Shown piece by piece: positions 1 through 41,078 of a stretch of 41,078 nucleotides of DNA. The notes under the pieces are model-generated. The model was not told the DNA's origin and searched no databases. It saw only the letters and a list, made by a program, of their open reading frames with translations. Made by a program: the position numbers and the translations under genes. Source of the stretch: Candidatus Methylomirabilota bacterium (GTDB lineage: Bacteria; Methylomirabilota; Methylomirabilia; Rokubacteriales; CSP1-6); assembly GCA_036001065.1 (NCBI GenBank), contig DASYUQ010000012.1, positions 1-41,078 on the forward strand, written 5' to 3'. Every line of letters begins with the position of its first letter. Within the stretch, counting starts at the first letter, position 1.

Positions 1-257
1 CCTACACCGAGTTCGAGAAGCGCTACTACGAGACGGCCCTCGAGATCCTCGGCCCGGCCGGTCAGCTCCTGACGTCCTTCCACGACTGGGACGACATCGA
101 CACCGCCTCGGGCGAAGCGGGGACGTGGGCCACGTCGTATCTCTGGTCGCGGGCGGGCACCATCTACTCGGGCTCGTCGGAGATCCAGAAGAACGTGATC
201 GGCGAGCGCGTGCTCGGTCTCCCCAAGGAGATCCGCGCCGACCGGGTGAAGGCATAG
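1..257 (+). CDS. Acyl-CoA dehydrogenase, C-terminal part (5' end outside window)
   Basis: Only the last 84 codons are present, read from base 3 to the TAG at 255-257. The tail contains GSSEIQKNVIGERVLGLP, the C-terminal signature of acyl-CoA dehydrogenases, in which the last helices contact FAD and the dimer partner. These flavoenzymes oxidise acyl-CoA to 2-enoyl-CoA. The gene is followed four bases later by a second acyl-CoA dehydrogenase, so the two are surely co-transcribed. Adjacent unequal pairs of this kind are known to form heteromeric dehydrogenases in sterol side-chain and related catabolism; whether this pair does so is inference. The substrate cannot be told from this fragment. Confidence 0.9.
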   Translation, partial: YTEFEKRYYETALEILGPAGQLLTSFHDWDDIDTASGEAGTWATSYLWSRAGTIYSGSSEIQKNVIGERVLGLPKEIRADRVKA

Positions 258-261
258 CGCC

Positions 262-1380
262 ATGGACTTCGCGTTCACGTCCGACCAGCAACTCCTGAAG
301 AACTCGGCCCGCGCGTTCCTCGACGTGCACTGCAAGCCCGCCACCGTCCGCTCGTCGTGGGACGACCCGCGGGGCGACAACGACGCGATGTGGAAGGAGA
401 TGGCCCAGCTCGGCTGGCTCGGGCTGTCGCTCCCGGAAGCGCACGGCGGCAGCGGTCTCGGCATGGTCGAGACCGCGATCCTCCTCGAGGAGATGGGCCA
501 CGCCGCCTGTCCCGGCCCGTACTTCCCGACGATCCTGGCCGCCACGGCATTCGACGAGGCGGGAACGGAGGCGCAGAAGAAGCGCTGGCTCCCGGCCATC
601 GCCACCGGCGAGGCACGCGCGACCATCGCCTTTCTCGACGGCGACCTCGACTGGAGCCCCGACGCCGTCACCACGCGGGCCGAGCGCACGGCCCAGGGCT
701 TTGTCCTCAGAGGAGAGAAGCGCTTCGTGCCGTGGGCGCACGTGGCCAACGTCGTGCTCGTGCCCGCCCGGGCTCCCGAGGGCGTGACGCTCTTCGCCGT
801 CGAGCCCTCGGCGCGCGGCCTCGGGCTGTCACCGGTGGCGGGAATGGATCTGGCCACGCGCTGGGTGCACGTGCGCCTGGACGGCGTGCCGCTCGCCGCC
901 GACGCCGTGGTCGGCGCTCCCGGACAGGCCGCGCCGTTGCTCGCCGGGCTCCTGCGGCGGGGCGCGGTCGGTGCGGCGGCGGAGATGCTCGGCGCCGCCC
1001 GGCGGTGTCTCGAGATGGCCGTCGGCTACGCGAAGGTGCGCGAGCAGTTCGGTCAGCCGATCGGCTCGTTCCAGGCCATCCGTCACAAGTGCGCCGAGAT
1101 GCTGGTCGAGGTCGAGAACTCCCACTCGGCCACGTACTACGCCGCCTGGGCGCTCGACGCGCGCGCCGAGGACCACGTGCTGGCCGCCTCGGTGGCCAAG
1201 GCCTACGTCAGCGACGCCGCGCGCAAGGTGTGCGGGGAGTCGATCCAGGTGCACGGCGGCATCGGCTTCACCTGGGAGTACGACCTGCATCTCTACTTCA
1301 AGCGCGCCAAAGCGCTCGAGCCGATGTACGGCGACGCCGACTACCATCGCGAGCTGATCGTCCGCCACGTCGCCGGATGA
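262..1380 (+). CDS. Acyl-CoA dehydrogenase family protein
   Basis: 372 residues, the usual length for the family. The N-terminus (MDFAFTSDQQLLKNSARAFL) is the typical first helix, followed by the GWLGLSLPEAHGGSGLG segment. The C-terminal flavin-domain motif GESIQVHGGIGFTWEYD is near residue 325. The central beta-domain is more divergent than usual: the common GFALTEPxxGSD-like flavin-contact motif is not obvious, which resembles the non-catalytic partner in heteromeric acyl-CoA dehydrogenases. It starts four bases after the stop of the preceding dehydrogenase gene and lies upstream of a CoA transferase and an enoyl-CoA hydratase. The family is certain; the heteromeric partner role and the substrate are inference. 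Confidence 0.92.
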   Translation: MDFAFTSDQQLLKNSARAFLDVHCKPATVRSSWDDPRGDNDAMWKEMAQLGWLGLSLPEAHGGSGLGMVETAILLEEMGHAACPGPYFPTILAATAFDEAGTEAQKKRWLPAIATGEARATIAFLDGDLDWSPDAVTTRAERTAQGFVLRGEKRFVPWAHVANVVLVPARAPEGVTLFAVEPSARGLGLSPVAGMDLATRWVHVRLDGVPLAADAVVGAPGQAAPLLAGLLRRGAVGAAAEMLGAARRCLEMAVGYAKVREQFGQPIGSFQAIRHKCAEMLVEVENSHSATYYAAWALDARAEDHVLAASVAKAYVSDAARKVCGESIQVHGGIGFTWEYDLHLYFKRAKALEPMYGDADYHRELIVRHVAG

Positions 1381-1484
1381 CGCCCCGCGCCCCTCGCGCC
1401 CGCCCCCTGGCGCCTCGACCGACGGAGCCCCGGGCGCCTGGCGGTCTCCAGCCGCGGACCGAGGCGAACCCGGGTCGCCGCTAA

Positions 1485-2627
1485 ATGTCCGCTCCGGCCC
1501 TCGACGGAATCCGCGTCGTCGATCTCACCAGCTACATCGCCGGCTCCTACGCCGCGATGATGCTGGCCGATCTCGGCGCCGAGGTCGTCAAGGTGGAATC
1601 GCTGACCGGCGATTCCTTCCGTGAGCTGCCGGGCTTCTTCGGCTGGAACCGCGGCAAGCGCTCGATCGCCGTCGATCTCAAGACTGCCGAGGGCCGCGCG
1701 ATCGTCGAGCGCCTGGTGGCCCGCGGCGACATCGTGATGGAGAACATGCGGCCGGGGGTGGCGGACCGACTGGGCGTCGGGTACGAGCGCCTCAGCGCCA
1801 TCAACCCCCGGCTGGTCTACTGCTCGATCACCGCCTTCGGCTCCACCGGACCGTACACGGATCGGCCGGGCTTCGATCCGCTGCTGCAGGCCATGAGCGG
1901 CGTGATGGCCCTGCAGGGGTTCGGGGGGCCGCCCCAGTACGTGCGGATCGCCATCACCGACTACTACGCGGCCACGCTCGGCTGCCAGGCCGTCCTGGCC
2001 GCCCTGTTCGTTCGCGAGCGGGCCGGCCGCGGCCAGCGGGTGGAGACGTCGCTCCTGCACGCGGCGATCGCGCTACAGTCGGGGAACTTCGTGGACTACG
2101 CCGGCAAGCAGCACATCTTCCGCGACAACCCGACTTACAGGCTCTATCAGGCCGAAGATGGGCAGTGGTTCTTCCTGGCCTGCGGCAACCAGACGTTCTG
2201 GGTGAAGCTCTGCGCGGCCCTCGGCCTCGCGCACCTCGCCGACGATCCGCGCTTCGCCTCCTGGCTGCTGCGCCTCGACAACCGCGAAGCCCTGCTCCCG
2301 CTGCTGGAGAAGACGTTCGCCAGCCAGCCGCGCAGTCACTGGCTGCAGGTGCTGGCCGCCCACGACATCCCGGCGGCGCCGGTCCAGACGCTGCTGGAGT
2401 TCATGGACGATCCGGGGGTACGCCACCACGACATGCTCCACCTCTACGACCATCCTGAGGTCGGCCGCCTCCGGCTGATGGGTCAGCCGCTCGTGTTCTC
2501 CCAGACGCGCTCGAACGATCCCGGCCCGCCACCGACGCTCGGTCAGCACACCGACCAGGTCCTCCGCGAGGTCGGCTACGACGGCGCCGCCATCGCCGAC
2601 CTCCGCGCACGGGGGGTGATCAAGTAG
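1485..2627 (+). CDS. CaiB/BaiF family CoA transferase (class III)
   Basis: 380 residues. Class III CoA transferases move CoA between acyl-CoA and a free acid through an aspartyl-CoA anhydride. The N-terminus GIRVVDLTSYIAGSYAAMMLADLGAEVVKVE is typical (shown here only as a family landmark around residues 8-38), the FFGWNRGKRSIAVDLK loop follows, and the likely catalytic Asp is D159 in AITDYYAATLG. The SITAFGSTGPYTDRPGFD segment is also characteristic. The next gene starts directly after the stop. A 104-bp spacer separates it from the upstream dehydrogenase, but orientation and function suggest one operon that activates an acid, dehydrogenates it and hydrates the product. The acid is unknown. 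Confidence 0.93.
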   Translation: MSAPALDGIRVVDLTSYIAGSYAAMMLADLGAEVVKVESLTGDSFRELPGFFGWNRGKRSIAVDLKTAEGRAIVERLVARGDIVMENMRPGVADRLGVGYERLSAINPRLVYCSITAFGSTGPYTDRPGFDPLLQAMSGVMALQGFGGPPQYVRIAITDYYAATLGCQAVLAALFVRERAGRGQRVETSLLHAAIALQSGNFVDYAGKQHIFRDNPTYRLYQAEDGQWFFLACGNQTFWVKLCAALGLAHLADDPRFASWLLRLDNREALLPLLEKTFASQPRSHWLQVLAAHDIPAAPVQTLLEFMDDPGVRHHDMLHLYDHPEVGRLRLMGQPLVFSQTRSNDPGPPPTLGQHTDQVLREVGYDGAAIADLRARGVIK

Positions 2628-3409
<782 letters not shown>

Positions 3410-3410
<1 letters not shown>

Positions 3411-4402
3411 TGCCCTTTGCGTACTACACGCGTCTGAGCCGGAGCAAGCAGGCGATCTATCGCAAGAGCGACAGCATCACGGAGGTCCGGCTGCCCCGCC
3501 CCCGCGACCTCCAGCCGCTCGTGCGCGAACTGGCCGCCGCGCTCGCCGCGGAGAACCGGACGCTCACGCAGGCGGCCAGCGACCGGCTGATCCGCGCGCT
3601 CACCGCCGCGCTCGAGATGCCCCCGGTGAGGGTCGAGGTCCTGGCGGCACGCCCCCACGCCCGCTGGGGCGAGCTGCACGGCCTCTACACCGCCGACCGC
3701 GGCCAGATGCCGAAGATCCAGCTCTGGATGCGGACGGCCAAGCAGCGGCGCGTCGTCGCCTTTCGCACGTATCTGAGGACGCTCCTGCACGAGGTGGGGC
3801 ACCACATCGATTACACGCTCCTGAGGCTCCGGGATTCCCTGCACACCGAGGGTTTCTACAAGCGGGAGTCGAGCCTGTTTCACCAGCTCGTCCACGAGGA
3901 GACGACCACGATGCCGACGATGGAAGAGTACGCCAAGCAACCGCTCGAGCAGCGCCTCTCGCGCCTGGAACGCACCGCCGACGAGCTCGCCGCCGCCATC
4001 CGCGACCGCAGCGAGGCGGTCCTGTCGCGGCGACCCGATCCCCAGAACTGGGCGGCCAAAGAGGTCATCTGTCACCTCCGCGACACCGAGGAGTCGTTCA
4101 TGGCCCGGTTCGAGCAGATCCTGGCCATGGACGAGCCGAAGCTCCTCGGCATCAACCCCGATCGCTGGGCGGAGGAGCGCCAGTACCTCAGAAACGACGC
4201 GGGCGACGCGCTGACGGCCTTCCGCAAGCGCCGCGCGGAGACGCTCGCCTTCTTGACGAAGCTGACCCCCGAGCAGTGGCAGCGGGGCGGCGTCCACGCC
4301 ACGCGAGGTCGCATCATGGTCGGTGACTTCGTCACGCTGATGGCGTGGCACGACGACAACCACCTCGACCAGCTCAAGCGCGCGCTCGAGGGCAAGGCCT
4401 AG
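3410..4402 (+). CDS. HExxH putative metalloprotease fused to a DinB-like domain
   Basis: 330 residues. The ATG at 3410 shares its A with the TGA of the preceding gene. Residues 1-167 form a basic N-terminal part ending in LLHEVGHHIDY (zinc-binding HEVGH at 127-131) and GFYKRESSLFHQLV, as in small uncharacterised metallopeptidase-like proteins. Residues 168-330 look like a DinB_2-type four-helix domain: WAAKEVICHLRDTEE carries the first candidate metal His and WHDDNHLDQL the others. A GAGGAG at 3896-3901 stands nine bases before an in-frame ATG at 3911 (residue 168), so the second domain might also be made alone. The fusion could be a lost stop codon between two former genes. The substrates are unknown. 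Confidence 0.8.
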
Positions 4403-4645
4403 CGAAGAGCCGCCGGCTCGCCGACCGGGCCCGCCCGGGGACCGGCTCGGGCGGCATGCCGGACCGTTCGGGCAATTTTCCGCCGCCTCCACCGCGGTAT
4501 CGGTCCGCCCTGCCACCTAACTGTCCGTTTTCCCCGCGCATCGACACCTGGCATCGGCCGTGCGTATACGCGGAGCCAACCGGCGTGTCCGCAGACAAGT
4601 GAGGCGGGTGCGACGGATCTCATTGGGCAGGCGGTGGAGGGCGGC
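4403..4645. other. Intergenic region before the tandem paralogues
   Basis: This 243-bp gap has no convincing gene. It contains a perfect 10-bp palindrome GCGTATACGC (4562-4571). It also contains a weak sigma-54-like match, TGGCAT at 4549-4554 with GTGC at 4560-4563, in which the GG and GC pairs have the correct -24/-12 spacing. Two of the less critical consensus bases are missing. No enhancer-binding site was recognised, so the promoter assignment is tentative. Confidence 0.3.
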
Positions 4646-5179
4646 ATGAAAGGATCAGCGACGTTCTCTGATCGCACGTACGTCGTGGTCGCCGGCCTGG
4701 TGGTCGTCGCGCTGGTGATCGCGCTGGCGATCGCCGAAGCGATGGGAAGCGAACCAACGCCGGTCGCGGGGATGGACGCGCCCTGGGCGGATTACATCAT
4801 CGCCGTGGACGAGGCCCTCGCCGCAAAGGATCTTGCGGCGGCGCGGTGGGCGCTCCAGCGCGCATACGGCGCCGCGCTGGGCAGCCGCCGATGGGAGGGG
4901 ATGATCGACGTCGGGGACGCCGCGGTCCATCTCGGCGACGTGCCCCGGGCCCGGAACGCCTACCTGGCGGCGCTCTTCCGCGCCCGCAACCAGCGGTCGC
5001 TCGAGGGCGTGCTGCGGGCGGCGGAGGCGTTCGCCACGCTCGGCGACCGCCAGGTGGCCGAGCAGTGTCTCCGCGTCGCGCAGGAGCTGGCCGGGCACGA
5101 TCCCGGCGCCCTCACCCGCGTGGGCGCCCTCGTCCAGCGCCTGGACGACCGGTCGGTCGCGGCGGGGATGCTGCCGTGA
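4646..5179 (+). CDS. Membrane-anchored helical-repeat protein of unknown function (paralogue 1)
   Basis: 177 residues from the ATG at 4646. This start is preferred over GTG 4634 because GGAGG (4636-4640) lies five bases before it. Residues 10-34 form one hydrophobic segment (VVVAGLVVVALVIALAIAEA), probably an N-terminal membrane anchor or uncleaved signal. The rest is a TPR-like array of short amphipathic helices (WADYIIAVDEALAAKDLAAA, LGSRRWEGMIDVGDAAVHLG, ARNAYLAALFRARNQ). It is clearly homologous to the next gene, which lacks the membrane segment. I do not recognise the family; a scaffold role is only a guess from the repeat character. Confidence 0.75.
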   Translation: MKGSATFSDRTYVVVAGLVVVALVIALAIAEAMGSEPTPVAGMDAPWADYIIAVDEALAAKDLAAARWALQRAYGAALGSRRWEGMIDVGDAAVHLGDVPRARNAYLAALFRARNQRSLEGVLRAAEAFATLGDRQVAEQCLRVAQELAGHDPGALTRVGALVQRLDDRSVAAGMLP

Positions 5180-5201
5180 CTTCCCGCCGGCGCATCCTGT
5201 C

Positions 5202-5645
5202 ATGACCATGACCGTCGGGGATCGACCGCCACGGCGGACCGTGACCGACCACGCGGCGAGCGAGCACGCCTCCCCATGGGCGGAGCAGGTCACCGGCGTC
5301 GACGACGCGGTGGCCGGAGGCGACGCCGCCGCGATGCTGCGCGCGTGGCACGCGGCCTGTCTGGAGGCGCTCGGCAGCCAGCAGTGGGAGCCCATGATCG
5401 CCGTCGGCGACGCGGCCCTGCGCGTCGGCCGGGCGACGGGCTTCACGATCGCGTTCGGGGCCAAGGCGCGGCAGGCCTACCACGTGGCGCTCTTCCGGGC
5501 TCACAAGCAGGCGGCAGCCGATGGCGTGCGGCGAGCGGCCGAGAGGTTCGGCGGGCTCGGCGATCGTGAGGTCGCCGAGGAGGCGCTGCGCATGGCGCAC
5601 GGCATCGCCGAGCGCACGAGCGTCCGCGACCTTCGCCCCCAGTAG
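5202..5645 (+). CDS. Soluble helical-repeat protein of unknown function (paralogue 2)
   Basis: 147 residues starting at ATG 5202; the MTMTV start has a second in-frame ATG at 5208. It aligns along its whole body with the preceding protein: WAEQVTGVDDAVAGGD, LGSQQWEPMIAVGDAALRVG, ARQAYHVALFRAHKQ and LGDREVAEEALRMA match the corresponding segments of paralogue 1 in order and without large gaps. The first 25 residues are hydrophilic, so it is predicted to be cytoplasmic. The 22-bp spacing suggests co-transcription. Its TAG stop directly abuts the stop codon of the convergent LLM oxidoreductase gene. Function unknown. Confidence 0.72.
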   Translation: MTMTVGDRPPRRTVTDHAASEHASPWAEQVTGVDDAVAGGDAAAMLRAWHAACLEALGSQQWEPMIAVGDAALRVGRATGFTIAFGAKARQAYHVALFRAHKQAAADGVRRAAERFGGLGDREVAEEALRMAHGIAERTSVRDLRPQ

Positions 5646-6578
5646 CTAGCGGAAGGCGGGCGCGACCTCGCTCATGAAGCGGTCGAGGAGCGCCCGGGGG
5701 TCCCGGGGCAGGCAGAAGGTCGGGAAGAACAGCATGTCGACGCCGGCTTCCCGCAGCCGGTCGAGCTTGTCGCGCACCTCGCCCACGGAGCCGGCCAGCA
5801 GGAGATCGCGCACGAACGGCTCGGAATAGCCCATGCGGCGCCTCACCGTCGTCGCCAGCTTCTCCACCTCGGCGCGGTCGTCGGTGATCAGCAGCGCCAT
5901 GTTCGCCGAGCGCCGGATGCGCTGGGGATCGCGGCCGGCGGCCGCGCAGTGCTCGTCCAGGATCTTGCCCTTGCCGGCCAGCGTGTCGGCGCCGCCCCAG
6001 ACGTTCCAGTGGTCGGCGTGCCGCGCCACGATGCGCAGCGTCACCTTCTCGCCCCCGCCGCCGATCATCAGCTCGGGATGCGGCCGCTGGAGGGGCTTCG
6101 GCATGAGCGGCGCGTCCTTGAGCTGATAGAACCGCCCGGCGAACGTCGTCCGCTCCTGCGTCCACAGGAGCTTGATCACCTGGCAGGCCTCGTCCAGCCG
6201 CGCCAGCCGCTCGCCCATCGTGTAGAACGGAATCCCGTAGGCCTCGTGCTCGTTCTGCTGCCAGGCGGCGCCCAGCCCGAGGACCAGTCGGCCGCCCGAG
6301 ATCACGTCGACCGTGGCGGCCATCTTCGCCACCAGGGCCGGATGGCGGTACGTGTTGCCCACGACGATGGTGCCGATCCGCAGGCGTGGGACCAGCGCGG
6401 CCAGCGCCGCCAGCGCGGTCCAGCACTCCAGCGTGTCGCCGACCTTGTCGGGCGTGTTCGGCATGAAGTGGTCGGTGACGCAGGCGGCGTCCCAACCGGT
6501 CGCCTCGACGTGCCGCCAGAGCCCGAGCGCGTCCGGCCAGGCGTTATTGGTGAGGCTGGTGAAGAGTCCGAAGCGCAT
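5646..6578 (-). CDS. LLM-class (F420-dependent-type) flavin oxidoreductase
   Basis: 310 residues, typical of luciferase-like monooxygenase/F420-dependent oxidoreductases. The N-terminus MRFGLFTSL, the WDAACVTDHF segment near residue 33, IGTIVVGNTYRHPALVAKMAATVD near residues 68-90 and SGGRLVLGLGAAWQQNEHEAYG near residues 93-115 are family landmarks of the TIM barrel. Only sequence similarity points to F420 rather than FMN. A good GGAGGG Shine-Dalgarno lies 6-7 bases before the ATG. It is the last gene of a - strand group after the HAD hydrolase (50-bp gap). The substrate is unknown. Confidence 0.9.
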   Translation of the reverse strand: MRFGLFTSLTNNAWPDALGLWRHVEATGWDAACVTDHFMPNTPDKVGDTLECWTALAALAALVPRLRIGTIVVGNTYRHPALVAKMAATVDVISGGRLVLGLGAAWQQNEHEAYGIPFYTMGERLARLDEACQVIKLLWTQERTTFAGRFYQLKDAPLMPKPLQRPHPELMIGGGGEKVTLRIVARHADHWNVWGGADTLAGKGKILDEHCAAAGRDPQRIRRSANMALLITDDRAEVEKLATTVRRRMGYSEPFVRDLLLAGSVGEVRDKLDRLREAGVDMLFFPTFCLPRDPRALLDRFMSEVAPAFR

Positions 6579-6628
6579 CGCTCAGCCCTCCGTCGCGATC
6601 GTTCCTGCTCCGGCCCTCGATGAGGGAT

Positions 6629-7261
6629 TCACGAAGCGCGCGGGACCACGCCGACGGCGGCCAGCTGGGCGCGGAGATCGTCGCCGCGGTCGATCCGGAA
6701 CAGCACGCCGCGCATGCCCGCCGCCTCCGCCGCCCGCACGTTGAGCTCGGCGTCGTCGACGAAGACGCACGCCGCCGGCCGCACACCGAGGCGGCGGCAG
6801 GCGAGGGCGTAGATCTCCGGCTCGGGCTTCGCGCAGCCCACCTCGGCCGAGCAGACGACGTCGTCGAAGAGGTCGACGATCCCCAGGCCGTCGGCCAGGC
6901 GCGCCCGCAGCGTGATGTCGGCGTTGCTGACGATGCCCAGGCGGTAGGGGGGACGCAGGGCGCGGATCAGCCCGATGTTCTCCCTGATCGGGCCCTGGGC
7001 CTCGCGCCACCGGACGTGAACCGGGGGGAGCGTCCGGCCGGCGATCCGCTCGAGCGCCGCGTGCGCGGTGTGGAGCCACGCGTCACGGTCACCGCGCCCG
7101 CGCTCCACCTCCCGCCAGGCCTCGCACCGGTAGAGCGCGTCGAAGATCGACCTCGGGGGCAAGCCGTGCTCGGCCTCGAGCGCGCGACCGACGTCCCACC
7201 GCATGTTCCAGACGACGCCGCCGAAATCCAGCAGCACCGCCCGGGGAGATCCGTCCGTCAA
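6629..7261 (-). CDS. HAD-superfamily hydrolase (subfamily IA)
   Basis: 210 residues from a TTG start at 7261 that overlaps the TGA of the upstream lipoprotein gene (TTGA), implying translational coupling. Longer readings upstream only translate the lipoprotein in a wrong frame. Motif I is LLDFGGVVWNM, with the nucleophile Asp and a Gly where many HAD enzymes have the acid-base Asp, a variant common in epoxide-hydrolase-like and YihX-like members. Motif II is IVSNAD, motif III lies in CAKPEPEIYALACRRLGV, and motif IV is VFVDDAELNVRAAE. A cap domain lies between motifs I and II. Probably a small-molecule phosphatase or related hydrolase. Confidence 0.88.
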   Translation of the reverse strand: MTDGSPRAVLLDFGGVVWNMRWDVGRALEAEHGLPPRSIFDALYRCEAWREVERGRGDRDAWLHTAHAALERIAGRTLPPVHVRWREAQGPIRENIGLIRALRPPYRLGIVSNADITLRARLADGLGIVDLFDDVVCSAEVGCAKPEPEIYALACRRLGVRPAACVFVDDAELNVRAAEAAGMRGVLFRIDRGDDLRAQLAAVGVVPRAS

Positions 7262-7518
7262 TAGCGGCCGCGCGGGTTCGGCTGCCGCATGGTCGGCTCC
7301 GGCGCCTTCTCCGACTTCGGGGGAGCCACGCTCACCCAGCCGCGGCCCTTCATGCAGTCTTCGTCGAGCGCGCCCTTCCGCGTGCATTCCTTGATGTCGC
7401 GCCGGAACTCTTCCACCGTGTACGGCTGATTGACCTTCATCCACTCGCGCTCCGGCTCCGCGCATCCGCTCAGCACGAGGGAAAGCCCCAGACCGATCAG
7501 GAGGCCGGCGATGCGCAT
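7258..7518 (-). CDS. Small lipoprotein of unknown function
   Basis: 86 residues. MRIAGLLIGLGLSLVLSGC is a clean lipoprotein signal with lipobox LSGC and the acylated Cys at residue 19. The mature part is short, charged and Pro-rich at the end, with two more Cys in IKECTRKGALDEDCMKGRGW that could form a disulfide. It should be tethered to a membrane facing the periplasm. A TACAAT box nine bases before the ATG (7528-7533) is a good -10 element. Its TGA overlaps the TTG start of the HAD gene. The family was not recognised. Confidence 0.8.
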   Translation of the reverse strand: MRIAGLLIGLGLSLVLSGCAEPEREWMKVNQPYTVEEFRRDIKECTRKGALDEDCMKGRGWVSVAPPKSEKAPEPTMRQPNPRGRY

Positions 7519-7527
7519 TTGCCCCGC

Positions 7528-7533
7528 ATTGTA
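7528..7533 (-). promoter_or_regulatory. Candidate -10 box (TACAAT) for the lipoprotein gene
   Basis: On the minus strand TACAAT is followed by nine bases and the ATG at 7518, which predicts a leaderless or nearly leaderless transcript. No good -35 box is seen 16-18 bp upstream. On the plus strand TATGGT (7541-7546) may serve the divergent membrane-protein gene. Confidence 0.4.
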
Positions 7534-7563
7534 CCGGGTGTATGGTCTAGAGGGGAACCTTCC

Positions 7564-8268
7564 ATGGACACTGGATGGGGCCGTGGAGTCTGGTCGGCGC
7601 TGAGCCAGCTGAGTGACCGGCTGGCGACGGTGCTGCCCGGGCTGCTCGTCATGTTCACCCTCATCGCGCTCGGGCTCGTCCTGGGTTGGGTCGTGCAGCT
7701 CGTCCTGACCCGCCTGGCGCGCGCCATCGGCTTCGACCGCCACACGGAGCGCTGGGGCGTTGCCTCGTCGCTCCGGCGCTCGGGGATCCTCCGGACGCCC
7801 GCCGACGTGCTCGGCATCCTGGCCTTCTGGGCGATCTTCGTCCTGTTCGCGAGCCTGGGCATCGACGCGCTCCGCGCGCCGGGGGCGCCGGGCGCGACGG
7901 TATTCCTGCTCGCCTTCCTGCCGCCGCTCTTCGCCGCCGTGCTGATCCTCATCGTCGGCTGGCTCGTCGCCAACTTCCTGAGCCAGGGACTGCTGATCGC
8001 CGCCGTGAACGCCGGGCTGCCGGAGGCGCGGCTGCTGGCCCGCGCCGCCCACTGGGGCGTGTTGCTCTTCGCAGGCGCCACGGCGCTCACGCACCTCGGC
8101 ATCGGCAAGGAGATGGTGCTGGTGGCCTTCGGCATCACGTTCGGCGGGCTCGTGTTCGCGCTCGCGCTGGCCTTCGGCCTCGGCGGGCGCCACATCGCCC
8201 GCGAGCTGCTGACCCGCCGTCTGCGACGCGACGCTCCGCCCGAGCGCGAGCGCCTGACCCACCTCTAG
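7564..8268 (+). CDS. Integral membrane protein, similar to the TM domain of small mechanosensitive channels
   Basis: 234 residues with about five hydrophobic segments, at roughly residues 22-45 (LPGLLVMFTLIALGLVLGWV), 78-96 (VLGILAFWAIFVLFASLGI), 109-140 (VFLLAFLPPLFAAVLILIVG), 160-180 and 186-210 (MVLVAFGITFGGLVFALALAFGLG). The arrangement and the final GLGGRHIARELL resemble the conserved transmembrane-helix repeat family linked to MscS-like proteins, but no cytoplasmic MscS beta-domain follows. AGGGG about eight bases before the ATG could be the ribosome-binding site. The TAG stop is formed by the first bases of the inserted 88-bp element. Ion-channel activity is not shown. Confidence 0.8.
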   Translation: MDTGWGRGVWSALSQLSDRLATVLPGLLVMFTLIALGLVLGWVVQLVLTRLARAIGFDRHTERWGVASSLRRSGILRTPADVLGILAFWAIFVLFASLGIDALRAPGAPGATVFLLAFLPPLFAAVLILIVGWLVANFLSQGLLIAAVNAGLPEARLLARAAHWGVLLFAGATALTHLGIGKEMVLVAFGITFGGLVFALALAFGLGGRHIARELLTRRLRRDAPPERERLTHL

Positions 8269-8353
8269 TGCCGTTCCAACTATTCGCGCCTAGGAAGGCA
8301 CCGTGTACGTCGTTCGTGGACAGATTTAGTATCAACAAGTTGGAACGGCACTA
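8266..8353. mobile_element. 88-bp MITE-like element, copy 1 (IS630-type ends)
   Basis: The element has perfect 15-bp inverted ends, TAGTGCCGTTCCAAC (8266-8280) and GTTGGAACGGCACTA (8339-8353). It has no coding capacity beyond chance frames. Both ends sit in CTAG (8265-8268 and 8351-8354), consistent with a TA target duplication. A second copy at 26898-26985 differs at one base. The TAG at the left end is also the stop codon of the membrane-protein gene. TA duplication at CTAG is the known behaviour of the IS630 family, so a transposase supplied in trans by an IS630-like element is inferred. Confidence 0.85.
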
Positions 8354-8379
8354 GGCCGGCGCGCGCGTCGGCGCGCCCC

Positions 8380-9378
8380 TCAGCGCACGTCCGGCCTGAA
8401 GAGCACGTACCCCACGCCGGCGCGCTCCAGCCAGACACGCACGATCTGCTGGAGAGGATAGCGCCGGGGCACCGAGGCTGCGTCGGGGGCGGCCGGGTCG
8501 TTCACGAGGACGTGGCCGTCCTCGTATCCGGTGAGGACGAGCAAGTGGCCGGACGTCTCGGCGATGGCCGCGCCACCCAGCTCGCCCGCCGCGTACCGGA
8601 CGGAGGCCACGACCGGTAGCCCCCGGTCCAGGCACCACGCCGCCGAGGCCCAGTCGGGAAAGCGCAGCAGGTATCCCAGCACGCCCCGCCGCGCGGCGGC
8701 ACTGATGGCCGCGGGCCAGACCCCGTAGAGATCGAGCGCAGGATGGAACATCTCCGCGGCGAGGTCGCGCAGGTCGTCCCGCATCCGCCAGTAACCGAGC
8801 ACCATCGCGACGCTCGTCGGGGAGCAGATCCGCGCCGCCATCGCGGCGCCCTCCGCCATCTGGCTCCGCGCGGGTACGGCGAGTCGCGCCGCGCCGGAGG
8901 CGCGACCGGGTTCGACCGGCCCCAGATCAGACGCCGACAGCGTCACCAGCCACGGCGCCGCCAGCAGCGCCGCGTCCCCGTCGGCGCGCAACCGCAGGCG
9001 CAGCCGCACCGCCTCGACCGGCCTGGCCGCCATCCAGAAATCGATCTGGGTCTCGAGCCCGGCGCTCCCCGTCGCGACGGGGACGAACTGCGCGGGCCCG
9101 ATCGACGCCGCCGCGATCCACCGGGACCATCCGCCGGCGCCGGCAGTCGACGCTTCGAAGCGGAAGCTGCAGGGGCGATCGCTCAGCGCGCTGAAGGCAG
9201 GTAGCAGATGACGCGCCCCGCCACGGGGCCGCCACGGGCCGAACTCCAGGAGGAGATCGTCCCCCTCGTGAGTCACGGCCGGCGCCGCCTCGACCCCGCG
9301 GCGGCACGCGGGCGGAATCACCGCCGTGATCGCGCGCGCATCCGGAACCGACGCCACGGCGAAGAGGTCAGTGAGCAC
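8380..9378 (-). CDS. C39-like peptidase family protein (papain-fold, Cys/His)
   Basis: 332 residues from GTG 9378. Residues 1-175 form a beta-rich N-terminal region of unknown type. The C-terminal part matches the peptidase C39-like family: a candidate catalytic Cys at 185 in ARICSPTSVAMVLGYW, His 278 in ETSGHLLVLTGYEDGHVLVNDPA, and Asn/Asp 292-293 completing the site. It has no ABC transporter domain and no clear signal peptide from this start, so localisation is open. TATACT only five bases before the GTG suggests a leaderless mRNA or a start at the next GTG (9357). It is convergent with the membrane-protein gene across the 88-bp element. Confidence 0.82.
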   Translation of the reverse strand: MLTDLFAVASVPDARAITAVIPPACRRGVEAAPAVTHEGDDLLLEFGPWRPRGGARHLLPAFSALSDRPCSFRFEASTAGAGGWSRWIAAASIGPAQFVPVATGSAGLETQIDFWMAARPVEAVRLRLRLRADGDAALLAAPWLVTLSASDLGPVEPGRASGAARLAVPARSQMAEGAAMAARICSPTSVAMVLGYWRMRDDLRDLAAEMFHPALDLYGVWPAAISAAARRGVLGYLLRFPDWASAAWCLDRGLPVVASVRYAAGELGGAAIAETSGHLLVLTGYEDGHVLVNDPAAPDAASVPRRYPLQQIVRVWLERAGVGYVLFRPDVR

Positions 9379-9383
9379 GGGCG

Positions 9384-9389
9384 AGTATA
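9384..9389 (-). promoter_or_regulatory. Candidate -10 box (TATACT) for the C39-like gene
   Basis: TATACT on the minus strand lies five bases from GTG 9378. No convincing -35 element is visible. If this is the -10 box, transcription begins at or just inside the annotated start, so the GTG at 9357 becomes a possible true start. Confidence 0.4.
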
Positions 9390-9468
9390 CCGCGCGCTCG
9401 CGGCACGCGCCTTGCACATGCCTTCCGGCCATTCCGGCCTGTGCCGTCGTCGGGAAGAGGAGTGGCCC

Positions 9469-9657
9469 ATGACGTTCGGAAAGTGCCTCTGGGATGGATG
9501 CACCCGCCACGCGGTCAAAGCCGCGACGGGGGCGTGCCGCGCACACCACGCCCTCCTGCGCGAGTCGCGCTGTGAGAAGTGCCAGGGGCCTCTGGCGAGC
9601 CGCCAGGAGCTCGAAAGCCGTCTGTGTCGCCGCTGTACCGTCATCCGTGCCGCGTGA
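9469..9657 (+). CDS. Small Cys-rich (zinc-ribbon-like) protein
   Basis: 62 residues. The purine-rich stretch GGAAGAGGAG (9453-9462) ends six bases before ATG 9469 and is a good ribosome-binding site. The protein has Cys and His pairs spaced as in treble-clef or ribbon zinc sites: CLWDGC (residues 6-11), CRAHH (24-28), CEKC (36-39) and CRRC (54-57). The rest is basic. Nucleic-acid or protein binding through zinc is plausible but unproven. It is transcribed away from the C39-like gene, with about 90 bp between them. I do not recognise the family. Confidence 0.65.
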   Translation: MTFGKCLWDGCTRHAVKAATGACRAHHALLRESRCEKCQGPLASRQELESRLCRRCTVIRAA

Positions 9658-10139
9658 GCTTCATCCCCCGTGGCATCGGCGTTGCGCGCGTGTCACCGTG
9701 ATGCCTCCCGAGCCCGACCCGCCGCGAGATAGCCCCCGACGCCTTTGTGCCCGTCCAGCGCGGAATGGTGGTGGCTATCGTGATCGAAACCCCGGACTGG
9801 TACTCGGGGCTCGTGCAGGCGGCGCTGGCGCGCGTCAGGATCGAAGGGCTGAACGGATCTCGGGCGGGCGGGGGGCGTGGGCGAGGGTCCCCCGCCCACG
9901 GTCTCCCCCTGGATCTTGCGCAGCCTCACGCTGCGCGCCCCGGCAAAAGTCGGGGCTAACTCAAGGTCTCGTCTCGCGCCGCTCGGGTCGCTAACGGACT
10001 CCGAACGGCGCGGCCTCTCGGCCCGGTGGCGTATTTTCCATAACCCCGACCTCCGGGATAGGAGTGACGGCCACTACGGTGCGCGGCACGCCTGATCCGC
10101 ATCACCGTACTCGACTTCTAACGCCGGCCCCCCGCCCCG
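9658..10139. other. 482-bp region without a convincing gene
   Basis: Short open frames on both strands are low-complexity and lack ribosome-binding sites. The region carries consecutive short hairpins: GCGCAGC-CTCAC-GCTGCGC (9918-9936), then GCCCCG (9937-9942) pairing with CGGGGC (9951-9956) around an 8-base loop. A G/C-rich imperfect inverted repeat lies just upstream, near 9868-9900. No T-run follows, so ordinary intrinsic termination is not evident. It may be the remains of a repeat or of a lost gene. Confidence 0.4.
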
Positions 10140-11456
10140 TCAAGGGGTCGCGGGCGCCACGCCCTGAGGGCTTGTGCCCGCCGCCACAACCGCCAGCGCC
10201 TCATCGAAGACGGCCAGCGTCTGCTCCACATCGGCGTCGCTCAGCGCCAGCGAGACGTAAATCTTGTTCACCGCCTTCACCACGCCGCGGCGGAGACACT
10301 CCTCGTTGAAGCGGCGGATCCGCCCCCGGTCGGCGGTGAGCGTCGCGCGGTAATCGACGATCTTCCGCTCCGTGAAGAGGACGTCGAAGACCGGCGGCTC
10401 CCCGCTGACCTGCGCGGCCAGCTCGTGACGGCGCGCCGCCTGCTGCAGCCCGTCCCGCAGCCGCGTTCCCATCTGGTGCAACCGGTGGTACGTGCCTGGC
10501 TTCCTCAGTTCACCGAGCGTCGCCAGGCCCGCCACGGCGGCGATGGGGTTGCCGTTCAGCGTGCCGGCCTGCCAGACGTGGTCCGGCGTGCCCTCCAGCG
10601 CGGGATCGAAGTGGCGCATGATCTCGACGGGCCCACAGACGGCGCCCAGCGGGAAGCCACCCGCCAGGACCTTGCCGAGGGTGGCCAGGTCCGGGACCAC
10701 GCCGTAGTACTCCTGGGCGCCGCCGTAGGCGAGACGAAAGCCGGTGACGATCTCGTCGAAGACCAGGGGGACGCCGTAGCGGCGCGTGACCGCCCGCAGC
10801 CCCTGGAGGAATCCGGGAGCGGGCACGATGACGCGCTGGTACGGCTCGACGATGACGGCGGCCAGCTCGTTGTGATAGGTGGCGATCAGCGCCTCGGCCG
10901 TCGCCAGGTCGTTGTAGGGAGCGACCAGGACCGTGTCCTGGAGCCCGTGGGGGATCCCGGCAGAGTCGAGCGTGGGCGCGGGAAAGGCCTTGGGCGATCG
11001 GGTGCTCACGCTCATGGCGCCGTAGTCGTGGGTCCCGTGCCAGCCGCCCTCGAACTTCATGATCTTGTCGCGCCGGCGGTAGGCGCGCGCGAGCCGCAGC
11101 GCGAAGAAGGTCGCCTCGCTTCCGCTCGACGTGAACCGCACCTGCTCGCAGCACGGCACCGCGCGGGCCAGCTCCTCCGCCAGCTCGATGATCGGCTCGT
11201 TGAGGAGCATGTACGTGCTGCCCCGGCCGAGCTGCCGCTGCACAGCGTCGACCACCGCCGGGTGAGCGTGTCCGAGCAGCATCGGACCGGAGCCCAGCAG
11301 GTAGTCGGTGTATCGCCGGCCTTCCGTGTCCCAGAGGTAGGCGCCGCGCCCCTCCCGCACGACGAACTCGAGTCCCGGCCCGCTCCGATGGCTGCCGAGC
11401 ACGCCGCCCGGGAAGACGCGCGCCGCGCGCCGGACGATGTCGGAGAGCTCGCTCAT
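10140..11456 (-). CDS. Class III aminotransferase, glutamate-1-semialdehyde aminomutase-like
   Basis: 438 residues, a PLP enzyme. The start MSELSDIVRRAARVFPGGVLG resembles glutamate-1-semialdehyde 2,1-aminomutase (HemL-like) sequences. SSGSEATFFALRLARAYRRRDKI near residue 110 binds the cofactor phosphate, LVFDEIVTGFRLAYGG near residue 230 provides the PLP-ring Asp, and LGKVLAGGFPLGA carries the Schiff-base lysine K262. The family includes transaminases with other substrates, and no heme genes are nearby. As the last member of a catabolic-looking operon with a CitE-like lyase and an alcohol dehydrogenase, a role in substrate breakdown is at least as likely as tetrapyrrole synthesis. TATGAT at 11490-11495 (minus) could be an internal promoter. 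Confidence 0.88.
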   Translation of the reverse strand: MSELSDIVRRAARVFPGGVLGSHRSGPGLEFVVREGRGAYLWDTEGRRYTDYLLGSGPMLLGHAHPAVVDAVQRQLGRGSTYMLLNEPIIELAEELARAVPCCEQVRFTSSGSEATFFALRLARAYRRRDKIMKFEGGWHGTHDYGAMSVSTRSPKAFPAPTLDSAGIPHGLQDTVLVAPYNDLATAEALIATYHNELAAVIVEPYQRVIVPAPGFLQGLRAVTRRYGVPLVFDEIVTGFRLAYGGAQEYYGVVPDLATLGKVLAGGFPLGAVCGPVEIMRHFDPALEGTPDHVWQAGTLNGNPIAAVAGLATLGELRKPGTYHRLHQMGTRLRDGLQQAARRHELAAQVSGEPPVFDVLFTERKIVDYRATLTADRGRIRRFNEECLRRGVVKAVNKIYVSLALSDADVEQTLAVFDEALAVVAAGTSPQGVAPATP

Positions 11457-11501
11457 CGGATGCCTCGCTTCGCTGGGATGGGTCCCGCCATCATACGCGA
11501 T

Positions 11502-12506
11502 TTACTCCGGGCCGGTCACGAGCACGCCCGAGCCCGTGAGCCCGCCGTGCTTGAGCAGCTCCAGCGCCCGGTTGGCCTCCTCCAGCGGAAACGCCGTGAC
11601 GGCCGGGCGCACCGGGATCGCGGCCGCCTCGGCCAGCAGCCGGCGGCCGTCGTCCCGCGTGTTGTTGGCCACGCTCGTGATACGACGCTCGCCGTAGAGG
11701 TCCGCGTAGTTGAGGGACGGGATCCGGGACATGTAGATCCCGGCCAGCGCCAGCGTCCCCCCGGGCGCCAGGTGGCGCAGCGCCAGGGGAACGAGCTCCC
11801 CCGCCGGGGCGAAGATGATGGTGCCCTCGGCCGGCGTCGGCGGCCGGTCGGTCACGTCGCCGGTCCAGGCCGCGCCCAGGTCACGGGCCAGCGCGCGGGC
11901 GGCGGCGCTGCGCGTGACGACGTAGACGCGAATGTCGCGCGCCGCGGCCACCTGCAGCGTGATGTGGGCGGAGGACCCGAAGCCATACAACGCCAGCCGC
12001 CCGCCCCGCCCCACGCCGGTCAGAGTCAGCGCTCGATAGCCGATGATGCCCGCGCAGAGCAGCGGCGCCGCCTCGGTGTCGCTGAACACGTCGGGCAGCA
12101 GATAGGCGAAGCCCGCCGGTACCACCGCGTACTCGGCGAAGCCGCCGTCGGCGTGGTAGCCGGTGAACTCGGCGCGCTCGCAGAGATTCTCGCGCCCACT
12201 CTCGCAGTGACGACACGCGCCGCACGTCCGCCGCAGCCAGGCGATCCCCACCCGATCACCCGGGCGCAGGTGCGTCACGCCCGGCCCCACGCCCTCCACG
12301 CGTCCGACGGCCTGATGGCCCGGCACGATGGGCGTCCGCGCGAGGGGCAGCTCGCCTTCCACGATGTGCAGATCGGTGCGGCAGAGCCCGCAGACGGCGA
12401 CGCGCACCAGGATCTCGCCGGCGGCAGGCTCGGGCTTCGGGAGCGTCTCCAGGCGGAGGGCCCGCTCGCCGATGGGGGCCTGCGACTTGAGCACCATCGC
12501 CCGCAT
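11502..12506 (-). CDS. Zinc-dependent alcohol dehydrogenase (MDR family)
   Basis: 334 residues from ATG 12506; 14 bp separate it from the upstream lyase gene. The GroES-like domain has the catalytic-zinc Cys in [16 protein letters not shown] and the partner His in [14 protein letters not shown]. The structural-zinc lobe [15 protein letters not shown] supplies four Cys. The Rossmann domain is recognisable ([19 protein letters not shown]), but its glycine loop ends GFGSSA rather than the common GLGGVG. It oxidises alcohols or reduces aldehydes with NAD(P). Proteins of this type often act on simple primary alcohols; the substrate here is not determined. Confidence 0.92.
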
Positions 12507-12520
12507 GAACGAGACGACCT

Positions 12521-13420
12521 TCAGGGCGGCGGCGCCGGCTCGCCGGCGCGCGCCAGGATCTTCAGCGCCCGGGCCAGGTGCGGCGCGTCGACCATCTGCC
12601 CCTTGAAGACAAACGCGTAGACGCCGCGCCGCCGGGCCTCCTCGAACGCGGCGACGAGCGCGCGCGCCTCCTCCACGGCCTCCGGCGGCGACGTGAAGGC
12701 CTCGTTGATCACCGGAATCTGGCCGGGGTGGATCGAGATCTTGCCCGTGAACCCCATGTGGACGGCGTCCTCGCACTCCCGTCGCAGCCCCTCCAGGTCG
12801 GCGATGTCGATGTAGACGGTGTCGAGGGCCTCGACGCCGGCCGCGGCGGCGGCCACGGCGCACATGACGCGCGCGTAGCGCGGAATGTCCAGATACTTCC
12901 CGGCGCCGTCGCGGACGCGCCCCAGCCCCATCGCCGCGCTCAGATCCTCGATGCCCCACGAGATGGCGACGATCCGCGGGCTCGCCGCCGCCACCTCCTC
13001 GATGTGCAGCAGCCCCGCGGGCGTCTCGGTGGCGATCGGCAGCAGTCGCGTGGCCCCGGGGGCGATGCCGTGGCGATGCTCGAGCCGGTCGAGCGCCTGG
13101 GCCACCGCCCGCACGTCGGCGGCCCCGCGGGGCTTGGGGACGACGTAGCCGTCGGGCCGGCCCCCGATCGTCTCCTCCAGGTCGGCGCGCCCCCAGCCGC
13201 TCGCGATCGGGTTCATCCGCACCCAGCGCGCGCGGCCTCCGAAGTCGAGCTTCTCGAGCCACTGGCGCACGATCGGCCGCGTCGCCGGCTTGCGGTCTGG
13301 CGGCACCGCGTCCTCCAGGTCGAGGATGAGGCCATCGGCCGGCAGCGTGAGCGCCTTGGCGATCATCCGCTCGTTGCCGCCGGGCACGAAGTGGAGCGAA
13401 CGGCGCGGGCGGGAGGCCAT
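12521..13420 (-). CDS. CitE-like HpcH/HpaI-family acyl-CoA lyase
   Basis: 299 residues. The ATG at 13420 overlaps the TGA of the MaoC gene by one base (TGATG). The TIM-barrel landmarks are [19 protein letters not shown] at the start, [10 protein letters not shown] near residue 40, the metal ligands in [11 protein letters not shown] (Glu) and [14 protein letters not shown] (Asp), and [17 protein letters not shown] near residue 248. Such CitE-like proteins cleave or make malyl-, citramalyl- or related beta-hydroxyacyl-CoA esters. A CitE-like protein beside a MaoC hydratase recalls the Rv2498c/Rv2499c pair of Mycobacterium, suggesting a citramalyl-CoA or methylmalyl-CoA branch of C5 acid breakdown (inference). 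Confidence 0.9.
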
Positions 13421-13872
13421 CACCCGGGCCGCCGGCGCATCATCGCCTGGCGCCGGGCCCGCATGACGAGCTCGCCGTCCTGGTTGCGCGCGCGGTGCTC
13501 GAAGGTGACGATGCCCCACTGCGGGCGCGACTTCGACTCGCGCTTGTCCACCACCTCCGTCTCCGCGTAGATCGTGTCCCCGTGGAAGACGGGCTTCGGG
13601 AACTCGACCTTCTCGAAGCCGAGATTGCCCACGGTGGTGCCGAGCGTCGTCTCGCCGACCGACAGGCCGACGGCGACGCCGAGTGTGAGCAGGCTGTTGA
13701 CCAGAGGCCGGCCGAACTCCGCCTTGGCGGCGGCGTGGAAGTCGACGTGCAGCGGCTGCGGGTTCATCGTGAGGCAGGAAAAGAACACGTTGTCCGCTTC
13801 GGTGATGGTCCGCCCGGGCTGGTGCCGGAAGGTCTGGCCGACCGCCAGCTCCTCGAAGTACTTGCCCCCCAT
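13420..13872 (-). CDS. MaoC-family (R)-hydratase
   Basis: 150 residues, a single hot-dog domain. The start [17 protein letters not shown] and the segment [23 protein letters not shown] near residues 25-47 are typical of the subfamily that includes mesaconyl-CoA hydratase-like and Rv2499c-like proteins, in which the usual GDxNPxH reads TMNPQPLH. It likely hydrates a 2-enoyl-CoA to feed the CitE-like lyase. Both borders overlap neighbours as TGATG (13420-13422 and 13870-13874), so cupin, hydratase and lyase are tightly coupled. Confidence 0.9.
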
Positions 13873-14288
13873 CAGTCGTCCCTTTTCGGCGCCTCGGCCC
13901 GGGCGGCGTGCTTCCAGTGATCCTCCCGGCGGAACTTCTCGTGCTCGCCGGGCGGCGCGAACGTCCACGTGAGATGCACGTGCCCGCCCGATGTGTTCAC
14001 GAACCCGTGGGGCGTGCCCTTGGGCACGAAGATCGCCGTTTCCGGCCCCACCTCGACCTCCCGCTCGCCCACCCGTGCGCGCCCGCGCCCCCGGTAGACG
14101 AAGAGGATCTCCTCCGCCTCGGCATGCACATGGACGGGGATCTGGCTACCCGGATCCACGGCCTCCAGCCCCATCGCCAGGTGCGCGGAGCCGGCCGTGG
14201 CCGGCTCCACCATGATGTGGACACTGCGCGGGTGCCCGTCCTTTGCTTCACGGCGCTCGGAATCCTTCTTGGTGAAGATTCGGCGCAT
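13872..14288 (-). CDS. Cupin-domain protein
   Basis: 138 residues. Cupin motif 1 is [20 protein letters not shown] (His, His, Glu metal ligands), and motif 2 is [15 protein letters not shown] with the last His. A single small cupin may act as an isomerase, dioxygenase or binding module. GGAGG lies five bases before the ATG. It is the first gene of the - strand operon, divergent from L-2-hydroxyglutarate oxidase with 93 bp between the starts. The role cannot be fixed from sequence. Confidence 0.88.
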
Positions 14289-14345
14289 GCCGCCCTCCTC
14301 GCGGGCTGGACCCGCCCCGGCATGGTACCTCAACACCCTCGGCGC

Positions 14346-14374
14346 TTGACAGGCACGCGAGCGCGCCCTATCAA
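14346..14374 (+). promoter_or_regulatory. Sigma-70-type promoter of the L-2-hydroxyglutarate oxidase gene
   Basis: A perfect TTGACA (-35, 14346-14351) is followed by 17 bases and TATCAA (-10, 14369-14374). The GTG start is only seven bases further on, so the transcript should begin at or next to the start codon (leaderless). It is the best promoter match in the window. Confidence 0.65.
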
Positions 14375-14381
14375 TGGCGTC

Positions 14382-15593
14382 GTGTCGGACCGGTACGACG
14401 TGGCGATCATCGGCGGCGGCATCGTTGCGCTCGCCACCGCCCGCGCGCTCGGCGAGCGCGCCCCCCGCGCTCGGCTGGTGATCCTCGAGAAGGAGCGGGC
14501 GCTGGCCGGGCACCAGACCGGCCACAACAGCGGCGTCATCCACTCCGGCATCTACTACAAGCCCGGCTCCAACAAGGCGCGGCTCTGCGTCGAGGGCGCG
14601 CGGCTGATGGTGGAGTTCTGCGCCTCCCACGGCATCCGCGTCGACCGCTGCGGCAAGGTCATCGTGGCCACGCACCAGGAGGAGCTGCCGCGCCTGGAGA
14701 CCCTCTACGCGCGCGGCCTGGCCAACGGCGTCAAGGACCTCGCCCTGATCGACCGGCCGCGCCTGCGCGAGCTGGAGCCGCAGGCGGCGGCCGTTCGCGC
14801 CATCCATTCGCCCACCACCGCCATCGTCGACTTCAAAGAGGTCGCCGCGGCGCTGGCGCGGGACCTGACCGCCGCCGGCGTGGCGATCGAGACGAATGCG
14901 AAGGTGACGGGAATCGGGCGCAGCGGCGATGGCCTCGAGCTGGGTACGCCGCGGCTGACCGTGAGGGCGGGGCGGATCGTCAACTGCGCCGGGCTCTATT
15001 CCGACGTCGTGGCCCGCCTGGCCGGCGCCCCCACCGACGTCAGGATCATCCCCTTCCGCGGCGAGTACTACTTCCTGAGGCCGGAGCGCCGCCACCTCGT
15101 GCGCGGCCTCATCTATCCGGTGCCCGATCCGGAGTTCCCATTCCTCGGCGTGCACTTCACCAAGACCATCCACGGCGACATCGAGGCCGGGCCCAACGCG
15201 GTGCTGGCCTTCGCCCGCGAAGGGTACACGTTCGGCCGGATCCAGCCCGGGGAGTTCCTGGGAACGCTCACCTACCGCGGCTTCTGGGCGATGGCGCGCC
15301 GCTACTGGCGCACCGGGCTCTACGAGATGTACCGCTCGCTCAGCAAGGGGGCCTTCGTCCGCGCGCTCCAGCGCCTGGTGCCCGAGCTCCGCGCCGAGGA
15401 CGTGCAGCGGGCAGGGGCGGGCGTGCGCGCACAGGCGGTGAGCCCCGACGGCTCGCTGGTCGACGACTTCCGGATCGTGCAGGCGGCCGACGCCATCCAC
15501 GTCCTCAACGCGCCCTCGCCCGCGGCCACGGCGTCACTGGCGATCGGCCGCCACGTCGCGAGCCTCGCCGTGGAGGCCTTCGGCCTGAAGTAA
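14382..15593 (+). CDS. lhgO: L-2-hydroxyglutarate oxidase (FAD-dependent, LhgO-like)
   Basis: 403 residues from GTG 14382, chosen because the FAD-binding strand YDVAIIGGGIVALATARAL begins at residue 4 and because the promoter lies directly upstream. HQTGHNSGVIHSGIYYKPGSNKARLC near residues 45-70 is diagnostic of the L-2-hydroxyglutarate dehydrogenase/oxidase family. Further landmarks are IVNCAGLYSDVVARLAG near residue 200 and IIPFRGEYYFL near residue 222. It oxidises L-2-hydroxyglutarate, a side product of reductases, to 2-oxoglutarate, passing electrons to oxygen or the quinone pool. It appears to be transcribed alone. Confidence 0.93.
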   Translation: MSDRYDVAIIGGGIVALATARALGERAPRARLVILEKERALAGHQTGHNSGVIHSGIYYKPGSNKARLCVEGARLMVEFCASHGIRVDRCGKVIVATHQEELPRLETLYARGLANGVKDLALIDRPRLRELEPQAAAVRAIHSPTTAIVDFKEVAAALARDLTAAGVAIETNAKVTGIGRSGDGLELGTPRLTVRAGRIVNCAGLYSDVVARLAGAPTDVRIIPFRGEYYFLRPERRHLVRGLIYPVPDPEFPFLGVHFTKTIHGDIEAGPNAVLAFAREGYTFGRIQPGEFLGTLTYRGFWAMARRYWRTGLYEMYRSLSKGAFVRALQRLVPELRAEDVQRAGAGVRAQAVSPDGSLVDDFRIVQAADAIHVLNAPSPAATASLAIGRHVASLAVEAFGLK

Positions 15594-15597
15594 CCGC

Positions 15598-15626
15598 CGG
15601 GCCGGGCCGAGGCGCCCCCCGGCCCG
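15598..15626 (+). terminator. GC-rich stem-loop after lhgO
   Basis: CGGGCCGGG (15598-15606) pairs perfectly with CCCGGCCCG (15618-15626) around an 11-base loop, four bases after the TAA. No U-run follows, so it may act as a mRNA-stabilising hairpin or a Rho-assisted terminator. A further inverted repeat GGTAGT/ACTACC (15635-15640 and 15661-15666) encloses the palindrome GGCCTAGGCC (15641-15650). Confidence 0.45.
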
Positions 15627-15694
15627 AAACATTGGGTAGTGGCCTAGGCCGTCGAGCGGAACTACCGGTGGCGTCAGAGCTAAAAACGCCTCTA

Positions 15695-15723
15695 TTGACA
15701 CGTACTTGGAGGTCGGGTAGCCT
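15695..15723 (+). promoter_or_regulatory. Promoter of the DGQHR-domain gene
   Basis: TTGACA (15695-15700), 17 bases, then TAGCCT (15718-15723). ATG 15733 lies nine bases after the -10 box and no Shine-Dalgarno sequence fits between, so the mRNA is probably leaderless. Confidence 0.55.
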
Positions 15724-15732
15724 TGGGCACCT

Positions 15733-16863
15733 ATGATCACCGTGCCGGCGCGCCGCATCAAACAGTTCGGCGTGGAGTTCTACCAGGCGGGGCTCTCGGC
15801 CAAGGACATCGACCGCCTGGTCAAGTTCGAGGTGCTCGGCTACTCGGGGGGGCCCAAGGACGAGACGCCCAAGAGCCGGGCCAAGGTGCGCGCGCGGGTC
15901 AACTGGGACGCCCTGGAAAAGCGCATCAGCGAGAGCGAGGCGGCGTACCAGCGGCCGGTCATCCGCCGCAAGATCGACGAGCTGGTCGCGTACTACCGGG
16001 AGTGCAAGGATGCCGGGACGCTGCCGCCGATTCCCGGCGCCGTGATCATCACCTCCGAGAAGCGGTTCACGTTCACCCCGATCACGGGCCACCACGACAT
16101 CGGGCTCCTGCAGATCCCCGAGGAGCACGGCGTCCTGCGCGTGCTGGACGGACAGCATCGCCTCCTGGCGCTCCACGCGCTCAACCAAGCCGGCGAGCAG
16201 ATGGGCATCGAGGTGCCCGCCGTCCTCTTCGACACGCTCGACGCGCGGCAGATCGTCGAGCTGTTCGTGACGATCAACGCGAAGCACACGCGCCTGAACC
16301 CCTCCCACATCATCAGCCTGTCGGGACGCAAGCTCTACCCCGACCCCAACCAGGCGCTGGCCCACGACGTGATCCGCTCCTTGAACGAGGACGAGACCTC
16401 CCCGCTCCACGGCGAGGTCAAGATGCTCGGGACCGGCCGGGGCCGGGTGAGCCAGGCGCCCCTGGCCGAGGAGATCGTCGACCTCCTGGAGACGGTGGAG
16501 AAGATCGGCGGAGGCGCGAAGATCCAGGAGCTGCGGCACGGGGCCAAGCGCTTCTTCCTGAACTACGTGAAGGCGATCTCCTCGACCTTCCCCACGGCCT
16601 GGGCAGGGCGCAAGTACTCGATCAAGACGGGCGCCGCCCTGCGCGCCTTCATCCGGGTGGCGCCCGACGTGATGGCTCGGGCCCGGGAGCTCAAGCGCGA
16701 TCCCTTCGAGCTGCACGCCATCCGCGAGGCGATCAAGCCCTGGGCCGAGCGGCTGCGCGATCGCCGCTTCGAGACCGAGGGCGAGTGGAAGCTCAAGCTG
16801 GCGGGCGGTACCCGAGGGACGGTCGAGCTCCTCGTGCGCGAGCTGCGCGACGGGCTGCGCTAG
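15733..16863 (+). CDS. Orphan DGQHR-domain protein (DndB-related)
   Basis: 376 residues. The diagnostic motif is VLDGQHRLLALHAL, with DGQHR at residues 139-143, preceded by GHHDIGLLQIPEEHGVLR and followed by VELFVTINAKHTRLNPSHI near residues 178-196, which resembles the ParB-like fold of this family. DGQHR proteins are known from DNA phosphorothioation (DndB) and 7-deazaguanine (DpdB) modification clusters, but no dnd or dpd partner is in this window. The N-terminal 110 residues, with many charged helices, and the C-terminal helical region are of unknown role. It has its own promoter, and a double-hairpin element follows its stop. A defence or regulatory role is inference only. Confidence 0.85.
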   Translation: MITVPARRIKQFGVEFYQAGLSAKDIDRLVKFEVLGYSGGPKDETPKSRAKVRARVNWDALEKRISESEAAYQRPVIRRKIDELVAYYRECKDAGTLPPIPGAVIITSEKRFTFTPITGHHDIGLLQIPEEHGVLRVLDGQHRLLALHALNQAGEQMGIEVPAVLFDTLDARQIVELFVTINAKHTRLNPSHIISLSGRKLYPDPNQALAHDVIRSLNEDETSPLHGEVKMLGTGRGRVSQAPLAEEIVDLLETVEKIGGGAKIQELRHGAKRFFLNYVKAISSTFPTAWAGRKYSIKTGAALRAFIRVAPDVMARARELKRDPFELHAIREAIKPWAERLRDRRFETEGEWKLKLAGGTRGTVELLVRELRDGLR

Positions 16864-16867
16864 AACT

Positions 16868-16937
16868 GGGAAGGGGCCTCGACGGCCCCCTCCCATGCCT
16901 CCCCCAGGATCGATGGCGGCGGCAAAGCCGCCGCTCG
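16868..16937 (+). repeat. Double-hairpin intergenic element, copy 1
   Basis: It starts four bases after the TAG of the DGQHR gene. Stem 1: 16868-16878 pairs with 16884-16894 (11 bp, one A-C mismatch, 5-base loop). The single-stranded linker contains CCTCCCCC (16898-16905). Stem 2: GCGGCGGC (16916-16923) and GCCGCCGC (16927-16934) around AAA. The same architecture occurs at 26728. It may be a transcript 3'-end signal or a structured RNA in the leader of the downstream ABC gene. Confidence 0.6.
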
Positions 16938-16956
16938 GACAAGAGAAGAGGTAGAT

Positions 16957-17985
16957 ATGAAGCGATCGACCGTGCTAGCCCTCGTCGCCGCCCTCGCCTT
17001 GATCGCCTCGATCGCTCTCGTCGCCTCCATCGCGCTGGCTCAGAGCGATGCGATCCGGACGCCCCTGCCGGCGCCGGTGAAGGCCAAGCTGGGCATGCTG
17101 AACGTCCCCGCGCTCTCGCCGCTCTGGCTGCTGCCGGAGTACGCGGCCAAGTACAACCTCCAGATCGAGACGGTGATGTTCCAGCGCTTCGCCGACGCGC
17201 GGACCGCGCTGGCCTCGGGCGACCTCGACATCACCGCCTTCGGCCCCCAGGACATCACGCTGGCCGTGGCCCAGGGCGCCCGGTCGCTGGTCGGCGTGGC
17301 CGGCGTCGGTTCCGGCAACGACTGCCTGGTCGTCCGCAAGGGCGAGGACGTCCGGGACTGGAAGGAAGTCGCCGCCAGGCGCATCGGCGTCGGCGCCGGG
17401 TCGATCTCCTGGCTGAAGTTCGCCGCCTCCGTCCAGGAGCACGGGATCGACTACGGCAAGCTCAGGGTCACCAACATCGTCGGCGGGGGGGCCAACTACC
17501 TCAAGGCGCTCCAGGGTAAAGAGATCGACCTGGCGGTCGTGTGGCAGCCGTTCTGCGCCCAGGGCATCCTCGACGGCTACGCCCAGTATCCGGCGATCGA
17601 CCACAACCGCTCCCAGACCGTGGGCGGCCTCATCGCCGTGCTGGCCGTGAACCGAGGATTTCTGGAGAAGCATCGTGACGCCGTCCAGCGCCTGGTCGTC
17701 GCCTACCTGGACGTGCTCCAGTTCGCGCAGGCCAACCCCCAGCGGTGGTCGAAGATCTATGCCGAGAAGGCGGGGCTGCCGGAGCCCGTCGCCGCCGAGT
17801 CCATCCGGATCACCAGGCTCGACGCCACGCTGCCCATGGCCTCGATCACCCGGATCTCGAGGTTCCTCTCCGACAACGGCGTCATCACGCGGGACGTGTC
17901 GGGCGAGATCGCCCAGCACTACACCTACGAGTTCCTGTCGAAGGCGACGGGCAAGTCGCCCGCGGAGCTGGGCCAGAATCTCTGA
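16957..17985 (+). CDS. ABC importer substrate-binding protein, NitT/TauT family
   Basis: 342 residues. The N-terminus MKRSTVLALVAALALIASIA is a secretion signal with a duplicated ASIAL unit (LIASIALVASIALAQ), cleaved probably after ALAQ near residue 29. The body follows the SsuA/TauA/NMT1-like periplasmic-binding fold: LGMLNVPALSPLWLLPEYAA, the DARTALASGDLDITAFGPQD segment, GVGAGSISWLKFA and AVVWQPFCAQGIL. The ligand would be a small organic sulfonate, nitrate-like anion or amine precursor; it cannot be resolved. AGAAGAGG lies shortly before the ATG. Permease and ATPase genes follow directly. Confidence 0.92.
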   Translation: MKRSTVLALVAALALIASIALVASIALAQSDAIRTPLPAPVKAKLGMLNVPALSPLWLLPEYAAKYNLQIETVMFQRFADARTALASGDLDITAFGPQDITLAVAQGARSLVGVAGVGSGNDCLVVRKGEDVRDWKEVAARRIGVGAGSISWLKFAASVQEHGIDYGKLRVTNIVGGGANYLKALQGKEIDLAVVWQPFCAQGILDGYAQYPAIDHNRSQTVGGLIAVLAVNRGFLEKHRDAVQRLVVAYLDVLQFAQANPQRWSKIYAEKAGLPEPVAAESIRITRLDATLPMASITRISRFLSDNGVITRDVSGEIAQHYTYEFLSKATGKSPAELGQNL

Positions 17986-17992
17986 GCCCGGC

Positions 17993-18784
17993 GTGAGCCG
18001 CCGCGGTCCCTGGTTCGTACTGCTGCCGCTGGCGCTGCTGGCCCTCTGGCACGTCGCGGTCACCTCGCAGTGGGTGCTGCCGGGCATCATCCCCGCCCCC
18101 GCCCAGGTCGTCGAGTCCTGGTACAAGTGGATCTTCGGCCCGCCGGGCCGGAGCTTGTCGCCCTACTCGGGCACGTGGCTGGCCAACGTTCTCTACTCCT
18201 CGCGGCGGGTGCTCCAGGGCTTCCTCATCGCCGCGGGCGTAGGCATCCCGCTCGGGCTCTTCATCGGCTGGAACCGCCTGGTGGCCAACGTCGTGGACCC
18301 GTCCATCCAGCTGCTCCGTCCAGTCCCCATCACGGCCTGGCTGCCCTTCTCGATCGCGGTCTTCGGCATCTACGACGCGGGGGCGCTCTTTCTCATCGGG
18401 CTGGGGGCTTTCTACCCGATCGTGGTGAACACCACCCACGGCGTCCGCGACACGAATCTCTTGTTGCTCCGCGCCGCCCGGATGCTGGGGGCCGGGCCGG
18501 CGACGATCCTGGGCAAGGTGGTCTTCCCGTCGGCGCTGCCGTCGATCTTCACGGGGCTGCGCCTGGGCGTGGGCGTGGCCTGGACGGCTGTCATCGTCGC
18601 CGAGATGATCGCGGTGAAGTCGGGGCTGGGCTACGTGCTCTGGGACGCCTACTACGTCGGCCGCATGGACATCTGCGTGGCGACGATGTTCTCCGTCGGC
18701 CTGCTCGGCTTCCTGTCCGACCGGCTCATCCTCGTCGCCTCGCGGCTCGTTCTACGCTGGCGGACGCTGGAGGCGCATGCCTGA
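17993..18784 (+). CDS. ABC importer permease, NitT/TauT (SsuC/TauC-like)
   Basis: 263 residues from GTG 17993, seven bases after the binding-protein stop; VSRRGPWFVLLPLALLALWH gives a good first transmembrane helix. About six transmembrane helices are visible. The EAA-type cytoplasmic loop that contacts the ATPase is NLLLLRAARMLGAGPATILGKVVFPSALP near residues 156-185. The end overlaps the ATPase start by eight bases. It forms the inner-membrane channel of the importer. Confidence 0.92.
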   Translation: MSRRGPWFVLLPLALLALWHVAVTSQWVLPGIIPAPAQVVESWYKWIFGPPGRSLSPYSGTWLANVLYSSRRVLQGFLIAAGVGIPLGLFIGWNRLVANVVDPSIQLLRPVPITAWLPFSIAVFGIYDAGALFLIGLGAFYPIVVNTTHGVRDTNLLLLRAARMLGAGPATILGKVVFPSALPSIFTGLRLGVGVAWTAVIVAEMIAVKSGLGYVLWDAYYVGRMDICVATMFSVGLLGFLSDRLILVASRLVLRWRTLEAHA

Positions 18785-19586
18785 GCGACCGCCGCCCGGG
18801 CGTCCCACCGTCCAGGTCGTCGACGTCTGGAAGGAGTTCGTCAAGCGGGGGCGCCGGGTGGAGGCCCTGCAGTCGATCGACCTCGCCATCGAGCCGAACG
18901 AGTTCGCGGCCATCCTCGGCCCGTCGGGCTGCGGAAAGTCCACACTGCTGAACATGGTGGCCGGCTTCGACCGTCCGACCCGCGGCCAGGTGCTGGTCCA
19001 CGGCGAGCCCGTGGAGGGGCCGGACCCGCGTCGCGGCGTCGTGTTCCAGGAGCCGGCGCTCTTCCCCTGGTACACCGTCCTCGACAACATCACCTTCGGC
19101 CCCAAGACGCGCGGTCTCCGCTCCGGCCAGTACCAGCCCCAGGTCGACGCGCTGCTCGAGCAGGTGGGGCTGCGGGGCTTCGAGTCGCACTACCCCGCGG
19201 AGCTGTCGGGCGGGATGAAGCAGCGGGTGGGCATCGCCCGCGTGCTCATCATGGAGCCCCAGGTGCTCCTCATGGACGAGCCCTTCGGCAGCCTCGACGC
19301 CCAGACGCGCTCGCTCATGCAGGAGCTGCTGCTGTCCGTCTGGGAGCGCCACCACCAGACCGTGCTGTTCATCACCCACGACATCGAGGAGGCGCTGCTC
19401 CTAGCCGACAGCGTCTCGGTGATGACGGCCCGCCCCGGGCGGATCAAGAAGCGCCTGCCCGTCGAGCTGCCCCGCCCGCGCGCGCTGGAGATCACCACCT
19501 CGCCCCTCTTCAACGCGCTCAAGCGCGAGGTGCTGGCGCTGATCCGGGAGGAGAGTCTGCGGGCCGCGCGGGACGGCGGCGCCTAG
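18777..19586 (+). CDS. ABC importer ATPase, NitT/TauT (SsuB/TauB-like)
   Basis: 269 residues. Walker A is GPSGCGKSTL near residue 52, the Q-loop lies in GVVFQEPALFPWY, the signature is LSGGMKQRVGIARVL near residue 143, Walker B with D-loop is VLLMDEPFGSLDAQ, and the switch His is in FITHDIEEALLLAD. All catalytic residues are present. The TAG stop shares CTAG (19583-19586) with the stop of the convergent CoA transferase gene, leaving no intergenic space. Confidence 0.95.
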   Translation: MPERPPPGRPTVQVVDVWKEFVKRGRRVEALQSIDLAIEPNEFAAILGPSGCGKSTLLNMVAGFDRPTRGQVLVHGEPVEGPDPRRGVVFQEPALFPWYTVLDNITFGPKTRGLRSGQYQPQVDALLEQVGLRGFESHYPAELSGGMKQRVGIARVLIMEPQVLLMDEPFGSLDAQTRSLMQELLLSVWERHHQTVLFITHDIEEALLLADSVSVMTARPGRIKKRLPVELPRPRALEITTSPLFNALKREVLALIREESLRAARDGGA

Positions 19587-20755
19587 ACCACGCCGGCCCG
19601 GCCGAGATCCGCGATCTCGGCGGGCGTGTAGCCGAGCTCGCGCAGGATCTCGCCGGTGTGTTCGCCGTGCGTGGCCGCGGGCTGGCGGATGGCGCCGGGA
19701 GTGCGCGAGAGCGCGGCCGGCAGGCCCTGCACCTTGATCTCGCCACGCTCGGGATGGCGCACCGGCTGGGCCAGCCCGAGATGCTGCACCTGCGGGTCCT
19801 CGAAGACCTGCTGGATGTTGTAGATGGGGCCCGAGGGCACGCCGGCCTGGTTGAGCGTGTCGATCCACTCGGCGCTCGTCTTCTGCCCGAGCACCTTGTT
19901 CAGCTCTTCGTTCATGGCCTTGCGGTTCTTCGAGCGGTCGGCCAGCGTCTTGAAGCGCGGATCGTCGAGCAGGTGCTTGGCGCCGATGGCCTCGCAGAGG
20001 CGCCGGTACATCACCTGGCCGGAGGCCGCGATGTTCATGTGACCGTCGGCGGTCGTGAAGACGCCGGTGGGGATGCCGGTGGGATGGTCGTTGCCCGCCT
20101 GGGGCGCGATCTCACGGTCGATCAGCCAGCGGGCGGCCTGGAAGTCGAGCATCGTCACCATCGCCTGGAGCAGCGAAGTATGGACCCACTGGCCCCGCCC
20201 GGAACGCTCCCGCTCCAGCAGCGCGACCAGGATGCCCTGGGCGAGGAAGAGGCCGGCGGCGAGGTCGGCGACCGGGATGCCCACGCGCACCGGTCCCTGA
20301 CCGGGCAGCCCGGTGACGGACATCAGACCGCCCATGCCCTGGGCGATCTGATCGTAGCCCGGGCGGTCGCGGTACGGCCCCGTCTGCCCGAAGCCCGAGA
20401 TGGAGCCGTAGACGAGGCGCGGGTTGATCGCCGAGAGCGCCTCGTAGTCGATGCCCAGACGATGCTTGACGTCGGGCCGGAAGTTCTCCACCAGCACGTC
20501 GGCGCGGGCGACCAGCCGCTTGAGGATCTCGACCCCCTGGGGGTGCTTGAGGTCGAGCGTCATCGCCCGCTTGTTGCGGTGCAGGTTCAGGAAGTCGAAC
20601 CCGATCGCCGTCGAATCGCCCTCGACCACGTCGCGCGTCTCGACCTTGATCACGTTGGCGCCCATGTCGGCGAGCTGGCGCACGGCGGTGGGGCCGGCGC
20701 GGGCGCGGGTGAGATCGATCACCGTGATGTGGGCCAGCGGGAGCGGCGCCGCCAT
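19583..20755 (-). CDS. CaiB/BaiF family CoA transferase (class III)
   Basis: 390 residues. It begins AHITVIDLTRARAGPTAVRQ after MAAPLPL. LHRNKRAMTLDLKHPQG lies near residue 68 and SISGFGQTGPYRDRPGYDQIAQ near residue 130. The candidate catalytic Asp is in VGIPVADLAAGLFLAQG near residue 170. Its ATG overlaps the TGA of the hydrolase gene as TGATG, so the two are translationally coupled. It is distinct from the CoA transferase at 1485. A hydrolase-transferase pair suggests conversion of an ester or lactone to an acyl-CoA, but the substrate is unknown. Confidence 0.93.
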   Translation of the reverse strand: MAAPLPLAHITVIDLTRARAGPTAVRQLADMGANVIKVETRDVVEGDSTAIGFDFLNLHRNKRAMTLDLKHPQGVEILKRLVARADVLVENFRPDVKHRLGIDYEALSAINPRLVYGSISGFGQTGPYRDRPGYDQIAQGMGGLMSVTGLPGQGPVRVGIPVADLAAGLFLAQGILVALLERERSGRGQWVHTSLLQAMVTMLDFQAARWLIDREIAPQAGNDHPTGIPTGVFTTADGHMNIAASGQVMYRRLCEAIGAKHLLDDPRFKTLADRSKNRKAMNEELNKVLGQKTSAEWIDTLNQAGVPSGPIYNIQQVFEDPQVQHLGLAQPVRHPERGEIKVQGLPAALSRTPGAIRQPAATHGEHTGEILRELGYTPAEIADLGRAGVV

Positions 20756-21660
20756 CACCGGCTCTGGGCGGGCTCGGCCAGCGGGCCGGGCAGAATCGCC
20801 GAGCCCGTTTGCGACTGCGGATTGCGGCGCGGCCACCGCCCGGCGTCCACGGCGGTGAGGAAGTCGAGGACCGCGCGGTTGAAGGCCTCCGGCTCTTCGA
20901 GGTTGACGGTGTGGCCGGACTTCGGGATGACGACCAGCCCCGCCGTGGCGATCTTGCGCTTCATGAAGATGCCGGGCTCCAGGCACGGATCGTCCTCGTC
21001 GCCGGTGACGATGAGCGTGGGGACCTCGAGCCGCTCCAGCCGGTCCTCGAGGTCGAAGATCGACGGCCGCGTCAGCTGCACGCCGCGCAGGGTAAGCGCG
21101 TGACCCCGGGCCGAGCCAGCGGCGAGCCGCTCGTAGAACTCTTGCCAGCCCTTGGGATCCTTGTCCTTGAACTGCACGCGCGTGGGCCCGTTGGCGTAGA
21201 ACTGGGCGGCGGCGGCCATGCCCTCCTGCTCGAAGCGCCGCGCCGTCAGCTCGGCGTCCTGCCGGAACTTCTCGCGCTCGCCCGGCACGCTGCCGTATCC
21301 GGCGCCGGCGACCACCAGCGACAGCGCGCGCTGAGGATACCGGAGCCCGAAGTGGAGCGCGGCGTAGCCGCCCATCGAGAGCCCGCACACGTGCGCCCGG
21401 GGGATCTTCAGGTGGTCGAGCAGCCCCCGGATGTCGTCGACGGCACGATCCTGGGAGTAGGCCGCCGGATCCTCGGGCACGTCCGACGGCGGATAGCCGC
21501 GGGCGTTGAAGGCGATGGCGCGGTAGCGCCGGGGGAAGAATCGCATCTGAAGATGCCAGCTCTGGGAGTCGCCGGCGAACTCGTGGACGAAGACGAGCGG
21601 CAGGCCCTGGCCGAGCTCCTCGTAGAACAGGTGGACGCCGTCGACCCGCGCGGTGGGCAC
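20755..21660 (-). CDS. Alpha/beta-fold hydrolase
   Basis: 301 residues from GTG 21660, one base after the GreA stop. LPLVFVHEFAGDSQSWH near residues 20-36 carries the oxyanion-hole region (usually HG, here HE). The nucleophile elbow is VCGLSMGGYAALHFGLRYP near residue 92 with Ser in GLSMG. The acid is likely in VTGDEDDPC near residue 222, and the catalytic His is in PKSGHTVNLEEPEAFN near residue 250. The fold includes esterases, lactonases and C-C hydrolases such as the beta-ketoadipate enol-lactonase type. Cytoplasmic, since no signal is seen. Confidence 0.9.
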   Translation of the reverse strand: MPTARVDGVHLFYEELGQGLPLVFVHEFAGDSQSWHLQMRFFPRRYRAIAFNARGYPPSDVPEDPAAYSQDRAVDDIRGLLDHLKIPRAHVCGLSMGGYAALHFGLRYPQRALSLVVAGAGYGSVPGEREKFRQDAELTARRFEQEGMAAAAQFYANGPTRVQFKDKDPKGWQEFYERLAAGSARGHALTLRGVQLTRPSIFDLEDRLERLEVPTLIVTGDEDDPCLEPGIFMKRKIATAGLVVIPKSGHTVNLEEPEAFNRAVLDFLTAVDAGRWPRRNPQSQTGSAILPGPLAEPAQSR

Positions 21661-21661
21661 G

Positions 21662-22144
21662 TCAGTCCGACCAGGGGAAGTTGGCGTTGATGATGTCGAA
21701 GGTCTTCTGGCCGCCCGGCAGCTGCGCGGTGACCGTGTCGCCGATCTTCTTGCCGATCAGCGTGCGGGCCAGCGGCGAGAGGATCGAGATCTTGCCCTTG
21801 GCCGGCGCCGCCTCGTCGGAGCCGACGATCCAGTAGCGGTACTCCTTGCCCGCCTCGTCCTCCAGCACCACCGTGGAGCCGAAGGTGACCCGCTCGCCCT
21901 CGCTCGGTGGATCGATGACCTCGGCGTTGCCGATCTTGGTCTCGAGCTCGACGATGCGTCCCTCGATGAAGCTCTGCTTCTCCCGCGCCGCGTGGTACTC
22001 GGCGTTCTCGCTGAGGTCGCCGTGCGCGCGGGCCTCGGCGATCGCTTTGGAGATCGCCGGACGCTCGGCCCGCTTCAGCCGATCCAGCTCGGCGCTGAGC
22101 TTGTCGTAGCCCCCGCGGGTCATAGGTGTGCGTTGCCCTGACAT
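21662..22144 (-). CDS. greA: Transcription elongation factor GreA
   Basis: 160 residues from ATG 22144; a longer reading from 22162 would add six residues not typical of the family. The N-terminal coiled coil (GYDKLSAELDRLKR...ARAHGDLSENAEYHAAREKQSFIEGRI) includes the tip acids in the GDLSENAEY motif that stimulate RNA cleavage by stalled RNA polymerase. The C-terminal FKBP-like domain ends KTFDIINANFPW. It is first in a group with the hydrolase and CoA transferase, an unusual association. Confidence 0.95.
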   Translation of the reverse strand: MSGQRTPMTRGGYDKLSAELDRLKRAERPAISKAIAEARAHGDLSENAEYHAAREKQSFIEGRIVELETKIGNAEVIDPPSEGERVTFGSTVVLEDEAGKEYRYWIVGSDEAAPAKGKISILSPLARTLIGKKIGDTVTAQLPGGQKTFDIINANFPWSD

Positions 22145-22180
22145 GCCGGTACACGATAACATGGCCAGTCAACTCCGGTG

Positions 22181-22186
22181 TATCCT
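22181..22186 (+). promoter_or_regulatory. Candidate -10 box (TATCCT) of the RND operon
   Basis: TATCCT is followed by six bases and GTG 22193, giving a leaderless arrangement if used. The alternative start GTG 22178 would lie upstream of the box. No good -35 hexamer is seen at 17 bp (AACATG). Confidence 0.4.
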
Positions 22187-22192
22187 CATCCA

Positions 22193-23428
22193 GTGATTTC
22201 CCGGCGAGCCGTCCTGCTCCTCGCGCTCTTGCTGACCGCCGCCTGCAACCGCTCGCAGGCCGACGCGCCGGCCGGCGCCAGATCGCGCGAGGGCGGGGCG
22301 GCGTCACCCGCCCTGCGCGCGATCCCGATCACGGTGGGACGGGCGGAGGCGCGGGCGGTCCAGCGCGCGGTGGAGACGGCGGGCAGCCTGGTCGCGGGGG
22401 ACGAGCTGCAGGCCAAATCCGAGCAGCCCGGCACCATCGTCCGCCTGCGCGTCGACTTGGGCGACCGGGTGGCGACGGGCGACGTCCTGGCCGATTACGA
22501 CCGGCGCGAGTTCGAGCTGGCGGTGGCGCAGGGACGCGCCGCGGTGGCGGCGGCAGCGGCCCAGCTCCGCCGCCAGCGCGACGCCCTGGCCACGCTGGAG
22601 GCCGAGGTCGACCGCGCCCAGTCGCAGCACGAGTGGGCGAAGTCGGAGCTGGAACGTTCCCAGCAGCTCTACGAGCGGCAGCTCATCGCCGCCCGCGACG
22701 TCGACAACACCCGCAACAGCTTCAACGTCGCCGCCTCCCAGCTCGCCGCCGCCAAGGTCACCCTGGCCCAGTACCCCGATCAGGTCAAGGCCGCCGAGGC
22801 CGAGCTCCAGCGCCAGGAGGCCATGCTCGGCATCGCCGAAAAGCGCCACCAGGACACCACCGTGCGGGCGTCCATGGCCGGCGTCATCGCCAAGCGGCAC
22901 ATCTCGGCCGGCGAGTACGTCAAGGAGAACACGCCGATCTTCACCCTCGTGGTCATGCACCCGCTGAAGTACGTGGGCACGGTCCCCGAGCGGCACGCGC
23001 CCGCCCTGACGGTGGGCCAGACGGTCCGGCTGACGGTGGAGGCCTATCCGGGCCGGGAGTTCACGGGCACGGTGCTGCGCCTGGCCCCGGCCGTGGACGT
23101 CCAGACCCGCACGCTGGTGCTGGAGGCGCGCGTGCCCAACGAGTCGGGCGCCCTCCGTCCCGGCTTCTTCGCCAAGGGCAGCGTGCGGACCCAGTCGGCC
23201 GCCAGCGCCGTCTTCGTCCCCGCCGACGCGATCACCTACGTGGCCGGCCTCAGCAAGGTCTTCGTGGTCAGCGGGGGCACCGTGGAGGAGCGCCTGGTGC
23301 GGACCGGTGACCGGCAGGGCAACTGGGTGGAGGTCGCCGAGGGCGTGAAGGCGGGCGAACCGGTGGCGACCTCCAACCTCCCGGCGCTCTTCAACGGCGC
23401 GCCGATCACGATCGCCTCGCGTCAATGA
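22193..23428 (+). CDS. RND efflux periplasmic adaptor (membrane fusion protein), lipoprotein
   Basis: 411 residues from GTG 22193 (a GTG at 22178 would add five residues). SRRAVLLLALLLTAAC is a lipoprotein signal with lipobox TAAC. The mature protein has the barrel-sandwich hybrid half GTIVRLRVDLGDRVATGDVLADYD near residue 80, a long alpha-helical hairpin (about residues 105-210), the second lipoyl half ASMAGVIAKRHISAGEYVKENTPIF and a beta-barrel/MP domain. It links the inner-membrane pump to an outer-membrane channel, which is not encoded here. Its TGA overlaps the pump ATG (ATGA). Confidence 0.93.
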   Translation: MISRRAVLLLALLLTAACNRSQADAPAGARSREGGAASPALRAIPITVGRAEARAVQRAVETAGSLVAGDELQAKSEQPGTIVRLRVDLGDRVATGDVLADYDRREFELAVAQGRAAVAAAAAQLRRQRDALATLEAEVDRAQSQHEWAKSELERSQQLYERQLIAARDVDNTRNSFNVAASQLAAAKVTLAQYPDQVKAAEAELQRQEAMLGIAEKRHQDTTVRASMAGVIAKRHISAGEYVKENTPIFTLVVMHPLKYVGTVPERHAPALTVGQTVRLTVEAYPGREFTGTVLRLAPAVDVQTRTLVLEARVPNESGALRPGFFAKGSVRTQSAASAVFVPADAITYVAGLSKVFVVSGGTVEERLVRTGDRQGNWVEVAEGVKAGEPVATSNLPALFNGAPITIASRQ

Positions 23429-26400
23429 GCGTGCTCGAGATCCTCGTCCGGCGTCCGGTCTTCACGACCATGCTGATCACCTCGCTGGTGGTGCTGGGCC
23501 TGGCGTCGTTCTTCCAGCTCGGCGTCGACATCTTCCCGAAGGTCGATCTGCCCACGATCACCATCACCACGCGCCTGTCCGGGGCCTCGCCGGAGGAGGT
23601 GGAGAGCCAGATCTCCAAGGTGATCGAGGAGGCGGTCAACACGATCGCCGGGCTCGACGAGCTGCGCTCGTCCTCCATCGAGGGTCAGTCCCAGGTCTTC
23701 GCCCAGTTCGTCCTCGAGCGCAACGTCCAGGAGGCGGCCAACGACGTCCGCGAGAAGGTGTCGGCCGTCCTCTCTCGGCTGCCTCCCGGCACCGAGCTGC
23801 CGGTGATCGAGAAGGCCGACCCGGACTCGGCGCCCATCCTCGCCGTCGTCGTCTCCGGCCAGCGGTCGGCCCGCGAGATCACGGAGCTCGCCGATAAGCG
23901 CATCAAGCGCCAGCTGGAGACGGTCAAGGACGTGGGCGCCATCACGCTGGTGGGCGCCCGCAAGCGCGAGATCCAGGTCTCCGTCGACCCCGACAAGCTC
24001 TCGGCCTACGGGCTCAGCATCCAGCAGGTGAAGGAGGCGCTGGCCCGCCAGAACGTCGAGATCCCCGGCGGGCGGCTGACCGGCGGCGCCCGCGAGGAGG
24101 GCGTGCGCACGCTCGGGCGCGTCGCCTCTCCCCAGGGCTTCGAGGACTTGATCGTCGCCGACCTCAAGGGCGGGCCCGTCCGCGTGCGCGACATCGCCAC
24201 CGTGGCGGACGGTCAAGAGGAGCCGCGCACGCTGTCCCGCCTCAACGGCCGCAATGCCGTCTCGCTGGTCATCCGCAAGCAGTCCGGGACCAACACCGTC
24301 GCCGTCGTCGACGCGCTCAAGGCCAAGCTGGCCGACATCCAGAAGGGGCTGCCGCAGGACATCCGGTTCGACATCGTGCGCGACCTCAGCCGGTTCATCC
24401 GGCGCTCGATCCACGAGGTGCAGGACCACCTGCTGCTGGGCGGGCTCCTGGCCAGCCTGATCGTCGCCGTCTTCATCGGCAACCTCCTCTGGTGGGAGAC
24501 GGCCGCGGTCGGTCTCATCGTCGGCGTCATCGGCGCCGTCTTCATGACCGGCGACGCCGACCTCCTCCTGAAAGTGACGGGGGGAGCCTGCGTGGTCACC
24601 ATGGCGGTCTTCGGCCTCGTGCGAAAGCTTCGCCCGGCGTTCGTGGCCGCGCTGGCCATCCCGTGCTCCATCGTGGCCACCTTCACCGCCATGCGGATCG
24701 CCGGCTTCACCCTCAACAACCTCACGATGCTGGGCCTGTCGCTGTCGACCGGCATCGTCATCGACGACGCCATCATCGTGCTGGAGAACATCTACCGGCA
24801 CATCGAGGAGGAGGGGCGCCCGCCGTTCGAGGCGGCCATCACCGGCACCCGCGAGATCGCGCTGGCCGTCATGGCCACCACGCTCTCGCTGGTGGTGATC
24901 TTCCTGCCCGTGGCCTTCATGGGCGGCCTCGTCGGCCGGTTCTGGAACTCCTTCGGCCTCACCGCCACCTTCGCCATCATGGTCTCGCTCCTCATGGCCT
25001 TCACCTTGACGCCGATGCTGGGGGCCCGGATCTTCCCGCCGCGCGGGGCGGACGCAACCCGCGGCGCCGAGGGCGGCGTCAGCCGCACCTCCAAAGAGGG
25101 TCCGATCTACCGCAAGCTCGAGGGCGGCTACGAGCGGCTGCTCGGCTGGTCCCTGCACCACCGGTGGGTCGTCGTGCTCGTCGGCCTGGCCATTCTGGGG
25201 GCTGGCGTCTACCTCTGGAAGACGTCGCCGCTGGATTTCGTCGTCAACGACGACATGAGCGAGTTCGAGGTCGTCGCCGAAGCGCCCCCGGGCTCGTCCC
25301 TGGAGCGCACCGCGGAGATCGTCGGCCAGATGGAGGCGGAGATCCGCAAGATCCCCGAGGTGGTGACGCTCTTCTCCACGGTGGGGGTCCGCGGCCAGGC
25401 CCAGGCCAACGTCACCGACATCTCGATCTACGTGGGCCTCACCCACCTGAGCGAACGGAAGCGGACGCAAGACGAGCTCAAGCAGGAGGTCCGCCAGCGG
25501 CTCGCCGCCTTCCCCGGCATGCGCGTGAGCGCGCAGAACATCAATCTCATCGGGGGCGGCGGCTTCCGCCAGACGGAGTTCAACCTGATCGTCCGCGGCC
25601 CCGATCTGGGCCGGCTGGAGGAGTTCGCCGGCAACGTGATCGCCGAGCTGCGGAAGCAGCCCGGCTTCGTCGACCTCGACACCGCAGTGGCCTATCGACA
25701 GCCCGAGGTCCAGGTGCACATCGACCGCCAGAAGGCCTCCGACCTCGGCATCCGCATCGACGCCATCGCCTCCACGCTGCGCACCATGGTCGGGGGCGAG
25801 AAGGTCGGCTTCTATCGGGAGCTGGGCGAGCAATACGACGTCCGGCTCCGGCTCCACCAGGACTTCCGCGGCCGGCCGGGGGCGCTGCCGAACCTCTTCG
25901 TGCCGGCCAACGATGGCCGGCTCGTCCGGCTGGCCAACGTGGCCGCCATCGGCAGCGGCATGAGCCCCGGCCAGATCGAGCGGTACGCCCAGGAGCGCTC
26001 GATCACGGTCATCTCGAACCTATACGGCAAACCCCTGGCCGACGCCTACCGGGACGCCTACGCCGGCGTGGCCAGGCAGAGGATGCCACTGGAGTACGGC
26101 ATCGTGACGACGGGGCGCGGCAAGCTCCTCCAGGAGTCGCTCCAGAGCTTCCGTGTCGCGCTGGTCCTCTCGCTGGCCTTCATCTACATCGTGCTGGCCG
26201 CCCAGTTCGAGTCGTTCCTGCACCCGATCACGATCATGCTCTCGATGTTCCTCTCGGTGCCCTTCGGGCTCCTCACGCTTCTGATCGTCGGCAAGCGGCT
26301 CAACATCTACGCGATCATGGGGCTGTTCCTCCTGATGGGCGTGGTCAAGAAGAACGCCATCCTGCAAGTGGACTACACGAACGTGCTGCGGGCGCGGGGC

Positions 26401-26721
26401 CTCGGACGTTACGAGGCGCAGATGCAAGCCGACCGCGCGCGGCTCCGGCCCATCTTGATGACCACGCTGGCGATCATCGCCGGCATGCTGCCGGTCGCGC
26501 TGGGGCGAGGCGACGGCTCGGCCTCGCGGGCCTCACTGGCCACCGCGGTCGTCGGCGGCCAGGCGCTCTGCCTTCTCGTCACGCTGGTGGCCACGCCGGT
26601 GATCTACTCGCTGTTCGACGACCTGACCCGCCTGCGCGCGTTCTCCTGGATCCGCTTCCCGAAGCTCCGCCGCGTCTCGGCCCGCCGGGCCTGGCAGAGC
26701 GCGCGGACGCTGCTGCCCTGA
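23425..26721 (+). CDS. RND efflux pump, inner-membrane permease (HAE1-type) with extra TM insertion
   Basis: 1098 residues; typical family members are about 1040. RRPVFTTMLITSLVVLGLASFF is TM1, followed by the porter domain (GASPEEVESQISKVIEEAVN). TM4 carries the proton-relay acids in GLSLSTGIVIDDAIIVLENIYRH, and the second half ends with TM12. Between the end of TM2 (LLLGGLLASLIVAVFIGN) and RKLRPAFVAALAIPCSIVATF, where homologues run on directly, about 48 residues (351-399) are inserted with two further hydrophobic stretches. The frame is open and codon use is uniform, so it is not an artefact of frameshift. It exports hydrophobic compounds using the proton gradient. Confidence 0.95.
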   Translation: MSVLEILVRRPVFTTMLITSLVVLGLASFFQLGVDIFPKVDLPTITITTRLSGASPEEVESQISKVIEEAVNTIAGLDELRSSSIEGQSQVFAQFVLERNVQEAANDVREKVSAVLSRLPPGTELPVIEKADPDSAPILAVVVSGQRSAREITELADKRIKRQLETVKDVGAITLVGARKREIQVSVDPDKLSAYGLSIQQVKEALARQNVEIPGGRLTGGAREEGVRTLGRVASPQGFEDLIVADLKGGPVRVRDIATVADGQEEPRTLSRLNGRNAVSLVIRKQSGTNTVAVVDALKAKLADIQKGLPQDIRFDIVRDLSRFIRRSIHEVQDHLLLGGLLASLIVAVFIGNLLWWETAAVGLIVGVIGAVFMTGDADLLLKVTGGACVVTMAVFGLVRKLRPAFVAALAIPCSIVATFTAMRIAGFTLNNLTMLGLSLSTGIVIDDAIIVLENIYRHIEEEGRPPFEAAITGTREIALAVMATTLSLVVIFLPVAFMGGLVGRFWNSFGLTATFAIMVSLLMAFTLTPMLGARIFPPRGADATRGAEGGVSRTSKEGPIYRKLEGGYERLLGWSLHHRWVVVLVGLAILGAGVYLWKTSPLDFVVNDDMSEFEVVAEAPPGSSLERTAEIVGQMEAEIRKIPEVVTLFSTVGVRGQAQANVTDISIYVGLTHLSERKRTQDELKQEVRQRLAAFPGMRVSAQNINLIGGGGFRQTEFNLIVRGPDLGRLEEFAGNVIAELRKQPGFVDLDTAVAYRQPEVQVHIDRQKASDLGIRIDAIASTLRTMVGGEKVGFYRELGEQYDVRLRLHQDFRGRPGALPNLFVPANDGRLVRLANVAAIGSGMSPGQIERYAQERSITVISNLYGKPLADAYRDAYAGVARQRMPLEYGIVTTGRGKLLQESLQSFRVALVLSLAFIYIVLAAQFESFLHPITIMLSMFLSVPFGLLTLLIVGKRLNIYAIMGLFLLMGVVKKNAILQVDYTNVLRARGLGRYEAQMQADRARLRPILMTTLAIIAGMLPVALGRGDGSASRASLATAVVGGQALCLLVTLVATPVIYSLFDDLTRLRAFSWIRFPKLRRVSARRAWQSARTLLP

Positions 26722-26727
26722 GCTGAG

Positions 26728-26794
26728 TCAGAGAGGGCCTCGCGGCCCCCTCTGAACCTCCCCAGTGGAGTTGCGCCGGCGGAGCCGGCGCTCG
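26728..26794 (+). repeat. Double-hairpin intergenic element, copy 2
   Basis: It starts six bases after the pump stop. Stem 1: 26728-26739 pairs with 26744-26755 (12 bp, one A-C mismatch, TCGC loop). The linker contains CCTCCCC (26757-26763). Stem 2: GCGCCGGC (26773-26780) and GCCGGCGC (26784-26791) around GGA. Compared with copy 1, stem bases changed on both sides so that pairing is kept. Confidence 0.6.
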
Positions 26795-26897
26795 AAACGA
26801 CAAAATAGTGACCGCAATAAGCTCGCCCGATTCGCCGACAGACCCCTAAGCGTTCGCTCCCTGGCCCGGGCGAGGAGGATCGAGAAAAGCCGCAGGC

Positions 26898-26985
26898 TAG
26901 TGCCGTTCCAACTATTCGCGCCTAGGAAGGCACCGTGTACGTCGTTCGTGGACAGATTTAGTATCAACAAGTTAGAACGGCACTA
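26898..26985. mobile_element. 88-bp MITE-like element, copy 2 (IS630-type ends)
   Basis: Identical to copy 1 except for one base in the right inverted repeat (GTTAGAACGG here, GTTGGAACGG in copy 1), so it now has a 14/15 inverted repeat. Both ends lie in CTAG (26897-26900 and 26983-26986). Its right terminal CTA is the reverse complement of the TAG stop codon of the PpiD-like gene. It was inserted 112 bp after copy 2 of the double-hairpin element. Confidence 0.85.
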
Positions 26986-28875
26986 GCTGCGCGGGCCGGG
27001 CAGACGCGACGAGATCTCGATCTTGGCCTGGGCCCGGGCACTGCTCATCCACGCCTGCCACGCGTGGCTCTGCTTGCGCGCCAGGAGCTCGTCGGCGATC
27101 TTGTCGCGCTCGGGCCCGGGCGCGCTCGGGGCGGGGGGCACGCGCTCCCGCACCTTCATCACGTAGTAGCCCTGGGGCGCCTTCACGGGCTCGCTGAGAG
27201 CGCCGACCGGCGTCTTGAGCGCGGCCAGCATGGCGTCACCGGGCAGCCGCTCGGCGGGCCGGGTCCGCGAAAAGCGCGGCGTCTCTCCGACGGTGGCGCC
27301 CACCTTCTGGGCCGCGCCGGCGAGATCGCCGCTCTGGGCGTTGGTGACGATCTGCTTGGCCTTCTCCAGCGCCAGCGCTTCGGCCTTCCGTCGCTTGACC
27401 GCCGTCACCACCTTGTCCTTGATCTCGGCCAGCGGCGGGACGGCGGCCGGCATCGTCTCGACGCTCTTGAGGACGACGTAGCCGGCCGGCGTTCGCACCG
27501 GGACGGACACGCCGCCCTGGGCCAGCGAGAAGGCCGTCTCCTGTATCGGATCGGGGGGCGTGAGGCCGGGCACGCTCTCCTTCCGGGCGATGATCGACTC
27601 CACCGGGCCCAGCCCGAGCTTCCTGGCCTCGGCCATGAAGTCGCCGCCGCCGAGGAGCTTCGCGCGGACCGCTTCGGCCTTCGCCCTGGCCGCTCGGTCG
27701 GCGGCCTCGCTCTGCAGGCGCTGGCGGATCTGCGGGGCCACGTCCTTCAGCGGCCGCTTACCGCCCTCGCGGACCTCCTGCACTTTGATGGCGTGGAAGC
27801 CGAAGGGCGTGCGGACCGGCTCCGGGGAGACCTCGCCCTTCTTCAGCGCGAAGAGCGCCTGCTCGAATGCCGGCACCATCTCGCCCTTGCTCACGAGCCC
27901 GAGGTCGCCACCCCGCGCGGCCGAGCCTGGATCCTGAGAGAGCTCGCGGGCGAGCTTGCCGAAGTCCTGGCCCGCCCGGGCCCGGCGGATGGCGTCCACG
28001 ACCTTGGCCTTCGCCTCGTCCTCCGCCCCGCTGCCACCGGTCTCCGGCACCCGCACCAGGATGTGCGCGGCGCGGACCTGGCGCGGCGTCTCGAACTCGG
28101 CTCCGTGCTCGGCGTAGTACTTCTGGACCTCGGCCTCCGGCGCGGGTCGCGTGAAGTCCTTGGGATCGACGGCAACGTAATGGACGCGGCGCCGCTCGGG
28201 CTGACGGAACTCGGTCGCGTTGTCTTTGAGGTACGCCTGCAGCTCGTCGTCGGTCGCGCCCGCGGAGGCCATGAGCGGCGCCAGCTCCACCAGCGCCCAG
28301 GCCGCGCCCACCTCCTCGCGCATGTGGACGAACGCCTGCTCGATCTCGCCCTCGGAGACCTTGGCGCCACCCCGGACGGCGTTCTCGACCTTCAGCCGGG
28401 TGAGGCGACGGCGTCTCTCCTTCTCGAACGCCGCAGTGGTGTAGCCATTGCGCCTGAGAACATCCTGATAACGGCGAAGCGTGAACCGTCCGCCTTCCTG
28501 AAACTCAGGAATCGCGTGGATGTGTGCGTTCAGTTCGTCGTCGCTGATTTCCAAACCCTCTGCGCGGGCCCGCTGCATTATCAGCGCTTCCTGGACGAGG
28601 TCCTCCACGACCTGATGGGGCAGTCCGAACCGCTCGGCCATCTCCGGCGAAAAGCGATCGCGCAGCATCTGGGCGTACGCGGCCAGGTAGTCCTGGTACC
28701 GCCGCTGGTACTGATCGATGCTGATCTCCTCGCCGTTCACGGTGGCAACGCTCGCCCGGCTATCGCCGCCGCGCCCGCTGGCGCCGAAGACGAAGAGCGA
28801 CGCCACGAAGGCGGCGATGACGAGCAGAAGCCCCACCTGGAGGCCTCGGCGGTAACGACGCATGAACGCGATCAT
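26983..28875 (-). CDS. PpiD-like SurA_N/parvulin-type peptidyl-prolyl isomerase, membrane anchored
   Basis: 630 residues. RRGLQVGLLLVIAAFVASLFVFGASG (about residues 9-34) is a single N-terminal membrane anchor. A SurA_N-like chaperone domain follows (VNGEEISIDQYQRRYQDYL, VVEDLVQEALIMQRARAEGLEISDDEL). The parvulin domain starts at ETPRQVRAAHILVRVPE near residue 258 and includes SQDPGSAARGGDLGLVSKGEMVPAFEQALFAL. A second parvulin-like module, less conserved, fills the C-terminal third. It helps fold exported proteins at the periplasmic face of the inner membrane. The stop codon lies in the end of a mobile element. It is downstream of trmI in the same direction (24-bp gap). Confidence 0.93.
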   Translation of the reverse strand: MIAFMRRYRRGLQVGLLLVIAAFVASLFVFGASGRGGDSRASVATVNGEEISIDQYQRRYQDYLAAYAQMLRDRFSPEMAERFGLPHQVVEDLVQEALIMQRARAEGLEISDDELNAHIHAIPEFQEGGRFTLRRYQDVLRRNGYTTAAFEKERRRRLTRLKVENAVRGGAKVSEGEIEQAFVHMREEVGAAWALVELAPLMASAGATDDELQAYLKDNATEFRQPERRRVHYVAVDPKDFTRPAPEAEVQKYYAEHGAEFETPRQVRAAHILVRVPETGGSGAEDEAKAKVVDAIRRARAGQDFGKLARELSQDPGSAARGGDLGLVSKGEMVPAFEQALFALKKGEVSPEPVRTPFGFHAIKVQEVREGGKRPLKDVAPQIRQRLQSEAADRAARAKAEAVRAKLLGGGDFMAEARKLGLGPVESIIARKESVPGLTPPDPIQETAFSLAQGGVSVPVRTPAGYVVLKSVETMPAAVPPLAEIKDKVVTAVKRRKAEALALEKAKQIVTNAQSGDLAGAAQKVGATVGETPRFSRTRPAERLPGDAMLAALKTPVGALSEPVKAPQGYYVMKVRERVPPAPSAPGPERDKIADELLARKQSHAWQAWMSSARAQAKIEISSRLPGPRS

Positions 28876-28899
28876 CTGGACTCCTGGACGCCGACCGGA

Positions 28900-29742
28900 C
28901 TACTCGGCGCGATCGCTCTCCGGCGCCAGCCGCGGCGCCGGCGAGCCGTCTTCCTCGGGCACGACCCGACGGGCGACGGTGATGAAGCCGGTGTGGGCGA
29001 CCATGCGGTGGAACGGGCGGACGGACAGGCCCTCGATGTTCCAGGGGCGCATGAGCGCCTCGAAGGTCTCGACGAGCGCCCAGTGGGGCTCGCGATGGAG
29101 CGCCTCCGACAGCTGATGCGACTGGAGGATGGTGGGCACATAGGCGAGGAAGATCCCGCCCGGCCGCAGCACGCCGGCGACGAGGCGGGTGAGCTTCCAC
29201 GGCTCCGGCAGGTCGAGGACCACCCGGTCCACCGGCCCCTCGTCGGCGATGCCGTCCTGCACGGGACCCAGCCGCACGGTGAGGTTGCCGACCTCGCCCA
29301 GGCGCATGTGGATGTTCGCCACCGCCCGCCGCGCAAACTCGTCGCGCTGCTCGTAGGTGATGATCCGCCCCTCGGGGCCGACGGCCCGGAGCAGGGCCAG
29401 CGTGAGCGCGCCTGAGCCGGTGCCCGCCTCCAGCACGCGGGCGCCGGGGAAGATGTCCGCCCAGAAGAGGATCATCGCCAGATCCTTGGGATAGATGACC
29501 TGGGCACCCCGCGGCATCTCCAGCACGAACTCGGCGAGGGTGGGGCGGAGCGCCAGATAGCGCAGGCCCAGCGAGCTGCGGATCCAGCTGCCTTCCGGCT
29601 GGCCGATGATCGCGTCGTGCGCGATCCAGCCGCGGTCGGAGTGGAACGTCTCGGACTTGCGCAGGAAGAGCAGGTGGCGCTTGCCGCGCTGATCGATGAG
29701 CAGCACCTGCTCGCCGTCCTGGAGCGGGAGGCCGTCGTTCAT
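28900..29742 (-). CDS. trmI: tRNA (adenine-N1-)-methyltransferase TrmI (m1A58)
   Basis: 280 residues from ATG 29742, which overlaps the stop of the MFS gene (ATGA). The N-terminal beta-barrel part contains HDAIIGQPEGSWI. IYPKDLAMILFWADIFPGARVLEAGTGSGALTLALLRAVG spans the conserved YPKD element and SAM motif I (near residues 88-128). The catalytic-loop motif VDRVVLDLPEPWK near residue 174 has the DLPxPW signature. It methylates A58 in the T-loop of tRNAs using SAM. TrmI is typical of actinobacteria, thermophiles and some deep lineages rather than of gamma-proteobacteria. Confidence 0.95.
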   Translation of the reverse strand: MNDGLPLQDGEQVLLIDQRGKRHLLFLRKSETFHSDRGWIAHDAIIGQPEGSWIRSSLGLRYLALRPTLAEFVLEMPRGAQVIYPKDLAMILFWADIFPGARVLEAGTGSGALTLALLRAVGPEGRIITYEQRDEFARRAVANIHMRLGEVGNLTVRLGPVQDGIADEGPVDRVVLDLPEPWKLTRLVAGVLRPGGIFLAYVPTILQSHQLSEALHREPHWALVETFEALMRPWNIEGLSVRPFHRMVAHTGFITVARRVVPEEDGSPAPRLAPESDRAE

Positions 29743-30977
29743 CGCGTCAGCGACTGGCGGTCGCGCGGCGACGGCAGGAACCGCGCCACCAGGAAGCCGG
29801 CCAGCGGCAAGAGCGCGCTGATCCAGAGCGCCGCCGGCAGGCCGTAATGGTCGGCGATCCAGCCGAGGACCGTCACGCCGAGGCCGCCGGCGCCGAGGGC
29901 GAACCCCACGATGAGGCCCGACGCCATCCCCGCGTTGCGCGGCAGATAGGCCTGGCCCAGCACCACGGCCACCGTGAACGACGAGACGAGCACCGCGCCG
30001 AACAATCCCAGCGCCACGAAGGCCAGCGCGCCCCGCGCCATGAGGAAGAGCACCCCCAGCGGCGCGGCGGCCAGGAACACCCAGCTCATGAACGGCCGCG
30101 CGCCCCACCGGTCGGCCAGCGGACCGGCGATCACGGTGCCGAGCGCGCCGGCGCCGAGGAAGACGAAGAGCAGCGGCCCCACCAGTCGCGGATCGGCCTT
30201 GAGGTAGTCGACGTAGTAGAACGGCACGAAGGTCGTGAAGCCGAGCTGGGTCCAGGAGCGGATCGTGACCACCAGGATCAGGAGCGCCATGGCCCGGGGC
30301 ATGTGGACACCGCGCACCGGGGCGGCGTCCGGGGCCGCCGGCGAGGGCGCCGAGGGTGCCAACATCGGCAGCGCCGCCAGCAGCAGCGCCCCCACGAGCG
30401 CGGTGGGCGCCAGCATGCCGAGGCTGCCCGCCAGGCCGAGGCCCGTCACCAGCGTCGTGATCACCGGCGGACCCAGCGCGATGCCGACGTTGCCGCCGAG
30501 CGAGAACCAGGACAACGCCGTCGCTTTGCGATCCCCGGCGACGCTGGAGGCCGTCTTGTAGCCCTCGGGATGGTAGGCGGCGACGCCCAGCCCCATGACG
30601 GCGATGAGCAGGAGCAGCGTGCCGTAGCCCGGCGCCACGCCCGTGAGGCCGAGTCCCATCCCGGAGAGCAAGACCGCCAGCGGCAGCAGCCAGCGCCGCG
30701 CCACCCGGTCGGCGAAATAGCCGAAGAGCGGCTGGATGATCGAGGAGGTGACGTTCGCCGCCAGCACGATCGTCGCCGCCTCGGCGTACGAGAGGTGGTG
30801 CGCGGCCTTGAGGAACGGCAGCACCGCCGGCAGCGAGCCCTGGTTCACGTCGACGACGAGATGCCCGAGCGCCAGGAGGCCGATCAACTTCACGTTGGGC
30901 CGGACGCGCTCGGTGATCTCGGCGACGAATGCAGGCGCGGCGGTCCCGGTGTAGGCCGCCGGCTTCGAATCAGCCAT
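29739..30977 (-). CDS. MFS transporter, fosmidomycin-resistance-like
   Basis: 412 residues from ATG 30977. About twelve transmembrane helices are present. LLALGHLVVDVNQGSLPAVLPFLKAAHHLSYAEAATIVLA near residues 34-73 matches the first helix and loop of Fsr-type exporters. The family motif A region FGYFADRVARRWLLP and AAYHPEGYKTASSVAG near residue 135 also agree. It probably exports a small drug or metabolite. TACCAT on the minus strand (30987-30992) lies nine bases before the ATG and overlaps the -10 box of the divergent VOC gene. Confidence 0.9.
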   Translation of the reverse strand: MADSKPAAYTGTAAPAFVAEITERVRPNVKLIGLLALGHLVVDVNQGSLPAVLPFLKAAHHLSYAEAATIVLAANVTSSIIQPLFGYFADRVARRWLLPLAVLLSGMGLGLTGVAPGYGTLLLLIAVMGLGVAAYHPEGYKTASSVAGDRKATALSWFSLGGNVGIALGPPVITTLVTGLGLAGSLGMLAPTALVGALLLAALPMLAPSAPSPAAPDAAPVRGVHMPRAMALLILVVTIRSWTQLGFTTFVPFYYVDYLKADPRLVGPLLFVFLGAGALGTVIAGPLADRWGARPFMSWVFLAAAPLGVLFLMARGALAFVALGLFGAVLVSSFTVAVVLGQAYLPRNAGMASGLIVGFALGAGGLGVTVLGWIADHYGLPAALWISALLPLAGFLVARFLPSPRDRQSLTR

Positions 30978-30986
30978 GACCCCGCA

Positions 30987-30996
30987 ATGGTACACT
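30987..30996. promoter_or_regulatory. Overlapping divergent -10 boxes
   Basis: The top strand reads TACACT (30991-30996), nine bases before ATG 31006. The bottom strand reads TACCAT (30992-30987), nine bases before ATG 30977. They share two bases, so the two promoters should compete. Both would give leaderless mRNAs. Confidence 0.45.
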
Positions 30997-31005
30997 AACC
31001 GCGCG

Positions 31006-31476
31006 ATGGAGACACCGGCACCGTTGAAAATCCTCGAGCTGGGGCACGTCTCGCTCTTCGTCCGCGACCTCCCGGCTGCGCGCCGGTTCTACCGCGACGT
31101 CCTGGGGCTCGCCGAAACGGGCACGGGCAAGGGCGGGCGCATCGCCTTCTTCTCGGCCGGGCGCCACCATCACGACGTCTCCTGCGAAGTGGCGCGCGCC
31201 GAGGGCCCCGGCCCGCAGCCCAAGGGCGTGCCCGGCCTCTATCACATCGCGTTCGAGGTCGGCGAATCGCTGGAGGACCTGGTCGCCGCCCGGCGCTGGG
31301 TGGAGAAGCACGGCCTGACGCCCTTCGGCGAGACTCCGAGCTCGCTCAGCATCCGCGATCCCGACGGTCACGAGATCGAGCTGTACGTCGATCTGCGCGA
31401 ATCCGGCCGCACGCGCCAGATGGCGAACACGCCGGCGGCCAGCGAGGCCACCGCGAAGGCGAAGGCCCCCAGGTAG
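31006..31476 (+). CDS. VOC-superfamily (glyoxalase/dioxygenase-fold) protein
   Basis: 156 residues. LGHVSLFVRDLPAARRFYRDVLGL near residues 12-35 is the first beta-alpha-beta unit with a metal-ligand His; GLYHIAFEVGE near residue 78 holds the second His; DPDGHEIELYVD near residue 118 carries the Glu ligand. It is catechol-2,3-dioxygenase- or fosfomycin/glyoxalase-like; the actual reaction cannot be assigned. The domain normally ends at ELYVDLR. The last 25 or so residues (ESGRTRQMANTPAASEATAKAKAPR) are low in complexity and are encoded antisense to the end of the MFS gene, a 109-bp convergent overlap. Confidence 0.88.
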   Translation: METPAPLKILELGHVSLFVRDLPAARRFYRDVLGLAETGTGKGGRIAFFSAGRHHHDVSCEVARAEGPGPQPKGVPGLYHIAFEVGESLEDLVAARRWVEKHGLTPFGETPSSLSIRDPDGHEIELYVDLRESGRTRQMANTPAASEATAKAKAPR

Positions 31477-32516
31477 CTGCCGGTCACGTCGAAGATCTCC
31501 CCGCCGATCCACGGCCCCAGCGCCTCGCCGGGTCCGGCGGCGAGCGCCAGCCAGCCGAAGATCGCGCCGAACGAGGCGCCGGCGAAGACGTCGGCGGCGC
31601 GGGCCGAGGCCACGATGCCGCTCGAGCCCTGGGCCATGCCGTAGAAGACCACGTAGAGCGCGAGCCAGAGGGGCGAGCCGGTGGCCGCCAGCAATGTCAG
31701 CGACCCGATCCCGACCGCCGCGCTGGCGTAGGTGAGCGTGAGCGTGGGCGCGCGCCCGATGCGGTCGCACAGCCAGCCGGTGGTGAGCCGGCCGGCCAGG
31801 CTGACCAGGCTCACCGTGCCAAGCGCGGTGGCGGCGGTGGCGGGCGGAATCCCCTGGCCCACGGCATAGGCCACCATGTGCGTGTTCATCAGCGGAAAGG
31901 CGCAGGCGGCGAAGAACCGGGTCGCGCCGAGCCACCAGAACGACGGCGACCGCAGCGCGAGCGCCAGCGTCCACCCCGCCCGCTCGGGCGCGGGCTCGGG
32001 GGTCGGCGGCGCCACCTCGCGCGCCGGCAGGCGCTGGAACGCGTTGAGTGGCACCACCACGACCAGCAGCAGCGCCGCCCACACGAGCAGCGTGCTGCGC
32101 CAGCCGACGGCGGCCACCAGCATCTGGGCCAGCGGAATGAAGCAGAACGCGCCGAAGCCCGTGCCGAGGTCCACCGCCGCGATGGCGCGGCCGCGCGCTC
32201 CGGGGTACCAGAGCGCGGCGACGAGCATGTTGGCCTGGCTGCCCAGCGCGGAGAGGCCGAGCCCGCCCAGGATCCCGTAGGCGGCCACCAGCGCCGGCAA
32301 CGACGGCGCGCGGCTGGCCAGGACGAAGGCGCCGGCGGCCAGCAGCGCGCCCCACTGGAAAAGCCGCCGCGGCCCCAGGCGATCAAAGGCCCAGCCGATC
32401 AGCGGACCGCCGAGGCCGCCCAGGAGCAGGACGGCGGACTGTACCGTCGCCACCTCGCCGCGCGAGCCGCCGAACTCGGCGATGAGCGGCAGGTAGAGGA
32501 CGGCGAAGGCCATCAC
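31368..32516 (-). CDS. MFS transporter (monocarboxylate/oxalate-formate type), start uncertain
   Basis: 382 residues from GTG 32516, directly followed by ATG. The start is doubtful: the in-frame codons upstream, back to the TAG of the dehydrogenase gene at 32607-32609, encode ALSLVVAALTLALQNGIV, which completes TM1, yet contain no ATG, GTG or TTG. CTG start, TAG read-through or use of a truncated TM1 are the options. FAVLYLPLIAEFGGSRGEV is the typical TM1-TM2 loop, and GWAFDRLGPRRL is the family motif A. The substrate may be a carboxylate. The 3' end overlaps the convergent VOC gene by 109 bp. Confidence 0.85.
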   Translation of the reverse strand: MMAFAVLYLPLIAEFGGSRGEVATVQSAVLLLGGLGGPLIGWAFDRLGPRRLFQWGALLAAGAFVLASRAPSLPALVAAYGILGGLGLSALGSQANMLVAALWYPGARGRAIAAVDLGTGFGAFCFIPLAQMLVAAVGWRSTLLVWAALLLVVVVPLNAFQRLPAREVAPPTPEPAPERAGWTLALALRSPSFWWLGATRFFAACAFPLMNTHMVAYAVGQGIPPATAATALGTVSLVSLAGRLTTGWLCDRIGRAPTLTLTYASAAVGIGSLTLLAATGSPLWLALYVVFYGMAQGSSGIVASARAADVFAGASFGAIFGWLALAAGPGEALGPWIGGEIFDVTGSYLGAFAFAVASLAAGVFAIWRVRPDSRRSTYSSIS

Positions 32517-32606
32517 GATGCCGTTCTGGAGCGCCAGGGTGAGGGCCGCGACGACCAGCGAGAGGGCAGGGCGCCCGGCCTCGGGGCTCAGCCCAAGGTG
32601 CGTCGC

Positions 32607-33779
32607 CTACACTCCGAAGGCGTCCAGCCCGGTGATGTCGCGGCCGATGATGAGCGAGTGGATGTCGTGCGTGCCCTCATAGGTCTTCACGGTTTCCAGG
32701 TTGATCATGTGACGGATCACCGGGTGCTCGTCGACGATCCCGGCGGCGCCCATGACGTCGCGGGCCATCCGGGCGGTCTCCAGCGCGATGTAGACGTTGT
32801 TCATCTTGGCCATGGAGACCTGCTGGGGCCGGGCCCGGCCCTGGTCCTTGAGCCGTCCGAGCTGCAGCGCCAGGAGCTGGGCCTTGGTGATCTCCGTGAT
32901 CATCCACACCAGCTTCTGCTGCACGAGCTGGAACGAGGCGATCGGCTTGCCGAACTGGACGCGCTGCTGGGCGTACTGCAGCGCCCAGTCGTAGCAGGCC
33001 ATGGCCGCGCCCACCGCCCCCCAGGCGATGCCGTAGCGCGCCTGGGAGAGACAGCCCAGCGGGCCTTTGAGCCCCTTGACGTTGGGCAGCTTGTTGTCGA
33101 GCGGGATCTGGCAGTCCTGGAAGGAGAGCTCGGAGGTGATCGACGCGCGCATCGAGAACTTGCCCGAAATGTCGAGCGTCGAGTACCCCGGCGTCCCCTT
33201 TTCCACGAGGTAGCCGTAGATCTCGCCGTCGTCCTCCTTGGCCCACACCACCGCGACGTCGGCGATGGAACCGTTGGTGATCCAGAGCTTGGTGCCGTTG
33301 AGCACGTAGGCGCCGCCCTGGCGCCGCGCGCGCGTCTTCATGCCGCCCGGGTCGGAGCCGAAATCGGGCTCGGTGAGGCCGAAGCAGCCGACCGTCTGGC
33401 CGCGGGCCAGCCGCGGCAGCCACGTCTCCTTCTGGGCCTCGGAGCCGTAGGCGTAGATGGGGTACATGACCAGCCCGCTCTGCACGGAGGCGCAGGAGCG
33501 GAGGCCGGAGTCGCCGCGCTCGAGCTCCTGCATGATGAGGCCGTAGGCCACGTTGTTCAGGCCGGCGCAGCCGTAGCCCTTCAGCGTCGCCCCGAAGACG
33601 CCCAGCTCGCCGAGCTTGGGGATCAGCTCGACCGGGAAGGTGCCGGCGCGGTGGTGCTGCGTGACGAGGGGGAGGAACTCGGCCTCGACCCAGTCGCGGA
33701 TGGCATCGCGCACCATCCGCTCCTCCTCGCTCAAGAGGTCTTCGATGCCGTAGTAGTCGACGCCGCGAAACTTCTCCAT
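32607..33779 (-). CDS. gcdH: Acyl-CoA dehydrogenase, glutaryl-CoA dehydrogenase-like
   Basis: 390 residues. It begins MEKFRGVDYYGIEDLLSEEE. GCFGLTEPDFGSDPGGMKTRAR near residue 140 and KLWITNGSIADVAVVWAK are the flavin and substrate contacts. The catalytic-base segment ETVKTYEGTHDIHSLIIGRDITG near residue 360 contains the Glu in YEGTHDIH, as in glutaryl-CoA dehydrogenases. The proposed reaction is oxidative decarboxylation of glutaryl-CoA to crotonyl-CoA (lysine, tryptophan and aromatic-acid breakdown). GGGGAG lies near the start. Close paralogues act on other dicarboxylyl-CoAs, so the exact substrate is an inference. Confidence 0.92.
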   Translation of the reverse strand: MEKFRGVDYYGIEDLLSEEERMVRDAIRDWVEAEFLPLVTQHHRAGTFPVELIPKLGELGVFGATLKGYGCAGLNNVAYGLIMQELERGDSGLRSCASVQSGLVMYPIYAYGSEAQKETWLPRLARGQTVGCFGLTEPDFGSDPGGMKTRARRQGGAYVLNGTKLWITNGSIADVAVVWAKEDDGEIYGYLVEKGTPGYSTLDISGKFSMRASITSELSFQDCQIPLDNKLPNVKGLKGPLGCLSQARYGIAWGAVGAAMACYDWALQYAQQRVQFGKPIASFQLVQQKLVWMITEITKAQLLALQLGRLKDQGRARPQQVSMAKMNNVYIALETARMARDVMGAAGIVDEHPVIRHMINLETVKTYEGTHDIHSLIIGRDITGLDAFGV

Positions 33780-33783
33780 GGGT

Positions 33784-34312
33784 TCACTCCCCTTCAGTAC
33801 GCCGAGCCGCTCGTCGCAGCTCCAGGAGCGGAATGGACAGGAGCGCGCCGAGCGCCACGACCAGCGTCGCCGCATGGAAGACGTGGAGCGGCACGTTCCA
33901 CGCGACGAATCGCACGGCCGCCTCCGGCGCGGCCTCCGTCACGCTCCTCAGCACGGCCTGCTCCACCCGGCCGAAGCCCGAGCCGAAGTGCGTGCCCTGC
34001 CACAACGGACCGGCCAGCCCGGCCACGGCGGCGGCCAGCCGCTGGCGCCGTCCGACGAGGGCCAAGGGCCAGGAAGGCCAGCCCGGCGACGGCCTGAAGG
34101 CCGCACAGCGCGTAGAACACCGCCAGGCCCCCGCGGCCCTCGGTGAGCGCGAACACCGGGTACGTCTGGCTCAGCATCCGTTCCCTCCCGGACGCGACCA
34201 TCCAGCTCAGGAATTGTCCCAACAGCAGCGCGTGGCTCACCATGAATCCGGCGACGATCGCCGTCAGCGCGGTGGCCAACCCCCAGCCGGGCCAGTAGAG
34301 CCGCCTCCACAC
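33784..34312 (-). pseudogene. Frameshifted small membrane protein gene
   Basis: Starting at GTG 34312, the frame encodes MWRRLYWPGWGLATALTAIV and further hydrophobic helices down to LAFLALGPRR, then becomes Arg-rich nonsense to 33794. The next frame continues sensibly as ALVGRRQRLAAAVAGLAG to AWNVPLHVFHAATLVVALGALLSIPLLEL and ends at 33784. The switch coincides with a perfect tandem 7-bp duplication, AGGGCCA AGGGCCA on the top strand (34058-34071). Removing one copy restores one frame of 173 residues with four transmembrane helices. The intact protein resembles small four-helix membrane families (DUF1772/DUF4149-like), not firmly assigned. Real mutation, phase variation or assembly error are possible. 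Confidence 0.75.
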
Positions 34313-34314
34313 GG

Positions 34315-34974
34315 CTACAACCGGATCGGGTTGAAGTCGGTCCGGTAGTCGAACGTATCCACCCGCTCGCTCGATTTCAGCCAGCCCACCACCGCGTACG
34401 TCAGGGGCGTCGCCACCGCCTCATAGGCCACCTTGACCCACCACTGCGCCGCGATGATCGCCCCCAGCGTCCCCAGCGGGAGGCCGCCGCCGAAGGCGAG
34501 CGTGATGAAGACGGCGGAGTCGAGCCCCTCGCCGACGATCGTCGAGCCGATCGTGCGGACCCAGAGCCAGCGGCCGGCCGTCAGGATCTTCACCTTGGCC
34601 ATGACGTAGGCGTTGGCGAACTCGCCCGCCAGGTAGGCCAGGAGCGAGGCCAGCACGATCCGCGGCGTCTGGCCCAGGATCTCCGTGTAGGCGCCCTGGC
34701 CCTTCCAGAACGCCGCCGCCGGCAGCTCGCCGCCGATCCAGATCGCCAGCGCCATCACCGCGTTGCCGGCGAAGCCGAGCCAGATGACACGCCGGGCGGC
34801 CCCGTAGCCCCACACCTCCGTCAGCACGTCGGCGACGATGTAGGAGACGGGGAAGATGACGATGCCGGCCGGCAGCACCACGCCGCCGACCACCACGAGC
34901 TTGGCGGCAATCACGTTGGCGGTCAAGAGACACGTGATGAACAGCGCCGCGCAGGTGATGAACCGCCAGCTCAT
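34315..34974 (-). CDS. Queuosine-precursor transporter, YhhQ/VUT (DUF165) family
   Basis: 219 residues with about six transmembrane helices. AALFITCLLTANVIAAKLVVVGG, LPAGIVIFPVSYIVADVLTEVWGYGAARRVIWLGF near residues 33-68, and GSTIVGEGLDSAVFITLAF near residue 140 are diagnostic of the family, which imports queuine or preQ precursors for tRNA modification. It lies between an HD phosphohydrolase gene and the frameshifted membrane gene (two-base gap). Confidence 0.92.
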   Translation of the reverse strand: MSWRFITCAALFITCLLTANVIAAKLVVVGGVVLPAGIVIFPVSYIVADVLTEVWGYGAARRVIWLGFAGNAVMALAIWIGGELPAAAFWKGQGAYTEILGQTPRIVLASLLAYLAGEFANAYVMAKVKILTAGRWLWVRTIGSTIVGEGLDSAVFITLAFGGGLPLGTLGAIIAAQWWVKVAYEAVATPLTYAVVGWLKSSERVDTFDYRTDFNPIRL

Positions 34975-34987
34975 CCCCAGGCGACCG

Positions 34988-36394
34988 CTAAACGTTGGTG
35001 AGGATCGACGGCGGCTCCTCGCCCAGCGCCCGCTCCAGCGCGGCGGCCAGCTCGGCGTCGTGCTCGTGGGTCACCGCGAAGATCCGGCACTGGGCCACCT
35101 TCCCGGGGAGGTACTTGAGGAGCTCGGTCAGCGGCTCGACCGCCACCCGCCCGGTGGAGGCGTCGTACACGTAGATCTGCCGGTCGCCCATCTTGAGGGG
35201 GTTGAGCGGGCGGGGATCCTGCAGCGCCATGTCGATCCTGAACGGCACGCGCGCGAGGCGGGGCGGCAGGAACATGCGCACCCGCCGCTCGACCGTCTCG
35301 GCGTCGAGGAAGCCCTGCCCGCGCTTGGGCTCGAAGAGGTCGAGGACGACCTCGTGCGCCATCCGCCACTTGAGCTTTCGATCGAGGACCTGCCGCCACT
35401 CGGCGCCCAGGGCCTTCTTCTCGGTGTCGTCGGCGTCGTGCCAGCGGCCGACCTCCTCCAGCAGCGTCCACTCCGTGAGGTGCAAATAGGGATGGAGCTC
35501 CTTGCGGAGGTCGTAGGGGAAGGCCAGCCGCATCGTGTCGCGGAAGATCTCCTTGAGGTGCAGGTCGATCCCGCGTGTCGTGCGGTGGTAGTAGACGTTC
35601 GTGTACATGTAGAAGCGCGCGTTGAGGAACATGATGAACGCCTGCAGCCCGCCCCGGTCGAGCGTCAGCCCCTTCTCCGAGAAGAACGAGTAGTAGATGA
35701 TGCGCTCGATGTCGATGGGCCCTACCGCCACGCCGCACATGTAGGCGTCGCGGAGCACGTAGTCCATGTTGTCGGCGGTGAAGACGCCGGAGAGCAGGGG
35801 CTTGAGGAAGGACAGCCACCTGGGGTGCGAGTCCAGCGGCTGCGTGTAGCCCTTGCCCATCAGGTAGCAGATCCATTCGGGGTCGATCTGCTCGCCGGCG
35901 GCGAACGCTCCCGACGGGCTGCGACGGAGATGGCGCAGGATCTCGCCCAGCTCCTCGCGGATGATCCGCTGTCCGACCAGCTCGTGGGTCAGGTCGTAGT
36001 CGATCAGGAAGTTGTCGTCGAAGAAGTGACCGAAGGGGCCGTGACCGACGTCGTGGAGCAGCCCGGCCATCCGGAGCAGCTCTTCCAGCAGCGCCACCGA
36101 CGGCCCCTCGGGGAAGATCGCGCGCAGCGACGGGTAGAGCTGCTGGGCCAGCCGTCCCGCCAGGTGCATCGCCCCCAGCGAGTGCTGGAACCGGCTGTGC
36201 TCGGCGGCGGGAAAGACCCAGCGGGCCGATTGCAGCTGCGGGATCCGTCGCAGCCGCTGCACCCAGGACGTGTCGATGACGTCCTGCTCGGTCGCCTCCC
36301 CCGCCATCCCCCCCGGCCGCGTGTACAGGATGTACTGGTGGATGGGATCGGCGATGAGCCCACGCCCCTGGTAGGTGTCGGCAGCGCCCTTCAT
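34988..36394 (-). CDS. HD-domain phosphohydrolase (dGTPase/SAMHD1-like)
   Basis: 468 residues. The HD core is seen as EHSRFQHSLGAMHLAGRLAQ (first metal His near residue 65-70), MAGLLHDVGHGPFGHFFDD (HD near residue 113) and the late Asp in FTADNMDYVLRDAYMCGV near residue 210. This order, with the long C-terminal helical region, matches the YdhJ/SAMHD1-like branch of deoxynucleotide triphosphohydrolases. It may hydrolyse dNTPs, affecting nucleotide pools and possibly phage growth, but the substrate is untested. It starts 14 bases after the HtrA-like gene. Confidence 0.9.
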   Translation of the reverse strand: MKGAADTYQGRGLIADPIHQYILYTRPGGMAGEATEQDVIDTSWVQRLRRIPQLQSARWVFPAAEHSRFQHSLGAMHLAGRLAQQLYPSLRAIFPEGPSVALLEELLRMAGLLHDVGHGPFGHFFDDNFLIDYDLTHELVGQRIIREELGEILRHLRRSPSGAFAAGEQIDPEWICYLMGKGYTQPLDSHPRWLSFLKPLLSGVFTADNMDYVLRDAYMCGVAVGPIDIERIIYYSFFSEKGLTLDRGGLQAFIMFLNARFYMYTNVYYHRTTRGIDLHLKEIFRDTMRLAFPYDLRKELHPYLHLTEWTLLEEVGRWHDADDTEKKALGAEWRQVLDRKLKWRMAHEVVLDLFEPKRGQGFLDAETVERRVRMFLPPRLARVPFRIDMALQDPRPLNPLKMGDRQIYVYDASTGRVAVEPLTELLKYLPGKVAQCRIFAVTHEHDAELAAALERALGEEPPSILTNV

Positions 36395-36408
36395 CGCCGG
36401 GGATTATC

Positions 36409-37425
36409 TCAGCGCGGCGCGCCCCGCAGCAACCGGTAGCGGTCGATGGAGCGGACGGCGATGACGTGGACGGCCTCGTCGCGCTGCACCGCCACCCGGA
36501 CGACGTCGCCGGCTTGCCCCCGCCAGAGCTGCTCGTAGAACTCCTCCTGCGTGCCCACGGTGATGCCGTTGACGCTGAGGATGCGATCGCCCTTGCGGAA
36601 GCCCGCCCCCGCGGCGGGGCCGACCGGCGCGAAGCCCTCCACCACCACGCCCTGTCGGGTGGGCGCCGTGTAGAGGCCGAGCCACGGGCGCGGCCGGCGG
36701 CTGACGACGCGGCCGGCGGCGATCAGCTCGTCCTTGTCGGGCGCGAACTTCTCGATGGGGATCACCACATTCACGTAAGGCGGCTCGCCCAGGCGCAGCG
36801 AGGCGATGCCGATCACGGCGCCGCCGGCGTCGACGACGGCGCTGCCGCCCCACGAGCGGCTGGCCGGCGCCACGAACAGGGCGCGGTCGAGCATGTACTC
36901 CCAGAAACCCGAAAACCGCCGGATGGCCTGGACGGACCCGCTGACCCAGACGAGGTCGTTGTCCTCGTCCACGCCCACGGTGCCGGTCAGCGTTCCGGCC
37001 GGGATGTCCCCCGACTGCCCCAGCGCCGCCACCGGCCAGGGCCCGCCGCCCGCCAGCTTCACGATGCCGAGCCCCGTCTCCAGGTCGAGCCCGGCCAGCT
37101 GCGCCGGCACCCGGCGGCCGTCGCGGAGCTGCGCCTCGATCTCCAGCGCGTCGAGCAGGACGTAGCTGACGGTGACGGCGTAGCCGCGGGAGTCGAAGAT
37201 GACGCCGCTCCCGAAGCGGTGGCTGCCGAGCCGCACGCTGGACGGCGCCTGCTCGTCGGCGCGCACCCGCAGCCCCACGATCGCCGGCTCCACGCGCCTG
37301 ACGTAGGATGGCTCGGCGGAGATCCTCTGGGGGTGCAGCCGGGGCTCGCGCGACCACGGCGCCCCCAGGGCCGCCCCGGGAACCAGGCTCAGAAGCGTGA
37401 GCGCCAGGAGCACGCGTCGTCTCAT
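36409..37425 (-). CDS. HtrA/DegP-like protein with degenerate protease site and PDZ domain
   Basis: 338 residues. MRRRVLLALTLLSLVPGAALGA is a signal peptide, so the protein is periplasmic. A trypsin-like domain spans about residues 45-230 and a PDZ domain follows (PWLGLYTAPTRQGVVVEGFAPVGP...GFRKGDRILSVNGITV). Where HtrA proteases have TNNHVV, this protein has TVSYVL (His to Tyr). Where they have D..TDLAVLK, it has LETGLGIVK (Asp to Gly). The GNSGG serine loop reads SWGGS, with Gly at the aligned Ser position. It should lack proteolytic activity and act as a chaperone, sensor or scaffold (inference). GGAGG precedes the ATG. Confidence 0.88.
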   Translation of the reverse strand: MRRRVLLALTLLSLVPGAALGAPWSREPRLHPQRISAEPSYVRRVEPAIVGLRVRADEQAPSSVRLGSHRFGSGVIFDSRGYAVTVSYVLLDALEIEAQLRDGRRVPAQLAGLDLETGLGIVKLAGGGPWPVAALGQSGDIPAGTLTGTVGVDEDNDLVWVSGSVQAIRRFSGFWEYMLDRALFVAPASRSWGGSAVVDAGGAVIGIASLRLGEPPYVNVVIPIEKFAPDKDELIAAGRVVSRRPRPWLGLYTAPTRQGVVVEGFAPVGPAAGAGFRKGDRILSVNGITVGTQEEFYEQLWRGQAGDVVRVAVQRDEAVHVIAVRSIDRYRLLRGAPR

Positions 37426-37454
37426 CAGGGCCTCCTCGAATCAGCGCGCCATTC

Positions 37455-38453
37455 TCACCGGTCGCCGTACTGCTGCTGATAGTACGTCCTGAACTCGCCG
37501 GACTTGAGGGGCCGCCACCAGGGCTCGTGCTGGCGGTACCACGCGACCGTGGCCTCCAGCGCCGCGTCGAAGCGGTGGCGCGGCCTCCAGCCGAGCTGCC
37601 GCACCTTGGAGCAGTCCAGCGAGTAGCGGCGGTCGTGCCCGGGCCGGTCCTTGACCGGCCGGATGAGCGTCTCCGGCTTGGCGGTCAGGCGCAGGATCTG
37701 GCGGGTCAGCACGATGTTCTCCACCTCGTGGCCGCCGCCGATGTTGTAGATCTGGCCCTCGGCGCCCCGGCGGAGCACCAGATCGATGGCCTCGCAGTTG
37801 TCGAGGACGTAGAGCCAGTCGCGCACGTTGCGGCCGTCGCCATAGAGCGGCAGCGGCTGATCGTCCAGCGCGTTGGTGATGAAGAGCGGGACCACCTTCT
37901 CCGGATACTGGTAGGGCCCGAAGTTGTTCGACGAGCGGGTGATCAGGACCGGCAGGCGGTACGTCTGCCAGTACGCCCCCACCAGGAGGTCGCCACCGGC
38001 CTTCGACGCCGAGTACGGGTTGGACGGCCGCAGGGGGTCGGTCTCGCGCGACGAGCCCTGGGGGACGCTGCCGTAGACCTCGTCCGTGCTGATGTGCAGC
38101 AGGCGGGGGATCTGCAGCTCGCGCACCGCCTCCAGCAGCGTGTAGACGCCGAACACGTCGGTCTTGAGGAAAGAGTCTGGCTCCATGAGAGAACGATCGA
38201 CGTGCGACTCAGCGGCGAAATTTATGACCGCATCCACCCCGCGCATCACGTCGCGCAGCAGCTTGGCGTCGCCGATGTCACCGTGGACGAACGCATAGCG
38301 CGTGTCCAGGGCGACGTCGGCGAGGTTCTGGAGGTTGCCGGCGTAGGTCAGCTTGTCGAGGTTGACTACCCGGTCCTCCGGATGGGTCTGGAGCACGTGT
38401 CGGATGAAGTTCGAGCCGATGAAGCCGGCGCCGCCGGTGACGAGCAGCTTCAC
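37455..38453 (-). CDS. rfbB: dTDP-glucose 4,6-dehydratase
   Basis: 332 residues from GTG 38453. The NAD-binding loop is VTGGAGFIGSNFIRH near residue 5. ISTDEVYGSVP near residue 122 supplies the catalytic Thr-Asp-Glu set, and YSASKAGGD is the YxxxK site near residue 148. SSNNFGPYQYPEKVVPLFI and DWLYVLDNCEAI are family landmarks. It converts dTDP-glucose to dTDP-4-keto-6-deoxyglucose, the second step of dTDP-rhamnose synthesis. rfbC and rfbA lie upstream in the same direction. Confidence 0.96.
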   Translation of the reverse strand: MKLLVTGGAGFIGSNFIRHVLQTHPEDRVVNLDKLTYAGNLQNLADVALDTRYAFVHGDIGDAKLLRDVMRGVDAVINFAAESHVDRSLMEPDSFLKTDVFGVYTLLEAVRELQIPRLLHISTDEVYGSVPQGSSRETDPLRPSNPYSASKAGGDLLVGAYWQTYRLPVLITRSSNNFGPYQYPEKVVPLFITNALDDQPLPLYGDGRNVRDWLYVLDNCEAIDLVLRRGAEGQIYNIGGGHEVENIVLTRQILRLTAKPETLIRPVKDRPGHDRRYSLDCSKVRQLGWRPRHRFDAALEATVAWYRQHEPWWRPLKSGEFRTYYQQQYGDR

Positions 38454-38466
38454 GCGTCCACCCGGC

Positions 38467-38533
38467 TCACCCGCGCGTCACGCCCCAGCGCGACATCGGG
38501 TTGGCTCCGCATCACCCGCGCGTCACGTCCCAG
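38467..38533. repeat. Direct repeat of 22 bp (45 bp apart) at the rfbC stop
   Basis: TCACCCGCGCGTCACGYCCCAG occurs at 38467-38488 and again at 38512-38533 with one mismatch (C versus T). The second copy, read on the minus strand, is the VTRG-stop end of rfbC; the first lies in the gap before rfbB and could encode the same VTRG-stop. It looks like a short tandem duplication of the gene end. Confidence 0.5.
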
Positions 38534-39048
38534 ACGTCGGCCCCCGCATAGTCCCACGGCAGCCGGCCCTCGTCGCACGTCGAGGGCTCCGGCGAGAACT
38601 GGACGTCCACGAAGTAGATGATGCGGCCGGGGCCGGGGCCGAGATTGCGCACGCCGTGGGCCACCCCGGGGGGAATGCGCGCCAGCAGCGAGGCGCCGTC
38701 GCCCAGCATGAAGCGCATGCGCGCGCCTTCCGTGCGCGAGCCCTGGCGGACGTCGAGGAGGACGACGAGCAGGCGATCGGAGGGCGGGACGTACCAGATG
38801 TCGGTCTGGCGCGTGTGGAGGTGGAAGGCCTTGATGACGCCGGGCGCGATCTCGCTGTAGTTGATCTGCCGCACGGTGAAGTCGGCGAAGGCCTCCGGAC
38901 GTCCGTCGGCGAGACGTGCCAGCTCGGTGATCGAGCCGCCGTCGTCGTGGTGGCGTCGGAGGTCGACGATGCGGACGCCGTCGATCGCCGGCGCCGGCGT
39001 GTAAGACTGGGTCTTGAAAGCCCGCTTGGCGTCAGGGGTGAATTCCAT
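38512..39048 (-). CDS. rfbC: dTDP-4-dehydrorhamnose 3,5-epimerase-family protein
   Basis: 178 residues, about the usual length. The double-stranded beta-helix core includes APGVIKAFHLHTRQTDIWY near residue 68, where the His aligns with the catalytic base region of RmlC. LLVVLLDVRQGSRTEGARM near residue 92 is the VxDxRxxSxTxG element, and LARIPPGVAHGVRNLG near residue 121 resembles the IPxGFAHGF loop. It epimerises C3 and C5 of the 4-keto sugar. The similarity is clear but not the closest type, so a related nucleotide-sugar epimerase is possible. TAGGAT lies seven bases before the ATG. Confidence 0.85.
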   Translation of the reverse strand: MEFTPDAKRAFKTQSYTPAPAIDGVRIVDLRRHHDDGGSITELARLADGRPEAFADFTVRQINYSEIAPGVIKAFHLHTRQTDIWYVPPSDRLLVVLLDVRQGSRTEGARMRFMLGDGASLLARIPPGVAHGVRNLGPGPGRIIYFVDVQFSPEPSTCDEGRLPWDYAGADVWDVTRG

Positions 39049-39055
39049 CCGGCAA

Positions 39056-39061
39056 ATCCTA
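39056..39061 (-). promoter_or_regulatory. Candidate -10 box (TAGGAT) for rfbC
   Basis: On the minus strand TAGGAT is followed by seven bases and ATG 39048. With TTCCGC 17 bp upstream it is a weak sigma-70 site, but the spacing to the start codon matches the other leaderless candidates in this window. Confidence 0.35.
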
Positions 39062-39074
39062 GCAGGTGGGGCCG

Positions 39075-39095
39075 GGGCGCGGAAGTCCCGCGCCC
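39075..39095 (-). terminator. GC hairpin between rfbA and rfbC
   Basis: GGGCGCGG (39075-39082) and CCGCGCCC (39088-39095) form a perfect 8-bp stem with a 5-base loop, eight bases after the rfbA stop on the minus strand. No T-run follows. It may attenuate read-through or stabilise the mRNA end. Confidence 0.4.
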
Positions 39096-39102
39096 GCCGC
39101 CG

Positions 39103-39987
39103 TCACCGGGACTCCTGCCGGTCGCCCTCGACGAGGCGCAGCAGGTACTGGCCGTAGGAGTTCCCCCGCATGGGCTCGGCGATCCGGCGGACGTCCTCGG
39201 CCGTGATGTACCCCATGGTGTACGCGATCTCCTCGACGCAGGCCACCATGAGGCCCTGCCGCTCCTCGAGCGTCTGGATGAAGCCCGAGGCCTGCAGCAG
39301 CGCCTCGTGCGTGCCCGTGTCGAGCCAGGCGATCCCGCGCCCCAGCAGCTCTACCCGCAGCGTGCCGGCGTTGAGATAGGCGAGGTTCACGTCGGTGATC
39401 TCGAGCTCGCCGCGGGCCGAGGGCTTGAGCCCGGCGGCGATCTCCACGACGTCGTTGTCGTAGAAGTAGAGCCCGGTGACCGCGTAGTGCGAGCGGGGGC
39501 GCGCCGGCTTCTCCTCGAGCCCGACGGCGCGGCCCGTGCGGTCGAACTCCACCACGCCGTAGCGCTCGGGGTCGCGCACCCAGTACGCGAAGACGGTGGC
39601 GCCGCTGGTCCGCCGCGCGGCCCTCCGGAGATACTCGGGGAAGCCATGGCCGTAGAAGATGTTGTCGCCGAGGGCCAGGGCGACGGCGGCGGCGCCGACG
39701 AATTTTCGCCCGATGACGAAGGCCTGGGCCAGACCGTCGGGGCTCGGCTGCACCGCGTACTCGATGCTGATCCCCAGGTGGCGGCCGTCGCGCAGGAGCC
39801 GCCGGAAGGCGTCCTGGTCCTGGGGCGTCGTGATGACGAGAATCTCGCGGACGCCGGCGAGCATCAGAGTTGAGAGGGCGTAATAGACCATCGGCTTGTT
39901 GTAGACCGGCACCAGCTGCTTGCTCATCGCGATGGTCAGAGGGTAGAGGCGGGTGCCGGAGCCGCCGGCGAGGATGATGCCCTTCAC
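39103..39987 (-). CDS. rfbA: Glucose-1-phosphate thymidylyltransferase
   Basis: 294 residues from GTG 39987, chosen because [17 protein letters not shown] starts at residue 2 and TATACT lies seven bases upstream. The nucleotide-binding loop [33 protein letters not shown] near residues 22-46 and [13 protein letters not shown] near residue 105 identify the family. It makes dTDP-glucose from dTTP and glucose-1-phosphate, the first and feedback-regulated step toward dTDP-rhamnose. It leads the rfbA-rfbC-rfbB group; the reductase gene rfbD is not in the window. Confidence 0.96.
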
Positions 39988-39994
39988 TGCCGAG

Positions 39995-40000
39995 AGTATA
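39995..40000 (-). promoter_or_regulatory. Candidate -10 box (TATACT) for rfbA
   Basis: TATACT on the minus strand is followed by seven bases and the GTG start at 39987. The -35 region (TTCGCG at 18 bp) is poor. This is consistent with a leaderless mRNA. Confidence 0.45.
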
Positions 40001-40060
40001 GCAGGCACCCCCCGTCCCGCGAAAACCTCCAAACCGGTCAGGCGCGGCCGCAGAAACGAG

Positions 40061-40085
40061 AAAAGCCCCGCGGGGCGGGGCTTTT
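40061..40085 (-). terminator. Intrinsic terminator after the CHRD gene
   Basis: AAAAGCCCCG (40061-40070) and CGGGGCTTTT (40076-40085) form a perfect 10-bp stem with loop CGGGG, ending in four T on either strand. It lies 29 bases after the CHRD stop and upstream of the rfbA promoter, so it separates the two transcription units. Confidence 0.8.
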
Positions 40086-40114
40086 CACGCGGTCCACGCC
40101 ACCCGCCGGGCCGG

Positions 40115-40476
40115 TTACTCTCGCTTGCCGGTCCCCCGGATCCGGCCGCGGATCTCGCCCGCTGGGCGGAGGGTCGAATGCACGTTGGCGTAGGTCGCGC
40201 CGGCGCGGATTGCCCGCACGATCTCCCCGAAGTCGGCGGCCCCGTCGATCCCCTGCCCCGTCTGAGCCACGACGTCGGCAGCGGTCAGCGTCCCCGAGAT
40301 CGTTGCCGGGGCGGCAGGACAGGATTGGGGCGTTGGCACTGTGGCCGGCGCGTTCCCGAGGTTCGTGCACAGGAACAGGACGATTCCGCCGGTAATGGCG
40401 GGCCGGCCCAGGTGGATATGGGCTTGTTGGACTGAGCCCTCGAGCCCTTGATAGCTGAGCTCAAACGTGATCATCG
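40115..40476 (-). CDS. CHRD-domain protein, 3' exon (5' part split off by a group II intron)
   Basis: About 120 codons are left. [23 protein letters not shown] begins at 40474 and matches the middle of a CHRD domain, followed by [44 protein letters not shown] and PAGEIRGRI, the usual end. The first half of the domain (normally FxAxLSGxxEVPPV and a secretion signal) is missing. The codons upstream of 40474 stop resembling CHRD and belong to intron sequence. An open frame to 40567 adds only Arg-rich residues. CHRD proteins are secreted or surface proteins of unclear role. The 5' exon should lie beyond the right edge of the window. Confidence 0.7.
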
Positions 40477-40593
40477 GTAGAGTCGAGGCCGAGCGCGGTG
40501 GCGTACAGGACCGGCGGCGCCTGCTGCGAGCGGCGTCTTTCGTGGCCGCTCTCGCCGAGAAGTCCATCGCTCCGTCTCGCGTCCCCGCTCATC

Positions 40594-40626
40594 GAACCGG
40601 ACGTGACCATTTCGGTCATCCGGCTC
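40594..40626 (-). ncRNA. Group II intron domain V
   Basis: 33 nt on the minus strand. It starts GAGCCGGA and ends TCCGGTTC, which pair fully with one G-U. The upper stem is TGACC/GGTCA capped by a GAAA-type loop, and a two-base CG bulge lies at the normal place. The AGC catalytic triad is present. Usual length is 34 nt; one base seems missing on the 5' side of the upper stem. Confidence 0.8.
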
Positions 40627-40659
40627 TCGGACGGGTTTCACGGGCGGCATTCGCAGGGG

Positions 40660-40734
40660 CGAGGGTTCCTGCTTGGCCGTCACGTACAGCGCCCCTTGAA
40701 GCGTCCTGAGTTTCGCGGGGGTTGCCAGGCTCAC
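40660..40734 (-). pseudogene. Remnant of group II intron reverse transcriptase/maturase N-terminus
   Basis: VSLATPAKLRTLQGALYV and TAKQEPS resemble the first residues of many group II intron-encoded proteins (V.TLQ.ALY.KAK.EP, before the FYSLYDKV-type segment). The match stops abruptly after EPS, and the frame runs within about 40 bases into domain V, so an internal deletion removed the RT, maturase and any endonuclease domains. Confidence 0.7.
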
Positions 40735-41078
40735 GCCAATCCCCCTCCCCTCTGCTCCTCCGAGCGCACCCCGAACCAGGGCCCCTTCCCTCCACTGGCG
40801 TTGCCCAGCTTCCTCGGTACTATGGGCCCCTCCGACACCTGCCGCGCCCATCCCCCGACGGAATGGGTGCCGAGTCGCCCCGGCTCAGCGACAGGCCTCC
40901 CGTGTTGCCAGTCCCCGCGTGCGTACGTGCTGCGCCCACTACCCCGGCGAGCAGGGCAATCTTCGTACGTCGGTCGATCCGATCGCCCCCGGCGGCCTTC
41001 GTCCAATGAGAGGAGACTCGGCGCTCGCATCCAAGCTTTCGGGGCCTGCTCAGGCTTCACTCGCGTTGCGGCCCGTAC

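Follow-up and report, generated by a model that had tools for sequence, protein, structure and literature searches.

The window, as the whole stretch of 41,078 nucleotides analysed here is called, contains two nearly identical 88-bp inverted repeats, each of which rebuilds the stop codon of a gene. What are these repeats, and which enzyme moved them? Copy 1 (positions 8266–8353, plus strand) is identical to the genome consensus and comprises an 86-bp element, GTGCC...GGCAC, with the duplicated TA counted on both sides. Its terminal inverted repeats (TIRs), TAGTGCCGTTCCAAC at the left, lie at 8266–8280 (plus strand) and 8339–8353 (minus strand). Each end sits in a CTAG: in the left one (8265–8268) the TAG is the stop codon rebuilt for the gene upstream, and the right one (8351–8354) is the duplicated target. 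The upstream gene (7630–8268, plus strand; start possibly as early as 7519) encodes a membrane protein that matches Pfam MS_channel_1st_1, a mechanosensitive-channel-type helix. Copy 2 (26898–26985, plus strand) has CTAG at 26897–26900 on the left and at 26983–26986 on the right, the latter reading on the minus strand as the TAG stop of a PpiD/SurA-like peptidyl-prolyl isomerase gene (26983–28875, minus strand; Pfam SurA_N_3 and rotamase). The copies lie 18,632 bp apart and agree at 87 of 88 bases, or 89 of 90 with the CTAG frame included; the TIRs are perfect, or carry one mismatch in the case of the right TIR of copy 2 (GTTAGAAC). Four TIR matches are present in the window, against 0.41 expected from shuffles, and CTAG is scarce (15 occurrences versus 58 expected). 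An earlier note on this DNA had described the pair in these terms, including the 15-bp inverted ends, the CTAG at both ends of both copies, and pre-insertion CTAGs that held the TAG stops at 8268 (plus strand) and 26983 (minus strand); the description is confirmed.

As RNA, the stretch 8265–8354 would form a hairpin with a 17-bp stem directly 3' of the stop (MFE about −41 kcal/mol; z about −6.5 on either strand). Insertions could, by this folding prediction, act on mRNA 3' ends through the hairpin. Intergenic double hairpins at about 16869–16940 and at 26726–26848, with many matches in the genome of a sister species, look like members of a further repeat family that sits behind genes; the stretch at 26726–26848 is absent from the orthologous site in that species. 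On the minus strand at 40477–40628, Rfam gives a weak match to a group II intron (41.3 bits; cut-off, 40).

The source genome is a fragmented draft (4.46 Mb in 239 contigs, rated 100% complete). The 15-base end occurs in it 352 times at no more than one mismatch, against no occurrence of the reversed control. A genome search with the 88 bp, as the earlier note had proposed, found at least 40 copies that score 100% across the full length. Among 62 distinct elements cut out, 57 are 88 bp long; 39 of these match the window copy exactly, and 14 depart from it by one base. The outer flanking base is C for all but two of the exact end matches genome-wide. The 88-bp DNA query had no match in plasmids, and no TIR match was found in viral contigs.

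Empty sites come from the sister species G001, the only other genome of the genus searched, which is 93–96% identical over long syntenic blocks and in which neither the 88-bp element nor any of its ends was found. Four orthologous sites are readable, and all are empty: window site 1 (CTAA), window site 2 (one CTAG), and two sites on contig C15 (one CTAG each). For window site 1 and both C15 sites the alignment runs ungapped from one flank into the other. For window site 2 it extends through the CTAG on the right, and the left flank differs by further indels. Three other sites are too diverged to be read clearly as empty CTAGs, and one lacks coverage. The empty alleles indicate that insertion converts one CTAG into CTAG-element-CTAG, in agreement with the TA duplication first suggested. 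A single CTAG had been expected at empty sites; this held at three of the sites checked, but not at window site 1, with its CTAA. Because the sites in G001 are empty, the burst looks younger than the split between the two species. Two proposals made from the window are supported: a mobile, non-autonomous inverted-repeat element, and recent movement.

Stop codons are a preferred target. Statistics were based on 53 sampled target sites, with 50 unoccupied CTAGs from the same sequence as controls; genes were called with a home-made codon model seeded on Pfam-supported genes, and single assignments are uncertain. Occupied targets coincide with stops of predicted genes in 35 cases (TAG, with one TAA), whereas 13 are intergenic and 5 are internal (three of them no more than nine codons from the gene end). 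Unoccupied CTAGs are stops in 17 of 50 cases (odds ratio 3.8, p=0.0016; against intergenic sites only, p=0.008). The proposed preference for gene ends is therefore supported, as is the recreation of the TAG stop on insertion: CTAG is scarce in this GC-rich genome and frequently part of a TAG stop, and since G is the first base of the element, the host stop is restored exactly. CTAG rarity accounts for part of the bias, and what goes beyond it may reflect selection, extra targeting, or both; the suggestion of spread at gene ends almost without cost is plausible. One unoccupied CTAG in the window (19583–19586) supplies the TAG stop to two genes that converge on it (18777–19586, plus strand; 19583–20758, minus strand).

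The 88-bp form itself contains a CTAG (8290–8293 in copy 1), which is a target for nested copies elsewhere in the genome. A 25-bp left piece occurs four times in a row before a further copy on contig C54 and once on C168, and a 61-bp right piece adjoins other copies on C26 and C86. These pieces fit repeated insertion into the internal CTAG, and so would provide a second view of CTAG targeting. (Ligation of the 25- and 61-bp pieces, fragment by fragment, by a CTAG cutter was also considered; nested insertion is equally explanatory and simpler.) Tandem copies with one CTAG in common are found on C3, C93, and C116.

What, then, is the autonomous partner? The genome also has 318-bp elements that share both the CTAG and the ends of the 88-bp form; their sole ORF, of about 93 codons, encodes a GIY-YIG nuclease. 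Five complete copies were read (C5, C33, C116, C187, and C202), and there are 21 matches when pieces at contig ends are counted in. Some copies are damaged: an internal stop interrupts one, and substitutions are seen in others. The ORFs match PF01541 at 38–43 bits (cut-off, 22.6), and the protein had no named family in NCBIfam. The nearest solved structure is 1zg2 (UPF0213; E 1.6e-4), and Foldseek with an AlphaFold model of moderate confidence (pLDDT 74.5) gave 1zg2 and Slx1 as top matches. Residues Y3, Y5, G18, R24, R26, H30, and E62 are invariant across five homologues. Judged by its sequence and model, the protein is a GIY-YIG superfamily member of the UPF0213/bacterial Slx1-like type and a predicted nuclease.

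The ORF ends in ...KLERH-TAG: translated in frame, the right TIR gives KLERH, and the CTAG supplies the TAG. PF01541 matches in the genome lie in or adjoining these ends, save one in a long frame without them, presumably UvrC. The 88-bp form corresponds, with few differences, to the left 43 or so and the right 45 or so bases of the 318-bp form, and so looks as if it arose by internal deletion from a close variant of that element. It has the makeup of a MITE: short and non-coding, with 15-bp TIRs, a target duplication, and a 318-bp parent with the same ends. Probably, then, the 88-bp repeat is a MITE of a 318-bp TIR transposon that is moved by its own GIY-YIG nuclease, a stand-alone protein of UPF0213/bacterial-Slx1 type.

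Gene and ends also stay together in other lineages. The same 20–26 base ends occur in genomes of two other families of the class, with middles that mostly differ. A scan of GTDB genomes identified GIY-YIG relatives at 58–74% identity in four MAGs (Terriglobia and Acidobacteria, both in the Acidobacteriota; Gemmatimonadetes; and Methylomirabilis), and all four sit in 320–324-bp elements with the same ends. At locus L117 both ends have the same change (GCGCCG). At L116 the target is CGAG, with GA on both sides, and the ORF extends past the usual stop, as expected if the target supplies the stop. The GIY-YIG locus of the same-class genome G057 is common to a Methylomirabilis MAG, and viral contigs contained one GIY-YIG locus at 45%. 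The Terriglobia protein (75% identical to that of the source genome) is closer than the Methylomirabilis protein from the element's own class (64%), which points to horizontal transfer. Between homologues dN is 0.19–0.42, whereas dS is greater than 2 or saturated. Since dN is far below dS, these comparisons place the protein under purifying selection in several phyla, maintained while travelling with the ends. It is from this co-inheritance that we infer the GIY-YIG protein to be the mover.

Another GIY-YIG protein of the class (32–41% identical) belongs to a second element family (L090, L121, and L149–L158), 422 bp long and with different ends, GTGCTTGATTTCATATG. These ends were found in three genomes of one genus, together with derivatives of 51, 117, 160, 190, and 191 bp. 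At all seven distinct loci (eight records) an identical triplet, TCA, TGA, or TAA, stands on both sides in C-TNA-G, which makes the TNA repeat a true 3-base duplication. At six of the seven loci this triplet forms the TGA stop of an ORF longer than 100 codons, compared with stops at 3 of 14 unoccupied CTNAG sites (p=0.016, with small numbers and a rough ORF criterion). Both families begin with GTGC, and the stop is therefore rebuilt. The second family also bears on the length of the duplication, because a 2-base and a 4-base duplication are formally ambiguous at perfect CTAG sites. The matched triplets, along with loci L042 (TTAG/CTAG) and L043 (CTAG/CTAA), favour duplication of the inner bases only and disfavour a strict 4-bp CTAG duplication. 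The GIY-YIG domain of I-TevI needs CNNNG (PMC4065259), and C-TNA-G fits this motif, although the likeness is a resemblance only.

Two further GIY-YIG genes of the class (L095, 1376–1890; L101, 1411–1775) are found next to, or flanked by, copies of the common GTCATTGCGAG...GCAATC repeat, a CGTC-type REP; chance adjacency is possible. CGTC-tagged REPs have been reported without a dedicated transposase (PMC3733652).

Alternatively, a conventional transposase, IS5/IS427-like or IS630-like, might act in trans or have since been lost, leaving the GIY-YIG protein as a passenger or homing-type helper. The profile search covered two transposase families, PF13358 and PF01609, which leaves this reading some room, and IS870 likewise combines a CTAG target and TA duplication with a target-supplied stop codon. 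However, PF13358 (DDE_3) had no match in this genome rated 100% complete, and the single match to PF01609 (DDE_Tnp_1), on C149, lies in an unrelated context at a locus from which these ends are absent. No DDE_Tnp_1 transposase was found between the same ends, as would characterise an IS5/IS427 (IS870) element. Moreover, across several phyla, GIY-YIG is the sole product encoded by every complete gene-bearing element found to have these ends, and the independent second family shows the same architecture with other ends. A conventional enzyme in trans is thus an unlikely mover.

An ordinary IS630 MITE, as the earlier note proposed, is far less probable still. TA duplication and the CTAG context do suit IS630 in general, and L042 and L043 display the TA duplication at NTAN that is an IS630 trait. 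Yet the full-length IS630-type transposase with matching ends, sought by PF13358, was not found; what carries those ends is the 318-bp element, whose gene encodes GIY-YIG in place of a DDE_3 transposase. The IS630 attribution is accordingly not supported. Least credible of all is a fixed regulatory or terminator hairpin kept where genes end, or a RAYT-mobilised repeat of the REP type: just 3' of stop codons the transcript would fold into a strong stem of 17 bp, but the element is absent from the sister species at every readable site, and its near-identical copies have a target duplication and 15-bp TIRs, unlike REPs.

If a GIY-YIG nuclease is the mover, it would recognise the GTGCCGTTCCAAC ends and cut both donor and target. 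C|TA|G would be opened with a 2-base stagger, such that the stagger flanks TA in the first family or TNA in the second. The element, GTGCC...GGCAC, would be joined in, and TA would be duplicated upon fill-in by host repair. The element's own gene would then take its stop from the same CTAG as the restored host stop. We infer both the stagger and this order of cutting and joining. As a counterpoint, a single-domain nuclease of 93 amino acids would have three tasks, namely binding the ends, cutting, and promoting joining, a combination that would be unprecedented.

A broader proposal is also favoured, with less assurance: that stand-alone GIY-YIG proteins may act as transposases for bacterial transposons of very small size (about 300–430 bp), a new and widespread class whose members insert at C-TA-G or C-TNA-G, very often on stops, and spawn MITEs. 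Perhaps they are also the missing mobilisers of CGTC-tagged REPs. The DNA transposases known from prokaryotes are DDE, DEDD, HUH, tyrosine, serine, or Cas1 enzymes, and a precedent for GIY-YIG with bacterial TIR elements was not found in the open-access library searched. The enzyme type would be new for such elements if the GIY-YIG role is confirmed. If true, this would represent a new transposition chemistry in one of the smallest autonomous mobile elements known; a role for some members of a common, unexplained protein family; and, for orphan repeats in bacteria, a testable proposal for the enzyme that mobilises them. Insertion at stop codons with exact restoration of the stop would be a neat, low-cost niche.

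How do these elements compare with known systems? IS630 and Tc1-mariner transposons and their MITEs share the TA duplication, the TIRs, and the short non-autonomous derivatives, but they carry a DDE transposase; here DDE_3 is absent, and the gene inside encodes a GIY-YIG nuclease. IS870, of the IS5/IS427 group, has a CTAG target that supplies its own stop codon, as here, but it has a DDE enzyme and is about a kilobase in size, compared with a 318-bp GIY-YIG element. Homing endonucleases such as I-TevI, and Penelope elements, likewise place a GIY-YIG catalytic domain in a selfish element. Homing, however, is directed to a single allelic site and is not known to involve TIRs, target duplication, or MITEs, in contrast to the hundreds of non-allelic sites seen here; Penelope has a reverse transcriptase, which the 318-bp element lacks.

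UPF0213 and the bacterial Slx1-like proteins (1zg2; PMC1564403) provide the closest solved relative and the fold of the element's protein. Stand-alone bacterial Slx1-like domains are treated as an ancestral nuclease form in the 2006 GIY-YIG survey, and in the parts of it consulted a mobile TIR context for Slx1-like proteins was not found (PMC1564403). Finally, bacterial MITEs and REP/RAYT systems (PMC10969869, PMC3733652) are likewise small, high-copy, inverted-repeat, and near gene ends. Known MITEs rely on classical transposases, and GTAG REPs rely on tyrosine (RAYT) enzymes (PMC10969869, PMC3733652). REP/RAYT systems pair a GTAG-tagged short palindrome with a Y1/HUH RAYT, whereas the repeat described here has 15-bp TIRs and a CTAG duplication.
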